A DNA stretch of 64,000 bases, from contig NZ_AP027741.1 in NCBI RefSeq assembly GCF_030296755.1, forward strand, positions 2,781,001-2,845,000, read 5' to 3'. Positions 1 to 64,000 of the stretch are shown piece by piece (position 1 is the first letter of the stretch; each line of letters opens with the position of its first letter). Origin of the DNA: Methylophaga marina. Its GTDB lineage: Bacteria > Pseudomonadota > Gammaproteobacteria > Nitrosococcales > Methylophagaceae. A program made the position numbers and the translations under genes. Below the pieces are notes generated by a model, which was not told the origin of the DNA, searched no databases, and saw only the letters and a program-made list of their open reading frames with translations.

Positions 1-136
1 ATGCTTCCTCCATTTTTGCCAGATTGAAAACATCTGTCGCCCAGATTTTATCTATCGGTTCAGATTTGTGAACAGTTGTTTTTTGACGGTTTGTAATGTT
101 TGAAATCGCTTGCAGGCGAGATTCATTTCCACTCAT
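1..136 (-). CDS. Probable type III glutamine synthetase, N-terminal fragment
   Basis: Reading leftward from an ATG at 134-136, this frame stays open for 45 codons and runs off the window edge. It begins MSGNESRLQAIS and continues through an ATDVFNLAKMEEA stretch, which resembles the N-terminal region of type III (GlnN) glutamine synthetases (ammonia assimilation, ATP-dependent amidation of glutamate). A good ribosome binding site, AAGGGA, lies 5-10 bases upstream of the ATG. No catalytic residues fall inside the window, so the family call rests on N-terminal resemblance only. The frame itself is well supported. Confidence 0.45.
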   Translation of the reverse strand, partial: MSGNESRLQAISNITNRQKTTVHKSEPIDKIWATDVFNLAKMEEA

Positions 137-318
137 TTTCTATCCCTTAATCGCTGATGATTAATTGTTAATGTGATAAACGCAGTCGCTTTTTGGCGCA
201 TCAATTTTATTGATTGCGCATGTAATAGTGCTGTCGTTAGCACGGTTGTATCCCGACGCGAGCATCCCATCGTCTTTGTTTATGTAACACTAAAATAGAA
301 AATAACCATATCAACATA
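137..318. other. Intergenic leader with two inverted repeats
   Basis: No gene is seen. It holds a near-perfect inverted repeat at 196-219 (GCGCATCAAT and ATTGATTGCGC, one bulged base) and a second at 228-243 (GTGCT, 6-base loop, AGCAC). Both would lie in the 5' region of the leftward glutamine-synthetase-like gene, so they could be an operator or leader structure for it. I found no sigma-54 type TGGC/TTGC site, which might have been expected for a nitrogen gene. Confidence 0.4.
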
Positions 319-588
319 TTGATTATCAATATAAAGATCATCAGTGATATGAACGGCACGACATTTAGCGGAAAGGTTTTCAAGCGTGGTCGATATGAGT
401 CTTTATTGAACTATTTAATGTGTGACAGCTATCAATATAGAGCAAATAATTTCAGTTATGAAGACCTATTTTTGTCACATAAATCGTGTATGGCAGAAAG
501 AGATGTTTTCGTTTTTTTCAAACAAATGTTAAAGAAATACATGTTGTTGTCGATGCAAAACATAATGGACGCTAATGAGGCATGGTAG
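319..588 (+). CDS. Hypothetical small protein
   Basis: An 89-codon frame opens with TTG at 319; an internal ATG at 349 would give 79 residues. Neither start has a convincing ribosome binding site. The product is rich in Phe, Tyr and Met, has no clear signal peptide or membrane segment, and matches no family I recognise. Its stop codon overlaps the AGGGAG binding site of the next gene, which suits a two-gene unit with the FlxA-like protein, but the frame could also be chance. Confidence 0.3.
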   Translation: MIINIKIISDMNGTTFSGKVFKRGRYESLLNYLMCDSYQYRANNFSYEDLFLSHKSCMAERDVFVFFKQMLKKYMLLSMQNIMDANEAW

Positions 589-598
589 GGAGTCATAT

Positions 599-955
599 AT
601 GAATATTGATCTGTCATCTGTTCGAAGCAATGGGACGACTAAACACGCTGCCTCAACAGGCTCATCTCTGGACGCGCGTATAGCGGCTTTAAAGAAAAAG
701 ATGGTGGACTTGTTTAATGAGCTCAAAGCATTGTTGAAAAATCCTGGTGAAGATTCCGAAAAGCAAGCAGAAGCCATACAACAACAAATTCAATTACTTC
801 AGCTTCAAATTCAACAGCTGGAAGCCTTGAAAAAACAACAAGAAAAAGCAGCAGAAAAAGATCAAGCCATTGCTACGCCATCCAACACCACGGTCAATTC
901 GTCAGAAGCTACATCGGACACCAAAGTTGGCACTACGATAGACAGTTATAGCTGA
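599..955 (+). CDS. FlxA-like coiled-coil protein
   Basis: A 118-residue protein starting MNIDLSSVRSNG. The ATG at 599 is chosen over an upstream in-frame ATG at 575 because AGGGAG sits 6 bases before it. Residues about 25-85 form a charged, Gln-rich amphipathic helix (repeats of LQLQIQQLEAL type), followed by a Ser/Thr-rich tail. This layout fits the FlxA-like family, small proteins sometimes tied to the flagellar regulon whose biochemical role is unknown. A motY flagellar gene lies 15 kb away. The 3' end overlaps the convergent LysE gene by 10 bases. Confidence 0.6.
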   Translation: MNIDLSSVRSNGTTKHAASTGSSLDARIAALKKKMVDLFNELKALLKNPGEDSEKQAEAIQQQIQLLQLQIQQLEALKKQQEKAAEKDQAIATPSNTTVNSSEATSDTKVGTTIDSYS

Positions 956-1574
956 TAAAACAGTAATCGAGCCGCTAATAAGGTAAAGATAAGGGCGGTG
1001 AGTGACTGCAAGATGCGCTGAGCTCGACTGGAAGCAATTAACCACCTACCCATACTGGCTGCAGTCAATGCCATAACGCTGAATATCATCAATGCAGTCA
1101 GCATAAATATCAGCCCTAAATAGACAATTTGCCACGATACAGATACGCCTGATGTATCAATAAATTGTGGTAAAAATGCCAGGAAAAAAGCGCTACTTTA
1201 GGATTGCTGACATTCATTAAGAATCCGATTCTAAGCAAGCTGAGTGAAGTGTCTAATCTCTTTGTATCAGTCAAAGCTGTTATTACTGGTGTCCTGAATG
1301 CACGCCATGCTAGATAGAGCAAATAGCCAGCCCCAATGATTTTTAGCCATACAAATGTCATGGGTGAAGTGATTAACCAGGTAGCCAGGCCAAACACTAC
1401 CGCCGCAATGTGAATAATCAAACCGCTGCATAAGCCCAGCGTGATGATGAGCCCAGTTCTGGCCCCGTATAATGCTGATTGTGAGATGACATAAAGATTA
1501 TCCGGCCCAGGTGCAAGGGCCAGTACTATCGATGTCACTATAAACATCATCAAATTATCACTCATCAGCGTCAT
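946..1574 (-). CDS. LysE/RhtB family amino-acid exporter (frameshifted)
   Basis: An inner-membrane exporter of the LysE/RhtB family, which expels amino acids or their analogues. The N-terminal part is diagnostic: ALAPGPDNLYVISQS near residue 20, then a G-rich helix and a NVSNPKVALF motif near residue 120. As written, the frame is lost after that motif and stops near 1116. Adding one base to the six-A run at 1184-1189 gives FFLAFLPQFID and continues to a stop at 946-948. This yields 209 residues with the usual six hydrophobic segments and the usual family length. I read it as a functional gene with a sequencing undercall. The substrate cannot be told from sequence. Confidence 0.75.
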
Positions 1575-1576
1575 GA

Positions 1577-2275
1577 TTACTTAGTACTGGAACTCAGATT
1601 TAACCAGCTAAATGAGGATTTTAAAAATGTCACTGCTTGCTCCTCAATCACTTCACCATGGGCCATGACAATTTTTTCTGGCTGCCAGTCAATAATTTGC
1701 TGCAGATGCTGGCGGGCAATTGGCTTCTTAAACGTTAATCGCCAGTCAATCGGCATCTTGCCGTTAGGGGCTAAAACATCGGCGATTTTAGCGAGCAAGC
1801 GCTTGATAGGAGTGAAAGAGTGTGCCTGAAAGTTCTCAATTAAATCGGTCACAATGAGTGTTCTGCTGCTGCGATGAAAAAACACACACTCCTGCATCAC
1901 CTTTGAGCCTGTAAATAAGAGCTGTGATATGTCATCACGCCATGGTGGAACCCAATCAGCAGTAAGTACACCATTGAAGTGAATATCCGGGCGTTTCTGG
2001 CAGACTTGTTCTGTGCCAAATACTAAGGCTGATGGGTAATGCTGTTGCCAGTCTTTTAAAAATAAATGATGTAATTTATTGGGTGCAACCAAATAACGTA
2101 CTTCACCCAGTGCATCTATTTGTTTAGCTAAATCAGACGTGAATTGAATGGGACTATGCAACCATAGCGAACCATCTGCTAAGCGAATGACGACCATTCG
2201 CGTGGTGTATGGGAGGGTATAAAAGCGGACGCTATCACCATCAATGTAGCTTATTTTCTTCCCCAGGCTGTGCAT
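1577..2275 (-). CDS. DUF4336 domain protein
   Basis: A 232-residue soluble protein. I chose the ATG at 2273-2275 because GGAG lies six bases upstream; an earlier in-frame TTG at 2293 has no such site. It resembles the DUF4336 family, which has a metallo-beta-lactamase-like fold. Visible marks are WLHSPIQFT near residue 47, LVAPNKLHHLFLKDW near 70, TDLIENF near 150 and a late MAHGEVI. The function of the family is not established; a hydrolase-like role is inferred from the fold. It lies 2 bases upstream of the LysE-type exporter on the same strand, so the two are probably cotranscribed. Confidence 0.6.
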   Translation of the reverse strand: MHSLGKKISYIDGDSVRFYTLPYTTRMVVIRLADGSLWLHSPIQFTSDLAKQIDALGEVRYLVAPNKLHHLFLKDWQQHYPSALVFGTEQVCQKRPDIHFNGVLTADWVPPWRDDISQLLFTGSKVMQECVFFHRSSRTLIVTDLIENFQAHSFTPIKRLLAKIADVLAPNGKMPIDWRLTFKKPIARQHLQQIIDWQPEKIVMAHGEVIEEQAVTFLKSSFSWLNLSSSTK

Positions 2276-2399
2276 AATTACTCCATGGTTCAAGATGAAC
2301 GATATCTATGTCATCGCTGATTTCTTCTCAACGTGTTAAGTTCTGATGTGACAGAATATCGCTATTGCGAATCAATTATAGCTGAGGATAAAGCGACCA

Positions 2400-3482
2400 A
2401 TGACACTGCGATCAATTTTACGCAAATGGACAGAACGTTATTTCTCTGATGAAGAAGCCGTTATTCTGCTCATTGTTTTAGTGCTGGGCTTTGCTGTGGT
2501 TATCTGGTTGGGCGGGATGTTGGCGCCATTTTTTACGGCGTTGGTGATTGCTTTCCTGTTACAGGGGGTCGTGAATATGCTGACCCGCAGGCGTGTACCC
2601 AATATGGTGGCGGTAGCCATAGTCTTCCTCGGGTTTATCGGTTTGATGTTGGCTTTGGGCTTTTTATTAATGCCATTGTTGTGGAATCAGTTGGTTAACC
2701 TGGTGCAGGAAACGCCTAACATGTTGTCCAATGGTGAGGACTGGCTGGTCAACCTTCATTATCATTATCCTAATTTAATCAAACCTGATGAAATTCAAAG
2801 CTGGATTTCCAGCACCGCAAAACAATTCACGGTTTATGGGCAAAGGGCGGTGTCTTTGTCTATTGCTTCGCTGGGTAATGTGATTGGTTTGATTATCTAT
2901 CTGGTATTAGTGCCTATTCTGGTTTTCTTTATGCTGAAAGATCGGGAAAAACTGGTTGGATTTGTACTGTCATTCATGCCGGAAAAACGTGGGCTGATGA
3001 ACCGCATCTGGAGTGAAATGGATGATCAAATTGCTAATTATGTGCGTGGCAAAGTGGTCGAGATTGCGATTGTTGGTACGGTGAGTTATGCGACATTCTC
3101 ATTCTTTGGCTTGCAATACACCGCACTGTTGGCTGTCTTGGTGGGCTTCTCTGTGTTAATTCCATTTATTGGTGCTGCTGTCGCTACATTACCTGTTGCA
3201 GCGGTAGCGGGATTTCAATTCGGGCTCACCGAACAGTTTGCTTATATATTGATTGCTTACGGTATTATTCAGGCGCTTGATGGCAATGTGTTAGTGCCGG
3301 TTTTATTTTCAGAAGCTGTCAATTTGCATCCTGTTTCTATCATTCTTGCCGTTTTGTTTTTTGGTGGAATATGGGGTGTGTGGGGTGTTTTCTTTGCCAT
3401 TCCACTGGCAACATTATTAAAAGCCCTGATAACCGCCTGGCCAAGAAGCTTACATGAGACGCCCATACAGAAAAGCCCCTAA
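2400..3482 (+). CDS. AI-2E family transporter (PerM-like)
   Basis: A 360-residue integral membrane protein of the AI-2E/PerM family. It has paired hydrophobic helices at residues 20-75, a polar central region (about 95-150), then a cluster of membrane helices including LVLVPILVFFMLKDRE, a family mark, and PFIGAAVATLPV further on. Members export varied substrates; autoinducer-2 export is proven only for a few. GAGGA precedes the start by about 12 bases. Length is normal. A second paralogue of similar length lies at 57510-58580. The last residues overlap a short +1 frame (3454-3594), so a C-terminal frameshift cannot be excluded. Confidence 0.85.
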   Translation: MTLRSILRKWTERYFSDEEAVILLIVLVLGFAVVIWLGGMLAPFFTALVIAFLLQGVVNMLTRRRVPNMVAVAIVFLGFIGLMLALGFLLMPLLWNQLVNLVQETPNMLSNGEDWLVNLHYHYPNLIKPDEIQSWISSTAKQFTVYGQRAVSLSIASLGNVIGLIIYLVLVPILVFFMLKDREKLVGFVLSFMPEKRGLMNRIWSEMDDQIANYVRGKVVEIAIVGTVSYATFSFFGLQYTALLAVLVGFSVLIPFIGAAVATLPVAAVAGFQFGLTEQFAYILIAYGIIQALDGNVLVPVLFSEAVNLHPVSIILAVLFFGGIWGVWGVFFAIPLATLLKALITAWPRSLHETPIQKSP

Positions 3483-3601
3483 AGCTCGTCAAACCGGGCT
3501 TGTTGATGGTGAAAAATTGTCAGTAATTGCAGCAAAAACATCAGCGTTGGCTACAAAAGGGCATTTGACTGAGATGAATTTATCTAAAACGTAATCATCA
3601 T

Positions 3602-4078
3602 ATGCTTATCGTACAAACTTTCTTGACACAGTGGGATAAAAGTCAGCGCAGTGAAGCTGATAAACGACAGCGTTTGCATCAGCCTGACAGAGCCTTGGTG
3701 TGTCTTGCTTCAGCAAATACACTAGCGGATGAACGCATTGTGCTGGATATGCATGGTGAGCCTGAGCAGCATAAGCGTATTCAGTTTCATTTAGACACTG
3801 AGGATTTTTATATTGACCGCTTTCATTTTTCTCTGACTGAGCGGACATTGGCATATAAAACAGCACAGTCTGCACCCAGGCTGATTTCAGCATTGGAAGA
3901 GGGATGGGTGCAGTGTCGATATAATTGGCGTCGCCGAGTAGAACAAAGTGGCTATATCTATTGGCTTTATGAGGATGTTACGCTAAACGCCTGTTTTGTA
4001 GATAACTTTAGAGAAGATGTGTTTATGAGACAAGCAGCTGATCACGTCTTCACTGACTTAACATTACCTGCAGAATGA
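3602..4078 (+). CDS. Conserved-looking hypothetical protein
   Basis: A 158-residue soluble protein that I do not recognise. It begins MLIVQTFLTQWDKSQRSEAD and is rich in charged and aromatic residues, with RFHFSLTERTLAYK mid-protein and a Trp/Tyr-rich stretch (YNWRRRVEQSGYIYWLY) at about residues 106-122. There is no signal peptide or membrane helix. No clear ribosome binding site precedes the ATG. Codon use is like its neighbours, and the frame is long for chance in this region. It ends 10 bases from the convergent murI gene. No function is proposed. Confidence 0.55.
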   Translation: MLIVQTFLTQWDKSQRSEADKRQRLHQPDRALVCLASANTLADERIVLDMHGEPEQHKRIQFHLDTEDFYIDRFHFSLTERTLAYKTAQSAPRLISALEEGWVQCRYNWRRRVEQSGYIYWLYEDVTLNACFVDNFREDVFMRQAADHVFTDLTLPAE

Positions 4079-4088
4079 ATTGAAGCCT

Positions 4089-4874
4089 TTAAAAAAGTTG
4101 TATATCCGCTTTACCCCACAACGTTGTCACTTGTTTTTCAAAAACTGTTTTATGGCTATTACTTAACATCAGCACTGATCCCAGATCAGATACTTCAGCG
4201 TGAAGGTTGTCCATGGTTAATCGTCTATCGACCTCACGGGCGACAGCCTCTTCCGTGCTGATGATGGTGATATTCGGTCCGGCAACCTGTTGTATAACGG
4301 CTTTGAGATGAGTGAAATGTGTACAACCAAGGATGAGCGTATCGGCACCTTTATCCAGTAAAGGTTGTATATAACGTTGAACGGTGTTGTATGTGTCCTT
4401 ATAACTTAACGCTAATGTTTCTACTAAAATCACCAGATCAGGGCAGGGTTGTATTTCAATCCAAGCACCCATAGCGACGCGCTCAGCTAAATCATGAAAT
4501 GACTGGCTGGTGAGTGTTTTTGCCGTGGCTAACACACCGATGACGCCCGTTTTTGTATTCAATGCAGCCGGGCGTAACCCTGGCTCCACGCCGATAAACG
4601 GCAATGAATAACGTTCCCGTAGTGCTTTAATACTGACCAGGGTCGCCGTATTACAAGCGACTACAATGGCCTTGACTTGCCGACGGAGTAACTCTTCGGT
4701 AATCGTGACGGAACGCTCGAGGATGTAGGCTTCGCTTTTTTCACCGTAGGGTGCATGCAGCGTATCAGCCAAATAGATGAGATGCTCGTTTGGCATACGT
4801 TCTCTAATCTGTTTGGCAATAGGCAAGCCGCCGATACCAGAGTCAAATATACCAATCGGTCTTGCGTCAGCCAT
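4089..4874 (-). CDS. murI: Glutamate racemase
   Basis: Interconverts L- and D-glutamate in the cytoplasm, supplying D-glutamate for peptidoglycan. The 261-residue protein has the family marks in order: GIFDSGIGGL at residues 8-17, ADTLHAPYG near 36, the first catalytic cysteine in VACNTAT near 73, GVEPGLRPA near 95 and the second catalytic cysteine in LGCTHF near 182. Length is normal. The gene stands alone on this strand, with a thioesterase gene upstream in the same direction and a hypothetical gene converging from the other side. Confidence 0.95.
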   Translation of the reverse strand: MADARPIGIFDSGIGGLPIAKQIRERMPNEHLIYLADTLHAPYGEKSEAYILERSVTITEELLRRQVKAIVVACNTATLVSIKALRERYSLPFIGVEPGLRPAALNTKTGVIGVLATAKTLTSQSFHDLAERVAMGAWIEIQPCPDLVILVETLALSYKDTYNTVQRYIQPLLDKGADTLILGCTHFTHLKAVIQQVAGPNITIISTEEAVAREVDRRLTMDNLHAEVSDLGSVLMLSNSHKTVFEKQVTTLWGKADIQLF

Positions 4875-4947
4875 GATGAGTTCTGTTTATTATAGAGAAT
4901 AAAAAATCGACGATTGTACTTGATCTATTCGTAGATGGTGTTAATGG

Positions 4948-5390
4948 TTAGCGTTGCAGAGCCACAAATTCACCCTGAAACAAACCCACACGGTCAGTCT
5001 CAAGTCTTAGTGTCGATACCACAGTAATTCGTGCTTTTCCCATTCGTGCAAAAGCACGTAAAAACTTTTCCCAGTTTTCAGTGATGGGTATGTACGCAGT
5101 CGCAGTAAACTCGCCCTTTATTGGCTTTTCATACTCCATCGAGTTTCGTTGAATGACTAGTGTGCAGTCCAGACCGGCGTTATGGAGTCGTGTATTTAAT
5201 AGTGACCATGCAGATAAGATGGCTAATGTTGAGGCACTGCCACCGAATACGGTTTCATGGTAGTTAATATTGGGCGTCAGGGGGCTTGGAGTGTGACATG
5301 GTCATCTGCCAAGGTTGTGACAGAAACCTGCATGGCTGCTGATAAAGGAATGTGTTGATACAGGTACTGCTGTAGTTGTTCAGGTGTCAT
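4948..5390 (-). CDS. YiiD C-terminal-type hot-dog thioesterase (frameshifted)
   Basis: A putative acyl-thioesterase of the YiiD C-terminal domain type. Reading from the ATG at 5388-5390, the frame gives MTPEQLQQYLYQHIPLS and an ADDHVTLQAP strand, then hits a stop. Adding one base to the five-G run at 5280-5284 restores LTPNINYHETVFGGSAST and the rest of the domain through to 4948. The result is 147 residues, normal for a single hot-dog domain. The NYHETVFGGS segment carries the long hot-dog helix start typical of these proteins. It is a probable sequencing undercall. The substrate is unknown. Confidence 0.7.
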
Positions 5391-5500
5391 CGTTTCACTG
5401 CTCGGATGGATTGTCAGAATAATAACGTCTTCTCACTAGTTGAAAAAGTCTTTACGCTATCCCTCATATTCAGCAGCCAGTTGAGAAGGTTCACATCACA

Positions 5501-6630
5501 ATGAAAACATCTCTGCAAAGAACACGATGGTCAATTTCTGGCGTATTGTTGCTACTTGCGTTTTATACTGGCGTTGCTTTTGCAGACGACGTTCAGGATG
5601 GCATTGCGGCATATAAAAACAGAGATTTTCATACTGCTTATCAAGCATGGCATAAAGCGGCAGAGCAGAATATCGCTGAGGCGCAATGGATGTTAGGCAT
5701 TATGTTATTAAACGGCCAGGGAGTGAAACAAGACAATGCTGCTGCCTATTCCTGGTTAACCCTAGCCAGTGAAAAGAAACATAAACAAGCCTCCATTGAT
5801 CGACTAGCAATACGAAACCGATTAACGGTTGAAGAGCTAGCCAAAGCAGATATGTTGACGGCGGCATTCAGAGATAAACAAACCTCAAAAACAGTCATAG
5901 AACAGCAAAAAGAACAAGCCTTTCAATGGTTTGAAAAAGCCGCCAGAAAAGGCGATGCTCATGCGCAATACCAACTGGGTGAAATGCTACTCAGTGGCGA
6001 TGGTGTCAGGCAGGATAACGTTGCTGCCTATTCCTGGTTTAGCTTGGCGAGTCAACAAAACCACCCACAGGCTATTGTGAAACAGGCACAACTGAAAGAT
6101 GAGTTAAGTGCTAGCCAGATCGAAAAAGCGAATGCTTTGATGTTAACTAACCGTGAAAACCACTCGATTAACGATGCGCCACCTGGATTACCTGAAATCA
6201 CAGAAAAATCTGACGTTAAGGTTGTTCAGCCAACGTCAGAAGTAATGGCACTATCTACTGTCCAATCAGTGCCTGAAAAGCTAACGGCGCTCACAACCGA
6301 AAAGCCTGAAAAGTCTCATAAAGTTAAAGCCGAACAAAAGGTGTCTGATGACAAGCCGCAAGCAGTGACTGTTTATCGTGTGCAGGTAGGGGCATTCAAA
6401 TCAAGAGAACAAGTTGATATCGCCTTGGCCCAACTAACAAAAAAGCTGCTTTGAAAGGGCAAACATACCAAACAACCATTACCGAACCCGTTGAAGATAC
6501 TGTTAAGCCAGATTTTTATCGTCTACAGCTGGGTAATTTTGCAGATAAGCCCGAGGCAACAAAACTGTGTCAATTTCTTAAGCAGAACAAGCAGCCTTGT
6601 TTTGTTGTTTCCAGCGAGTCAGATAAATAA
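5501..6630 (+). CDS. SEL1-repeat and SPOR-domain envelope protein (frameshifted)
   Basis: A secreted or periplasmic protein with a signal peptide (hydrophobic stretch at residues 12-26, cleavage probably after VAFA) and two SEL1-type repeats (EAQWMLGIMLLNGQGV at about 65-80 and HAQYQLGEMLLSGDGV at about 157-172). A Lys/Thr/Pro-rich linker leads to a C-terminal SPOR domain (VYRVQVGAFKSREQ). The frame breaks inside the SPOR domain. One extra A in the six-A run at 6439-6444 restores it to a stop at 6628-6630, giving 376 residues and the second SPOR half (FYRLQLGNFADKPEA). SPOR domains bind denuded peptidoglycan at division sites, so a cell-wall role is likely. Confidence 0.8.
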
Positions 6631-6641
6631 AGATGATTTAT

Positions 6642-7241
6642 TTAACTTTGCCAGATTTTATAGTGGATTAATTTTTTGATTTCTTGGTAGAGAGGAGACA
6701 TAAAATACTCAGGACCACCAATAAAATTGCCATCAACAATCAAGCCTGTTCTTTCTAGTCGATGCAGCAAAGCCGCTGTATAAACAGCAGAAATATTATA
6801 GCGTTGGCATATACGTTTTTTTGCTTTTTGATTACGCTCAAGAACAATGGTTGATTCTTCTTGAGCTTCTTCGATGCTTAGCTCTTCACTTAGAATGAAT
6901 AGGATTTCTATTTCGCGAATAGATAAGTCAGAAATGATAGAAAGAGTCTCTTCATACAACGTGGGTGTATTTCGAATTACTTGAGTTTCGATGCCATTAA
7001 TAAACAAGTTCTCTAAAATAGCTACCTTTTCTTTTGAAATAGCTTTATCAATAGCATCAATGGTTTTAATGAAACATGCAATAAAATCGTCTGATTGGAG
7101 TTCATTATCAGTTAAATTTATTTCACCTGTCTCTAATCGTTTAATTAATTTATCAAACTTATTGTTTCTATAAGTTTTTATTACTTTGTCTAGAGCCGTT
7201 CTAAGTGCTACTTTTCCGATGCCTGTACTCAATGAATCCAT
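6642..7241 (-). CDS. Unknown A+T-rich helical protein
   Basis: A 199-residue protein that I do not recognise. It starts MDSLSTGIGKVALRTALDKV and is rich in Ile, Leu, Lys and Glu. Residues about 65-130 look all-helical. The C-terminal third (YNISAVYTAALLHRLERTGLI) reads like a winged-helix DNA-binding segment. It has no signal peptide, and a basic C-terminal tail. Its codon use looks more A/T-rich than the flanking genes, which suggests recent acquisition. It sits alone between an envelope protein gene and smr, facing the former. Small helical genes of this kind turn up in phage-defence or stress loci, but nothing here proves that. Confidence 0.6.
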   Translation of the reverse strand: MDSLSTGIGKVALRTALDKVIKTYRNNKFDKLIKRLETGEINLTDNELQSDDFIACFIKTIDAIDKAISKEKVAILENLFINGIETQVIRNTPTLYEETLSIISDLSIREIEILFILSEELSIEEAQEESTIVLERNQKAKKRICQRYNISAVYTAALLHRLERTGLIVDGNFIGGPEYFMSPLYQEIKKLIHYKIWQS

Positions 7242-7278
7242 TTTTCATGCCTTTGTTGTGTATGGCTTATTAGCTTAC

Positions 7279-7833
7279 TTATTCTTGAAACAACCTTTTC
7301 AGAAGAACATACAACGCGCCCGTGCCGCCATCGTCGATAGTTGCACTACAGAACGCAAGCACAATCTCACTTTGGCGCAGCCAATGGTTCAGTTTGCTTT
7401 TTAAGACGGGTTTATTATCACGCGAACCCCAGCCTTTTCCGTGGATGATGCGTACACAGCGGATTTGTTGTTGCTGGCAAAACTCCAGAAACTCAGACAA
7501 TGATGGTTCGGCTTTGGCAATGGTCATGCCATGTAAATCTAACTCCGCTTCAATGTGGACTTTGCCATTACGTAACTTGCCGAACAGTTTGTGCTGAATT
7601 CCTGGACCACGGTATTCAAGATATTCTTCATTACCAACCGTCTCTGGAGAGAACATATCTGAGAAGGTTTCTCCCTGATATTCATCATCCATGATTTTTT
7701 GGCGAATGGCTTTAGCAACCGGTTTCGGTTTGTTATGAATCAGACGATTTTGGCGTATACGGGTGGCATCGCGCATTTCCTCTCGGAATAATGCAAATTC
7801 ATCTTCTTCAGAGTCGTCTTTTTTATTGGCCAT
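7279..7833 (-). CDS. Smr domain endonuclease (SmrA-like)
   Basis: A 184-residue protein with an N-terminal extension and a C-terminal Smr domain. The domain marks are ELDLHGMTIAKAEPSL near residue 104, IIHGKGWGSRDNKPVLKSKL near 133 and DDGGTGALYVLLKRL near the end. The HGKG and GG.GA.YV.L pattern is closer to E. coli SmrA than SmrB. Smr domains cut nucleic acid; SmrB is a ribosome-collision mRNA nuclease, and SmrA is less well understood. The frame stays open further upstream into the thiamine riboswitch antisense, but the ATG at 7831-7833 (MANKKDDSEED) is the sensible start. It diverges from the thi operon. Confidence 0.8.
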   Translation of the reverse strand: MANKKDDSEEDEFALFREEMRDATRIRQNRLIHNKPKPVAKAIRQKIMDDEYQGETFSDMFSPETVGNEEYLEYRGPGIQHKLFGKLRNGKVHIEAELDLHGMTIAKAEPSLSEFLEFCQQQQIRCVRIIHGKGWGSRDNKPVLKSKLNHWLRQSEIVLAFCSATIDDGGTGALYVLLKRLFQE

Positions 7834-7930
7834 GAACCTGATGCTGCCTGCGTGTTTGGAGAAAAAATAGTAGACCATTGTGCCAGATGAGGCTTGTGTA
7901 AAAAATCCTTTTTGATTTACCATGCAAAGC

Positions 7931-9945
<2,015 letters not shown>

Positions 9946-9946
<1 letters not shown>

Positions 9947-11025
9947 TGAGCCATTATCTCATCATCGGTAGTGGCCTGATCGGACGCCTGACAGCTTGGC
10001 GTCTGATTCGGGCAGGCTATCAAGTGACATTGTTATCGAAAGACGACAAAACCGGTAGCGATAGTGCTGGTTTTGTCGCCGCTTCGATGGTTGCACCATT
10101 AACTGAAGCGGTGACAGCTGAACCCTTAGTGAAAACGATTGGTATGCGTTCTTATCAGCTATGGCCTAAATGGCTCAGCGAGTTAGAAGCCCGGGTGTTT
10201 TATCAGAATGAAGGCACTTTAGTCGTAGCACATCAGGGTGATAAAGCCGAAATGGAACGGTTTGATAGACGGGCCAAACATGTACTGGCAGACAGTGATT
10301 ATGTTCAGCTGGATAAAGCGGCACTGAGTTTACGCGAGCCAGAATTAGCTGAACGCTTCGATCAAGCCATGTGGTTTGAAAAAGAATCATGCATTGATAA
10401 TCGCCAGCTTTATCAGCAATTGACTTCGTTCCTCGAGTTGCATGCTAATTGGCTGATAACAGATGAGATCGGTGAGTTGAATTCGACCGAGATCGAAAAG
10501 CTCACACAACGTTATCTGCAGTGTTCAGCAGAAAGCTTTGATGTGGTGTTGGACTGTCGCGGCAATGGCGGTAAAGCAAATTTAGCCGAATTGCGCAGTG
10601 TGCGTGGCGAAGTGATTCGTGTATCAGCGCCTGAAGTGAACTTCAAACACGCGATACGATTGATGCATCCACGTTATCCGTTTTACTTGGCGCCACGTCC
10701 AAATAACGAGTATGTACTGGGTGCCACTGTGATAGAAAGTGATGATCGCTCTCAGCTAACCGTCAGAAGTGGTTTGGAGTTAATGTCGGCCTTGTACAGC
10801 TTGCATAAAGGCTTTGCTGAAGCACGCATTCTGGAAATGGCTGCACATTGTCGACCTGGCCTTCCCGATAATCTTCCCACGATAAGACGAACCGACTGGG
10901 GTTACGTTATCAATGGTTTTTATCGACATGGCTATTTGTTTGCGCCGGCCGTTATTGATGATTTATGTCATTTGTTAGCAGGGCAGAGTGGGCAAATACA
11001 ATTTGGAGCGTTGTATGACATCTAA
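9946..11025 (+). CDS. thiO: Glycine oxidase ThiO
   Basis: A FAD-dependent amine oxidase that turns glycine into iminoacetate (dehydroglycine) for thiazole synthesis. The start ATG overlaps the thiC stop (TGATG), giving 359 residues. The N-terminal Rossmann motif IIGSGLIGRLTAWRL is clear, DCRGNGGKANL sits near residue 200, and the C-terminal HCRPGLPDNLPTI and NGFYRHGYLFAPA segments match the family's FAD and substrate region. Use of thiO rather than the anaerobic thiH fits an aerobic organism. thiS starts 11 bases before its stop. Confidence 0.93.
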
Positions 11026-11230
11026 TGTAATCGTACAGATTCAATTCAATGGTGAGTTACTGGATATTGATGCAGAACACACCGTGGCACAGTTTGTTGA
11101 AGGTCAACAAGTGCAGGGCCGTTTTGTGATTGTTATTAATGATGAACTGCTACCTAAATCTCGTTGGCAGGATGTAGTGATTCATGATGGAGATCGTATT
11201 GATATTGTGTCTCCAATAAGTGGAGGTTGA
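11015..11230 (+). CDS. thiS: Sulfur carrier protein ThiS
   Basis: A 71-residue ubiquitin-like carrier that brings sulfur as a C-terminal thiocarboxylate to ThiG. It ends in the required Gly-Gly (SPISGG). The start ATG at 11015 has GGAG about 7 bases upstream and lies inside the end of thiO. The [14 protein letters not shown] tail is typical. No thiF adenylyltransferase gene is present in this operon, so ThiS must be activated by an enzyme coded elsewhere, perhaps MoeB. Confidence 0.93.
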
Positions 11231-11231
11231 G

Positions 11232-12029
11232 ATGAAAGCATCTGATTGGCAAGTCTATGGACAAACACTCAGTAGCCGATTATTTATTGGCACGGCGTTA
11301 TATCCCTCACCTAAGGTGATGATCGATGCCATTAAAGCATCTCAGGCGGAAGTCATTACAGTGTCATTACGACGACAAACCTCTGCTGATAAACAAAGTG
11401 GGGATCAGTTCTGGCAAATGATTGAGCAGCTCAACTGCCATCTTTTGCCTAATACAGCTGGTTGTTATAGCGTCAAAGAAGCGGTTAATACGGCACATAT
11501 GGCCAGAGAGTTATTTGATACCGACTGGGTTAAGCTTGAAGTGTTGGGCGATAGCTATAATTTGCAACCGGATCCATTTGCTTTGGTTGAAGCCACTAAA
11601 ATATTAATCGAAGATGGATTTAAGGTGTTTCCATACTGCACAGATGATCTGGTGTTATGTCAGAAACTGGCAGAGTTGGGGTGTGAAGTATTAATGCCTT
11701 GGGGAGCACCCATTGGTACCGGTCAGGGATTACTCAATCCTTATGCCTTAAAGACATTACGTGAACGTTTGCCAGAAATGACTTTATTAGTTGATGCGGG
11801 CATTGGTAAACCTTCTGACGCGGTTCAAGCTCTGGAGCTAGGCTACGATGGCATTCTGTTAAATACAGCGATTGCAGAAGCGCTTGAGCCAGAGACAATG
11901 GCTCATGCCTTTGCTGATGCCATCAATGCCGGTCGTTTGGCTTATGAAGCCGGTGTTATGCCTAAACGCGACAATGCCAAACCTAGCACACCCACCTTAG
12001 ATCAGCCCATTTGGCAACAACATGCCTAA
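11232..12029 (+). CDS. thiG: Thiazole synthase ThiG
   Basis: A TIM-barrel enzyme joining deoxyxylulose phosphate, dehydroglycine and ThiS-carried sulfur into the thiazole ring. The ATG at 11232 is chosen because GGAGG lies five bases before it, giving 265 residues. Family marks are [13 protein letters not shown] near residue 15, EVITVSLRR near 40 (barrel strand before the Schiff-base region), WVKLEVLGD near 103, [12 protein letters not shown] near 157 and [13 protein letters not shown] near 185. It follows thiS with a 1-base gap. Confidence 0.95.
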
Positions 12030-12116
12030 GTATCGGCCGGCAAATAAGGTGATGCCAGCAATACAGAGTGCTTATTTCAAAGCGCGCTCTAAAGAATTAT
12101 TCACATGAGGTAATAC

Positions 12117-13568
12117 GTGGACGCCACACAGAATCAAAAACCGGCTGTTTTACTGATTGGAGGATTGGATCCCCAAGGTTGTGCTGGCATGTCGGCAGAT
12201 ATCATGACGGTTCTGAATCATGGTTGCCATCCACTCTCATTAATTACTGGCTTAACAGAACAAAGTGCAGAAGGATTAACAGAGTTTGGCCTAGTCAGTC
12301 CTGCTAAAGTGAAAGCACAGTTTGAAAATTGTCAGGCAGACTTTGATATTAAAGCGATAAAGATAGGTCTAATTCCACATCTTGAGATAGCTAAATGTAT
12401 CAAAGATATTCTGAATAAATTTAACGGTCCGGTTATTTTTGATCCCGTACTTGGGAGTACCAGTGGTGGCATGACTGTACCGGAGGATGTCAAAAATTAC
12501 ATCTATAAAGAGATTTTGCCTCTGGTGACGGTGGTGACCCCCAACTTGCCTGAGCTCTATGCGCTCACAAAGCCTGATATCAGTGTAGAGATGGGTGCAC
12601 AACTACTGCGTCAAGAAGGTGTTGATGTCTGTTTAGTTAAAGGTGGGCATAGCGACAATGCTTTGGCCATAGATTTCGTTTCTTCTACATTAGCTGATTT
12701 TTATCTCTATAACGAAAAAACAGCTGTTCAGGTAAGAGGAACAGGATGCGTTATGGCTTCATCTCTGGCTTCACATTTAGCATCAGGACAAGATATACGA
12801 GATGCTATGGTATTAGCCAAAGCCTATGTCGCACGTGGCATAAGGCTTTCACACAAAGTGGGGCCATACCAGCTTATCCATCATAGCCAGCAAGATATCG
12901 CGTTAGTTGATTTTCCCAAATTGTGTTATCAGCCTGAGTTGATTGGTCAAACATTGGAATTTCCAACTTGTCCTGAGCTTGGTATTTATCCGGTCGTGGA
13001 GAGTGCTGATTGGGTTAAAAAGCTGGTTGATGAAGGTATCAAAACGATACAGTTAAGAGTGAAAGAGGCTGATCAAGACTTAATACAGCAGCATCTGCAG
13101 TCAGCCATGAGTACGGTAGCAAACAAACCTGTTCATTTTTTCGTCAACGATCACTGGGAAATGGCGATTGAAGCTGGCGCTTATGGTGTTCACCTTGGTC
13201 AGGAAGACCTGCATGATGCGAATATAAAGCAGATTTCAGAGGCTGGTTTGAGATTAGGTGTCTCTACTCATTCATATTGGGAGCTTGCCAGAGCGCTGGC
13301 GGTGAATCCAAGTTATATTGCTTTAGGTCCCATCTATGAAACGACCAGCAAACAAATGCCTTTCTCGCCACAGGGTATTGAGCGTCTGCAGCAGTGGGTT
13401 GATTTATTGAACGGGCATTATCCCATCGTGGCTATTGGTGGCATTAATGTTGAAAGAGCTGAGCAGCTCAGAAAAACTGGGGTGGGCTCAGTGGCCATGA
13501 TTACAGCCATCACAAAAGCAAATGACTATCAACACGTGACCCAGCAATTGTTAGCAATGTGGCAATAA
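12117..13568 (+). CDS. thiDE: Fused hydroxymethylpyrimidine (phosphate) kinase and thiamine-phosphate synthase
   Basis: A bifunctional thiamine enzyme of 483 residues starting at GTG, with GAGG about 7 bases upstream. The ThiD half (about residues 8-265) shows IGGLDPQGCAGMSADI, IFDPVLGSTSGGM and LVKGGHS, and phosphorylates HMP and HMP-P. The ThiE half (about 285-483) shows IQLRVKEADQD, FFVNDHWEMA, GVHLGQEDL, LGPIYETTSK and VAIGGIN, and joins HMP-PP to thiazole phosphate to make TMP. It closes the thi operon, 87 bases after thiG. The ThiD nucleotide segment is slightly unusual (GLDPQGCAG in place of the common GSDPSGGAG). Confidence 0.93.
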   Translation: MDATQNQKPAVLLIGGLDPQGCAGMSADIMTVLNHGCHPLSLITGLTEQSAEGLTEFGLVSPAKVKAQFENCQADFDIKAIKIGLIPHLEIAKCIKDILNKFNGPVIFDPVLGSTSGGMTVPEDVKNYIYKEILPLVTVVTPNLPELYALTKPDISVEMGAQLLRQEGVDVCLVKGGHSDNALAIDFVSSTLADFYLYNEKTAVQVRGTGCVMASSLASHLASGQDIRDAMVLAKAYVARGIRLSHKVGPYQLIHHSQQDIALVDFPKLCYQPELIGQTLEFPTCPELGIYPVVESADWVKKLVDEGIKTIQLRVKEADQDLIQQHLQSAMSTVANKPVHFFVNDHWEMAIEAGAYGVHLGQEDLHDANIKQISEAGLRLGVSTHSYWELARALAVNPSYIALGPIYETTSKQMPFSPQGIERLQQWVDLLNGHYPIVAIGGINVERAEQLRKTGVGSVAMITAITKANDYQHVTQQLLAMWQ

Positions 13569-13571
13569 TCA

Positions 13572-14462
13572 TCACTTGTCTACATTGGGGTTAACCTCAC
13601 CCCATTGTGGCCCTATATTGAGTTTGTGTTGCTGGCTATAACGATAGTCCTGGTACTGAATGGGTTTATCGTTATCTGACTGAGCTTCATTATTATCTGT
13701 GAATGAAGGTGCCGCCGGTGCCACATAATTGCTTGCTGTTAGATCTTCATTTTTCAGCGATTTATTTTCATTTGATAACTCTTGTATCTGCCTGATCAGT
13801 TCTTGATTAGTCGACTGCTGCTTATTGAGCTGTTGTTGTAATGCCATCACTTCTTTCAGCAATTTGTCTGGTGAACTACCGTCAATATTGGGGGCTGTGG
13901 AATCCGTTGTGATGGATGGTAATGTGTCCGCTTCATTATTTTGCTGGTTGGCCATTTCGCTTGAAGCAGTATTCTCGTTCAAAGCGGTCTCGTCACCTGG
14001 CATGGGGTCAATAAGGTTTTCTGTTGGGATGACGTTGCCATTTTCATCCGTTTGTTTTTTTACCACTGTCGGTAAGACCACACCTTCTTCTTCATCATCT
14101 TCTAGATTGATATCCACTTCAGGTAAGACAGCGCTTTGTTCATCTGCTGATGAGAGGTTATCCGTATCTTCATTGTCTGAATCCGTGGGAGCATCCAGCA
14201 AAATAGGTTCTGCTTCTTCCTCTGTATCTGAAGAATCCATCAGAAAAAATAGGGCTAAGCCTGTGATAAGCAAGAGGGCAGCCACACCGATCCCTATTTT
14301 TATTAACAGTGATTTTGATAAGCCAAATAACAATGGCTTATCTTTGCTGTTGGCTTTGGCTGTATCGTTATCTTCAGGAGCCACCTCTCGCTCAGGTGTG
14401 TCGTCTGATGCGGGAGGTGTCTCTGTTTCTTCTTCAAGAATGTCGTTATTGTCTTCAGCCAT
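13572..14462 (-). CDS. Acidic single-pass membrane protein, unknown function
   Basis: A 296-residue protein with an acidic cytoplasmic N-terminus, one clear membrane helix at about residues 52-75, and a very acidic, low-complexity periplasmic region (Asp/Glu/Ser/Asn). A short coiled coil follows at about 200-240 (LLKEVMALQQQLNKQQS) and then a Gln/Tyr-rich tail. The N-in, C-out layout and coiled coil recall division or pilus accessory proteins, but I do not recognise the family. It lies 71 bases downstream of the antiporter gene on the same strand and nearly abuts thiDE from the other side. Confidence 0.6.
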   Translation of the reverse strand: MAEDNNDILEEETETPPASDDTPEREVAPEDNDTAKANSKDKPLLFGLSKSLLIKIGIGVAALLLITGLALFFLMDSSDTEEEAEPILLDAPTDSDNEDTDNLSSADEQSAVLPEVDINLEDDEEEGVVLPTVVKKQTDENGNVIPTENLIDPMPGDETALNENTASSEMANQQNNEADTLPSITTDSTAPNIDGSSPDKLLKEVMALQQQLNKQQSTNQELIRQIQELSNENKSLKNEDLTASNYVAPAAPSFTDNNEAQSDNDKPIQYQDYRYSQQHKLNIGPQWGEVNPNVDK

Positions 14463-14533
14463 GGTATAACTTTACCCTTACTTCAACTCAGTGTTCCTAG
14501 TTGATATATCGGCCTGAAAGCTGAATTCTTTTG

Positions 14534-16414
14534 TTATGTTGGTAAACGATTTTCATCAAGACTACCATCAACTTCTGGTGCACTCATTTCTGCTGGCGTC
14601 AGATCAGTTTCATCCTGCACTAAGGCCACAATAGTCCAACCCATTTCAGGCTGTAATGATTCTGCTGCGGTGAAAAAGCGCAGACGTTTCCGAGGATTGA
14701 AGGCAAATAACGGTGTCACACGACGACCATGCTCACGCAAGTAATCAGCGAAACTGAAGTTTTCAGTTAATTTAGTTTGTTTGATTTTGGCACCTTGGGA
14801 AATCAGGCTGGCCATTTTGGCATAGGTGATTTCACTGCCAAACAAGACATGAGAGTCATGACTTATTGCTTTTCGTGATTTAACAACACTGCGTTCCTTA
14901 TCTTTTTCTTTATCTGTTGATAGAAAGTAAACGCGGTTGCTGCCGAATTCTGACTTATAACGCATACAGGCTAAAGCGTTGAGTTCACTTTGTGGTGTCA
15001 GTGCGAGTATCTGGCCAAGACCTATCAGATCCAAGTGACGATCGGCATGCTCAGAAACGGCATTACCGTAGTAAGTATCCATGCCTTTCATTCGAGCCTC
15101 TTTGACATTACTCCAGCTACCATCAGTAAGACGAGTTCTGAAGCCGTTATCATTGAGTGCCTGTGCCACCACACGCGCGACAGAGTTGGCACCCACAATC
15201 AGGAAACCACTATCTTCTGGCTCTGCCACACCGAGACGTTTTGCAATAAATTTAGCTGTGGCACCTTGCACCAGAACTGTACCGATAATGATGGCAAACG
15301 ATAAGGGTACTAACAAGTCGGCTTTTTCGTAACCGATATCTTGTAAACGCAGAGCAAATAATGCCGTAACGGCTGCAGCTACAATACCACGAGGTCCAAT
15401 CCAGCTAATCATCGCTTTCTCTTGCCAAGTTAAGTCTGAGCCGATGGAACAGACAAACACTTTGACGGGACGCACAACAAACTGAATAAATAAAAATAAA
15501 ATAACCGCGCCCAGACCCAATTGAGTGAATGAGTCCAGATTAAGGCGTGCAGCCAGCAGAATAAATAAGCCAGAAATCAGGAAAATACTCAGATCTTCTT
15601 TGAAGTCTAAGATATTTTCTACCTGAACATTTTTCATATTGGCTAACCAGATACCCAGCACGGTAACCGTCAGCAAGCCTGATTCTTCAGAGATTTCGTT
15701 GGACACAGCAAAGGTACCAAATACCAGTGCCAGTGCTGCCACATTATGCAGATACTCAGGTAATAGATGACGGCGTAATAACAAGCCAAAACTGTAACCA
15801 GCGATAGCACCAATGCTGAGTCCGACTACAATCGTTTTGGCAAACATATAGAGAGTATGTCCGACTTCGGCATGCCCCTGAAGCTGGATAGATAAGAGTA
15901 CTTCAAATACTAAAACGGCCAGAATTGCACCTAATGGATCGATAACAATACCTTCCCAACGTAAAATATTAGAGATTTTGGCATTGGGACGCACAGTCCT
16001 GAGCATAGGGACGATAACAGTGGGACCTGTTACGACCATAATGGCACCGAATAAAATAGCCAGAGCCCAGGGGAAATCTAATAAAAGATGGGTCGCGATG
16101 GCGATGGCAGACCAGGTGATCATCACACCCAGCGTCAAAATATTGCGGACGACTTTTTGAAGTCCTCGAATTTCTTCAAATTTGAGGGTCAGGCTTCCTT
16201 CGAACAGGATGACAGCAACAGCAAGTGAGACAGTAGGGAAGAGCAGGTCACCGAATAATGCCTCGGGATCCAACCAACCTGTCACAGGTCCCAGAACAAT
16301 ACCCGCGATCAGTAACAGGACGATGGCAGGCAGTTTTATCCACCAAGCTAGCCATTGACATACAATGGCGATAATTCCAATGACTGACAGTGCCATGACT
16401 GCTTCGTGATTCAT
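14534..16414 (-). CDS. NhaP-type Na+/H+ (or K+/H+) antiporter with regulatory domain
   Basis: A CPA1-family cation/proton antiporter of 626 residues. The first 400 residues hold about twelve membrane helices with WWIKLPAIVLLLIAGIVLG at the start, VILFEGSLTL near residue 70, the conserved GPTVIVPMLR near 128, a WEGIVIDPLGA motif near 150 (Asp is the expected ion-binding residue) and WIGPRGIVAAAV near 340. A cytoplasmic TrkA-N/Rossmann domain follows (FLIVGANSVARVVAQAL near 405). GGAAGAG precedes the ATG. It should exchange Na+ or K+ for protons, which suits a salt-exposed cell. The exact ion cannot be told from sequence. Confidence 0.9.
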   Translation of the reverse strand: MNHEAVMALSVIGIIAIVCQWLAWWIKLPAIVLLLIAGIVLGPVTGWLDPEALFGDLLFPTVSLAVAVILFEGSLTLKFEEIRGLQKVVRNILTLGVMITWSAIAIATHLLLDFPWALAILFGAIMVVTGPTVIVPMLRTVRPNAKISNILRWEGIVIDPLGAILAVLVFEVLLSIQLQGHAEVGHTLYMFAKTIVVGLSIGAIAGYSFGLLLRRHLLPEYLHNVAALALVFGTFAVSNEISEESGLLTVTVLGIWLANMKNVQVENILDFKEDLSIFLISGLFILLAARLNLDSFTQLGLGAVILFLFIQFVVRPVKVFVCSIGSDLTWQEKAMISWIGPRGIVAAAVTALFALRLQDIGYEKADLLVPLSFAIIIGTVLVQGATAKFIAKRLGVAEPEDSGFLIVGANSVARVVAQALNDNGFRTRLTDGSWSNVKEARMKGMDTYYGNAVSEHADRHLDLIGLGQILALTPQSELNALACMRYKSEFGSNRVYFLSTDKEKDKERSVVKSRKAISHDSHVLFGSEITYAKMASLISQGAKIKQTKLTENFSFADYLREHGRRVTPLFAFNPRKRLRFFTAAESLQPEMGWTIVALVQDETDLTPAEMSAPEVDGSLDENRLPT

Positions 16415-16490
16415 TCTCTTCCTTTAGCTCACTGGAGCACGATTAAACGGAATGTAATGGTGACACTAATTGGCTTCGCCGAAAAGCCTT

Positions 16491-17336
16491 TCACCGGATT
16501 AATTCGATTTCAGCGCGACGATTGTAAGCACGCCCTTTAGCGGTTTTATTCGTAGCTGCGGGATCATGATCGACAAACGACCGCATGATAATTTTTTCTG
16601 CCGGTATCTCATATTGGCCGACAAAAAAGTCTCGTATGGTTTTTGCTCTTGCCTCTGAAAGTGGGACATTTAAACGTTTGCGACCAAAACTGTCAGTGTG
16701 ACTGGTGATAGTGATTTGACTGACACTGTCATCCACTTTTACGTACTCTGCTACACGAGTGAGTGCTTGAAGAGAAGCTTTGTCTAAATTGGTCCTTTCC
16801 GACTCAAAATAAACAGTCAGTTTTCTGATGTCAGAAAAACTATCTGGGTAGAGGTTGTTTAAACACTGCTGAAACGCTGGTAATGAGTCACTGAACTTAA
16901 TAGTGGATAACTTTACAGTGATCTCATCAGCGTATGCTTGAGAACGGTAACGAATGATAGGAAATCGGCCATCCTGCATTTTTACCAGTGCTTGTTGTGC
17001 CAGGGGCCCTTCGATTTGGAATTGTCTTTGTCCTGAAGAGGTGGGTATACGCTTTAAAGTGTCAAACTCCTCAGTGTTCTGCCACGGCGCTGCAGACATT
17101 TCAAATGACACATGACTATTTTCAGCAGGTTGATTATCGGTATCAAACGTCAGTTGTAATGGTTGTCCATTTCGTCTATAAAAACCGGCTTTGCCAAAAC
17201 TGGGAATGGTTTGCATTAATGAACACTCAAGCGGTGATTCAATGACTTGCCAATTTGTATCGGTAACGGGGGCCTGAAATTCTTCAGCAAATAAAGGTGA
17301 CGAGACTAAGAGTGCGGCGATAAAGAGTTTCAACAT
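16491..17336 (-). CDS. motY: MotY-like flagellar T-ring protein (OmpA family)
   Basis: A 281-residue secreted protein: signal peptide at residues 1-17 (cleavage after LFA), then a MotY-type N-terminal domain containing GQRQFQIEGPLAQQAL and ADEITVKLSTIKF. A C-terminal OmpA-like peptidoglycan-binding domain follows, with ITSHTDSFGRKRLNVPLSEARA and RSFVDHDPAA. In Vibrio and Pseudomonas, MotY anchors the stator ring to the wall. Its presence implies polar flagellar motility. It lies only 4 bases after apt and is probably cotranscribed with it. Confidence 0.85.
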   Translation of the reverse strand: MLKLFIAALLVSSPLFAEEFQAPVTDTNWQVIESPLECSLMQTIPSFGKAGFYRRNGQPLQLTFDTDNQPAENSHVSFEMSAAPWQNTEEFDTLKRIPTSSGQRQFQIEGPLAQQALVKMQDGRFPIIRYRSQAYADEITVKLSTIKFSDSLPAFQQCLNNLYPDSFSDIRKLTVYFESERTNLDKASLQALTRVAEYVKVDDSVSQITITSHTDSFGRKRLNVPLSEARAKTIRDFFVGQYEIPAEKIIMRSFVDHDPAATNKTAKGRAYNRRAEIELIR

Positions 17337-17340
17337 AATC

Positions 17341-17856
17341 TTAATAGCTTATTAGAGTGTGGATAGGGTATGGGGCTAGGACATCACGACCATGCAAAAA
17401 ACCAAGCTCCATGACAAAGGCACAGGCAACCACCTCGCCCCCTAAGTTTTGTATAAGTTCACAGCTGGCTCGTGCCGTACCCCCTGTGGCCAGGACATCA
17501 TCTATGACTAGTATTTTATCGCCAGCTTTAATTGCGTCGATATGTGCTTCCAGAGCAGCTGAACCATATTCAAGATCATAGTCGATACGTTGAACATCGT
17601 AAGGTAATTTACCTGGCTTACGCAGTGGAATAAATCCAACACCCAATTCCCATGCTGCTAATGAACCAAAAATAAAGCCTCTTGCTTCCATTCCTGCGAC
17701 AGCGGTTATCGCCTTTCCCTTGTATGGTTGAATTAATGCTGCTACACATTCTCTCAACAAGATGGGGTCCTGTACCAGAGGGGTGATGTCTTTGAACACG
17801 ATGCCTGGTGAAGGAAAGTCATTAACATCTCTGATTTTAGCTTTTAGCTTTTCCAT
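17341..17856 (-). CDS. apt: Adenine phosphoribosyltransferase
   Basis: Salvages adenine to AMP using PRPP. The 171-residue protein has FPSPGIVFKDITPL near residue 13, AGMEARGFIFG near 54, RKPGKLPY near 78 and the PRPP-binding loop ILVIDDVLATGGTA at about 115-128. Length is normal. The gene diverges from a lipoprotein gene and precedes motY. Confidence 0.96.
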   Translation of the reverse strand: MEKLKAKIRDVNDFPSPGIVFKDITPLVQDPILLRECVAALIQPYKGKAITAVAGMEARGFIFGSLAAWELGVGFIPLRKPGKLPYDVQRIDYDLEYGSAALEAHIDAIKAGDKILVIDDVLATGGTARASCELIQNLGGEVVACAFVMELGFLHGRDVLAPYPIHTLISY

Positions 17857-17951
17857 AATAATCTCATTGAGCGAAAAGGTGATTAGCGTCTATTATATCG
17901 GCAGTCATTGCCCGGTTTTTAATGACACAACAAATTAACCCAAAAGGAAGT

Positions 17952-18599
17952 ATGTTGACTTTACACTCACGATTGATTTTTTCTGTTTTTATTATGTTGT
18001 CATCACTGTTTTTAAGCTCGTGCTTTAGCTGGGGTGGTGAAGAAAAAGATGTCGACATGACACCGCGATATTATGCACTGGACGTAGACCGCACGGATAT
18101 AGCCTCTGACTTCCCAGCAGAGCGTGTATTACTGCTGAAGCCAGTCCGTGTTGTACCTCATTTCAGAAGTAAAACCTTAATCTTTCGAATCGGTGAAAAT
18201 GAATATAAAGCTATTGAGCCTCATCAGTTTCTGGTTGACCCTGAGGTGATGTTCACCAATATCGTTAAACGCTGGTTACAAAAAAGTGGTCAATTCAGTC
18301 ATGTGGTTACAGATGATTCTATACCCGCGGATTTTGTGATGGATGCCGCGGTCACGGCTTTTTACGGCGAAAAACGTCCTGCCTATTCTCCACAATCAGT
18401 CATTGAAATGCAGTTCTTTATGTCACCTGCCGACAACCCGGAAAAATTGTTATTTCAGACAGGGTTACGCGTGGATGTCGACATTGAACAAGCCACCCCG
18501 AGTCATGTTGTTACTGGCTGGAAACAAGGAACCGAAGAACTTCTAACGACTTTAGAGCAGGATTTAAGCGCATATTTTTCAAAAGTAGATGCTAGGTAG
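17952..18599 (+). CDS. ABC-type transport auxiliary lipoprotein
   Basis: An outer-membrane-type lipoprotein of the ABC transport auxiliary (PqiC-like) family. The ATG at 17952 is preferred over one at 17922 because AAAGGAAG lies just before it. The signal peptide then ends in the lipobox LSSC at about residues 21-24. The mature part has PRYYALDV, RVLLLKPVRVVPHF and FRIGENEYKAIEPHQFLVDP, typical of the family. Such proteins usually work with an MCE-type lipid importer, but none is coded nearby, so this is a separated component. It is 215 residues long. Confidence 0.75.
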   Translation: MLTLHSRLIFSVFIMLSSLFLSSCFSWGGEEKDVDMTPRYYALDVDRTDIASDFPAERVLLLKPVRVVPHFRSKTLIFRIGENEYKAIEPHQFLVDPEVMFTNIVKRWLQKSGQFSHVVTDDSIPADFVMDAAVTAFYGEKRPAYSPQSVIEMQFFMSPADNPEKLLFQTGLRVDVDIEQATPSHVVTGWKQGTEELLTTLEQDLSAYFSKVDAR

Positions 18600-18884
18600 C
18601 ATCTTGACTTTAGCGTGCAGGATATAGGCTTTAGTGGTAGGATAAGAGGTTTGGTGGTTTAGACACGTTTACCCGGATTCTGGCGTGAGTGTGTTTTCCA
18701 GAGCACGACGAAGAAGTTGGTGTTTTTCTCAACGTTGTGGCTGGAATTCTTTCGACTGGTTTCCTCTTCTGAAGCTGGTTGGTAAACCATACTATGTAGA
18801 ACTGGCTACGCTACAAATGTGTTCAGAATAATCATACTGAGCAACAGCATTTGTAGCCTTATGCTTTATTTGGACGGTCAATAA
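18600..18884 (+). promoter_or_regulatory. gyrA upstream region with long inverted repeat
   Basis: No gene is seen in these 285 bases. GCTACAAATG at 18810-18819 is a perfect inverted copy of CATTTGTAGC at 18848-18857, and inside it TCAG and CTGA form a nested stem. The structure would sit in the gyrA leader about 28 bases before the ATG. It may be a leader RNA fold or a protein-binding palindrome. I could not assign a confident -35/-10 pair. Confidence 0.4.
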
Positions 18885-21475
18885 ATGAGTGAAATTGCCT
18901 TAGAACTGGATTCGATAGGTATCGAAACCGAGATGAAGCAGTCGTACCTTGACTACGCGATGAGCGTTATCGTGGGACGTGCGCTACCGGATGTTCGTGA
19001 TGGATTAAAACCTGTTCATCGTCGTGTTCTCTACGCGATGAGAGAGCTAGGTAATAGCTGGAACAGCCCATATAAAAAGTCTGCCCGTATTGTCGGTGAT
19101 GTTATCGGTAAATATCACCCTCATGGTGATACGGCTGTTTATGACACCATGGTACGTATGGCTCAGCCATTTTCCATGCGATACATGCTGGTCGATGGGC
19201 AAGGTAACTTTGGTTCAGTGGATGGTGACCCTCCGGCAGCGATGCGTTACACCGAAGTACGCATGGCAAAAATTGCTCATGAAATGCTGGCCGATCTTGA
19301 AAAAGAAACTGTTGACTTTGTTCCCAACTATGATGAGTCAGAGTCAGAGCCTGCGGTACTACCAACAAAAATTCCAGCACTTCTGGTCAACGGTTCTTCT
19401 GGTATTGCGGTGGGTATGGCAACCAATATTCCGCCTCACAACCTCACAGAAATTCTGAATGCCTGTATTGCTATTATCGACAATCCAGATGTCACAACAC
19501 ATGAGTTAATGGAATATGTACCGGGGCCTGATTTCCCGACTTCGGGCATCATTAATGGGGCTCGTGGTATTGCTGAAGCCTATCAAACTGGTCGTGGCCG
19601 AGTACACATTCGTGCGCGTGCTGACATTGAGACCAATGAGGCTTCAGGTCAACAAAGTATTGTTGTTAAAGAACTGCCTTACCAGGTCAACAAAGCCCGA
19701 TTATTAGAAAAAATCGCCGAGCTTGTTAAAGATAAAAAAATTGAAGGGATCTCGGCATTGCGCGATGAGTCTGACAAAGACGGTATGCGCATGGTGATTG
19801 TCCTTAAGCGTGGTGAAGTCCCTGAGGTCATCCTTAACAATCTGTATCAGCAGACACAGATGCAAACTGTATTCGGCATCAACATGGTTGCGATTGTTGA
19901 TGGACAGCCTCGTACGCTTAACCTGAAAGAAATTCTGGATGCCTTCATTCGCCACCGTCGTGAAGTCGTGACACGTCGCTCGATTTATGATCTCAGAAAA
20001 GCGCGTGAGCGTGCACACGTATTAGAAGGTCTGGCAACCGCATTAGCCAATATTGATGAAGTTATCGAGCTTATTAAAGCTTCTCCCAACCCTGCTGAAG
20101 CAAAAGAAGCTCTGTTAGCAAAAGGCTGGGCTTCAGGCATGATTCTGGAGATGTTAGGTGCTGCTGGCGCAGAAGCTTCTCGTCCAGAGGATCTGGCTGA
20201 ACAATATGGCTTAGTGAACAATCTCTATCACCTATCGCCAGTCCAGGCACAAGCTATTTTGGATATGCGCTTACACCGCCTAACAGGTCTGGAACAAGAT
20301 AAGATTCTGCAAGAGTACCGAGAAGTTCTGGAGGTCATTGCAGAGTTGTTAGCTATTTTGAGTGATCCGGATAATTTGATGGCGGTGATTCGTGAAGAGT
20401 TAGTTGCTATTAATGCCGAATACGGTGATGAGCGTCGTACAGAAATTCTGGCCAATCATCTTGATCTAACGCTTGAAGATTTAATTACCGAAGAAGAAAT
20501 GGTAGTGACGCTATCACATGCTGGTTATGCCAAAACCCAGCAGCTTGATACGTATCAGGCACAAAAGCGTGGTGGTAAAGGTAAAGCGGCGACTGCCATG
20601 AAAGATGAAGATTTCATTGAGCATTTGTTTATTGCCAATACACATGACACGCTTTTATGTTTCTCCAGCGCCGGTAAAGTGTATTGGAAAAAGTCTATGA
20701 ACTGCCACAAGGAAGCCGCGCTTCACGGGGTAAACCCATCATTAACTTATTACCGTTAGAAGAAGGTGAGAAGATTAATGCTGTTCTACCTATTCGTGAG
20801 TTTGAAGCGGATAAGTTTATTTTCATGGCGACAGCGTCAGGTACGGTTAAGAAAACACCTCTGGTAGATTATTCACGCCCGCGTGCAAACGGCATTATCG
20901 CCGTAGATCTGAAAGAAGACGACCAGTTGATCGATGTGGCTGTCACTAATGGACATTCTGATGTGATGTTATTTAGTAATACCGGTAAGGTTATCCGGTT
21001 TGCTGAAACAGATGTCCGCTCAATGGGACGTGTTTCTCGTGGTGTACGTGGTATGCGTATCGGCGATGATGAGAAAATTATTTCTCTGATTATTGCTGAA
21101 GAAGACGGTGCCATTCTAACGGCGACCGAATTTGGTTACGGTAAACGCACTAATCTGGCTGAATATCGTGTACAAGGCCGTGGTGGACAAGGCATCATTT
21201 CAATTCAGACATCTGAACGAAATGGCTGTGTGGTCGGCGCTGTACAAGTCTGTGATGAACATCAAATTATGTTAATCACAAATGGTGGCACTTTGGTTAG
21301 AACACCGGTGAAAGATGTGTCTTTGGTCGGACGTAACACGCAAGGTGTTCGATTAATTAATCTCAGCAATGGTGAAAAACTCGTCGGTTTGGAACGCGTT
21401 ATTGAAGATGAAGACCCAGATGTCGATTTAGCTATCGATGATATGGATGATACTGACGAAACAACAGAAGAATAA
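18885..21475 (+). CDS. gyrA: DNA gyrase subunit A (frameshifted in this sequence)
   Basis: The breaking-and-rejoining subunit of gyrase, which introduces negative supercoils. Catalytic Tyr122 is in RYTEV, and the quinolone region reads [11 protein letters not shown] with Thr at 83 and Asp at 87, a natural susceptible pattern seen in Pseudomonas. The GyrA box QRGGKGK is present near residue 562. The frame breaks after GKVYWKK: adding one A to the five-A run at 20688-20692 gives [16 protein letters not shown] and continues to 21475, for 863 residues, the expected size. Since gyrA is essential, the break must be a sequencing undercall. serC follows by 2 bases. Confidence 0.96.
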
Positions 21476-21477
21476 AT

Positions 21478-22556
21478 TTGAGAGCTTATAATTTTAGTGC
21501 TGGTCCTGCGATGTTGCCTGATGCCGTCATGGAACGGGCTCAGCAGGAAATGCTGGATTGGAATGGAACAGGTATGTCTGTGATGGAGATGAGCCATCGC
21601 GGACCAGAATACACTCGCATTGCTGAGCAAGCTGAAACTGATCTTCGTGAATTAATGGACATTTCTGATGACTACGCTGTGTTATTTTTACAGGGCGGAG
21701 CATCGCTACAGTTCCCCATGATTCCAATGAACCTGCTGCGTGGAAAAAAACAGCGGACTATTTCAATACTGGGGCGTGGTCTACCAAAGCTATCGCTGAG
21801 GCTAGACAGTTTTGTGATGTGAATATTGTTACAGATTCAACAGCTAACCATTTCACCACAATTGCCAACCCAAGCGAGTGGACTCTGTCAGATAAGGCTG
21901 CGTATGTTCATTACACACCTAATGAAACCATACACGGACTTGAGTTTGCGGAGATTCCTGATGTTGGAGATGTAGCGTTAGTCGCTGACTTGTCATCGAC
22001 CATTTTGTCGCGTCCGATTGATGTGTCGCAATTCGGTATGATCTACGCAGGCGCACAGAAAAACATTGGTCCCGCTGGTTTGTGCATTGTCATTATTCGC
22101 AAGGATTTACTGGGTGATGTATTGCCTGGTACACCAACTATGCTCAACTACAAAACCCATGCCGATAACGGATCAATGTTTAACACACCAGCCACATATA
22201 GCTGGTATTTAGCTGGTTTAGTTTTTGACTGGTTGAAGCAGCAGGGTGGATTAGAGGCAATGGCTGCACTAAACAAACGTAAAGCAGCTAAGCTATATGC
22301 CACCATTGATGGAAGTGACTTTTACAGTAATCCTGTCGATATTCGATATCGTTCGTGGATGAATGTCCCCTTTACATTGGCAGATGATAAGCTTGATAAA
22401 CTGTTTTTGCAGCAAGCCGCAGAACACAAGTTACTGACACTCAAAGGTCATCGAGACTTGGGTGGTATGCGTGCAAGCATATACAACGCTATGCCAGAGG
22501 CGGGTGTCGATGCACTGATCAGTTTCATGAATGAATTTGAGCGTAAGCACGGGTAA
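21478..22556 (+). CDS. serC: Phosphoserine aminotransferase (frameshifted in this sequence)
   Basis: A PLP enzyme making phosphoserine (serine pathway) and the pyridoxine precursor. It starts at TTG, two bases after the gyrA stop, with [13 protein letters not shown] at the expected place; the next ATG is too far in. The frame is lost after LLRGKK. One extra A in the seven-A run at 21744-21750 restores [18 protein letters not shown] and continues to 22556, giving 359 residues. The PLP lysine is in [11 protein letters not shown]. The missing base is in a homopolymer and is a probable undercall. Confidence 0.94.
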
Positions 22557-22565
22557 TTATTGCCA

Positions 22566-23654
22566 ATGAATGAAAAAGAAGCCTTAGCCAATATTCGTCA
22601 AAAAATTGATGATATCGATTTAAAAATCCAGCAATTGCTGAATGACCGAGCTGCGATGGCTCAGGAAGTTGCCCGGATAAAAATAGATAGTGGTGAACAG
22701 GCCGACTTTTATCGTCCTGAACGCGAAGCGATGGTGCTAAGAACGGTGATGGAACGGAATGAGGGCCCATTAGCTTCTGCTGAGGTGGCCAGATTATTTC
22801 GTGAAATCATGTCTGCATGTCTGGCAGCTGAAAAACCTTTACAAGTGGCTTATCTCGGTCCTGAAGGCTCTTTTACTCAAGCGGCGGCTCAAAAACAGTT
22901 TGGTGGCAGCGTTGAGCTTCATCCGATGAGTACCATTGCCGATGTTTTTCATGCTGTTGAAACCTCGCATGCCTGTTACGGCGTAGTGCCAGTAGAAAAT
23001 TCAACCGAAGGTATGGTCTCGCATACCTTAGACCGGTTTATTTCCTCACCGTTAAAAATTAATGGTGAAGTCACATTACGCATACACCATTATTTACTCA
23101 GTAAAGAGAAGCGGCTCGAAGATATAAACAAAGTTTATGCTCATCCTCAAGCCATCGCGCAGTGTCGCCAATGGCTGATGGAGCAACTACCTGAGGCTGA
23201 GTTGATACCGCTCAACAGTAATTCCGAAGCTGCCAAGCGTGTTGCAGCAGAACCTCAAAATACTGCCGCTATTGCTGCGAATCGTGCAGCAGATATTTAT
23301 GGTTTATCCATTTTAGCCAGTAATATCGAAGATGAGGTCGATAACACGACGCGCTTTTTGGTGATTGGATCACAGAATGTTGGACCTTCAGGTGTTGATA
23401 AAACAGCGCTTTTAGTTGCGACCAAGAATAAACCTGGCGCTTTGCAGACTCTGTTAAAACCATTAGCGGATTACAGCATCAGCATGACCCGTATCGAGTC
23501 GAGACCCTCGAGAAAAGGTATTTGGGAATATGTTTTTTTTATTGATATTGAAGGACATATTGACGAGCCAGCAGTAGCATCAGCGTTGACTCTATTAGAG
23601 AATGAGTCATCCATGTTTCGCATTTTAGGTTCTTATCCAAAGGCAGTATTATGA
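22566..23654 (+). CDS. pheA: Bifunctional chorismate mutase / prephenate dehydratase
   Basis: Makes phenylpyruvate from chorismate. The 362-residue protein has an AroQ chorismate mutase domain (about residues 1-85, [20 protein letters not shown]), a prephenate dehydratase domain ([14 protein letters not shown] near 97, [15 protein letters not shown] near 145, NTTRFLVIG near 260) and a C-terminal ACT domain with the [17 protein letters not shown] motif that binds phenylalanine for feedback control. The ATG at 22566 is preferred over TTG at 22560. Its stop overlaps the ispH start (ATGA). Confidence 0.95.
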
Positions 23655-24610
23655 GCAAAGAACTTATCCTCGCCAATCCACGTGGCTTTTGTGCCGGTGT
23701 CGATAGAGCAATAGATATCGTAGAGCGCGCACTGGAGTTGTTTGGTGCCCCCGTTTATGTGCGTCATGAAGTGGTTCATAATCGCTTTGTGGTCGATGGT
23801 CTTAGAGACAAAGGCGCTATTTTTGTCGAAGAAGTGGATGAGGTCCCCGACGGAAGTACCTTGATTTTTAGTGCTCACGGCGTATCGAAAAAGGTGCAGA
23901 GTGAGGGGAAAAAGCGTGATCTAAAAGTGTTTGATGCGACTTGTCCTTTAGTGACTAAAGTGCATATGGAAGTGTCACGTTATGAAAAACAGAATATGGA
24001 ATGTATTCTGATTGGTCATGCAGGACACCCCGAAGTAGAAGGGACTATGGGCCAATACACATCAACAGAAGGCGGCATGTACTTAGTTGAGTCGCCTGAA
24101 GATGTCGCCAGACTAAAAGTCAAAAATCCACAGCAACTGGCCTTTGTTACCCAAACCACACTTTCTGTTGATGATACCTCGGTTGTGATTGATGCTCTGC
24201 GTCAACACTTTCCCGACATTATCGGCCCAAGCAAAGATGATATTTGCTATGCCACACAAAACAGACAAGATGCCGTGAAAAAACTCGCAAACGAGTGTGA
24301 TCTTGTTTTAGTGGTAGGCTCGGTAAATAGCTCTAACTCGAATCGTTTACGTGAATTATCAGAGAAGTTAGGCACGCCTGCTTTTTTAATAGACAATGCC
24401 GATCAAATAGATCCACAATGGCTTGTAGATAAAAATCGAATTGGTTTGACGGCAGGTGCATCAGCACCAGAAATACTCGTCAACCAAGTTGTTGAAAAAT
24501 TACGTGACTTAGGTGTTGATTCGTCATACGAAGATGACGGTTTAAAAGAGAACATTGAATTCTCATTACCACGAGAACTAAAGATTGATACATCAAGTCT
24601 GAAAAAATAA
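23651..24610 (+). CDS. ispH: 4-hydroxy-3-methylbut-2-enyl diphosphate reductase
   Basis: Last enzyme of the MEP isoprenoid pathway, an iron-sulfur protein making IPP and DMAPP. All three cluster cysteines are present: [12 protein letters not shown] near residue 13, [11 protein letters not shown] near 97 and [10 protein letters not shown] near 198. The [10 protein letters not shown] motif near 225 is also there. It has 319 residues and normal length. It overlaps pheA by 4 bases and precedes the peptide ABC genes by 12. Confidence 0.97.
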
Positions 24611-24622
24611 ACAAGGCCGACC

Positions 24623-26035
24623 ATGTCGTTTTTGCCCGTATTTCTTTGGACAGACATTCTCATCTTCCTGCTGGTAGCCGTTATTGCTGTAGCAGCCTTT
24701 TATATAAGAACACAGCCTCATTTAAGTACGCCCTGGAAATCAGTAATAAAGCGCAAGCGAGGCATGATTTCCGTTATGATCCTCGGTGTGTATATCATCG
24801 TTGGCCTGCTGGACTCTTTACATTATCGTCCGGCATTAGACGCAACAAAGAACGCAAAAGAAGTTTATTATTCATCAGAAGTATTCAGTGTATTTGATTG
24901 GCTTGTTTTACCACTGAAACAACAATTAGAAAAAACCTATTCAGCGCCTTTTGCTGATCGTTTGTTTGTTAAAGAAATACAGACGATGGATGATGGTTCC
25001 ATTAACTATGATTATCCGAAATTGAAATATGGCGCTGCCCATTTAGCAAGTTCTGATCACAAAACATCTGATATTTACCAAACAATTTTAAAAGCCAGTC
25101 TGTTAAGCCTGTTATTGCTGTTTCTGATTTATGTTTGTCATACTGCCATTGCCTCGCGTGCTCATGTAAGCCAGATCTTCCCGCAAACCAAACGCATCTT
25201 TCTCAATCACTCCGACTATCCACTTCATACTTTTTATTTCACCGCTTTTTGTCTTTTATTACTCATCTGTAACTTAGCTTTACTGAGTCAGAACTATCAT
25301 GTGTTTGGTACGGATAAAGTGGGACAGGATGTTTTATACCAGTCCTTAAAGAGTATCCGTACAGGCTTAGTGATTGGGACGTTAACTACCTTGGTGATGT
25401 TGCCTATGGCCATTATGCTGGGCATTGCCGCAGGTTATTTCCGAGGCTGGATAGACGATCTTATTCAATATATTTACACCACTTTGAACTCCATCCCAGG
25501 TGTATTACTGATTGCTGCAGCCGTATTAATTCTTCAGGTTTATATGAATAATCATCCTGAGAACTTTAAAACCATTGCTGAGCGTGCAGATATTCGGCTG
25601 TTGTTTTTATGCATTATTTTGGGCATGACCAGTTGGACTGGTCTGTGTCGAATTCTACGAGCAGAAACACTTAAGTTACGTGAAGCAGAATACGTCATGG
25701 CATCTCGTGCTTTAGGGGCGGGGAGTTTTAGTATTCTACGTAAACATATTTTGCCGAACTTGATGCATTTAGTACTTATTGCCGTGGTCTTAGACTTTAG
25801 TGGCTTGGTTCTGGCGGAAGCCGTGCTTTCTTATGTTGGTGTTGGTGTCGACCCTTCCATGATTAGCTGGGGCAATATGATTAATAGTGCACGCCTTGAA
25901 ATGGCAAGAGAACCTGTCGTCTGGTGGTCTCTAACTGCAGCATTTATTTCAATGTTTGTGTTGGTGCTTGCTGCGAACTTGTTTGCAGATGTTGTTCGCG
26001 ATGCATTTGATCCTAGAATGCAAGGTACATTATGA
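24623..26035 (+). CDS. Peptide/nickel-type ABC transporter permease with long N-terminus (OppC-like)
   Basis: A 470-residue inner-membrane permease of the OppC/DppC family. Two early membrane helices (about residues 8-27 and 47-65) flank the start. A polar region of about 90 residues follows, then helices at about 155-172 and 200-222. The classic core begins at FGTDKVGQDVLYQSL (near 230), and the EAA loop for ATPase contact is EYVMASRALGAGSFSILRKHILPN (near 357). Typical OppC proteins are about 300 residues, so the N-terminal 170 residues are extra. No OppB-type partner or binding protein is coded nearby. It overlaps the ATPase gene by 4 bases. Confidence 0.85.
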   Translation: MSFLPVFLWTDILIFLLVAVIAVAAFYIRTQPHLSTPWKSVIKRKRGMISVMILGVYIIVGLLDSLHYRPALDATKNAKEVYYSSEVFSVFDWLVLPLKQQLEKTYSAPFADRLFVKEIQTMDDGSINYDYPKLKYGAAHLASSDHKTSDIYQTILKASLLSLLLLFLIYVCHTAIASRAHVSQIFPQTKRIFLNHSDYPLHTFYFTAFCLLLLICNLALLSQNYHVFGTDKVGQDVLYQSLKSIRTGLVIGTLTTLVMLPMAIMLGIAAGYFRGWIDDLIQYIYTTLNSIPGVLLIAAAVLILQVYMNNHPENFKTIAERADIRLLFLCIILGMTSWTGLCRILRAETLKLREAEYVMASRALGAGSFSILRKHILPNLMHLVLIAVVLDFSGLVLAEAVLSYVGVGVDPSMISWGNMINSARLEMAREPVVWWSLTAAFISMFVLVLAANLFADVVRDAFDPRMQGTL

Positions 26036-28062
26036 GCGCATTACTAGAAGTCAAAGCATTAAAAACATGGTTTGGAAATGATAAGGCGCCATACCGAGCG
26101 GTTGATGGGGTGGATTTTTGTATTGAGAAAGGTCAAACCTATGCGCTAGTGGGAGAGTCTGGCTGTGGCAAATCCATGACAGCATTGTCTCTTCTGAGGT
26201 TGAACCCTTATCCAGCCAGCCACATTGTGGCTGGCGAGGTCCGTTTGGGTGGACAAAATATTCTTTCTCTTTCTGAAGCAGAAATGGAAAAAATTCGTGG
26301 TCGTAGAATAGCCATGATTTTTCAAGAACCCCAAAGTTCACTAAATCCTGTTCTCACTGTAGGACAGCAGATTGCTGAAGTATTTAAATGGCACTTCAAT
26401 CTTGATAAGGAAGCGATTCATCACAAAACGATAGACTTACTTGGATCGGTAGGTATTCCTGATCCTAATGAACGCATCAATGCTTACCCTCATCAGTTGT
26501 CTGGTGGCATGAAACAACGCGTGATGATTGCTATGGCGCTTGCCGGTGAACCTGAGTTATTGATTGCAGATGAACCAACAACCGCCTTAGATGTGACCAT
26601 TCAGGCTCAAATACTTGATTTGCTGAAAGCTATTCAGCAGAAAACAGGTATGGCCATTCTACTGATTACGCATGACTTAGGTGTTGTTGCTCAGATGGCC
26701 GATCATGTAGCCGTGATGTATGCCGGGCAAATTGTCGAATCAGCCAGCCGAACACAATTCTTTAATAATACTCAACATCCATACACTCAAAAGCTTTTTC
26801 AGGCTATTCCCTCAAAGCAGAAGCGGGAAGAAAAACTCACGGTGATACAAGGAAGCGTGCCGCCATTAAATCGCCAGTTTCATGCTTGTCGTTTTGCTGA
26901 ACGTTGTGAGCTGGCTTGGGATGACTGTCATGAAGTTGAACCACGTTGGATAAGTAATGAGGCACATGGTGTTCGCTGTCATTTATATGATAGTGATGTC
27001 CATGCTGAGCAAAAAGCCCATCAACAGTCTTTCCATAGCTCAAAGCTTTCACAGGTTGTGCCAGCAGATAATGCGATACTGCAAGTCAACGACTTAAAAG
27101 TTCACTTTCCTATCAAAAAAGGATTGTTCCAACGGACTATTGGTGCAGTGAAGGCGGTTGATGGCTTAAGCTTCGAGCTTCGTTCTGCTGAAACGTTGGC
27201 ATTAGTTGGCGAGTCTGGCTGTGGCAAAACTACAGTTGGCAAAGGAATATTGCAACTCGTGCCTGTCACCTCTGGCAATGTTATTTTTCAGAAACAAACG
27301 CTTAATCGATTGTCATCTAAAGCCTTACGTTCAGCTCGCGCTTCTATGCAGATTATCTTTCAAGATCCTTTTGCGTCAATGAACCCGCGAATGACCATTA
27401 ACAATGTCATCAAAGAGGGGATGCTGACATCTTCAATTAAAGATCCTGCGTTGCAGGAAGCAAAAGTGGATGAATTACTGCTTCGAGTGGGATTGAGGAC
27501 AGATATCAAACATCGTTATCCACATGAGTTTTCAGGTGGTCAGCGCCAACGAATATGTATAGCAAGAGCATTAGCCGCTGAACCAGAATTAATTATCTGT
27601 GATGAACCCACGAGTGCACTGGATGTATCTGTTCAGGCACAGATATTAAATTTACTAAGAGATATTCAGCATGAGTTTGGATTATCATTTTTATTTATAA
27701 CCCATAACATCAGTGTGGTAGATTATTTGGCTCATCGTGTGGCAGTAATGTATCTTGGCCGCATTGTTGAGCAGGGCACACGGGATGAAGTGTTAAATAA
27801 TCCAAAGCACCCATACACTCAGGCATTACTTGCAGCGGTTCCCAGAATTCATGCAGATGAGAATGTGGTGGTCGCTCATCAACTTGATGGTGAACTGCCT
27901 TCGCCAGCGAATCCACCTAAAGGCTGTCACTTTCATCAGCGCTGTCCACATGCTATGCCTATATGTTTGGAGCTATATCCTGACTCAACGCCGCTCAGTC
28001 CAACACATCATGTGAAATGTTTTTTATTTGAGGAAAATTATGGATCAGCAAACACAAACTGA
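26032..28062 (+). CDS. Fused double ABC ATPase, peptide/nickel type (DppD-DppF fusion)
   Basis: A 676-residue protein with two complete ABC modules. The first (about residues 1-330) has Walker [10 protein letters not shown], signature LSGGMKQRV and Walker [13 protein letters not shown]. It ends in the cysteine-containing OppD-type tail ([14 protein letters not shown]). The second (about 345-676) has [30 protein letters not shown] and a similar tail ([14 protein letters not shown]). This is a YejF-like arrangement. It should power the neighbouring permease in oligopeptide or similar uptake. The DUF1244 gene starts within its last 23 bases. Confidence 0.92.
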
Positions 28063-28297
28063 ACTTGAAGCCGCCGCGTTCAGACGTTTACTTGAACATC
28101 TGCGTGAAAATACCGATGTACAAAACATTGATTTAATGAATCTGGCAGGATTTTGCCGGAATTGTTTATCAAAGTGGTATCTGGCTGCAGCAGAGGAAAA
28201 GCACATTGATATGGATTACGATCAAGCGCGTGAGCATATTTATGGCATGCCATATAGTGAATGGAAGGACAGATATCAGACAGGCCCAAAAAAATAA
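28040..28297 (+). CDS. DUF1244 domain protein
   Basis: An 85-residue protein of the DUF1244 family, small conserved helical proteins of unknown function common in proteobacteria. The ATG at 28040 has GAGGA about 6 bases upstream, and the gene starts inside the ABC ATPase gene. Family marks are FRRLLEHLRENTDVQNIDLMN, GFCRNCLSKWY with two conserved cysteines, and YGMPYSEWKDRYQ near the end. It is the last gene of the gyrA-to-DUF1244 run. Confidence 0.85.
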   Translation: MDQQTQTELEAAAFRRLLEHLRENTDVQNIDLMNLAGFCRNCLSKWYLAAAEEKHIDMDYDQAREHIYGMPYSEWKDRYQTGPKK

Positions 28298-28313
28298 TGG
28301 ATGAAATGCGCGC

Positions 28314-28556
28314 TTATCTGGGCTTTGACTCAGATAATGTTCGCAGCTTTTCTGCCAGCGCTTTGGTATCTGTAGCATCTTCTTCTGTTGGTCGAAGTGT
28401 GGCAACAGTCGAAATGGTCTGACGAAGTTGTTGTAGATAATTTCGGCAGCAACTACAGACAAGCAGGTGTAAAAATAGACCGAGTCGCTTTCTAATAGGC
28501 AGATCACCTTCAAGATAATTACTGGCTTCTTCTGCCACATCTTTACATTGAAACAT
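28314..28556 (-). CDS. Small zinc-type anti-sigma factor
   Basis: An 80-residue cytoplasmic protein with a cysteine near the start (FQCKDV) and an HLLVCSCC cluster near residue 30-37, the pattern of short zf-HC2 anti-sigma factors. It has no membrane helix. It starts 3 bases after the ECF sigma gene ends, so it is very likely cotranscribed with it and would hold the sigma factor inactive until a metal or redox signal disturbs its zinc site. The role is inferred from position and motif. Confidence 0.75.
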   Translation of the reverse strand: MFQCKDVAEEASNYLEGDLPIRKRLGLFLHLLVCSCCRNYLQQLRQTISTVATLRPTEEDATDTKALAEKLRTLSESKPR

Positions 28557-28559
28557 CTG

Positions 28560-29159
28560 TTATCTTCCTCGGTATTCTTCGATTTTGTGGTGTATGGTCG
28601 TGCGGGCCCGATGCAAGAGCACTCTAGCATTAGACGAACTGATATCCAGAATGTTACAGATCTCTGACATTGATAAGCCCTCCATATCATACATAGTTAA
28701 CAAAGCACGCTGGTTTGCGGGTAATTGACGAAAGCTTGTTTCAATCAGTTCTTTTAGTTGTTCGTTTTCAAGAAGGGCATCAGGTGTCTCCTGTTCCCAG
28801 GGTAAAACATCATCTAAGCGATGGCCTCGTTGATCAAATTTATCTCGAGGGACTGATTCCCAGCCTTCATCCAGAGAAACTTGTCGTTGCTCTCGCTTGA
28901 ACCGAGTCTTGGCAGCATTACTGGTGATTTGCAAAAGCCAAGTTTTTAAGCTGGAACGTGCCTCGAAGTTTGGTAATGCTTTGATGGCTGACAGCCAGGC
29001 ATCTTGAACAATCTCATCAGCGAACGCTTCACCCACAATAGCTCTGGCAGTCGTGAGCATTAAGCCATGGTATTCAGATACAACATAGTCAAACGCTTTA
29101 GCTTCACCCTCTATCAACTGCTGAATTAAGAGGCGCTCTTGTGTTGGACTATGCTTCAC
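28560..29159 (-). CDS. ECF-family RNA polymerase sigma factor
   Basis: A 199-residue sigma-70 family protein of the ECF type with only regions 2 and 4. Region 2 (about residues 22-90) has FDYVVSEYHGLMLTTARAI, ADEIVQDAWLSAIKAL and FEARSSLKTWLLQIT. Region 4 (about 140-190) has FRQLPANQRALLTMYDMEGLS followed by the helix-turn-helix. The linker is acidic. It is divergent from the HvfA-like operon, whose upstream gap carries an ECF-type promoter, so it probably controls that operon and perhaps itself. Confidence 0.9.
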   Translation of the reverse strand: MKHSPTQERLLIQQLIEGEAKAFDYVVSEYHGLMLTTARAIVGEAFADEIVQDAWLSAIKALPNFEARSSLKTWLLQITSNAAKTRFKREQRQVSLDEGWESVPRDKFDQRGHRLDDVLPWEQETPDALLENEQLKELIETSFRQLPANQRALLTMYDMEGLSMSEICNILDISSSNARVLLHRARTTIHHKIEEYRGR

Positions 29160-29176
29160 ATTTTTTTCATTATGTT

Positions 29177-29204
29177 TGTAACAATCCTTCGTGAGGCTCG
29201 TCTA
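29177..29204 (+). promoter_or_regulatory. ECF-type promoter for the HvfA-like operon
   Basis: TGTAAC at 29177-29182 and CGTCTA at 29199-29204 are separated by exactly 16 bases. An AAC-type -35 and a CGTC-type -10 at this spacing are typical of ECF promoters. Transcription would begin near 29211. A short stem (AGACGG with CCGTTT, 29212-29233) followed by A and seven T would lie at the very 5' end of the message. The divergent sigma gene starts just 18 bases to the left. Confidence 0.6.
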
Positions 29205-29267
29205 CTATGCAAGACGGACAACAATGCCCGTTTATTTTTTTAATAACAATAGAAGGAAGTAATCATC

Positions 29268-29591
29268 ATGGCAACCTTAAATAAATCATCAGTCGCTATA
29301 GCCACATTAGCAGCAGGTATGGCTTTGTCACCATCTTTAGCCAGTGCCGACAGCAACCCATTCTCTTCAACAGAACTTTCGAGTGGTTATATGCAACTTG
29401 CTGAACATCATGCAGACGAAGCGAAATGTGGTGAAGCAAAGTGTGGTGGTGATAAAAAAGCTGAAGAAGCCAAATGTGGCGCGGATAAAAAAGCAAAAGA
29501 AGCTAAATGCGGTGGCGATAAAAAAGCTGAAGAAGCCAAATGCGGTGCAGATAAAAAAGCACATGAAGCCAGCTGTGGTGGTAATCACTAA
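29268..29591 (+). CDS. HvfA-like secreted Cys-repeat peptide (putative RiPP precursor)
   Basis: A 107-residue protein with a signal peptide (cleavage likely after ASA, residue 27), a short linker, then EAKCG motifs. Cysteines are at 54, 59, 70, 81, 92 and 103; the last five are exactly 11 residues apart. The spacer alternates GGDKKAEEA and GADKKAxEA, and the final motif is EASCG. This matches the HvfA class of low-complexity peptides, whose EGKCG cysteines are turned by a DUF692 enzyme with DUF2063 into copper-binding thiooxazole/oxazolone-type groups. AAGGAAG precedes the ATG. No modifying enzyme gene is adjacent; a DoxX gene follows, as in hvfABCD. Confidence 0.8.
   Translation: MATLNKSSVAIATLAAGMALSPSLASADSNPFSSTELSSGYMQLAEHHADEAKCGEAKCGGDKKAEEAKCGADKKAKEAKCGGDKKAEEAKCGADKKAHEASCGGNH
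29445..29576 (+). repeat. 33-bp in-frame tandem repeat in the HvfA-like gene
   Basis: Four 33-base units (11 codons each) code for residues 60-103. Units 1 and 3 share GGDKKAEEAKC; units 2 and 4 share GADKKA. This suggests a 66-base unit that duplicated. Codons differ between copies (TGT/TGC, GGT/GGC/GGA), so the copies are not very recent. Confidence 0.85.
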
Positions 29592-29610
29592 AATACACTG
29601 GCAGTTTCTA

Positions 29611-29635
29611 AATAAGGGCTCTTTGAGCCCTTATT
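29611..29635 (+). terminator. Hairpin between the HvfA-like gene and doxX (attenuator or processing site)
   Basis: AATAAGGGCTC and GAGCCCTTATT form a perfect 11-base-pair stem with a TTT loop. The following bases (TATTA) are not a strong T-tract. It could be a leaky terminator or a 3' stabiliser that keeps the peptide message abundant while letting some transcripts continue into doxX-msrPQ. doxX starts 17 bases after it. Confidence 0.65.
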
Positions 29636-29652
29636 TATTAAGGAGAACAGGT

Positions 29653-30285
29653 ATGTCTATCTGTCATATTTATCATGGTGTCTCAACCAGCTTAAATAAA
29701 ACGCGTGCCGTCGATTTTATGGCACCACTATTATTACGTGTGTATCTCGCGCCTGTTTTTTGGGTGGCTGCCAACAACAAATGGAATCCGTTTGATGCTG
29801 ATAGCTCTCTGAATAGCACAATCGCTTGGTTTGCGAATCCTGATTGGGGATTGGGGTTACCTTTTCCTGAATTGATGGCTTATCTGGCCTGGGGAGCGGA
29901 ATACTTTGGTGCAATTTTTCTCATTCTGGGCTTGGGCATTCGCTTAGTCACACTACCGTTAATGTTTACTATGATTGTCGCTGCTGTCACTGTCCATTGG
30001 CAAAACGGTTGGCAGGCAATACATGACACGATGAGTCCTTTTGCATCAAATGATGTCAATGAAGCTATAGAGCGTCTTCACAAGGCGAAAGAGATTTTGC
30101 AGGAATATGGGCATTACGACTGGTTAACACAACATGGTAATTTCGTTGTGCTTAATAATGGTATTGAATTTGCCGCCACCTATTTCCTGATGTTGCTAGT
30201 GTTGTTTTTTATCGGGGCTGGTAAGTACTTCAGTGTTGATTACTGGATAAGCCAATACTGTCAGCCGAGCGAGGAGGGTAAGTAA
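29653..30285 (+). CDS. DoxX family membrane protein (HvfD-like)
   Basis: A 210-residue inner-membrane protein of the DoxX family with four main hydrophobic segments (about residues 24-42, 78-98, 102-120 and 172-195). AAGGAG lies 8 bases before the ATG at 29653; the open frame extends further upstream through the Cys-repeat gene but is not coding there. DoxX proteins accompany HvfA-type peptides as the fourth gene (HvfD) of hvf and gig operons. Their role is unclear. Here the DoxX stop directly abuts the msrP start. Confidence 0.85.
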   Translation: MSICHIYHGVSTSLNKTRAVDFMAPLLLRVYLAPVFWVAANNKWNPFDADSSLNSTIAWFANPDWGLGLPFPELMAYLAWGAEYFGAIFLILGLGIRLVTLPLMFTMIVAAVTVHWQNGWQAIHDTMSPFASNDVNEAIERLHKAKEILQEYGHYDWLTQHGNFVVLNNGIEFAATYFLMLLVLFFIGAGKYFSVDYWISQYCQPSEEGK

Positions 30286-31248
30286 ATGTTTTTTAGAAAA
30301 CAAAAATCCTGGGAAATAGCTGAATCAGAAGTCACTGACTTTGATATTTATCAAAACCGTCGACAGTTTCTCAATACCAGCATATCGATTGGTCTAGCCA
30401 GTGCATTTCCATCAATGGCGTTAGCTGCGACCGAAGATAATCCGACTCAACTTTTCAAAGGCTTGAGTAATAGTCCTTTTTCTACAGAAGAAGAAAAAAC
30501 GGATTTTGAGTCAATCACGACATATAACAATTTCTATGAGTTTGGCACATCAAAAACGGATCCCGCACTGAATGCGACCGCTTTTCCAGATAAGTTTGAG
30601 TCATGGAAAGTGGTTATAGATGGTGAGTGTGAAAAACCTGGTACATACGATTACGATGAATTGATTAAACCCTTCTCTTTAGAAGAACGAATATATCGAA
30701 TGCGCTGTGTGGAGGGGTGGTCTATGGTGATTCCATGGATTGGTTTTCCGCTGGCTGATTTGCTAAAAAAAGCGCAGCCAAATGCGAATGCAAAATTTGT
30801 TGAATTCACGACATTATATGACCCAGAACAAATGCCGGGGCAGCGACGCGCTGTGCTTGACTGGCCTTATGTAGAAGGCTTACGCATTGATGAAGCAATG
30901 AATCCTCTTACACTCTTGTCAGTGGGGCTCTATGGCAAAGAGTTATTAGGACAAAATGGGGCACCAATTCGATTAGTTGTGCCTTGGAAATACGGTTTTA
31001 AAAGCATTAAATCGATTGTGCGTATACGGTTTGTAGAAAAAATGCCTCAGACGGCATGGATGAAAGCTAATGCTAGAGAATATGGCTTTTATTCAAATGT
31101 GAATCCAAATGTTGACCACCCACGTTGGAGTCAGGCAAAAGAACGCCGTATCGGTGAATTCTTGAAGCGTAAAACGCTGATGTTTAATGGTTACGGCGAG
31201 CAAGTGGCAGATCTCTATGCTGGCATGGATCTTAAACGTTATTTCTGA
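30286..31248 (+). CDS. msrP: Periplasmic protein-methionine-sulfoxide reductase catalytic subunit MsrP
   Basis: A molybdoenzyme (formerly YedY) that repairs oxidised methionines in periplasmic proteins. The 320-residue protein has a Tat signal with twin arginine ([18 protein letters not shown] at about 26-43), and the molybdenum-binding cysteine in [12 protein letters not shown] near residue 145. GGAGGG precedes the ATG, which starts immediately after the doxX stop. Sitting in the sigma/anti-sigma-linked HvfA operon is unusual and suggests a joint response to metal or oxidant damage in the periplasm. Confidence 0.95.
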
Positions 31249-31255
31249 AAACTAG

Positions 31256-31927
31256 ATGTCAGCAAAAAACAAAGCAAGCATGGTCAAGGCAGGAGTGTTT
31301 TTTATCTGTCTTGTGCCACTCATTTATCTAATCTGGGGACTCTTTACTGAGAACCTTGGTGCTAATCCAGTTGAGACATTAACCAGAAGCTCTGGCTTAT
31401 GGGCATTACGTTTTTTATTAATCACTTTGCTGGTTTCACCTATCCGTTGGTATACAGGTCTGACGGCAGTCGTCAAATATCGACGCATGTTAGGTCTCTA
31501 TGCCTTTTTCTATGCCTTTGTCCATATGCTGTTATATCTTGGTCTCGATCAACTTTTTAATATTCATGACATTTGGAAAGATATCATCAAACGTCCATTC
31601 ATCACTGTGGGCTTCATCAGTTTTATTTTGCTGTTACCCTTGGTCGTAACCTCAACTAATAAAATGATAAAAAGGTTGGGTGGTAAACGCTGGAAAAGGT
31701 TACACCGTCTGACATATTTAGTTGCTTCTTTGTCGTGTCTTCATTTTCTTATGCTGGTAAAGGCCGATATTCGTGAACCAGTCATTTACATACTGTTGCT
31801 TTTAGCCTTGTTTTTTGTCAGGTTTTTACATTCATTTAATAAAAAAAGCTGGTCACTCGCTGATTTTTTTCGCAAACTGATATACAACACCTCAACGTTG
31901 TGGTGTGAACTAACCATAAGTCAGTAA
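31256..31927 (+). CDS. msrQ: Heme membrane subunit MsrQ
   Basis: The b-type cytochrome (formerly YedZ) that passes electrons from the quinone pool to MsrP. The 223-residue protein has six membrane helices. Likely heme histidines are seen in FFYAFVHMLLYLGLD (near 83), KRLHRLTYL (near 150) and SCLHFLMLVK (near 163). It follows msrP by 7 bases and ends the operon. No clear terminator was seen before aceE. Confidence 0.93.
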   Translation: MSAKNKASMVKAGVFFICLVPLIYLIWGLFTENLGANPVETLTRSSGLWALRFLLITLLVSPIRWYTGLTAVVKYRRMLGLYAFFYAFVHMLLYLGLDQLFNIHDIWKDIIKRPFITVGFISFILLLPLVVTSTNKMIKRLGGKRWKRLHRLTYLVASLSCLHFLMLVKADIREPVIYILLLLALFFVRFLHSFNKKSWSLADFFRKLIYNTSTLWCELTISQ

Positions 31928-32051
31928 ACAAGTTTCTGTTTAAATTCTGTGTCAAGTGGCATTGTATATAGTGGTTTGAGTCATGAATTCAAACAAAAAC
32001 TGTTACAATGTTCCGCTGTTATTCATCGCGTTATGATTTGAGAAGGTATTT

Positions 32052-34706
32052 ATGACTGATTTTGTCGATCACGATCCACAGGAAACTCAAGAATGGCTCG
32101 ACGCCCTTGAGTCTGTAATTGAGGCCGGTGGTGAGGAAAAAGCGCACTTTATCATTGAGAAGCTCATTGATATGGCTCGTCGTACTGGGATTAACCTCCC
32201 GTATAGCGCTAACACTGCATACGTCAACACGATTCCTGTTGATCAGCAAGAACGCATCCCTGGTGACCAGGCGATGGAACACAAGCTGAGATCTTATATT
32301 CGCTGGAATGCTATGGCGATGGTAGTGAAAGCTAATATGAAACCCGGTTCTGTCGGTGGTCATATTGCGAGTTTTTCATCAGCAGCCACCCTTTACGATG
32401 TGGGCTTTAACCACTTCTTTAAAGGTGATGAATATGGCAATGGTGCTGATATGGTTTTTGTTCAAGGCCATTCATCTCCAGGTATTTATGCGCGTTCTTT
32501 CCTTGAAGGCAGACTGACTGAAGAACAATTAGAAAATTTCCGTTTTGAAGTAGACGGTAAAGGTCTGTCCTCTTATCCACATCCATGGCTAATGCCTGAC
32601 TACTGGCAGTTCCCAACTGTATCAATGGGGCTTGGTCCTATTTTAGCCATCTATCAGGCTCGCTTCATGAAATACATGCAGCACCGTGATATTGTCAAAA
32701 CAGAAGGCCGTCATGTCTGGGCTTATCTGGGCGATGGTGAGATGGATGAGCCAGAATCATTAGGTGCGATTACCTTGGCTGGTCGCGAGAAGCTGGATAA
32801 TCTTATCTATGTCGTTAACTGTAACTTACAGCGCCTTGATGGCCCTGTACGTGGTAACGGCAAAATTGTTCAAGAATTAGAAGCTTTATTCCGTGGTGCG
32901 GGCTGGAATGTTATTAAAGTTTTATGGGGTAGTGGCTGGGATCAGTTACTGGCTCGTGATACAAAAGGCTTACTGCTTAAACGAATGGAAGAAGTCGTTG
33001 ACGGCGAATACCAGAACTATAAAGCCAAAGATGGTGCTTATGTGCGTAAACACTTCTTTGGTAAATACCCTGAATTGTTAGAAATGGTTTCTGACATGAC
33101 AGATGAAGATATCTGGCATTTAAGTCGTGGTGGTCACGATCCAAGAAAGATTTATGCTGCCTATAAACGTGCCGTCGATCATGTTGGACAACCTACCGTT
33201 ATCTTAGCTAAAACCGTTAAAGGTTATGGCATGGGTGAAGCGGGTGAAGGTCAAAACACGACGCATCAGCAGAAGAAGCTGGAAATTGAACAAATGAAAC
33301 GGTTCCGTGACCGTTTCAACATTCCTTTAACAGATGAAGAAGTAGACAACGTCCCATTCATCAAACTTAAGGATGACAGCCCAGAGAAAAAATATTTACT
33401 GGAACGCCGTAAAGAATTGGGCGGTTTCTTACCTAAACGTAACAACAGTGCACCTGCTCTGAAAATTCCTGAATTAAAACTGTTTGATGCTGTATTGAAA
33501 TCAAGCGGAGATCGTGAACTTTCAACCACAATGGCGTTTGTTCGCGTCTTGACTGCACTGATTCGTGATAAACAAATCGGTAAAAATATCGTTCCAATCG
33601 TGCCGGACGAAGCCCGTACTTTTGGTATGGAAGGCTTGTTCCGTAGTGTGGGTATTTATTCTTCTTCTGGCCAGCGTTATGAGCCCGAAGATTCAGGAAA
33701 AGTCATGTGGTACCGTGAAGATACCAAAGGCCAGATTCTTGAAGAAGGGATTAACGAAGCCGGTTCAATGGCTGAGTGGGTATCAGCTGCAACGGCTTAC
33801 AGTAACTACAACGTTAACATGGTGCCGTTCTATATCTATTACTCCATGTTTGGTTACCAGCGTGTTGGTGACTTATGGTGGTTAGCTGGTGATATTCAGG
33901 CCAAAGGTTTCCTCATCGGGGGGACTGCAGGTCGTACGACATTGAATGGTGAAGGTTTACAGCATCAAGATGGTCATAACCTATTGATGGCAAATGCTAT
34001 TCCAAACTGCATCAGCTACGATCCGACTTACGCCTATGAAGTTGCGGTGATTGTTCATGATGGTATGAAACGTATGTATGAGAAGCAGGAAAATGTTTTC
34101 TACTACATCACGGCCATGAATGAAAATTACAAACACCCTGAAATGCCCGAAGGCGTTGAAGAAGGCATAATCAAAGGGTTGTATAAGCTCAAAACTGGCG
34201 GTAAACATAAGCTTAAAGCCCAGCTTATGGGTAGCGGTACTATTCTGCGTGAAGTGGAAGCAGCTGCAGAGCTGCTTGAAAAAGACTGGAAAGTCTCTGC
34301 TGATGTGTGGAGTGCGACTAGCATGAACGAGTTGGTTCGAGATGGACAGGAAGTTGAACGCCATAATCGCCTCAACCCAACCGCACCGAAAAAACGCAGC
34401 TATATTTCTGAATGCTTAGATGATGCGGCTGGTGTCGTGGTTGCTGCAACAGACTACATACGTTTATATGCAGAACAAATCCGTCCGTGGGTTAAAGCGA
34501 GCTATACCGTTTTAGGTACGGATGGTTTTGGCCGAAGCGATACTCGTGAAGCATTGAGAAGTTTCTTTGAAGTGGATCGTTATCATGTCGTTGTTGCAAC
34601 ACTACATGCATTAGCCGACGAAGGTCAGATCAAATATGACGTGGTTGCTGATGCAATCAAAAAGTATGAGATTAATGCAGAAGCAATCAACCCAGTTAAG
34701 GCATAA
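32052..34706 (+). CDS. aceE: Pyruvate dehydrogenase E1 component (homodimeric)
   Basis: Thiamine-dependent decarboxylation of pyruvate, feeding acetyl groups to E2. The 884-residue protein is of normal length for the single-chain gamma-proteobacterial type. It has the GGHIASFSSAATLYDVGFNH motif near residue 100, the TPP-binding GDGEMDEPESLGAI near 230 ending in VVNCNLQRLDGPVRGNGK, and C-terminal NALADEGQIKYDVV-type residues (HALADEGQI). GAGAAGG precedes the ATG by about 6 bases. It heads the aceE-aceF-lpd operon and depends on TPP made by the thi operon in this window. Confidence 0.97.
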   Translation: MTDFVDHDPQETQEWLDALESVIEAGGEEKAHFIIEKLIDMARRTGINLPYSANTAYVNTIPVDQQERIPGDQAMEHKLRSYIRWNAMAMVVKANMKPGSVGGHIASFSSAATLYDVGFNHFFKGDEYGNGADMVFVQGHSSPGIYARSFLEGRLTEEQLENFRFEVDGKGLSSYPHPWLMPDYWQFPTVSMGLGPILAIYQARFMKYMQHRDIVKTEGRHVWAYLGDGEMDEPESLGAITLAGREKLDNLIYVVNCNLQRLDGPVRGNGKIVQELEALFRGAGWNVIKVLWGSGWDQLLARDTKGLLLKRMEEVVDGEYQNYKAKDGAYVRKHFFGKYPELLEMVSDMTDEDIWHLSRGGHDPRKIYAAYKRAVDHVGQPTVILAKTVKGYGMGEAGEGQNTTHQQKKLEIEQMKRFRDRFNIPLTDEEVDNVPFIKLKDDSPEKKYLLERRKELGGFLPKRNNSAPALKIPELKLFDAVLKSSGDRELSTTMAFVRVLTALIRDKQIGKNIVPIVPDEARTFGMEGLFRSVGIYSSSGQRYEPEDSGKVMWYREDTKGQILEEGINEAGSMAEWVSAATAYSNYNVNMVPFYIYYSMFGYQRVGDLWWLAGDIQAKGFLIGGTAGRTTLNGEGLQHQDGHNLLMANAIPNCISYDPTYAYEVAVIVHDGMKRMYEKQENVFYYITAMNENYKHPEMPEGVEEGIIKGLYKLKTGGKHKLKAQLMGSGTILREVEAAAELLEKDWKVSADVWSATSMNELVRDGQEVERHNRLNPTAPKKRSYISECLDDAAGVVVAATDYIRLYAEQIRPWVKASYTVLGTDGFGRSDTREALRSFFEVDRYHVVVATLHALADEGQIKYDVVADAIKKYEINAEAINPVKA

Positions 34707-34709
34707 ATA

Positions 34710-36034
34710 ATGGCAGAATTAATTGAATTAAAAGTTCCTGATATTGGTGACTTTGAAGCAGTTGAAATCATTGAAGTGCTTGTTGCTGAAGGCGATAGCA
34801 TTGATGAAAATCAAGAAGTCATTACTGTAGAGTCTGATAAAGCGATGATGGAAATTCCAGCATCGCAAGCAGGCACGATAAAAGAAATGAAAGTGGCGGT
34901 TGGTGATAAGGTCAGTGAAGGTACCGTTATTGCTATGCTTGAAGTGGCTGAAGGCGCTTCTGCTGCAAAAGAAGACGTTAAACCTGAAGAAAAAGCTGAA
35001 AAACCAGCTGCGCCCGCATCAGCAGAAAAAACAGAAGCCAAAGCGGAGACTAAAGTTGACTTAACTCCGGCTCCTGCAGCATCCACATCTGAGGCAATTC
35101 CCTACGCACCTGACAATAAAGCAGGTGTTCGTCGTGCTCATGCCTCGCCTTCAGTGCGTCGATTTGCTCGTGACTTAGGTGTTGTGCTGACATCGGTCAG
35201 TGGCTCTGGTCCAAAAGGGCGTATCACTAAAGATGATGTTCAAAACTATGTGAAACAGGTGATGACGACACCTGCCTCTGCGCCAGCACAAAGTGGTAGT
35301 GCAATCCCATCAGTACCGGTGGTTAATTTTGAACAGTTTGGTGATATCGAGACACAAGAGATGTCTCGTATCAAGAAAATATCTGGCAAACACCTTCACG
35401 CATGTTGGTTAAACATCCCACACGTTACGCAATTTGATGAAGCCGATATCACTGAGTTAGATGCTTTCCGCAAAGAAAATAAAGAAATGGCAGCGAAGAA
35501 AGGTGTGAACTTAACACCTTTAGTTTTCATTATGAAAGCGGTGGTTGCTTGCTTAAAACAATTCCCAGAATTTAATGCCTCACTTAGTGAAGATAAAGAA
35601 AGCCTGATTCTGAAAAATTATTACAATCTGGGTGTGGCTGTGGATACACCAAATGGGCTTATGGTGCCGGTTATCAAAGATGTCGATAAAAAAGGCTTTT
35701 GGAATTAGCTGGTGAACTTGGCGATATTAGTGCCCGTGCTCGTGAAGGTTCATTAACAGCCAAAGATTTACAAGGTGGCACGTTCTCTATTTCAAGTCTT
35801 GGTGGTATTGGTGGTCAGTTCTTTACGCCTATCGTTAATGCGCCGGAAGTGGCGATCTTGGGTGTGAGCCGTCATCAAATGAAACCGGTCTGGAATGGCA
35901 AAGAATTTGTTCCACGACTGATGCTGCCATTATCTGTCTCTTATGACCATCGCGTAATTGATGGTGCGGCAGGTGCACGCTTTACCGTGATGCTCAGCCA
36001 GATGTTGTCTGATATTCGTAAGGTGCTGCTATGA
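34710..36034 (+). CDS. aceF: Pyruvate dehydrogenase E2, dihydrolipoyl acetyltransferase (frameshifted in this sequence)
   Basis: Transfers acetyl from E1 to CoA via a lipoyl arm. Domains in order: one lipoyl domain (about residues 2-78, lipoylated Lys in ESDKAMMEI), an Ala/Pro/Glu linker, a subunit-binding domain ([14 protein letters not shown] near 145) and the catalytic domain ending [16 protein letters not shown] (catalytic His). The frame is lost after DVDKKGF. One extra T in the four-T run at 35697-35700 gives [18 protein letters not shown] and continues to 36034, for 441 residues. Having one lipoyl domain rather than three is normal outside enterics. It overlaps lpd by 4 bases. Confidence 0.95.
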
Positions 36035-37803
36035 GTGAAATAGAAGTAAAAGTCCCTGATATTGGTGATTTTGATGCTGTTGAAATCATCGAAGTACTTG
36101 TGAGTGAAGGCGATATTGTTGAAGAGAATCAGGATATTATCACTCTTGAATCAGATAAAGCGGCAATGGAAATTCCTAGCACAGCCAAAGGAAAAATTGT
36201 CAGCTTAAAGGTATCTCTAGGCGATAAGGTGGCTGAAGGTGATGTTATCTTAACGTTAGAAGCTGAGCAGGCCGAGGCTGATACTGAAGACACCGAGTCA
36301 ATACCTGAAGCAACGGAAACTAAAGCAAGCTCGCCAGAAAAAGCAGCGCCAACACCAGCGGCTGTACCGCATGGTGATGCGGATCTGCATGCCGAGGTAT
36401 TGGTGCTCGGTTCTGGACCGGGTGGCTATACTGCAGCATTCAGAGCGGCTGATCTGGGTAAGCAAGTCGTCATGGTTGAACGTCACGAACGAATTGGTGG
36501 TGTTTGCTTAAATGTCGGCTGTATTCCTTCTAAAGCATTGTTACACACAGCGCAGATTATTAATGAAGCCGAAGAAATGTCACATCATGGGGTGAAATTC
36601 AATAAACCTCAGATCGATATTCGCGAATTAGAATCTTGGAAAAGCAGTGTTGTTAATCAGTTAACTGGCGGCTTAAAAGCATTAGCTAAAACACGTAAGG
36701 TCACCATAGTGCAAGGCGAGGGTAGCTTTACCAGCCCAAACACTTTGAAGGTTGAAGGGCCTGACGGTGAGAAAACGATCTCGTTTGACCACTGTATTAT
36801 TGCTGCCGGTTCACGCGTAACAAAAATCCCTGTATTCCCAAATGACGATCCAAGAATGATGGATTCCACGGATGCATTAGAACTGGAAGATGTACCAGTG
36901 AAATTATTGGTCATTGGCGGTGGTATCATCGGACTTGAAATGGCGACTGTTTATGATGCTTTAGGCTCCAAGATCACTGTCGTTGAGTTACAAGATAGTC
37001 TGATTCCGGGGGCGGATAAAGATATTGTTAAACCATTGCTCAAGCGTGTAGAGCAAAAATACGACAATATATATCTGAACACTAAAGTCAGTAACATTGA
37101 GCCAAAAGAAGATGGTTTACTCGTCACTTTTGAGGGTAAAGATGCACCTGAACAAGCGATGTTTGACAAAATACTGGTTGCTGTTGGTCGTTCACCAAAC
37201 GGTAAACTGATTAATGCTGAAGCAGCAGGTGTCATCGTGACTGATCATGGCTTTATCGAAACGGATGGCCAGATGCGTACGAATGTGCCGCATATCTTTG
37301 CTATTGGTGACATTGTAGGTCAACCGATGCTTGCCCATAAAGCAACGCATGAAGGGAAAGTGGCTGCTGAGGTGATTGCTGGTCAGAAATCCGTATTTGA
37401 ACCTATGACGATACCATCTGTTGCCTATACCGATCCTGAAGTGGCCTGGATGGGAATGAGCGAAGACGAAGCCAAAAAGCAAGGCATTGATTATGTGAAA
37501 GGTGCCTTCCCCTGGGCTGCCAGTGGTAGAAGCTTAAGCCTGGGTAGAGATGAAGGTCTGACAAAAGCTATCTTTGAAAAAGAAACTGGCCGATTAATTG
37601 GTGCAGGTATTGTTGGTCCTAATGCGGGTGAATTAATTGCAGAAGCTGTTCTCGCTCTCGAGATGGGAGCAGATGCTGAGGATATTGGTTTGACTATCCA
37701 TCCTCATCCAACTTTATCTGAGACATTAGGATTTGCTGCAGAAATGGCCGAAGGATCAATCACCGATCTGATGCCGCCACGCAAGACTTTGCACTCTAAG
37801 TAA
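36031..37803 (+). CDS. lpdA: Dihydrolipoyl dehydrogenase (E3) with fused lipoyl domain
   Basis: A flavoprotein that reoxidises the lipoyl groups of pyruvate dehydrogenase with NAD. The 590 residues comprise an N-terminal lipoyl domain (about 1-78, Lys in ESDKAAMEI, very like that of the upstream E2), a Pro/Ala/Glu linker (about 80-118) and a standard E3. The E3 part has FAD motif [19 protein letters not shown], redox pair [16 protein letters not shown], second [12 protein letters not shown], and catalytic [15 protein letters not shown] at the end. Lipoyl-E3 fusions are known in Neisseria and several other proteobacteria. It ends the operon before a strong terminator. Confidence 0.96.
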
Positions 37804-37838
37804 CAATGCGTAAACTGGCTGTTGCCAGCAATTGATGA

Positions 37839-37877
37839 GGGTATATCTGTGTTCAACACAGATATACCCGTTTTTTT
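37839..37877 (+). terminator. Rho-independent terminator of the pdh operon
   Basis: A 13-base-pair perfect stem (GGGTATATCTGTG with CACAGATATACCC) with a TTCAA loop is followed by G and seven T. It lies 36 bases after the lpd stop and just before dam. Confidence 0.95.
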
Positions 37878-37898
37878 GCCTATTATTTTTTTGAGTTA

Positions 37899-38699
37899 AT
37901 GACAAGCAAGGGCCATTTTGATGCCACGTTAAAACCGCCACTCAAGTGGGCGGGTGGGAAACGTTGGTTATTACCTGTTCTTAAACGCTACTGGAATAAA
38001 CATCAGCCGAGCAGACTGGTGGAACCTTTTTGTGGCGGGCTTTCGGTTGCGCTTGGTTTAGCCCCAGATAATGCATTACTCAATGATGTAAACCCCTCAT
38101 TAATCAATTTTTATCAGCATCTAAGCCAAGGCCTGGAAGTCGAAATAGCGTTTATTAATGATGAGGCAAACTACTATCAATGTCGTGACGAATTTAATCG
38201 GCTTAATGCTAAACAAAGTGATCTATCGCGGGCGGCACAACTCTTCTATTATCTGAATCGCACTGGCTACAATGGTTTGTGTCGGTTTAATAGTCAGGGC
38301 GGTTACAATGTCCCTTTCGGACGTTATAAAACCATCAATTATTTAGAGAGTTTTGTTCACTATCAGCCAATCCTGTCTCGATGGCAATTTTCTTGTGAGG
38401 ATTTTGAATCGATACCACTCCAAGCGAATGACTTTGTATATGCCGATCCTCCATATGACACACCTTTCCATCAATACTCACAAAAAGGATTTAAATGGGA
38501 AGACCAGGAGCGTCTGGCATATTGGTTAAGTCATCATGAGGGGCCAGTTCTTTTGTCTAATCAGGCGACAGACAGAGTCATCAAGCTTTACCGTCAGCTG
38601 GGTTTCAGGCTGCGTTACCTTGATGCACCACGTTTAATTAGCTGTAAAGGAAATGGGCGGAAAGCGGTGAAAGAAGTGCTTGCGATCCGCGGTTTTTGA
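37899..38699 (+). CDS. dam: DNA adenine methylase Dam
   Basis: Methylates adenine in GATC for mismatch repair and replication timing. The 266-residue protein has the class alpha order: AdoMet motif LKWAGGKRWLL near residue 15, VEPFCGGLSVALG near 42, YYLNRTGYNGLCRFN near 117 and catalytic YADPPYD near 182. No restriction endonuclease gene is adjacent, so it is an orphan methylase, probably a housekeeping Dam. The start used here is the ATG right after the pdh terminator, without a strong ribosome binding site. Confidence 0.93.
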   Translation: MTSKGHFDATLKPPLKWAGGKRWLLPVLKRYWNKHQPSRLVEPFCGGLSVALGLAPDNALLNDVNPSLINFYQHLSQGLEVEIAFINDEANYYQCRDEFNRLNAKQSDLSRAAQLFYYLNRTGYNGLCRFNSQGGYNVPFGRYKTINYLESFVHYQPILSRWQFSCEDFESIPLQANDFVYADPPYDTPFHQYSQKGFKWEDQERLAYWLSHHEGPVLLSNQATDRVIKLYRQLGFRLRYLDAPRLISCKGNGRKAVKEVLAIRGF

Positions 38700-38808
38700 T
38701 ACAATACGCGTTCTTTTTTATTCAAGTTAATGCCAAGATTGCCGATGCTATAACTATGGTGATTTAGGGATTAAGTCAGTTCATTTTTTACAGGAATACA
38801 TATCACCC

Positions 38809-40026
38809 ATGTCTAAAATCAACAAAGTCGTATTAGCCTATTCTGGCGGATTAGATACCTCAGTTATTTTGAAGTGGTTACAAGATAAATATGATTGTGA
38901 GGTGGTCACTTTCACAGCTGACTTAGGGCAGGGTGAAGAAGTTGAACCAGCCAGAGCAAAAGCACAGTCTTTAGGTATCAAAGAAATCTACATTGAGGAC
39001 TTACGTGAAGAATTTGCTCGTGACTATGTCTTTCCTATGTTCCGTGCAAATGCTATCTATGAAGGTGAATACTTATTAGGTACATCTATTGCTCGTCCAC
39101 TGATTGCTAAACGTTTAGTTGAAATTGCTCAACAAACTGGTGCAGAAGCGGTTTCTCATGGCGCGACCGGAAAAGGAAATGATCAGGTCCGCTTCGAACT
39201 TGGCGCCTACGCACTAAATCCGAACATTAAAGTGATAGCCCCTTGGCGTGAATGGGACTTATTGTCTCGTCAGAAATTACTTGATTATGCAGAACAACAC
39301 GGCATACCTGTAGAAATGAAACAAGGTAAAAAATCACCTTATTCAATGGATGCTAATCTGCTGCATATCTCATATGAAGGTGGCATTTTAGAAGATCCAT
39401 GGGCTGAGCCTGAAGAAGCGATGTGGCGTTGGTCAGTTTCTCCAGAAAATGCTCCAAATAAAGCGACTTACCTTGAACTGACCTATGAAAAAGGTGATAT
39501 CACCGCTATCAATGGTGAGGCTATGTCACCAGCGACAGTCATGACTTACCTGAATAAAGTAGCGGGTGAAAATGGTATTGGTCGTCTTGATATCGTTGAA
39601 AATCGTTATGTCGGTATGAAGTCACGTGGATGTTACGAAACACCCGCTGGGACAGTGATGTTGAAAGCTCACCGTGCTATCGAGTCATTGACCTTAGATC
39701 GTGAAGTAGCTCACCTTAAAGATGAATTAATGCCTCGTTATGCCAAATTAATTTATAACGGATATTGGTGGGCACCTGAGCGTGTGATGCTGCAGAAGAT
39801 GATTGATGAATCTCAGACCACCGTTAACGGTAAAGTCCGTGTCAAATTATATAAAGGTAGTGTTTCTGTTGTTGGACGTGCTTCTGAGACGGACAGCCTG
39901 TTTGATGAATCTATTGCTACATTTGAAGACGATGCGGGGGCTTATGATCAGAAGGACGCTGAAGGTTTCATTAAACTGAATGCGCTGCGTTTGAAAATTG
40001 CTGGTAAAGCAAAACGTAAGTTCTGA
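38809..40026 (+). CDS. argG: Argininosuccinate synthase
   Basis: Joins citrulline and aspartate in arginine synthesis. The 405-residue protein has the ATP pyrophosphatase P-loop [15 protein letters not shown] at about residues 9-23, [13 protein letters not shown] near 45, [17 protein letters not shown] near 114 and [13 protein letters not shown] near 270. Length is normal. An AGGAAT site precedes the ATG. It stands alone, with dam upstream and a diguanylate cyclase downstream. Confidence 0.97.
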
Positions 40027-40053
40027 TAGCGCTTAATAAGGCCAAACTGAAAT

Positions 40054-41091
40054 ATGGACTACAACGAATTATCTGATAAAGCCGCGGAATATATGCGGCT
40101 TGCGTTGCCCCTAATGCGAAAGCATGGGGTGCCAATGACGCCAGATAATTATACCGTATGGTATGAACATGTTTCCGGTGCCAATGAAGCCCTTTCTTTA
40201 GCTATTAATTCCATGGTTAAAGAAACGCCAGTATTAACGCAGAATCAATGTCAGCATTTATTTAAAAGCTATTTCAATATTGAAAAAGAGCGCGAAGAAG
40301 TGTTCCAAATGCGTCTTGAACTGGCGCGTTTGCTGAAAGAAGTGATCAACTTCATCTACAGCAGTGTTATGCATACTGACAAGACAAATCAACGCTTAAA
40401 TGATTTGTTAAGTCGAATTAACCGTGATATGTCTGCAGCCGAAATTCATCAAATAGTTGATGATATTTTGGCTGAAACACGCCAAGCCATGAACAGTGGT
40501 GAGTTATTAACTGAGCGCTTAAACACGGCGATGTCTGAGTTACAAAAACTCAAGAAAGAATTTGATGTGTCTAAGCAGGAAGCGAAAACCGATACACTTA
40601 CTGGATTGGCAAATCGTAAGGCTTTCGATGAAGTGGTGACAAAGGTGACACATGATGCAGATGACTCTGGCTTAGATGTGTGTATTATTTTTGCTGATTT
40701 GGATTTATTTAAAAATATCAATGATAAGCATGGACACCTGGTCGGCGATCAGGTGTTACGTGTTGTTGCTAATTCACTAAAGGATAGTGTTAAGGGGCGA
40801 GATCTGGTGGCGAGATACGGTGGTGAAGAGTTCGCTATAGTCTTATTGAATACCAGCTTGCAAAATGCTAAAAACGTTGCTGAGAATATTCGTTTGGAGA
40901 TTGCCTCAAAACGAATTCAGCGTAAAGATACCCGGGAATCCTTAGGCACGATTACTTTGTCTTTTGGTGTCGCTCGTTATGTACCATCTGAAGGCAGTGA
41001 AAGCTTTATGCAACGTGCAGATAGAGCGCTTTATATGTCGAAGAGGAGAGGGCGCAACTGCGTATCAGAAGCGCCACCGCCTATTATTTAG
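40054..41091 (+). CDS. Diguanylate cyclase (GGDEF domain)
   Basis: A cytoplasmic 345-residue protein with an N-terminal helical sensor region (about 1-175, no membrane helices, heptad-like helices near 140-185) and a C-terminal GGDEF domain. The domain starts at TDTLTGLANRKAFDE, with the metal-binding D in FADLDLFKNIND and the active loop GGEEF, so it should make cyclic di-GMP. The allosteric RxxD inhibitory site is not obvious: the residues five before GGEEF are RDLVARY, which does include R-D-L-V; RxxD is not seen. Its end overlaps the convergent nitroreductase gene by 8 bases. Confidence 0.92.
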   Translation: MDYNELSDKAAEYMRLALPLMRKHGVPMTPDNYTVWYEHVSGANEALSLAINSMVKETPVLTQNQCQHLFKSYFNIEKEREEVFQMRLELARLLKEVINFIYSSVMHTDKTNQRLNDLLSRINRDMSAAEIHQIVDDILAETRQAMNSGELLTERLNTAMSELQKLKKEFDVSKQEAKTDTLTGLANRKAFDEVVTKVTHDADDSGLDVCIIFADLDLFKNINDKHGHLVGDQVLRVVANSLKDSVKGRDLVARYGGEEFAIVLLNTSLQNAKNVAENIRLEIASKRIQRKDTRESLGTITLSFGVARYVPSEGSESFMQRADRALYMSKRRGRNCVSEAPPPII

Positions 41092-41701
41092 TTTGTTCTG
41101 GGAACGTATTTGTAAAAAATACTTCCTCAAGATCAAGCTGTCCTGAACGTGGACGTGCATCCTGTAGTTTCTTACCTATCGTGATCATCATTACGATCAC
41201 GTGATCATGTGGCAAGTTAATTAGTCTGGCGACTTTATCAAAATCAAAGCCATCCATCGGGCAAGAATCATAGCCCATACCTTTAGCCATCAGCATTATT
41301 GTTCCTGCAGCAATGCCTGCTGAACGAAAACATTCGTCACGTTGTCCTTGGTGATGATTAGTGTAATAGCCCTCAATAGCGGGCAACATAAAATCTTGAA
41401 CTTCTTTTGGCGCATGTCGCCAATAACGTTGCGGATCTTTCTCCCAGGCATTTAAGTCAGCACATAAAATTAATAACATTGAGGCATCAGTGACTTGCGC
41501 CTGGCCATAACTGGCTTCACGGATAGCTTGGCGCAGAGCGTTGTCTTCAACATTAACAAAACGCCAATGCTGAAGATTAAAGGCTGTTGGAGATAAAATC
41601 GCATGCTCCATCAGCATGTTGACTTCTTCTGCGGTCATTTGATGTTCAGGGTCATAATGCTTAACAGAACGACGTGTAAGAATCGCTTCTTTAATATCCA
41701 T
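41084..41701 (-). CDS. Nitroreductase family protein
   Basis: An FMN-dependent oxidoreductase of 205 residues, probably using NAD(P)H to reduce nitro or quinone compounds. It has the N-terminal RRSVKHYDPEHQMTAEEVNML, the FMN-contacting SPTAFNLQHWRFV near residue 36 and GMGYDSCPMDGFDFDKV near 145. Length is normal. It is the last of four leftward genes after purB, with a short gap to the secretin-domain gene. The physiological substrate is not clear. Confidence 0.9.
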   Translation of the reverse strand: MDIKEAILTRRSVKHYDPEHQMTAEEVNMLMEHAILSPTAFNLQHWRFVNVEDNALRQAIREASYGQAQVTDASMLLILCADLNAWEKDPQRYWRHAPKEVQDFMLPAIEGYYTNHHQGQRDECFRSAGIAAGTIMLMAKGMGYDSCPMDGFDFDKVARLINLPHDHVIVMMITIGKKLQDARPRSGQLDLEEVFFTNTFPEQTK

Positions 41702-41715
41702 AAATACTCTTGTGA

Positions 41716-42510
41716 TTAATTTGAAGATGTTTCAACTTTCAGATAGATAATTTGCTGTTGTGCTTGATGTGATTGATAACGTTTCATCCCGTTTTGCTGG
41801 GCGTGTTGATCTTCTGAAACAAAGGCCAGTTTTATCCAATTACCTAACTCACCTTGTACCGAAGTCATCACTTCACTTGAGTTAATTTGCCCTTGTTGAG
41901 CTCTATCTGAAAAGAAAGGGTGAATATCGATTTTAACTCTGTTATCAGCCAATAAAAATGGGACAGCATTAAAACCATTTGCCGTTGACGTATAGTATGT
42001 ATTGGTAGCCAAACCAATGTCGCCGCTGCCGTTTATGAAATAAAGATAGTCTTTCTCAGGTTTTGCATTACCTAACTTAATGGTGATGGGCTGACCAGCA
42101 ATCCCCTGAGCTTGATATTGATTATCTTGATCGTCTTTACCTTTTGTTGACCATGCCTTGAGTTTGACTGAAGCATTTGGCTTTGAATCTGAAAGTGTAA
42201 TATTGGCTTCACTCCCTGATTGTTGCTGAAGTTCTTGTGAGGTTTGCAAGACAGTAATGACGACAGACTTTAATGGTGTGTCGAGTTTTTTGATGAGCTG
42301 TTCAACATTAGCAAGCGTGGCACGATCCGACTTTAAAATCAGCATGTCATCATAGGCTCTTATCGTCGCTGTCTCAGGCAAAAAAGGTCGAACTTGCTCT
42401 ACGACTTCATTAGCGAGACGATGTTTCAATGCAATGGTATGGATGTTTGTATCTGCTAATATCGTTGAGCAGAACATGAGTAACGCAATTGTCAAAATGT
42501 GATTTTTCAT
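41716..42510 (-). CDS. Secretin N-terminal-domain (NolW-like) periplasmic protein
   Basis: A 264-residue secreted protein with a signal peptide (about residues 1-19, cleavage after ILA). A short domain like those at the front of type II/III secretins follows (HTIALKHRLANEVVEQVRPFLPETATIRAYDDMLILKSD split over residues 24-62, ending in VEQLIKKLDTP). The remainder is a beta-rich region without the C-terminal secretin pore domain. It therefore cannot form a channel itself and may be an accessory or a lone periplasmic ring-domain protein. It overlaps the next gene upstream by 4 bases, indicating cotranscription. Confidence 0.7.
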   Translation of the reverse strand: MKNHILTIALLMFCSTILADTNIHTIALKHRLANEVVEQVRPFLPETATIRAYDDMLILKSDRATLANVEQLIKKLDTPLKSVVITVLQTSQELQQQSGSEANITLSDSKPNASVKLKAWSTKGKDDQDNQYQAQGIAGQPITIKLGNAKPEKDYLYFINGSGDIGLATNTYYTSTANGFNAVPFLLADNRVKIDIHPFFSDRAQQGQINSSEVMTSVQGELGNWIKLAFVSEDQHAQQNGMKRYQSHQAQQQIIYLKVETSSN

Positions 42511-43007
42511 AACTGCAGACGCCTCGTATTCAAATCAAACTCACTTCTGGCCCACATATCGTCGAAGTCTTTCTTGCGATTACTGACCTGACCCGTGGCA
42601 TCAAAATCAACTACACCTTCGTAGCGATTAGCATTTGGACAATATAAAAAGGCTTTTTTATCAACCAACAGGCTCATATGCCGTAGTTTTTGATCTTGTC
42701 TGTCAGCAATATGAATCTGAATTTTACTGGAGAGTCTTTGAGCAAGGGGTATGAGCAGATGCCTTTGTGCTGTAGATTGCCGCGTATTGTGAACAAGTAA
42801 CCGAACTGTACAGCGCTGACTCTGGTTGATAAATGTGATTAACTTATCGATGAGCATTTGATTGTTGAATAAAACACTATCCAACTCAGGACCGAAAAAA
42901 CAAATTTCTTGCCTAGCTGACTCAATGAGTTCGATAGTGTATTGGCTTGCATATTCCCGACTGTCGAATGGGATTGCTGTATCGTCAGTCGGGATAGCTT
43001 CAATCAT
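42507..43007 (-). CDS. Conserved hypothetical protein (PLD-like fold suspected)
   Basis: A 166-residue cytoplasmic protein. The central part (LIESARQEICFFGPELDSVLFNN near residue 30, TVRLLVHNTRQS near 72, KIQIHIADRQDQKLRHMSLLVDKKAFLYC near 100) looks like one half of a phospholipase-D-like fold, without a clear HKD motif. Similar genes lie next to purB in other gammaproteobacteria, as here, where it starts 2 bases after the purB stop. Function is unknown. Confidence 0.6.
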   Translation of the reverse strand: MIEAIPTDDTAIPFDSREYASQYTIELIESARQEICFFGPELDSVLFNNQMLIDKLITFINQSQRCTVRLLVHNTRQSTAQRHLLIPLAQRLSSKIQIHIADRQDQKLRHMSLLVDKKAFLYCPNANRYEGVVDFDATGQVSNRKKDFDDMWARSEFDLNTRRLQL

Positions 43008-43009
43008 TG

Positions 43010-44419
<1,410 letters not shown>

Positions 44420-44498
44420 TTATAGCAGAGTTCGCTCGTGCTAAACGCTTTCAGGTAAAATGTCACCGTTTCATTCTCAAACTTTGGGGTACACATAC

Positions 44499-47030
44499 GT
44501 GCTGAAAGAATATCAATCGCAAGTTGAAGAACGCGCCAAACTTGGCTTACCACCGTTACCACTTGATGCTGAACAGGTTTCTACCTTAGTTGAACAGCTC
44601 AAATCCGGAAGCGATGACAGTGAAGAATTATTAGAACTTCTTATTCATAGAGTACCGCCAGGTGTAGACCAAGCGGCCTATGTGAAAGCCGGCTTTCTCA
44701 CTGATATCGCAAAAGGTGAAGTGACATGTGCATTGATTTCACCTGTAAAAGCGACCGAGTTACTCGGAACGATGATGGGTGGCTACAATGTGCAATCATT
44801 GATCCAGCTACTCGATATTGAAGAAACAGCCGCGACTGCTGAAAAAGCCTTATGCAAAACATTGATGGTTTACGATGCCTACCATGATGTGGTTGAAAAA
44901 GCAGAGAGCAATGAATACGCCATGCGCGTATTACAATCTTGGGCTGATGCAGAATGGTTTACCTCTCGTCCTAAATTAGCTGAACAGATCACGTTAACCG
45001 TATTTAAAGTGCCAGGTGAGACGAATACGGATGATCTATCACCCGCGACAGAAGCCTGGAGCCGTCCGGATATTCCACTGCATGCTAAAGCCATGCTTGT
45101 CAGCAAAATGGATGACCCTATTGGTGACATAGAGAAGTTGAAAGAAAAAGGCCATCCACTTGCGTTTGTCGGTGATGTTGTGGGTACCGGGTCATCACGT
45201 AAATCAGCCATTAACTCTGTGTTGTGGCATATGGGACATGATATTCCCTATGTGCCTAACAAACGCCAGGGTGGCGTTATTCTCGGTAATAATATTGCAC
45301 CTATCTTCTTTAATACTGCGGAAGACTCTGGTGCAATGCCAATTGAATGTGATGTCCAGAATATGGAAACTGGCGATGTCATTACCATTCTGCCTTATGA
45401 AGGCAAAATATTAAACGAAGCGGGTAATGTCATCAGCGAATTTAGTATGCGTCCAACCACGCTGGCTGATGAGGTCCGTGCCGGTGGCCGTATTCCATTA
45501 ATCATTGGTCGTGGTCTGACAGATAAAGCCCGAGAAACCCTCGGTTTAGAGCCATCAGATATTTTTGTACGCCCAGTCGAACCTGTGGATACGGGTAAAG
45601 GCTTTACATTAGCGCAGAAAATGGTCGGTCGTGCTTGTGGTGTTGAAGGTGTTCGTCCTAACAGTTACTGCGAGCCCAAGGTCACCACCGTTGGTTCTCA
45701 GGATACAACCGGTGCGATGACACGTGACGAGTTAAAAGAGCTAGCCTGTTTAGGTTTTTCTGCTGATCTTGTTATGCAATCTTTCTGTCATACGGCTGCC
45801 TATCCAAAACCGGTTGATATTAAATTACAGCATGAGTTACCGGACTTTATCAGTACACGTGGTGGCGTTTCATTACGTCCTGGTGACGGTATTATCCACT
45901 CCTGGTTAAATCGTATGATTTTGCCTGATACCGTCGGTACTGGTGGTGACTCACATACGCGTTTCCCAATTGGTATCAGTTTCCCGGCTGGCTCAGGTTT
46001 AGTGGCGTTTGGTGCAGCTTTAGGGGTTATGCCGTTAGATATGCCCGAGTCCGTACTAGTTAGATTTAAAGGTGAAATGCAACCAGGTATCACATTACGT
46101 GACTTAGTTAATGCAATCCCATACGCTGCTATTCAACAAGGATTGCTGACTGTTGAGAAAAAAGGTAAGAAAAATATTTTCAATGGTCGTGTGTTGGAAA
46201 TTGAAGGTTTACCTGATCTCAAAGTAGAGCAGGCATTTGAATTATCTGATGCTTCGGCTGAACGTAGTGCAAATGGTTGTACCGTGCGTTTGAATAAAGA
46301 ACCTATTATTGAGTTCTTAAATTCAAATATGGCGCTGATGGAATGGATGATTGCGGAAGGTTATCAGGATGAGCGTACTTTGCGTCGTCGTATTGATAGT
46401 ATGAAAGCCTGGTTGGATGATCCACAGCTATTAGAACCCGATGCTGATGCAGAATACGCTGCTGTCATCCAAATTGACTTGAATGAAATTAAAGAACCTC
46501 TGTTGGCTTGCCCTAACGATCCTGATGACATCAAACCGTTGTCTGAGCTTCAAGGTAATAAAATCGATGAAGTGTTTATAGGTTCATGTATGACCAATAT
46601 CGGTCATTACCGCGCTGCAAGTAAAGTGTTGGAAAATATGCGTAACTTGCCCGTTAAGTTATGGATTGCTCCGCCTACCAAAATGGATAAATTCCAGCTG
46701 ACCGAAGAGGGTGTATATAGTACGTTTGGTCGTGTTGGTGCTCGTACTGAAACACCGGGTTGTTCCCTGTGTATGGGGAATCAGGCACGTGTAGCTGATG
46801 GCGCGACTGTTGTTTCGACATCTACACGTAACTTCCCGAATCGTTTAGGTAACAATGCCGATGTTTATTTATCTTCTGCTGAGCTTGCAGCGGTGGTAGC
46901 AAGTATCGGACGACTGCCAACCGTGGCTGAATATCTAGAAGCGGTTGCAGGGATTAAACCAATGGCAGCGGAAATTTATCGTTATCTTAATTTCCATGAA
47001 ATGGATGAATATCGACGTGCTGCCAGTTAA
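44499..47030 (+). CDS. acnB: Aconitate hydratase B
   Basis: The main TCA-cycle aconitase, converting citrate to isocitrate through a 4Fe-4S cluster. I chose the GTG at 44499 because the product then begins [14 protein letters not shown], as AcnB proteins do; an ATG at 44460 would add 13 atypical residues. The 843 residues align along their length with the E. coli enzyme. Cluster cysteines are seen in [20 protein letters not shown] and near the end in [13 protein letters not shown]. The [13 protein letters not shown] motif is present. It ends before a good terminator. Confidence 0.96.
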
Positions 47031-47048
47031 CCTATAGTGGCATCAAGC

Positions 47049-47086
47049 AAAAAAGGCTGTTTTCTTTATTAGAAGCAGCCTTTTTT
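47049..47086 (+). terminator. Rho-independent terminator after acnB
   Basis: AAAAAAGGCTG and CAGCCTTTTTT form an 11-base-pair stem with a 16-base loop and end in a six-T run. It lies 18 bases after the acnB stop. Confidence 0.85.
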
Positions 47087-47102
47087 ATATCCAGGGTAGT
47101 AA

Positions 47103-47810
47103 ATGAATACATCTGTACAAGTTATTTCAAACTTTCAATTGGCGCTGGCATTTATCCCGGTCATTGTGGTTTTACTGATGATGGTGCGCTGGTCATTAAA
47201 AGCTGGCTTTGCGGTGTATGCATTAATTCGCATGCTGATTCAGTTATTACTGGTGGGGTATGTATTAACAACGGTATTTGCTGCGGAACAATCATGGATC
47301 GTCATGCTGGTGATGTTAGTCATGGTTAGCACTGCCAGCTGGATTGCATTGGGAACGGTCAAAGACCAACGGCGCGCACTTTATCCCGTTGTTTTCATCA
47401 GTATTTTACTAGGTAGTGGGCTGACATTGCTGCTAATTACGCAAAGTGTGATCGGTCTTTCTCCCTGGTATGAACCACGGTATATGATTCCATTAGCCGG
47501 GATGATTTTTGCTAACGCGATGAACAGTGTGAGTTTGGCAGCAGAGCGGTTATCTGCAGAATTATCACGAAATATCGATTTCATCACCGCCAGGTATGAG
47601 GCTTTTCAGGCTGCTTTTATACCAACGATTAACTCGATGTTAGCTGTTGGTTTAGTGTCTTTGCCAGGCATGATGACCGGACAAATCTTATCAGGGGTGT
47701 CTCCCATCACAGCTGCTCACTATCAAATTGTAGTGATGTGTATGATTTTTGGTGGTTCAGGTTTATCGATTGTATTTTTCTTATGGCTGTTTAAAGCACG
47801 AATGAATTAA
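47103..47810 (+). CDS. fetB: FetB-like iron export ABC permease (UPF0014)
   Basis: A 235-residue membrane protein with about six to seven helices. The FetB family mark is FANAMNSVSLAAERL near residue 137, followed by the ATPase-contact stretch AELSRNIDFITARYEAFQAAF and PGMMTGQILSG near 185. E. coli FetAB exports iron under oxidative stress. The ATPase partner FetA is not coded next to it here, so it must come from elsewhere or be a generic ATPase. It lies between the acnB terminator and the convergent hflD, overlapping hflD by 4 bases. Confidence 0.85.
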   Translation: MNTSVQVISNFQLALAFIPVIVVLLMMVRWSLKAGFAVYALIRMLIQLLLVGYVLTTVFAAEQSWIVMLVMLVMVSTASWIALGTVKDQRRALYPVVFISILLGSGLTLLLITQSVIGLSPWYEPRYMIPLAGMIFANAMNSVSLAAERLSAELSRNIDFITARYEAFQAAFIPTINSMLAVGLVSLPGMMTGQILSGVSPITAAHYQIVVMCMIFGGSGLSIVFFLWLFKARMN

Positions 47811-48439
47811 ATTTCACGCGACAGTGCTTCGGTAGCGCTAAGGAGTTTTCCGCTTTGAAATAGAAACTGCCAGCGTCGTCCACCTTTTTGTTGCCATAAC
47901 ACGGCAGCACGAATACCCGTAAGAAGCAGAGCTCTTACCCGATTAATATTATCAGGCTGTTGTAGAAAGCCGGGATCACCATAGACTTGAATGCGTGGTT
48001 TTAACTCACTTAAGGTACGTTGATAAATATCAGCAAAACGAGCAATTACTTGTGGTGACAGTATTTCACCGAAGTAATCTATCTGAGAGGGCACCTGCTG
48101 AATTTCGCGATCTATTAATGCCAGCATTTCAGGTTGCTTGGCTAATTGACGTTCAAGATGAAGCAGGCTGATAACATAACGCAATAGGTTTACATCTTTC
48201 TTGTCTTTTTTCTTGGAAAGCTGGGTGTTGAGTGCCTCAATTCCTGTTCGTAATTGACTGACTGAACCATACACAGATTCAGTATCTGGCGCATTCTCAA
48301 CCAGCAAACTTTCCAACATGACTTTCATATCAGCACTATTTACCTGACCGGTTTCAGCGACTTGTTGAACTAGTGATGCAGCTTGCACGACGGCTGTAAT
48401 AGCAATGGTTCGATCACGTAAACGGGGACTTATACTCAT
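47807..48439 (-). CDS. hflD: HflD family protein (lysogenization regulator homologue)
   Basis: A 210-residue mostly helical protein at the inner face of the membrane. E. coli HflD sequesters lambda CII; its normal cell role is uncertain. Family marks are [21 protein letters not shown] at about residues 8-28, [17 protein letters not shown] near 103 and [21 protein letters not shown] near 168. It overlaps mnmA by 4 bases, the standard arrangement. Confidence 0.9.
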
Positions 48440-49539
48440 GGATGGATTCCTGGTGCATCAGTCGAGACAATAATCCCACCACCCAGACAATCATCGTCCA
48501 GATAGAACACAACAGATTGGCCCGGTGTCACCGCACGTTGTTTTTCATCAAACTCAACCTGAATATGACCGTTCTCATCCTGAGTTATCGTACAAGCTTG
48601 ATCGGGTTGGCGATAGCGTGTCTTTGCTGCTGCACGACATGGGAACTGTGGCGGATGGCCAGCTACCCAAGAGAGTTCGTCTGCGGTTAAGTTTTGACTC
48701 CACAACCAGGGATGATCTCCCTGAACAACGTATAGAATCTGATGATCCATATCTTTACCAGCGACGAACCAAGGTTCGCCAGTGCTATCTTTTCGACCAC
48801 CGATACCCAGTCCCTGACGTTGACCTAATGTGTAATACATAAGCCCCGCATGCTGACCTATCTTTTCACCTTCTGGTGTTCGCATCTCACCAGGCTGAGC
48901 CGGAATATAGCGGCTTAGGAACTCACGGAAATGACGCTCGCCGATAAAACATATACCCGTACTGTCTTTTTTATCATGATTAATAAAACCGGCTTCTTCA
49001 GCAATACGTCTCACTTCGGTTTTTGGCAAATCACCCAGCGGGAAGCGTGTTCGTGATAATTGTTCCTGACCAAGCGTATATAAAAAGTAGCTTTGATCTT
49101 TTTTGTGGTCTCTGCCTTTTAACAGATGAAATTGGCCATTTCGTTCTTCAACACGTGCGTAGTGGCCGGTAGCAATGATGTCGCCGCCAAGCTCAATAGC
49201 ATGATCGAGAAAGGTTTTAAATTTGATTTCACGATTACAAAGAATATCTGGATTGGGTGTACGACCGGCACGGTATTCGTCTAAAAAGTGTTTGAAAACG
49301 TAATCCCAATATTCCATGGCAAAGTTTGCTTCATGAAAGGGGATGCCAACAGTTTCAGCAACAGAGCTGGCATCTTTACGATCTTCTTCGACAGTACACT
49401 CACTTTCATCAGCGAAGTCGACCCAGTTCTTCATGAACAGGCCTTCAACATGCTCAAATTGCTGTTTTAGCAATAATGCGGCGACAGAAGAATCGACGCC
49501 GCCGGAAAGTCCGACGACTACTTTATTTTCATTGCTCAT
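48436..49539 (-). CDS. mnmA: tRNA-specific 2-thiouridylase MnmA
   Basis: Adds sulfur to U34 of Lys, Glu and Gln tRNAs. The 367-residue protein has the PP-loop [17 protein letters not shown] at about residues 7-23, the first catalytic cysteine in [11 protein letters not shown] near 99, and the second in [12 protein letters not shown] near 196. Length is normal. It lies between nudJ (2-base gap) and hflD (4-base overlap) in the conserved block. Confidence 0.96.
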
Positions 49540-49541
49540 AT

Positions 49542-49982
49542 TTAGTTACGTAAAATATCCAAAGGATAGCGGTGACCGTCAATATAGTCTTGGAAACAAT
49601 CGCTTACAAGTGTACTACGCAGATCCGCTTGTCTGCGGCGTACCTCTTCAAAAGGTAACCAGAGGGCCTGGTGGATATCATCATCCAGCGGTTGGTCAGG
49701 ATCATGATTCGACACTGTTCCTGAAAAACAGTAACGAATATAGGTTTCGCCCTTACGCGGGTGAATCCAGCGATATATTCCGACCAGTGATTGCGGATGA
49801 AACGTCCAGGCAGTCTCTTCCTTTGTCTCACGAATCACTGCGTCGATAAGACTTTCGTCTGGTTCGAGATGGCCGGCTGGCTGGTTTAATGTCATTTTGC
49901 CGTTGATTTCCTCCTCGACCAGAAGGAATCGATCGTTCTGTTCGACGATGGCGGCGACTGTTGTTCGAGGCTTCCAAATCAT
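49542..49982 (-). CDS. nudJ: NUDIX hydrolase NudJ
   Basis: A phosphatase acting on thiamine-pyrimidine pyrophosphate and nucleotide pyrophosphates in E. coli. The 146-residue protein starts [19 protein letters not shown], and its NUDIX box is [21 protein letters not shown]. The PAGHLE and YRWIHP segments fit NudJ. It probably overlaps the end of rluE by 4 bases once a frameshift there is corrected. Upstream of mnmA as in E. coli. Confidence 0.9.
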
Positions 49983-50541
49983 CTCGCCATTTTATCACGT
50001 CATTGGCATTAACGGAGAGCCATTGACCTGGCTCCAGACTATTTAGTTGCCACGGGCCAATTGCCGCTCGTACTAAACGAAGTGTTGGATGTCCGATAGC
50101 TGCTGTCATACGTCTGACTTGACGATTACGTCCTTCTGTAATTTTCAGCTCCAGCCATTGTGTTGGAATAGATTTTCGTTCACGAATCGGTGGCTGTCTA
50201 TCCCAGATAGTCGGTGGACTTATCAGACGTGCTTTTGCAGGTTGAGTGAGTCCGTCTTTTAGTTCGATACCTGTGATTAATTGTTCTAACGCCTTAGTGT
50301 CTGGAATATTTTCTACCTGAACCCAGTAGGTTTTTTCTAATTTAAATCTGGGATTCGCTATTAAGTGTTGTAACTGACCATCATCAGTGAGTAATACAAG
50401 TCCTTCACTGTCACGGTCCAGTCTCCCAGCAGGGTAAATATGTTGGAGATTGATATAGTCCTTTAGCGTCTTACGACCAGCTTCATCGGTAAACTGTGTC
50501 AGCACATCAAAGGGTTTGTTAAAAAGTATCAGCTTAGTCAT
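49979..50541 (-). CDS. rluE: 23S rRNA pseudouridine synthase RluE (frameshift near 3' end)
   Basis: An RsuA-family enzyme that modifies U2457 of 23S rRNA in E. coli. It starts [17 protein letters not shown], with catalytic Asp in [19 protein letters not shown] near residue 41 and [24 protein letters not shown] near 132. As written it runs on to 49828 with a basic Arg/Ser tail deep inside nudJ. Adding one base to the four-T run at 49990-49993 ends it at 49979 in a TGA that overlaps the nudJ ATG (ATGA), giving 187 residues. I prefer this version, since it removes a 155-base overlap. Confidence 0.88.
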
Positions 50542-50945
50542 GATTAGTGTGTGAACGCGTTTAATGATAAAATGCTCAACTTTTTTATCATAGAGTTGTT
50601 TAGTTAAAACGTTTATTGGTCAGGTGATGGTTAAGCATCACGTTTAATATCAATCAACTACGCTTTATCTGGATGATAAAAAATTAAGCTGATGATGGCT
50701 TTTAATGGCGGGCCAGGTATTGATACTATACCAGTGCAGGCTAGCAAAAGCCGATGGATATGACATCCTGATATTGTTAGCGTAACAGTTATTATCTCCA
50801 TATTACTCAAAGAGTCTTTATGGCATTAATAACTGTGGATGTGAAAAACCATAATTAAATCTATCGAGTTTAATGGTGATAGCATCAATAGGTTGTAGTG
50901 ATTATGCTGCAGCTGTAATCCAAAACATCTAAGTGAGGAACGTAA
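50542..50945. other. Divergent intergenic region with inverted repeats
   Basis: 404 bases with no supportable gene, between rluE (leftward) and the FKBP isomerase (rightward). It holds ATGATAAAA/TTTTATCAT at 50564-50572 and 50583-50591 (perfect 9-base arms, 10-base loop), a GTGATG/CATCAC stem near 50625-50642, and ACAGTTATTA/TAATAACTGT at 50785-50794 and 50827-50836 (perfect 10-base arms, 32 bases apart). It is A+T-rich, and much longer than needed for two promoters. Confidence 0.5.
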
Positions 50946-51428
50946 ATGAAAGTTGCAGATAATACTGTTGTAGTCATCGACTATACCCTGACAGATAACG
51001 ATGGCAGCGTCATCGATAGCTCTGAAGCAGCAGGTCCATTAGCCTACCTTCACGGTGCGGGTAATATTATCCCAGGTCTGGAAGATGCACTGAATGGTAA
51101 AGAAGCAGGTGATGCAGTGAAAGCAAGCATAGAACCTGCAAAAGCCTACGGCGAAAGACACGAAGAATTAAAACAAGATGTACCACGCGAATTATTCAGC
51201 GGTGTTGATGATGTTCAGGTTGGTATGCAGTTTCAATCAGAAACAGAGCAAGGCCCAGTGCTTGTGACTGTTGTTGATATCAAAGATGAAACCGTCACAG
51301 TAGATGGTAATCACCCGTTAGCAGGTGTGCATTTGAATTTTGATGTAACTGTCCGTGAAGTTCGTGAAGCAAGTGCTGAAGAACTTGAGCATGGTCATGT
51401 TCATGGCGAAGGCGGTCATCATCACTAA
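50946..51428 (+). CDS. SlyD-like FKBP-type peptidyl-prolyl isomerase
   Basis: A 160-residue cytoplasmic isomerase and chaperone. It has the split FKBP domain (VVIDYTLTDNDGSVIDSS at about residues 9-26, LAYLHGAGNIIPGLEDAL near 33) with an inserted IF chaperone flap (about 70-125), and NHPLAGVHLNFDVTV near 120. It ends in a His-rich tail (HGHVHGEGGHHH) that likely binds nickel or other metals, as in SlyD. GTGAGGAAC precedes the ATG by about 5 bases. A terminator follows 45 bases after the stop. Confidence 0.92.
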   Translation: MKVADNTVVVIDYTLTDNDGSVIDSSEAAGPLAYLHGAGNIIPGLEDALNGKEAGDAVKASIEPAKAYGERHEELKQDVPRELFSGVDDVQVGMQFQSETEQGPVLVTVVDIKDETVTVDGNHPLAGVHLNFDVTVREVREASAEELEHGHVHGEGGHHH

Positions 51429-51473
51429 TAAGGATTTGTCCTTATAGTTGATGACTTAACTGTCTATGGAGAG

Positions 51474-51494
51474 ACGGGCGTAAGCCCGTTTTTT
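51474..51494 (+). terminator. Rho-independent terminator after the FKBP gene
   Basis: ACGGGC and GCCCGT form a 6-base-pair GC-rich stem with a GTAA tetraloop, followed by a five-T run. A second smaller stem (TAAGGA/TCCTTA, 51429-51444) lies just after the stop codon. Confidence 0.85.
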
Positions 51495-51511
51495 CGTTTG
51501 GAATAGTGAAT

Positions 51512-52425
51512 ATGCAGGATTTAGAAACGCTTAATCGTCTGTTTGCTAAAGAGGCTAAAGTGTGCTTTGTTGAGGGGCAAACAGGTATGCCCATCATTGA
51601 GGTAAGCACAAAAAAGCTTCTGCGACTATTGCTCTCTATGGAGGGCAAATATTGTCGTATAAATCAAATGGAATGGAACATGATCTTTTTTATTTGAGTG
51701 ACAAAGCCATCTACCAACAAGGCAAAGCGATACGTGGTGGTGTACCCGTTTGCTGGCCATGGTTTGGTGAAGATCCCAGTAATTTAGGTCGGCAAGCTCA
51801 TGGTTTTGCCCGTAATTTGCTATGGAATGTGCTTGACTGTCAGTTACACGATGATATTGCTGAAATCACATTAGGTTTGGAATCTACAGCAACCAGTAAA
51901 CAGTGGTGGCCGAGTGAATTTCGTCTACGCAAGAAAATTGTCATTGGTGATCAGCTCGATATTTCCCTGACTACTGAAAATAGAGGTGAAATACCATTTA
52001 GTATCTCAAAAGCGCTACACACGTATTTTTTGGTTGGTGAGATTTCTCAAACCACGGTGGTAGGTTTAGATGGGGTCGATTATCTGGATAAAACTTTAGA
52101 CTTTTCTAAACATACACAGGTGGGTGACATTACGCCCTTTGCTGAGACCGATCGTGTCTATCTCGAATCTCCTGCTCATGTTCAGATTATTGACCAATCG
52201 TTGAGCCGAAAGATTGATATTGAACAATCTGGCGCAGATAATATTGTGGTTTGGAACCCCTGGACCCGAGCTTCGTTGTTGAATGATATGAATGCAGACG
52301 ATTATGGGCATTTTATCTGTGTTGAGACCGCCAATGCGCTGGCCAACAGCGTTATTATTGCATCTGGTGCATCGCATCAGATGCAGGTTAAATACAACGT
52401 AAGTTCAACAGCATCGTCACCTTAA
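51512..52425 (+). CDS. D-hexose-6-phosphate mutarotase, YeaD type (frameshifted in this sequence)
   Basis: An aldose-1-epimerase-like enzyme interconverting alpha and beta anomers of hexose 6-phosphate. The first 36 residues (MQDLETLNRLFAKEAK) lead to MPIIEVSTKK, where the frame breaks. One extra A in the six-A run at 51610-51615 restores ASATIALYGGQILSYKSNG and continues through GVPVCWPWFGE (near residue 76), HGFARNLLW and WNPWTRASLL to 52425. The total is 304 residues, usual for the family. The catalytic His and Glu regions are intact. It overlaps the next gene by 1 base. Confidence 0.88.
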
Positions 52426-52844
52426 TGGAAGAGCTGTTTAAGACAATATGGAGTAACGAAACATGGTTATGGGCCTTAGGCATAATTTCCATCCTGAGTT
52501 TTGTTGCTTCATTAGTCTTTATCCCTTACCTGATTGTGAGAATGCCAGCCGATTATTTCACAGCAGAAAAGAGACATAAAACACCTTGGGCTGATAAGCA
52601 TATTGTTATCAGGACAGTACTTATTACGTTGAAAAACTGCTTGGGACTTGTGTTAGTGGTAATGGGACTAGCCATGCTAGTTTTACCTGGGCAGGGGTTG
52701 TTAACTTTATTTATCGGTCTGATCTGTCTGAATTTTCCAGGAAAATATCGTCTCGAAAAATGGTTAATTCAACAAAAAAGTGTCCAACGCTCAATTGACT
52801 GGTTACGGCAGCGTGCAGGCAGTGAACCGTTGAAGTATGACTAA
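52425..52844 (+). CDS. PGPGW-type small membrane protein
   Basis: A 139-residue inner-membrane protein with helices at about residues 17-38 and 70-105. The second helix pair holds the family-type turn VLPGQGLLTLFIGL, a variant of the PGPGW motif. A charged C-terminal tail (about 108-139) follows. The function of this family is not known. The start ATG shares a base with the mutarotase stop. It converges with nudF, leaving 1 base between them. Confidence 0.75.
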   Translation: MEELFKTIWSNETWLWALGIISILSFVASLVFIPYLIVRMPADYFTAEKRHKTPWADKHIVIRTVLITLKNCLGLVLVVMGLAMLVLPGQGLLTLFIGLICLNFPGKYRLEKWLIQQKSVQRSIDWLRQRAGSEPLKYD

Positions 52845-52845
52845 A

Positions 52846-53451
52846 TCAGGTCCATTGTTCTCGCAGTGATTCACGATGAATTTTTAACCATTGAATAGCG
52901 ATGATAGGTATCGCAGACTGAATACGGCTAGTTTCAACCAGCTTATAAGCCTCCTCGAATTTCACAACACTAACCGCAATATCCTCATCCTCTTCGGCAA
53001 GACCATGAACGCCACCCACCTCAGAGGTGTCTACTTTGCCACAGAATAAGGTCAGACATTCTGATGTACCACCGGGAGAGGTATAGAAAGCATTAATTTT
53101 CATCAGCTCCATCACTTCACAGCCAGCTTCTTCATGAGCTTCTCGGATAGCGACGTCTTCTGGTGTTTCATTTTCTTCAACTGCACCAGCGACAATCTCA
53201 AGTAACCAGGCTTCTTCCTGCTGTTTTGTCAGAATGGCTCCGGCGCGGAACTGTTCAATAATCACCACTTCATCACGATAAGGATCATAAAGCAGCACTG
53301 CAATACAGTCGCCCCGATGGAAAACTTCTCGATCAACAACCTGGCTCCAACCACCATGATAAAGCGTATGTTGGAGTGTGTATTTCTTTACGCTAAAAAA
53401 GCCTTTGTATACGGTTTTCTGATTGAGTACTTTAAACGACTTTTTAGTCAT
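52846..53451 (-). CDS. nudF: ADP-ribose pyrophosphatase NudF
   Basis: Cleaves ADP-ribose to AMP and ribose 5-phosphate. The 201-residue NUDIX protein has the box GAVEENETPEDVAIREAHEEAG (split: begins near residue 95), FRAGA upstream near 70 and YTSPGGTSE near 128, all typical of NudF. It follows the DUF3108 gene on the same strand with an 8-base overlap. Confidence 0.93.
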   Translation of the reverse strand: MTKKSFKVLNQKTVYKGFFSVKKYTLQHTLYHGGWSQVVDREVFHRGDCIAVLLYDPYRDEVVIIEQFRAGAILTKQQEEAWLLEIVAGAVEENETPEDVAIREAHEEAGCEVMELMKINAFYTSPGGTSECLTLFCGKVDTSEVGGVHGLAEEDEDIAVSVVKFEEAYKLVETSRIQSAIPIIAIQWLKIHRESLREQWT

Positions 53452-54208
53452 GTGAGTCTATTGTGGATGTGTTGTTGTGATGGATAAATGCCTGCTCATA
53501 GTCCATGCCCTTGAGTCGGCGAAGGACAGCAGTGAAAGTTGTCCCATCTTCTATGTGTTCAAGTTTTACAGGTAAATATGCAAGGGAAGGGGCACACCAG
53601 AGTGTGGTTTCACGTTCATTGTCCTTGTCACGATGGCGAGTGAGCTTTACGGCATCAATTTCACCCATGGGAGTTTTGATGCGTTCCTCACCCAATATGC
53701 GTATTTGATAGGTTTTCAGTTTGCCACCATCAGCAATACGATAAGTAATTTGATCACCTTTATGTTTGATTAAATCGCGCATCAAGCTGATTTGGTAGAC
53801 CAGTTTATCAAGTGTGTTAGGTTCGATATCCAATTGCCACGGATGTTCTCTATCATCAATCTGGGCTGTCATATCCAGCCAGTTAAATTTCATTTCCAGC
53901 CGTTTTTCTTTTTTACCACCTGTTCGAAGGTAGCGATAAAATTGAGGTTGTACCACGTTGTCTTTTAATCTCCACAAACTGGTTTCTTCAATAATGTCCG
54001 GTTTGAAGAAGGAAAATACGCCTTTGGCCTGCGAGATAGAAGTAAAGTGTCTGAGACCCGTCTGGTCAGTTTCAAGGGTACGCTTTAATTCTCCCGCTTG
54101 AATCCCATTTAATTTGACGGCGTAATTAGCTGAAAAGTCAGGTATATCTGCCGCCAAAGACACTTCTGAGGCAATGAGCAGCAAAAAAACACTGAACAAT
54201 GTACGCAT
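53444..54208 (-). CDS. DUF3108 periplasmic protein
   Basis: A 254-residue exported protein with a signal peptide (about residues 1-19, cleavage after SLA) followed by a beta-rich DUF3108 domain (DFSANYAVKLNGIQAGELKR near 24, LVYQISLMRDL near 133, TPMGEIDAVKLTRHR near 178, LWCAPSLAYLPVKLEH near 205). The family is found in many proteobacteria next to purN, as here, but its function is unknown. Spacing to purN is 2 bases. Confidence 0.85.
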   Translation of the reverse strand: MRTLFSVFLLLIASEVSLAADIPDFSANYAVKLNGIQAGELKRTLETDQTGLRHFTSISQAKGVFSFFKPDIIEETSLWRLKDNVVQPQFYRYLRTGGKKEKRLEMKFNWLDMTAQIDDREHPWQLDIEPNTLDKLVYQISLMRDLIKHKGDQITYRIADGGKLKTYQIRILGEERIKTPMGEIDAVKLTRHRDKDNERETTLWCAPSLAYLPVKLEHIEDGTTFTAVLRRLKGMDYEQAFIHHNNTSTIDSHD

Positions 54209-54210
54209 GA

Positions 54211-54804
54211 TTAGTCCTGTTTAGAGTTCACCAGTTTTTGTATGGCAGCAGGATAGAGCTGATGTTCCTGGTCGAGCACTCTTGCGGCAAGACTTTCAGC
54301 AGAATCATCAGCCAGGATATTCACTTTTGCCTGCATAATCACGGGCCCATCGTCCAGTTCAGCTGTAACGAAATGAACACTGGCGCCATGTTCTTTTTCG
54401 CCAGCATCAATAGCACGCTGATGTGTATTGAGTCCTTTGAACTTGGGTAGCAGGGAGGGGTGAATATTAATCAATTTATTGCGATAGTGTTCAACAAATC
54501 CTGAGGTGAGAATACGCATAAACCCAGCTAAAATGACAAAGTCAGGTTTATAGTCATCAATACGTTCAGCTAAAGCTTTATCAAAACTGTCTCTGTCTGA
54601 AAAGGTTTTGTGATCGACCACTGCCGTGGCGATAGACTGAGCTTTAGCATAGTCAAGCCCCGCAGCATCAGGACGGTTGCTGATGACCGCACTGACGGTC
54701 GCATCGATCTGTTGAGCATCAATGGCTTCAATTATCGAGCGCATATTGCTACCGCGGCCGGAGATTAAAATCACCAGCCGCGTTTTGTTTTCGTTGCTCA
54801 TCAT
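54211..54804 (-). CDS. purN: Phosphoribosylglycinamide formyltransferase
   Basis: Third step of purine synthesis, formylating GAR with 10-formyl-THF. The 197-residue protein has ILISGRGSNMRSIIEA at about residues 12-27, GFMRILTSGFVEHYRNKLINIHPSLLPKF (split; catalytic HPSLLP near 112) and GASVHFVTAELDDGPVI near 140 with catalytic Asp. Two adjacent ATGs are possible at 54804 and 54801. It follows purM by 2 bases. Confidence 0.96.
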   Translation of the reverse strand: MMSNENKTRLVILISGRGSNMRSIIEAIDAQQIDATVSAVISNRPDAAGLDYAKAQSIATAVVDHKTFSDRDSFDKALAERIDDYKPDFVILAGFMRILTSGFVEHYRNKLINIHPSLLPKFKGLNTHQRAIDAGEKEHGASVHFVTAELDDGPVIMQAKVNILADDSAESLAARVLDQEHQLYPAAIQKLVNSKQD

Positions 54805-54806
54805 CG

Positions 54807-55862
54807 TTATTGGATATCGACTATTTCGTCAGCTGCATTGGCTGTTTCAATTTGACCGATTAAACTTGCTTGTTCGCCAGCACTATTCAGTACGGCTAAA
54901 GCTTCAGATACATCATTCTCTGCAACCACGATTACCATACCTATCCCGTTGTTAAATGTGCGATACATTTCTTTATCAGTGACATTGCCATTGTCTTGAA
55001 GCCAATCAAATACAGCAGGACGTTGCCAGCTGCCAGAGTCAATGACGGCTTTCACACCTTCAGGGAGAACACGTGGAATATTCTCCAGCAGGCCGCCACC
55101 AGTGATGTGTGATAAAGCATGAATACTGACTTTCTCGTTAAGCTGTAAAAGTGATTTAACGTAGATTTTGGTAGGGGCCAATAACTTCTCCCCCAAAGTA
55201 GCACCATCAAATTCAGTTTTTAATGATTGACCGCTACGTTCAAGAATTTTACGGATGAGTGAGTAACCATTTGAATGAGGGCCTGATGCAGCAAGACCTA
55301 TTAACTTATCACCAGCGGCCACTTTTGAGCCATCTATGACCGCTTCTTTTTCCACTACACCTACACAGAAACCCGCAAGATCATAATCACCTTCTTCATA
55401 CATGCTTGGCATTTCAGCGGTTTCACCACCTACTAAGGCAGCACCCGCTTGCAGACAGCCTTCTGCAATGCCTGATACGACAGATTCAGCTATGTCTACG
55501 TCCAGTTTGCCGGTGGCATAATAATCGAGAAAGAATAAGGGCTCGGCACCTAATACGGCGATATCGTTGACACACATAGCGACTAAGTCGATACCGATGG
55601 TGTTGTGGATACCAGACTCAATCGCCAAGCGTAATTTAGTGCCGACACCATCCGTACCGGAAACTAAAACAGGCTGTTTGTATTTATCGACGGGTAGTTC
55701 AAAAAGACTGCCGAAACCACCTAAACCTGCCATGACGCCAGGTCGACGGGTTTTTGCTGCGTGGGGTTTAATGCGATCGACTAAGGCGTTACCAGCTTCG
55801 ATATCAACGCCAGCATCACGATAACTAAGAGAGGTGCGAGAAGAGTCCACACTGTCGGTCAT
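54807..55862 (-). CDS. purM: Phosphoribosylformylglycinamidine cyclo-ligase
   Basis: Closes the imidazole ring to make AIR, which also feeds ThiC. The 351-residue protein has [21 protein letters not shown] near residue 13, [10 protein letters not shown] near 47, [11 protein letters not shown] near 67 and [16 protein letters not shown] near 240. Length is normal. It diverges from the DUF2066 gene across a 59-base gap, a conserved gammaproteobacterial arrangement. Confidence 0.97.
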
Positions 55863-55921
55863 AATGTATTCCTGAAAATGTTGTGCATCACATGCTTAAA
55901 ACAGCGTGTTAGAATACCACA

Positions 55922-56983
55922 ATGCACCGATTATTTTATGCCCTTATTTTGTTGTTTTTCAGTTTCAGTAGCCATGCTGCTGAGGTGGATGATCTTTATC
56001 AGGCAACCGCTCCTGTCTCCACGCAACAACAAAAGGAACGCGACGAACTCGCACCGGAATTACTCAAGCAAGTCCTCATCAAAGTCGTCGGAAATCAATC
56101 CAAAGTTAGCGAAGCTAATATTGCTCCAGTATTGGCCAATGCACAGCAACTCGTAGAACGCTATGAATACATACGCAACAATATTGAAGCAGCCGATTTA
56201 ACTCAGCCGGATCAGCTTTCATTGCGATTGAGTTTTGATAAAAATGCCGTTAATGATGTTATTCAGAAGCTCGGTATGCCACGCTGGGGGAAAGTCAGAC
56301 CTGACGTACTGGTATGGTTGGCCACCGATATTGAGGGTGAGCAAACCTTACAGGGTTTAGAAAATATTCCACAGTTTATCTTCAAATCTTTACAACAGGC
56401 AGCACAAGCGCGTGGATTGCCCATTCTTATGCCATTGATGGATTTGCAGGATCAATCTGCTCTGAGCGTTGAGGACATCTCGTCTATGAATGACGAGGCA
56501 ATTCAAGCCGCCTCTGAACGTTACAGAGCGGATGAAATTCTGATTATCAATATGTCGGTCAGTAACGATACTGCAAAAATCACCTGGCAATCGGGTACTG
56601 ATGAGTCGTCTCAACGCTGGCGCTCTGAAGGTTTAGTGGATGCTTCAATTAGTAAAGGCTTGGGTGTGTTGGTGGATACACTGGCAACAGAATATGCCCA
56701 ACATAGTTTGCCTACTGATACAGGTAACACCTTTCCCATACAGATTGATGAGGTAAATAATTACGGCGACTTTTCAAAAGTCATGGCTTACCTGAATCAA
56801 ATCGATAGCATAGAAAATATTCGTGTTAACAATCTTGGCGACAATATTCTCGACTTAGATATCCGTTACAGTGGTGATCCAGACGTATTGAACCGCATTC
56901 TGTCTGTTGGCGGACTGTTAACTGAGCTGACGTCAGCAGAGCAGGCCACGACAGATAAAAAATATTATCGGTTAACCCCTTGA
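55922..56983 (+). CDS. DUF2066 periplasmic protein
   Basis: A 353-residue exported protein with a signal peptide (about residues 1-19, cleavage after SHA). The DUF2066 domain includes LYQATAPVS, LLKQVLIKVVGNQSK near 46 and WGKVRPDVLVWLA near 118. It regularly stands between purM and hda in gammaproteobacteria, as here. Its function is not established. The last bases overlap the next gene's TTG start. Confidence 0.85.
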   Translation: MHRLFYALILLFFSFSSHAAEVDDLYQATAPVSTQQQKERDELAPELLKQVLIKVVGNQSKVSEANIAPVLANAQQLVERYEYIRNNIEAADLTQPDQLSLRLSFDKNAVNDVIQKLGMPRWGKVRPDVLVWLATDIEGEQTLQGLENIPQFIFKSLQQAAQARGLPILMPLMDLQDQSALSVEDISSMNDEAIQAASERYRADEILIINMSVSNDTAKITWQSGTDESSQRWRSEGLVDASISKGLGVLVDTLATEYAQHSLPTDTGNTFPIQIDEVNNYGDFSKVMAYLNQIDSIENIRVNNLGDNILDLDIRYSGDPDVLNRILSVGGLLTELTSAEQATTDKKYYRLTP

Positions 56984-57534
56984 GCTTACGTGACATTCCT
57001 AATCTGATATCAATATTACGGATTTTACTGGTGATTCCTGTGGTATGGGCACTGGTGGATGAACGGTATGCGCTGGCACTGATTTTATCTGCTGTTGCGG
57101 GTATTTCAGATGGTATTGATGGGTTTCTGGCAAAACATTTTCACTGGCAGTCTCGATTAGGTTCTATTTTAGACCCAATAGCGGACAAACTCCTTTTAGT
57201 GGCAAGCTTTGCCACATTAGCCTGGATGGATCTGCTGCCATTGTGGCTGTTATGGTTGGTGTTGGCTCGTGACGTGATTATCGTTTCTGGTGGCTTGGCA
57301 TATCACTACTTCATCGGTGAGTTTGAATTGCTGCCCGTGTGGAGCAGTAAGATCAATACCGCTTTGCAAATCATATTGGTGCTATTGGTCATTATTTCGC
57401 AACAGTGGTTTGCTGAACTAACACTTCTTATCAGCATTGGCGTGTGGGCCGTGGTAGTGAGTGTGATTTTTAGCGGTCTTGAATATATTCTTACCTGGGG
57501 AAATAAGGCATGGAAGCAGAAAGCAAACCATTAA
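56980..57534 (+). CDS. CDP-alcohol phosphatidyltransferase (PgsA-like)
   Basis: A 184-residue membrane enzyme of phospholipid synthesis, probably making phosphatidylglycerol phosphate. The active-site motif is present in slightly altered form (DGFLAK then eight residues, G, SIL, D, PIA, D; Lys replaces the usual Arg after Ala). About five membrane helices are seen. It starts at TTG, whose bases overlap the DUF2066 stop. A standard pgsA may exist elsewhere, so the substrate is uncertain. Confidence 0.8.
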   Translation: MSLRDIPNLISILRILLVIPVVWALVDERYALALILSAVAGISDGIDGFLAKHFHWQSRLGSILDPIADKLLLVASFATLAWMDLLPLWLLWLVLARDVIIVSGGLAYHYFIGEFELLPVWSSKINTALQIILVLLVIISQQWFAELTLLISIGVWAVVVSVIFSGLEYILTWGNKAWKQKANH

Positions 57535-58580
57535 TGAGTGATGCCAACAAATTTTTGTTAGTGGTGTTGTTCATTATCGCAGGTTGGTTACTCTTTGAAC
57601 TTTCTCCTGTGTTGATGCCCTTTTTTATTGCGACACTTTTTGCCTATCTGGGGGATCCCCTGGTAGATAAATTAGAAAGTTGGAAATTATCCAGAACCAT
57701 GTCTGTCAGCCTGGTGTTTGCTGCTATTTTTATTGTCGTGGCCTTAATGTTGTTGGTGATGCTGCCTCTATTAAGTGCTCAGATAGCAAAATTGTTTACT
57801 AACCTGCCTGATTATTTAACTCAGACGCAAAGGCTCATCGAACCATGGTTGAACTCTGTGGGTTTACCTACGGATGTATTCAATTTCCAAACGGTGAAGC
57901 AGGCGCTCAGTCAATATTGGTCTGAAGTTGGGCAGGTCGCGGGAGGTATTTTTAGCTACATGACTCGCTCCGGTATGGTATTGGTTCAGTGGTTGGGTAA
58001 TTTAGTACTAATTCCTGTGCTCACTTTTTATCTCTTACGTGACTGGGACATTTTAGTAGCTAGGTTCAGAGAGTTACTACCACGACGTTATGCTGAGACC
58101 TTTATTGAGATGTCATTACAATGTGATGATATGTTAGCCGGCTTTATGCGCGGCCAACTTATGGTGATGTTTTCACTTGCGGTGATATACACGCTGGGTC
58201 TTACTCTCATCGGTTTGGAGTTAGCTTTATTGCTTGGTGTGATTGCCGGTCTGGTGAGCTTCGTGCCATATCTAGGGCTGATTGTCGGAATTTTATTGGC
58301 GGGTTTGGCCGCATTTTTTCAATTTGGTGAATGGTTACCAGTATTGCAAGTGGCTATTGTGTTTGCTGTTGCACAGGCGATAGAGGGCATGGTGCTGACC
58401 CCACGCTTTGTTGGTGAACGTATCGGTTTGCATCCTGTGGCTGTAATCTTTGCCGTGTTGGCCGGTGGTCAGTTGTTTGGTTTTACCGGTGTCTTACTCG
58501 CTTTACCCGCAGCAGCTGTGGCGATGGTGTTATTACGCTATGCACATCAACGCTATATTGATAGCCATTTATATTCCTAA
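57510..58580 (+). CDS. AI-2E family transporter (PerM-like), second copy
   Basis: A 356-residue membrane protein of the same family as the one at 2400. It has LVVLFIIAGWLLFELSPVLMPFF in the first helices, LVLIPVLTFYLLRDWD near residue 168, PYLGLIVGILLAGLAAFF near 250 and the late GLHPVAVIFAVLAGGQLFG that marks the family. The ATG at 57510 lies inside the preceding gene with GGGGA about 8 bases upstream; an ATG at 57534 would also work and shortens it by 8 residues. The PerM-like protein directly before hda is a common arrangement. Confidence 0.88.
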   Translation: MEAESKPLMSDANKFLLVVLFIIAGWLLFELSPVLMPFFIATLFAYLGDPLVDKLESWKLSRTMSVSLVFAAIFIVVALMLLVMLPLLSAQIAKLFTNLPDYLTQTQRLIEPWLNSVGLPTDVFNFQTVKQALSQYWSEVGQVAGGIFSYMTRSGMVLVQWLGNLVLIPVLTFYLLRDWDILVARFRELLPRRYAETFIEMSLQCDDMLAGFMRGQLMVMFSLAVIYTLGLTLIGLELALLLGVIAGLVSFVPYLGLIVGILLAGLAAFFQFGEWLPVLQVAIVFAVAQAIEGMVLTPRFVGERIGLHPVAVIFAVLAGGQLFGFTGVLLALPAAAVAMVLLRYAHQRYIDSHLYS

Positions 58581-58595
58581 GTCTTAGTCGAGTTT

Positions 58596-59300
58596 ATGTC
58601 ATTAGCTGAAACACAATTAACGCTACGCTTGTCTCCACAGGAGATTTACAGGCTAGATAACTTCTTGTTTGCCAAGCAAGAAACCAAACATGCCTTGCAG
58701 ACGTTTTGTCAGCTAGAAGAGCTGGATTTCTTATACCTGGCAGGTGAAAGTGGTACGGGAAAAACGCATCTGTTGATTGCTTGTGCTGAGTCCGTTCAGC
58801 AAATGGGAAAAAGGGTGATATATCTGTCCCTATCTGAGCTGGTGAAGACGGCAGAGCCTGCTGCCTTGCAGGCTATTGAGCAGGCTGATCTACTCTGCTT
58901 GGATGATGTTGATGCTATCGCTGGTTTGCCTGAGTGGGAAGAGGCGGTTTTCCATTGTTTTAATCGATTACATGATGCGAAAGGGCATTTGTTAGTGTCT
59001 GCACAACAGACGCCAGCGAATAGTTCAATTGACTTACCGGATTTGCGCTCGAGATTAGCGACAGGGCTTGTGTATCAACTGGTAATGATGACAGATGAAC
59101 AAAAACAGCAAGCGCTTATTTTACAGGCGCAATCTCGTGGGTTAATGCTGACAACGGATGTTGCCCAATATTTACTCCGTCATTATGGGCGTGATATGCC
59201 CGCTCTTATGGCGGTTTTACAAGAGTTAGATAAAGCATCATTACAAGCAAAACGGAAGCTGACTATTCCATTTATTCGACAAGTTTTGGCGAATGGCTAG
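58596..59300 (+). CDS. hda: DnaA inactivator Hda
   Basis: With the loaded DNA clamp, Hda speeds ATP hydrolysis by DnaA and so prevents re-initiation of replication. The 234-residue AAA+ protein has an N-terminal clamp-binding stretch (TQLTLRLSP), Walker A LAGESGTGKTHLL near residue 51, Walker B LLCLDDVDAI near 99 and the arginine-finger region DLRSRLATGLVYQL near 150. Length is normal. It overlaps the next gene by 8 bases. Confidence 0.95.
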   Translation: MSLAETQLTLRLSPQEIYRLDNFLFAKQETKHALQTFCQLEELDFLYLAGESGTGKTHLLIACAESVQQMGKRVIYLSLSELVKTAEPAALQAIEQADLLCLDDVDAIAGLPEWEEAVFHCFNRLHDAKGHLLVSAQQTPANSSIDLPDLRSRLATGLVYQLVMMTDEQKQQALILQAQSRGLMLTTDVAQYLLRHYGRDMPALMAVLQELDKASLQAKRKLTIPFIRQVLANG

Positions 59301-60225
59301 GCAAACACTGACGTTAATTCTTACTGAATTCTCGGCCATTGTCGCCAATCCAATAAATCAATCTCTTTTACCTCAGTCGTTAAGAAAACTGATAAAAAGA
59401 GGCCAATTTATCGCGTCTGAAGATAAATTGATGCAGCTCTTAATAGCATTGTTTTCAAAAGAAACAATGCGTTGTGATGACTTTCCAATGGCCAGCTTAA
59501 GAGGTGGAACAGCGTTCAGTCTCTGTGTGGATCCATGTTATTTGCAAGCTGATAGAGATCAGCTGTTATTATTTCATCGAGGCTTAACGCTTAAGCCAGC
59601 TGAAGCTGAGCAACTTATTGATACTATTGCCTATCTCTTTGATGATTTAGGTGGTTCTCTGACTATGCATTCCCCCAATCAATGGTTACTGATGATGCCT
59701 ATCAAGCCAGATGTTGAATTTATGGGTCTTGATAGGGTGGATCATCATGCGGTGGCTGAGTTTTTACCTCGGGGTGCTGATGCTGGGTTATGGATCCGTT
59801 TATGGAATGAGATTCAGATGGCGCTATTTGATTGTCCGGTGAATCAAACCAGAGAAGCTGAAGGCAAAGTGCCGATCAATAGTGTCTGGTTCTGGGGGAA
59901 GGGTGCCATGCCTACTGAATGGCAGGCTTGGTCACATGTGTCTGGTCAGGATGAAATACTGGCGTCTTTAAGTGACCATAGTGGTTCGACATGGCGAGAT
60001 GATATTCATGGTTTTTCTGATATTCAGGCAAATCAGGCGCTTCATCTCGTGAACTTTGATTCAGATAAAGATTGGGCTTCGCAATTGGAAGCACTTGATA
60101 AAAATTGGTTTACACCTATCTATAAAGCATTGAAACGTTTTCAACTCGATAGCATCAATATTATTATTCCGGGCTGGGGACATTACCAGTTAACCGCTGC
60201 ATCTGTCTGGAAAATCTGGTTATGA
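59293..60225 (+). CDS. RpfE-like conserved protein
   Basis: A 310-residue cytoplasmic protein resembling the RpfE / COG4255 group, which is found next to recJ in Xanthomonas and other proteobacteria. Diagnostic-looking segments are FCVDP-like SLCVDPCYLQADRDQL near residue 75 and INSVWFWGKGAMP near 194. Some databases label the family as phosphoglycerate-mutase-like, but no activity is proven. It sits between hda and recJ, overlapping both (8 and 4 bases), so all three are probably cotranscribed. Confidence 0.6.
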   Translation: MARQTLTLILTEFSAIVANPINQSLLPQSLRKLIKRGQFIASEDKLMQLLIALFSKETMRCDDFPMASLRGGTAFSLCVDPCYLQADRDQLLLFHRGLTLKPAEAEQLIDTIAYLFDDLGGSLTMHSPNQWLLMMPIKPDVEFMGLDRVDHHAVAEFLPRGADAGLWIRLWNEIQMALFDCPVNQTREAEGKVPINSVWFWGKGAMPTEWQAWSHVSGQDEILASLSDHSGSTWRDDIHGFSDIQANQALHLVNFDSDKDWASQLEALDKNWFTPIYKALKRFQLDSINIIIPGWGHYQLTAASVWKIWL

Positions 60226-61976
60226 GTGTATTGCCTGACATTGTTGCGCGGTCTCATGATGGCTGGGAAAAGCTCCCTGAAACATGGCCAGACAGTTTGC
60301 GAAAAATCATGGCCGCACGCGGGATTACTGATGTGAAGCAGTTATATTTTGAACTGGCTGACTTACCTAGGCCAGAACAACTGCTTGGTATGCAGGCGGC
60401 GGTTGAATTATTAGCAACGGCGTTAAAAGAACAATGGAAAGTCACGATTGTGGCTGACTTTGATAGTGACGGTGCCACTAGCTGTGCTTTGGCGATACGT
60501 GGTTTACAGTCAATGGGGTTGAAACAGATTCATTATATCGTCCCTAATCGCTTTATCCATGGTTACGGGCTGACGCCGGCTTTACTTGATGATATTCCAG
60601 CGCTGGAACAGCCTGACTTACTTGTCACTGTCGATAATGGCATCGCATCCATATCAGGGGTAAAAGCGGCGCATCAACGTGGCATGAGAGTGTTGGTGAC
60701 TGATCATCATCTTGCCGGTGAGACATTACCGGAAGCCGATGCCATTGTGAATCCTAATCAAGCAGATGATCCATTCCCTTATAAAAACCTGGCTGGTGTG
60801 GGTGTCTGTTTCTATGTGTTACTAGGACTAAGGCAGCATTTACGAACAATAGGCTGGTTTGAACAGGCGTCTGTGCCTGAACCCAAAGTGGGGGATTGGC
60901 TCGATCTTGTCGCCTTGGGGACAGTTGCGGATGTGGTCCCACTGGATAAATTAAATCGCACCTTGGTCAATCATGGATTGCAGCGGATTCGGCGGGGGAG
61001 AGCCTGTACCGGAATACAAGCACTGATTCAAATCGCCGGTCGTGAAAGAGAAAAACTGGTCTCTTCAGATTTAGGATTTAGTATAGCGCCCAGATTGAAC
61101 GCGGCTGGACGTATGGAAGATATGGGCCTCGGCATTAATTTATTGCTGACAGAGGATGTTCAGCAGGCACTGAATATCGCCACACAGCTGGACAGTATTA
61201 ATCTGGAAAGGCGCGCTGTTGAGCAAACAATGCAAGTAGATGCATTGAAGATGCTGGAACAGATTGATATTGAAGAAAATACCTTAAGGACCGGCTATTG
61301 CTTATTTGATGAAGACTGGCATCAAGGCGTGATTGGTCTTTTAGCCTCTCGCATTAAAGAAAAAACCTATCGTCCGGTGATTGCTTTCGCGCCTGGGAAT
61401 GACGATGAAGTCAAAGGATCGGCCCGTTCTATTCCTGGCATACATATTCGAGATGTCCTAGCTCGTGTAGCAGCCAAACATCCTGAACTGTTAGAGCGCT
61501 TTGGTGGGCATGCCATGGCAGCAGGTTTAACAATAAAGAAAGGGGATTTAGCCCAGTTTAATCAGGCTTTTGAATCTGCACTCAATGAAATGGTGTCATC
61601 CGAGACATATTTGCAGCAGTTACCTTCAGATGGTGAACTAAGTGAAGCAGACTGCCAATTATCTTTTGCTGAGCTATTAACAGAAGCCGCACCATGGGGA
61701 CAGGGATTCGAAGAACCCAGATTTCATGGCGTGTTTAAAGTAAGTCATTTTCGTCTGGTAGGGCAGCAGCAGAACCATCTAAGATTGCAACTTGAGATGA
61801 ATGGGAACAGGCAAATCAATGCCATGGCATTTGGTCAGGATAAACCGAGCTGGTTAGCTGAAAACAGTTTAGTATTAGTCCGTTATAAAATAGCTGTGAA
61901 TGAATTTCGAGGCCAAAAATCCTTGCAGTTCCTGGTTGATGAATTAATGCCAGCGAATACAGATACACATAACTGA
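60222..61976 (+). CDS. recJ: Single-stranded-DNA-specific exonuclease RecJ
   Basis: A 5'-3' exonuclease of the DHH family acting in recombination and mismatch repair. The 584-residue protein has VADFDSDGATSCALAI near residue 77, LVTVDNGIAS near 131, the DHH motif in VTDHHLAGE near 157, and DHHA1-domain KGSARSIPGIHIRDVL and FGGHAMAAGLTI near 395-430. Length is normal. It overlaps the RpfE-like gene by 4 bases. Confidence 0.96.
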   Translation: MSVLPDIVARSHDGWEKLPETWPDSLRKIMAARGITDVKQLYFELADLPRPEQLLGMQAAVELLATALKEQWKVTIVADFDSDGATSCALAIRGLQSMGLKQIHYIVPNRFIHGYGLTPALLDDIPALEQPDLLVTVDNGIASISGVKAAHQRGMRVLVTDHHLAGETLPEADAIVNPNQADDPFPYKNLAGVGVCFYVLLGLRQHLRTIGWFEQASVPEPKVGDWLDLVALGTVADVVPLDKLNRTLVNHGLQRIRRGRACTGIQALIQIAGREREKLVSSDLGFSIAPRLNAAGRMEDMGLGINLLLTEDVQQALNIATQLDSINLERRAVEQTMQVDALKMLEQIDIEENTLRTGYCLFDEDWHQGVIGLLASRIKEKTYRPVIAFAPGNDDEVKGSARSIPGIHIRDVLARVAAKHPELLERFGGHAMAAGLTIKKGDLAQFNQAFESALNEMVSSETYLQQLPSDGELSEADCQLSFAELLTEAAPWGQGFEEPRFHGVFKVSHFRLVGQQQNHLRLQLEMNGNRQINAMAFGQDKPSWLAENSLVLVRYKIAVNEFRGQKSLQFLVDELMPANTDTHN

Positions 61977-62003
61977 CCATCAGTCATATTAGGTAGATAA
62001 GCC

Positions 62004-63002
62004 ATGCCCACTCATCAAATTGCTGTGTTTAGTGCCAAGTCATACGATGAACGCTTTTTATTAAAAGCGACTGTGCCTACGATTGAGTTTATCTGTCATG
62101 AAGTCACACTCAACCCATCAACCGCGGTGATGGCACAAGGTTATGAGATTGTCAGTGCCTTTGTGAATGATGATTTAAGCCGGGAAACCCTTCATATCTT
62201 AGCGGCAGGTGGCACACGACTGATTGCTTTGCGCTGTGCTGGTTATAATCAGGTCGATCTCAGAGCTGCTAAAGAATTAGGGTTGAGTGTGGTCAACGTT
62301 CCTGCCTACTCACCTTATGCAGTTGCTGAACATACTATTGCACTGATGCTGTCATTGAGCCGGAAAATTCCTCGTGCCTATAATCGTGTGCGTGATGGTA
62401 ATTTCTCTCTGGATGGTTTACTTGGCTTTGATTTTTACCAGAAAAAAGTTGGGATCGTTGGCGGTGGCAAAATTGGTTTATTAGTCGCAGAGAGGATGCA
62501 GGCATTTGGTTGTGAGGTGATGGTTTATGAACCTATTAATTCGCAACACTGTATTAAACAAGGCTTCCAAACGTCCGATTTAACCACACTTGTGAAACAA
62601 TCAGATATTATCAGCCTGCATTGTCCGTTAACCAGTGACACTCGTTACATGATTAATCATGACAGCATTGCCAATATGAAAGCGGGTGTCATGTTAATTA
62701 ACACCAGTCGCGGTGCGTTAATGGATACCCGGGCTGTGTTAGATGGGCTGAAATCTCAACAAATTGGCTATCTTGGTATTGATGTGTATGAACAAGAAGG
62801 TAGTTTGTTTTTTGAAGACCATTCACTGGATATTATTCAAGATGACTTGTTTCAACGCTTGTTAACCTTTCCAAACGTGTTAGTGACGGGTCATCAAGGC
62901 TATTTCACACAGGAAGCCGTTCAACATATTGCCGAAACGACAGTGACGAATGTGTTGGCTTATCTCAATGGTGAACGTTTACAAAATAGAGTAGGCGTGT
63001 GA
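62004..63002 (+). CDS. ldhA: D-lactate dehydrogenase / 2-hydroxyacid dehydrogenase
   Basis: An NAD-dependent D-2-hydroxyacid dehydrogenase of 332 residues, closest in look to fermentative D-lactate dehydrogenase LdhA. It has IALRCAGYNQVDLRAAKELG near residue 74, PAYSPYAVAEHTIALMLSLSR near 98, the NAD motif VGIVGGGKIGLLVAERM near 150, catalytic Arg in NTSRGALMDTRA near 234, and the His in VLVTGHQGYFTQEA near 295. Converting pyruvate to lactate in a presumably aerobic cell would suit low-oxygen periods. It overlaps dinG by 4 bases. Confidence 0.88.
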   Translation: MPTHQIAVFSAKSYDERFLLKATVPTIEFICHEVTLNPSTAVMAQGYEIVSAFVNDDLSRETLHILAAGGTRLIALRCAGYNQVDLRAAKELGLSVVNVPAYSPYAVAEHTIALMLSLSRKIPRAYNRVRDGNFSLDGLLGFDFYQKKVGIVGGGKIGLLVAERMQAFGCEVMVYEPINSQHCIKQGFQTSDLTTLVKQSDIISLHCPLTSDTRYMINHDSIANMKAGVMLINTSRGALMDTRAVLDGLKSQQIGYLGIDVYEQEGSLFFEDHSLDIIQDDLFQRLLTFPNVLVTGHQGYFTQEAVQHIAETTVTNVLAYLNGERLQNRVGV

Positions 63003-64000
63003 CGGCAGTAACAACACTATTCGAGCGCATCGAAACGACGATGCCTGATTTTAAGGCGCGTCCACAACAGGTACAAATGAGCGAGTTTATTGCTCAGGCC
63101 ATGTTAAAACCACCACAGAAGCGCATTGCTGTCGTCGAGGCACCGACTGGCGTGGGGAAAACACTGGCTTATCTGACCGGCACGATTCAAACCGCATTGT
63201 TACAGAAGAAAATGCTGGTGATTAGTACGGCGACAGTTAACTTACAACAACAGCTTATTCAAAAGGATTTACCGCGCTTCTCTGCCGCGCTGGAAGAACC
63301 TATACGCTTTGTTCAGGTAAAAGGGCGTCGTCGTTACGTCTGTCCGAGTAAATTAAGTCAAACCGCTACGACTCCTGAACAACAATCCCTCAATATCCAT
63401 GTAGATGAAAAGTATCAGCAGGTGCTTCATCTCGCCCAGGCGAAACAGTTGATGAGCGAGTGGGAGCAGGAAAGCTGGGATGGCGATCGAGATAGCCGTC
63501 GCGATAAAATTGATGCAGAACTGTGGCAGCAGATATCGACAGACTCAGAAGGCTGTGCCGGAAAAAGCTGTTCCTTTTATATGCGGTGTCCCTACTATAA
63601 ATTACGTCGTGAAATGACGGCTGCTCAGGTTATCGTGGCAAACCATGATTTAATTTTAAGCGATGCCGATCTGGGGGCGGACTGGTATTGCCAAATCCGG
63701 AAGAAATCCTGTTTGTATTTGATGAAGCCCATAACTTGCCACGAAAAGCGTTGGATCATGCCGCCAAAGCATTAAATTTTATTCAGCTTTATCAAACTAC
63801 TGAAACAGCAGACAGTGTGCTGAAAAAATTCCATCCGCTTTAGCTTATCGACAACATGATTTTGGTTATATGCTGTCAGAATTACGACGGGACTTACCGG
63901 CAGTCATCAGCCATCTGCAACAGATTGAGACGATTTTGCACAGTGATGGCGTCGTGCAGGATTTATTAGAAAAGCATATCAGTGAGCCGCGTATTTTCTG
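62999..64000 (+). CDS. dinG: ATP-dependent DNA helicase DinG, N-terminal part (two frameshifts; cut by window end)
   Basis: An XPD-like iron-sulfur helicase. It starts at GTG overlapping the ldhA stop. Walker A is VVEAPTGVGKTLAYL near residue 45. Cluster cysteines are in RRYVCPS near 112 and CAGKSCSFYMRCPYY near 190. After AADLGAD the frame is lost: one base missing between 63682 and 63683 restores LVLPNPEEILFVFDEAHNL, the DEAH box. A second missing A in the six-A run at 63823-63828 restores PSALAYRQHDFGYMLSEL, which stays open to the window edge. Both look like sequencing errors. Confidence 0.9.

Follow-up and report, generated by a model that had tools for sequence, protein, structure and literature searches.

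A conserved Methylophaga cluster of an HvfA-like peptide gene, hvfX, and msrPQ beside an ECF sigma factor gene, with predicted maturase genes at a second locus

What brings a gene for a secreted cysteine-repeat peptide together with the genes for a periplasmic methionine repair system, and what would switch them on? The question is raised by a cluster at positions 28314 to 31927 of a 64,000-nucleotide stretch of Methylophaga marina DNA, here called the window, in which genes for an anti-sigma factor and an ECF sigma factor diverge from hvfA, hvfX (DoxX), msrP, and msrQ. An initial annotation, made from the letters alone, had placed and named these six genes. All six were found at those positions, and NCBIfam and Pfam profile matches bore out the identities.

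Genes of the cluster and their conservation

The anti-sigma gene (28314 to 28556, minus strand) encodes 80 amino acids and matches NF052368 at 51.4 bits (cutoff, 50), while its score with Pfam zf-HC2, 15.1 bits, is under the cutoff of 22.2. Its Cys/His pattern is C4-x25-H30-x3-C34-x2-C37; among the 45 family anti-sigma proteins read, 43 have C-x25-H-x3-C-x2-C and all 45 have H-x3-C-x2-C, which we take to be the defining motif of zinc anti-sigma factors of the RpoE2/HrsE and RsrA type. This protein is encoded beside a sigma factor (28560 to 29159, minus strand; 199 amino acids) with regions 2 and 4 (Pfam Sigma70_r2 and r4_2, above cutoff), the makeup of a zinc anti-sigma/ECF pair. The sigma reading frame opens here at a GTG at 29159. 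An ATG at 29170 is out of frame because the A-tract that follows it (29161 to 29167, minus strand) has seven A's, one fewer than in the same-species genome G036, where the matching ATG is in frame with the sigma gene.

The hvfA-like gene (29268 to 29591, plus strand) encodes a secreted RiPP precursor with the leader NPFSSTELSSGYMQLA, a start that looks by eye like a signal peptide, and six EA[K/S]CG repeats, five of them EAKCG and one EASCG. It matches NF050137, "HvfA family RiPP metallophore," at 36.0 bits (cutoff, 19.5) and shows the signal peptide and repeated ExKCG of the HvfA/oxazolin-type metallophores; its score with the narrow HvfA equivalog NF050188 is 16.8 bits, with a cutoff of 95. 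A Pfam search found no DUF2282 (bufferin Buf1) in the peptide, and a PHROGs search found no match. The leader pattern is present in 45 of 45 precursors of the split arrangement described below and in 33 of 37 others, and EAKCG repeats also occur at other loci beside hvfBC in cis. These features suggest a peptide of the copper-binding thiooxazole type, with predicted roles toward copper and oxidants.

Downstream on the plus strand are hvfX, for a DoxX-family membrane protein (29653 to 30285; NF050144, 231.7 bits, cutoff, 80), msrP, for the periplasmic molybdenum-containing catalytic subunit of methionine sulfoxide reductase (30286 to 31248; NF003767, 478 bits, cutoff, 207), and msrQ, for the heme-binding membrane subunit (31256 to 31927; NF003831, 180.4 bits, cutoff, 130). 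The last two, adjacent and each above cutoff, constitute an MsrPQ pair; the MsrP motif RC[VT]EGW is found in 48 of 48 family loci, and by a pattern match 32 of the 48 proteins have a Tat-like [x]RRxFL sequence at the start. The TAA of hvfX is followed directly by the ATG of msrP, the abutment that the initial annotation had pointed out.

That annotation had proposed a comparison of neighborhoods and had staked its reading on the arrangement being kept in some relative. It is kept in this family of methylotrophs: hvfX scores above cutoff in 48 of 63 genomes of the order, and msrP lies directly behind it in all 48. A sigma homolog is present in 46 and an anti-sigma homolog in 45 of the 48 family loci, the others being cut by contig ends, and the same locus occurs in M. 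aminisulfidivorans MP and M. thiooxydans DMS010. The flanking genes are nearly as fixed, however, with aceE at 45, DUF1244 at 44, and an ABC transporter at 39 of the 48 loci, so synteny alone is no proof that hvfA and msrPQ work together. The genes could simply have come to lie in a region that does not rearrange, with msrPQ gaining read-through from hvfA-hvfX and no joint function. Consistent with this, hvfX and msrP are adjacent in none of 33 genomes outside the family that carry both genes in a class-wide sample, and the genome-reduced G027, in which sigma and hvfX are lost genome-wide, hvfA is degenerate, and no anti-sigma gene was seen at the locus, still retains msrPQ, as well as a promoter match without its sigma. 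On the other side, the hvfX-msrP gap is only -14 to 32 nucleotides in 44 of 47 relatives, which leaves little room for a separate promoter, and other ECF systems couple a secreted peptide or bufferin to Msr according to excerpts of three papers (PMC8315932, PMC3511200, PMC7907618). We regard mere static synteny as unlikely. The losses in G027 and, in another genome, G022, the decay of hvfX, sigma, and promoter alike count in favor of the stress module proposed below. Among eight loci of other families with a homologous sigma, the neighbor is an ArsS-like radical SAM gene in six, an MNIO/DoxX-like cluster in one (L208), and neither in one, so that the sigma factor as such is not tied to an hvfA-msrPQ function.

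Promoter-like sites and the hairpin

An ECF-type promoter sequence, TGTAAC-N16-CGTCTA, precedes hvfA (29177 to 29204, plus strand). Of the 46 divergent regions in the form extracted, 41 contain it exactly, all with a single spacing. The regions at L055 and L058 had been cut short by the chosen peptide start, and their genomes (G038 and G041) contain the exact site, giving 43 of 46; the L089 region was also cut short, and its genome (G035) is without an exact match. Two loci carry variants, ending in GTCTC (L066, G044) and GTATA (L090, G022). Across 23 genomes of the genus, TGTAAC-N16-NGTCTA has 32 exact matches, of which 19 lie before hvfA, 12 inside the sigma gene, and 1 elsewhere, compared with 10 matches to the reversed pattern in the same genomes. 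The single stray match is on contig C19 of G055, and in G045 a match within sigma sequence lies on a small separate contig (C104). A looser pattern, TGTAAC-N14..18-CGTCTA, was tried as a regulon finder and set aside: it has four matches in the M. marina genome and its reversed control likewise four, and by itself it is thus not specific. Two of those four matches fall outside the cluster (L012 and L013).

Beyond the family, 58 hvfX loci were read, most of them partial and 36 with a precursor gene found. The motif occurs in only two, L178 and L179, both of which encode a sigma homolog of about 43% identity and an anti-sigma homolog; it is absent at L165 (40% sigma, no anti-sigma match) and at L185 (30% sigma, 26% anti-sigma). 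The fixed spacing before hvfA and this co-occurrence with a homologous sigma/anti-sigma pair are what would be expected if the sigma factor controls the cluster, as the initial annotation had supposed.

The same motif is embedded in the sigma gene itself (28631 to 28658, minus strand), over the codons for CNILDISSSN, and ends 75 nucleotides before the anti-sigma start. It is exact in 33 and present in relaxed form in 42 of 46 loci. At L179, from another order, it stands at the same place in the sigma gene; at L178 it is absent, and among the eight sigma loci of other families an internal match, relaxed, is found only in L206 and L207. A codon test on 41 sequences (L048, L074, and L090 left out for length, a stop, or an unknown residue; L056 and L061 left out because they nearly duplicate L052 and the window sequence) gave a synonymous conservation score of 0.74 for the six -35/-10 codons, compared with 0.12 for the spacer codons and 0.10 for the gene mean. 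None of 200,000 random draws reached 0.74, and codons 175 and 176 (xCG TCT) had the largest synonymous-conservation excess of the 149 tested.

Such a motif might also be a by-product of amino acid and codon constraint that has no promoter function. Its -35 part does encode a conserved Cys-Asn, and its absence at L178 and from all but two of the other-family sigma loci fits that explanation, which the top-ranking excess at codons 175 and 176, the lack of excess in the spacer codons, and the same-place motif in L179 make somewhat unlikely. The strong synonymous constraint on exactly the -35/-10 codons suggests instead a built-in shut-off loop, and a putative anti-sigma promoter of this kind would be a testable case of regulatory DNA lying within the codons of a DNA-binding domain.

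Between hvfA and hvfX there is a terminator-like hairpin, TAAGGGCT-CTTTG-AGCCCTTA followed by TTTATT (29613 to 29633, plus strand). Hairpins with stems of at least 6 occur in 40 of 44 family loci (L072 excluded by a limit on length), compared with a mean of 0.23 and a maximum of 2 in 100 shuffles that preserve dinucleotides approximately; with stems of at least 5, the count is 41 of 45 hvfA-hvfX gaps. The comparison with canonical gaps is a rough one, 18 of those 30 gaps having zero length through the start estimate. Of the four-gene operon initially described, the gene order stands, but the terminator-like hairpin parts hvfA from hvfX-msrPQ.

Predicted maturases and a proposed circuit

The initial annotation had set the peptide in the context of the enzymes HvfB and HvfC. 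Genes for both are in the same genome (438.8 and 292.8 bits; cutoffs, 360 and 142) but at 0.353 Mb, which is 2.46 Mb from the cluster in contig coordinates, or, should the chromosome be circular, about 0.65 Mb in the opposite direction. In no genome of the order with hvfX do hvfB and hvfC lie within the hvfA-hvfX-msrPQ cluster. HvfB scores above cutoff in 46 of the 48 hvfX genomes and is unlinked in all 46, on the same contig at a distance of at least 49 kb in 8 and on other contigs in 38. The two genomes in which HvfB was not found are 85% and 55% complete. With hvfB-hvfC forming a second conserved locus and never joining the cluster, the pathway is split. The promoter motif is absent from all 21 hvfBC loci read and from the bufferin locus; the idea of a promoter shared with hvfBC was dropped for that reason, and induced HvfA may outrun its maturases. 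Before hvfB is a gene for a secreted protein, here SecrX (AlphaFold mean pLDDT, 76.7; pTM, 0.60), which had no Pfam or NCBIfam match and no homolog at the 58 outside hvfX loci, and for which the best 50 Foldseek matches listed were mostly beta-sandwich proteins with a query TM-score of at most 0.34.

The lack of linkage to hvfBC could mean that the peptide stays unmodified or is modified by another enzyme. A second MNIO, BufB-like and scoring 280 bits, below the cutoff of 310, is indeed encoded at 2.964 Mb with a DUF2282 peptide. Yet a second, lower-scoring MNIO is present in only 17 of the 48 hvfX genomes, far fewer than have HvfB, and precursors with hvfBC in cis share this kind of leader; we consider such alternatives very improbable. 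It is a more tentative matter whether the cysteine-bearing HvfA is instead a sacrificial scavenger, like the Met-rich MrpX and BcrX, that answers to hypochlorite or reactive sulfur with copper incidental. The layout resembles that of Brucella bcrS-abcS/bcrXQP and Azospira MrpX, and Haemophilus hvf genes respond to HOCl via RpoE2, as far as excerpts of the relevant reports go. Against it are the repeats and leader of the copper-binding thiooxazole type and the retention of HvfB. Moreover, 20 of 45 mature family peptides contain one methionine and one contains none, so a methionine sink is not a general explanation. We hold the scavenger role to be possible but doubtful.

We favor, with a little better than even confidence, a self-limiting periplasmic stress module in which sigma-driven HvfA, HvfX, and MsrPQ are combined with an embedded shut-off. 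At rest, the zinc-type anti-sigma would hold the ECF sigma factor, as its family membership suggests; an oxidant or thiol-reactive metal would alter the Cys/His zinc site and free the sigma. Free sigma would then start transcription at TGTAAC-N16-CGTCTA before hvfA, the step for which the sequence evidence is strong. The conserved hairpin would halt part of that transcription, leaving hvfX-msrP-msrQ to read-through and the small peptide in excess over their products. HvfA would be matured by HvfB-HvfC from the second locus, which lacks this promoter motif, as the shared leader and the EAKCG repeats beside hvfBC in cis suggest, and, once exported, could buffer copper(I) or take up oxidant, with HvfX presumably assisting at the membrane. 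MsrPQ, which repairs periplasmic methionine sulfoxide with electrons from the quinone pool, would mend periplasmic proteins. Finally, free sigma would also fire the promoter inside its own gene, at the site of the computed nucleotide-level constraint, yielding anti-sigma alone and ending the response. That the whole family shares one split RiPP circuit, with an inducible precursor, maturases outside the regulon, wiring to methionine repair, and region-4 (-35-recognizing) codons that hide an anti-sigma promoter, strikes us as evenly balanced. A lineage in which the link of hvfA-hvfX to msrPQ is fixed, next to a single dedicated sigma and with the maturase genes elsewhere, offers a clean genetic test of whether the peptide serves against copper, oxidant, or both, and of whether the partner of HvfX is the peptide or MsrPQ. 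HvfX is uncharacterized, and what thiooxazole peptides do physiologically is open (PMC13419390, PMC13097082).

Comparison with known systems

Gene identities, conservation, and probable sigma control thus survive from the initial interpretation, whereas its novelty was overstated: the arrangement appears new, but related combinations are published (PMC12452194, PMC3511200, PMC7907618, and PMC8315932, each consulted in excerpt). No paper was found that joins MsrP, a sigma factor, and DoxX, or that treats copper together with methionine sulfoxide reductase in Methylophaga, and HvfA and MsrP appear together in no paper among the matches listed. A 2025 survey (PMC12452194) reports, in one sentence of the excerpts, genes for oxidored_molyb or ferric reductase in small numbers of Buf_EGKCG/oxazolin clusters, which places EGKCG precursors next to the two enzyme families seen here. 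In those excerpts no organism is named for them, the split, promoter, and regulation are not described, and sigma genes are mentioned for Buf1 clusters; Methylophaga is not in the main text. Because stand-alone precursor genes are among those it shows, the survey may well have counted this arrangement.

In excerpts of PMC3511200, one Caulobacter ECF factor, sigma-F, controls two bufferin operons with DUF2282, DUF692, and DUF2063, one of which also has DoxX, together with YedY/MsrP, from the promoter GTAACC-N16-CGAA; unlike here, the operons are separate, the precursors are Buf1, and the negative regulator is NrsF. In Haemophilus influenzae, RpoE2 with its 67-amino-acid anti-sigma controls hvf genes and msrAB (PMC7907618, excerpts). 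The hvfABCX (oxazolin) genes of nontypeable H. influenzae and the fon genes of Fontimonas likewise combine a KCG-repeat secreted precursor with HvfB, HvfC, and HvfX, whereas here hvfBC is elsewhere, hvfX directly precedes msrPQ, the precursor has a sigma gene for a neighbor, and EAKCG and EGKCG are similarly common.

In Brucella, the BcrS/AbcS pair governs a Met-rich peptide as well as MsrPQ; excerpts of PMC8315932 describe bcrS-abcS/bcrXQP and, as cited there, Azospira MrpX-MsrPQ as responding to HOCl, assign the sigma to ECF16, and place the sigma/anti-sigma genes beside a secreted-peptide gene and msrPQ, as here, though that peptide is Met-rich, not a Cys RiPP, and DoxX is not mentioned. 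A close likeness to the embedded promoter is sigH-rshA of Corynebacterium glutamicum, in which a sigma-dependent anti-sigma promoter lies inside the sigma coding region with starts 62 and 66 nucleotides before the anti-sigma gene; excerpts of that report (PMC3489674) contained no analysis of selection on the site, which belongs to the Actinobacteria and is of SigH type. Set beside these systems, the Methylophaga cluster puts known parts together in a new way.

Gene content and linkage of the cluster

The window, a portion of a single 3.107-Mb contig, contains the six genes that the initial annotation had proposed, and every gene name is backed by family models. An anti-sigma gene (28314..28556) and an ECF sigma gene (28560..29159) lie on the reverse strand, with hvfA (29268..29591), hvfX (29653..30285), msrP (30286..31248), and msrQ (31256..31927) on the forward strand. 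The secreted peptide encoded by hvfA passes the broad HvfA-family repeat model (36.0 bits; cut-off, 19.5) and fails the narrow HvfA equivalog model (16.8 bits; cut-off, 95). The DoxX protein is of the HvfX type (231.7 bits; cut-off, 80), and MsrP and MsrQ both exceed their cut-offs. The sigma gene starts with GTG in the window, an ATG at 29170 being out of frame; the tract following this ATG (29161-29167) has seven A's in the window and eight in the same-species genome G036, where the ATG is in frame. The length of the tract differs among relatives, and the difference at the sigma start may reflect a sequencing error, a slip, or phase variation. Elsewhere in the window, a TPP riboswitch (7927-8032; 62.7 bits) is the sole Rfam match at gathering score.

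The proposed comparison with relatives showed the arrangement to be conserved. HvfX exceeded its cut-off in 48 of 63 genomes of the order, and MsrP was next downstream in all 48, with 26 to 121 nt between HMM matches and a gene gap of -14 to 32 nt in 44 of 47 relatives. In 45 of these 48 genomes, the contig with hvfX also carried HvfA repeats upstream; two exceptions (G009 and G014) end at a contig edge, and the precursor of the third, G022, was found by pattern. Two relatives (loci L072 and L082) have more than one hvfA-type gene ahead of hvfX. The flanking genes are almost as fixed as the cassette across the 48 loci (aceE, 45; DUF1244, 44; ABC transporter, 39), and conserved gene order is therefore by itself a weak argument for a joint function; that hvfX and msrP nearly overlap is better evidence for a single transcript.

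A wider scan compared the HvfX alignment with genome contigs, and the best 80 matches listed comprised 22 Methylophagaceae-type and 58 other loci. HvfB adjoins HvfX in 38 of those 58, plus one short fragment, and neither MsrP nor MsrQ was beside HvfX in any of the 58, many of which are on short contigs. At the cut-offs used, a sample of 229 gammaproteobacterial genomes contained HvfX in 59, MsrP in 98, and both in 36. The genes were adjacent in all three family members with both and in none of the other 33 genomes, where they were on different contigs (27) or more than 180 kb apart on the same contig (6). Within this sample, hvfX-msrP linkage is a family trait.

Predicted maturation genes at a second locus

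The hvfA-hvfX-msrPQ cluster has neither an MNIO gene nor an hvfC gene. The genome of the window has two MNIO genes. The one at 0.353 Mb encodes HvfB (438.8 bits; cut-off, 360) and adjoins hvfC (292.8 bits; cut-off, 142), and the one at 2.964 Mb is BufB-like (280 bits, below the cut-off of 310). The latter belongs to a separate bufferin-like locus with a DUF2282 peptide, a weak HvfC-like partner, and a DoxX protein. HvfB exceeded its cut-off in 46 of the 48 hvfX-bearing genomes of the order, on the same contig as hvfX in 8 (49 kb to 2.46 Mb apart) and on another contig in 38. We examined 21 hvfBC loci, 20 from 52 genomes with HvfB plus that of the window's own genome. In all of them hvfC follows hvfB, with eda downstream in 19 and a rhodanese gene upstream in 15. 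Also upstream of hvfB, in 20 of the 21, is a gene for a secreted protein of about 250 amino acids with a conserved CGC motif and no family match (contig C1 of the window's genome, approximately 352.7-353.5 kb; L010:6704-7456); it is absent from G027, which has lost hvfX too. This protein is possibly an HvfBC partner in Methylophagaceae that was not recognized before.

The loose leader pattern NPFxxxELxxGY was found in 45 of 45 split precursors, those lacking adjoining hvfBC, and in 33 of 37 others; of the remaining four, L147 is truncated and L141, L143, and L149 show a close variant of the pattern. EAKCG and EGKCG are about equally common in split precursors (149 versus 159), and EAKCG is the rarer in the others (19 versus 183), although EAKCG-rich peptides with hvfBC in cis do occur (L175 and L189). 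As judged from these sequences, HvfA would be modified in trans by HvfBC of the second locus. According to PMC12452194, a precursor that has no MNIO gene beside it might be modified by the MNIO of another locus or left unmodified.

Promoter motifs, hairpin, and distribution of the sigma factor

The motif TGTAAC-N16-NGTCTA was present at a single spacing in the divergent regions of 41 of 46 loci as cut out, and of 43 when a genus genome search was added. That search, for exact matches to TGTAACA-N15,16-GTCTA in 23 genomes, gave 32 matches in 19 genomes (19 before hvfA, 12 with the sequence known from inside the sigma gene, one of these on a separate small contig, and 1 elsewhere), and the reversed-pattern control gave 10. 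None of the 21 hvfBC loci had the motif. Of the 58 outside loci among the best 80 matches listed, L178 (Pseudomonas ullengensis) and L179 (a Pseudomonadales MAG) alone carried it; these are the two loci that combine a sigma homologue (about 43% identity) with an anti-sigma homologue (32 to 34%). It was absent from L165 (sigma, 40%; no anti-sigma match), L185 (sigma, 30%; anti-sigma, 26%), L163 (32%), and L140 (28%). This co-occurrence suggests that the sigma factor is paired with the hvfA promoter motif. In two relatives, L066 (G044) and L089 (G035), 700 to 900 bp separate sigma and hvfA, with a TetR-like frame by eye, an anti-sigma match on the opposite strand, and no exact motif.

A second copy lies within the sigma region-4 codons CNILDISSSN (28658-28631), ending 75 nt ahead of the anti-sigma start, and is exact in 33 and relaxed in 42 of 46 loci. 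Synonymous conservation was scored from 0 (the gene's own codon usage) to 1 (full conservation) at 149 codons in 41 sigma genes, and the three largest excesses, at codons 175, 176, and 170, all fall within the motif. The mean was 0.74 for the six -35/-10 codons, 0.12 for the four spacer codons, and 0.10 for the whole gene; in 200,000 random draws of six codons, 0.74 was never reached. The score of 1.0 at Cys codon 168 is due in part to the frequent use of TGT. Shared ancestry acts on all codons, so the within-gene comparison is fair, though it is not a formal phylogenetic test, and by this comparison the embedded site is constrained at the nucleotide level. It may provide feedback. The internal motif recurs at the corresponding position in L179 and is missing from L178; in L206 and L207, which belong to other families, it takes TGTAAT forms.

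A GC-rich stem with T after it lies between hvfA and hvfX in 40 of 44 loci (41 of 45 in a first count); 100 shuffles averaged 0.23 and never exceeded 2, and, as a rough comparison, 1 of 30 canonical hvfA-hvfB gaps has such a stem. The stems vary in sequence yet remain paired. In the window, 19 nt separate the hairpin from hvfX, too short for a further promoter, and hvfX-msrPQ is therefore likely to be transcribed by read-through past the hairpin.

In G027, a 1.5-Mb genome, we found no hvfX, no sigma homologue at E 1e-20, and no anti-sigma in the 12 kb around msrP; hvfBC and msrPQ persist in this genome, as do a sequence matching the hvfA promoter and a reduced hvfA that contains three KCG motifs. 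G022 has a fragmented hvfX containing stops, a 79-residue fragment of sigma, and a promoter that has drifted. These losses are compatible with sigma and hvfX forming a common unit, which msrPQ is able to outlast.

The sigma factor is in use beyond the family: 11 of 229 genomes have homologues at E 1e-35, 8 of them outside it. Their neighbor is an ArsS-like radical SAM gene in six and an MNIO/DoxX-like cluster in one. In L202 to L207, from other gammaproteobacterial families, the sigma/anti-sigma pair is beside what we take from sequence to be the ArsS-like gene, mostly with two presumably glycosyltransferase-like genes; L202 and L203 have a TGTAAC-N-GTCCA site ahead of divergent genes. At L208, from another family, a sigma homologue (41%) adjoins the MNIO/DoxX/partner-like cluster (HvfB, 42%; HvfX, 26%; HvfC, 23%), and the promoter motif searched for was not found there.

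Relation to known systems

The initial annotation read the locus as a sigma-controlled operon for copper and oxidant defense, an arrangement that seemed new. The gene content holds, the arrangement is conserved, and the interpretation is partly supported: sigma control is predicted from sequence, and the copper and oxidant roles are putative. The Methylophaga arrangement was not found described in the mostly open-access literature searched, but novelty is qualified by PMC12452194, which reports oxidored_molyb or ferric-reductase genes in small numbers of Buf_EGKCG/oxazolin clusters and also displays stand-alone precursors, so that this arrangement may be among its clusters. HvfBC makes copper-binding thiooxazoles, and HvfX is uncharacterized (PMC13419390, PMC13097082). 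Copper induces Escherichia coli MsrPQ, which protects CusF (PMC9302797), and a Met-rich peptide is controlled together with MsrPQ by Brucella BcrS/AbcS (PMC8315932). In Caulobacter, two bufferin operons and YedY are under sigma-F control, and the inducers are chromium and cadmium, not peroxide (PMC3511200). Haemophilus influenzae RpoE2, with a 67-amino-acid anti-sigma, controls msrAB, mtsZ, and a DoxX/UPF0276/DUF2063 cluster and was studied with HOCl (PMC7907618). A functional parallel to the site embedded in the window's sigma gene is Corynebacterium glutamicum sigH-rshA, in which a proven SigH-dependent promoter within sigH drives rshA alone (PMC3489674).
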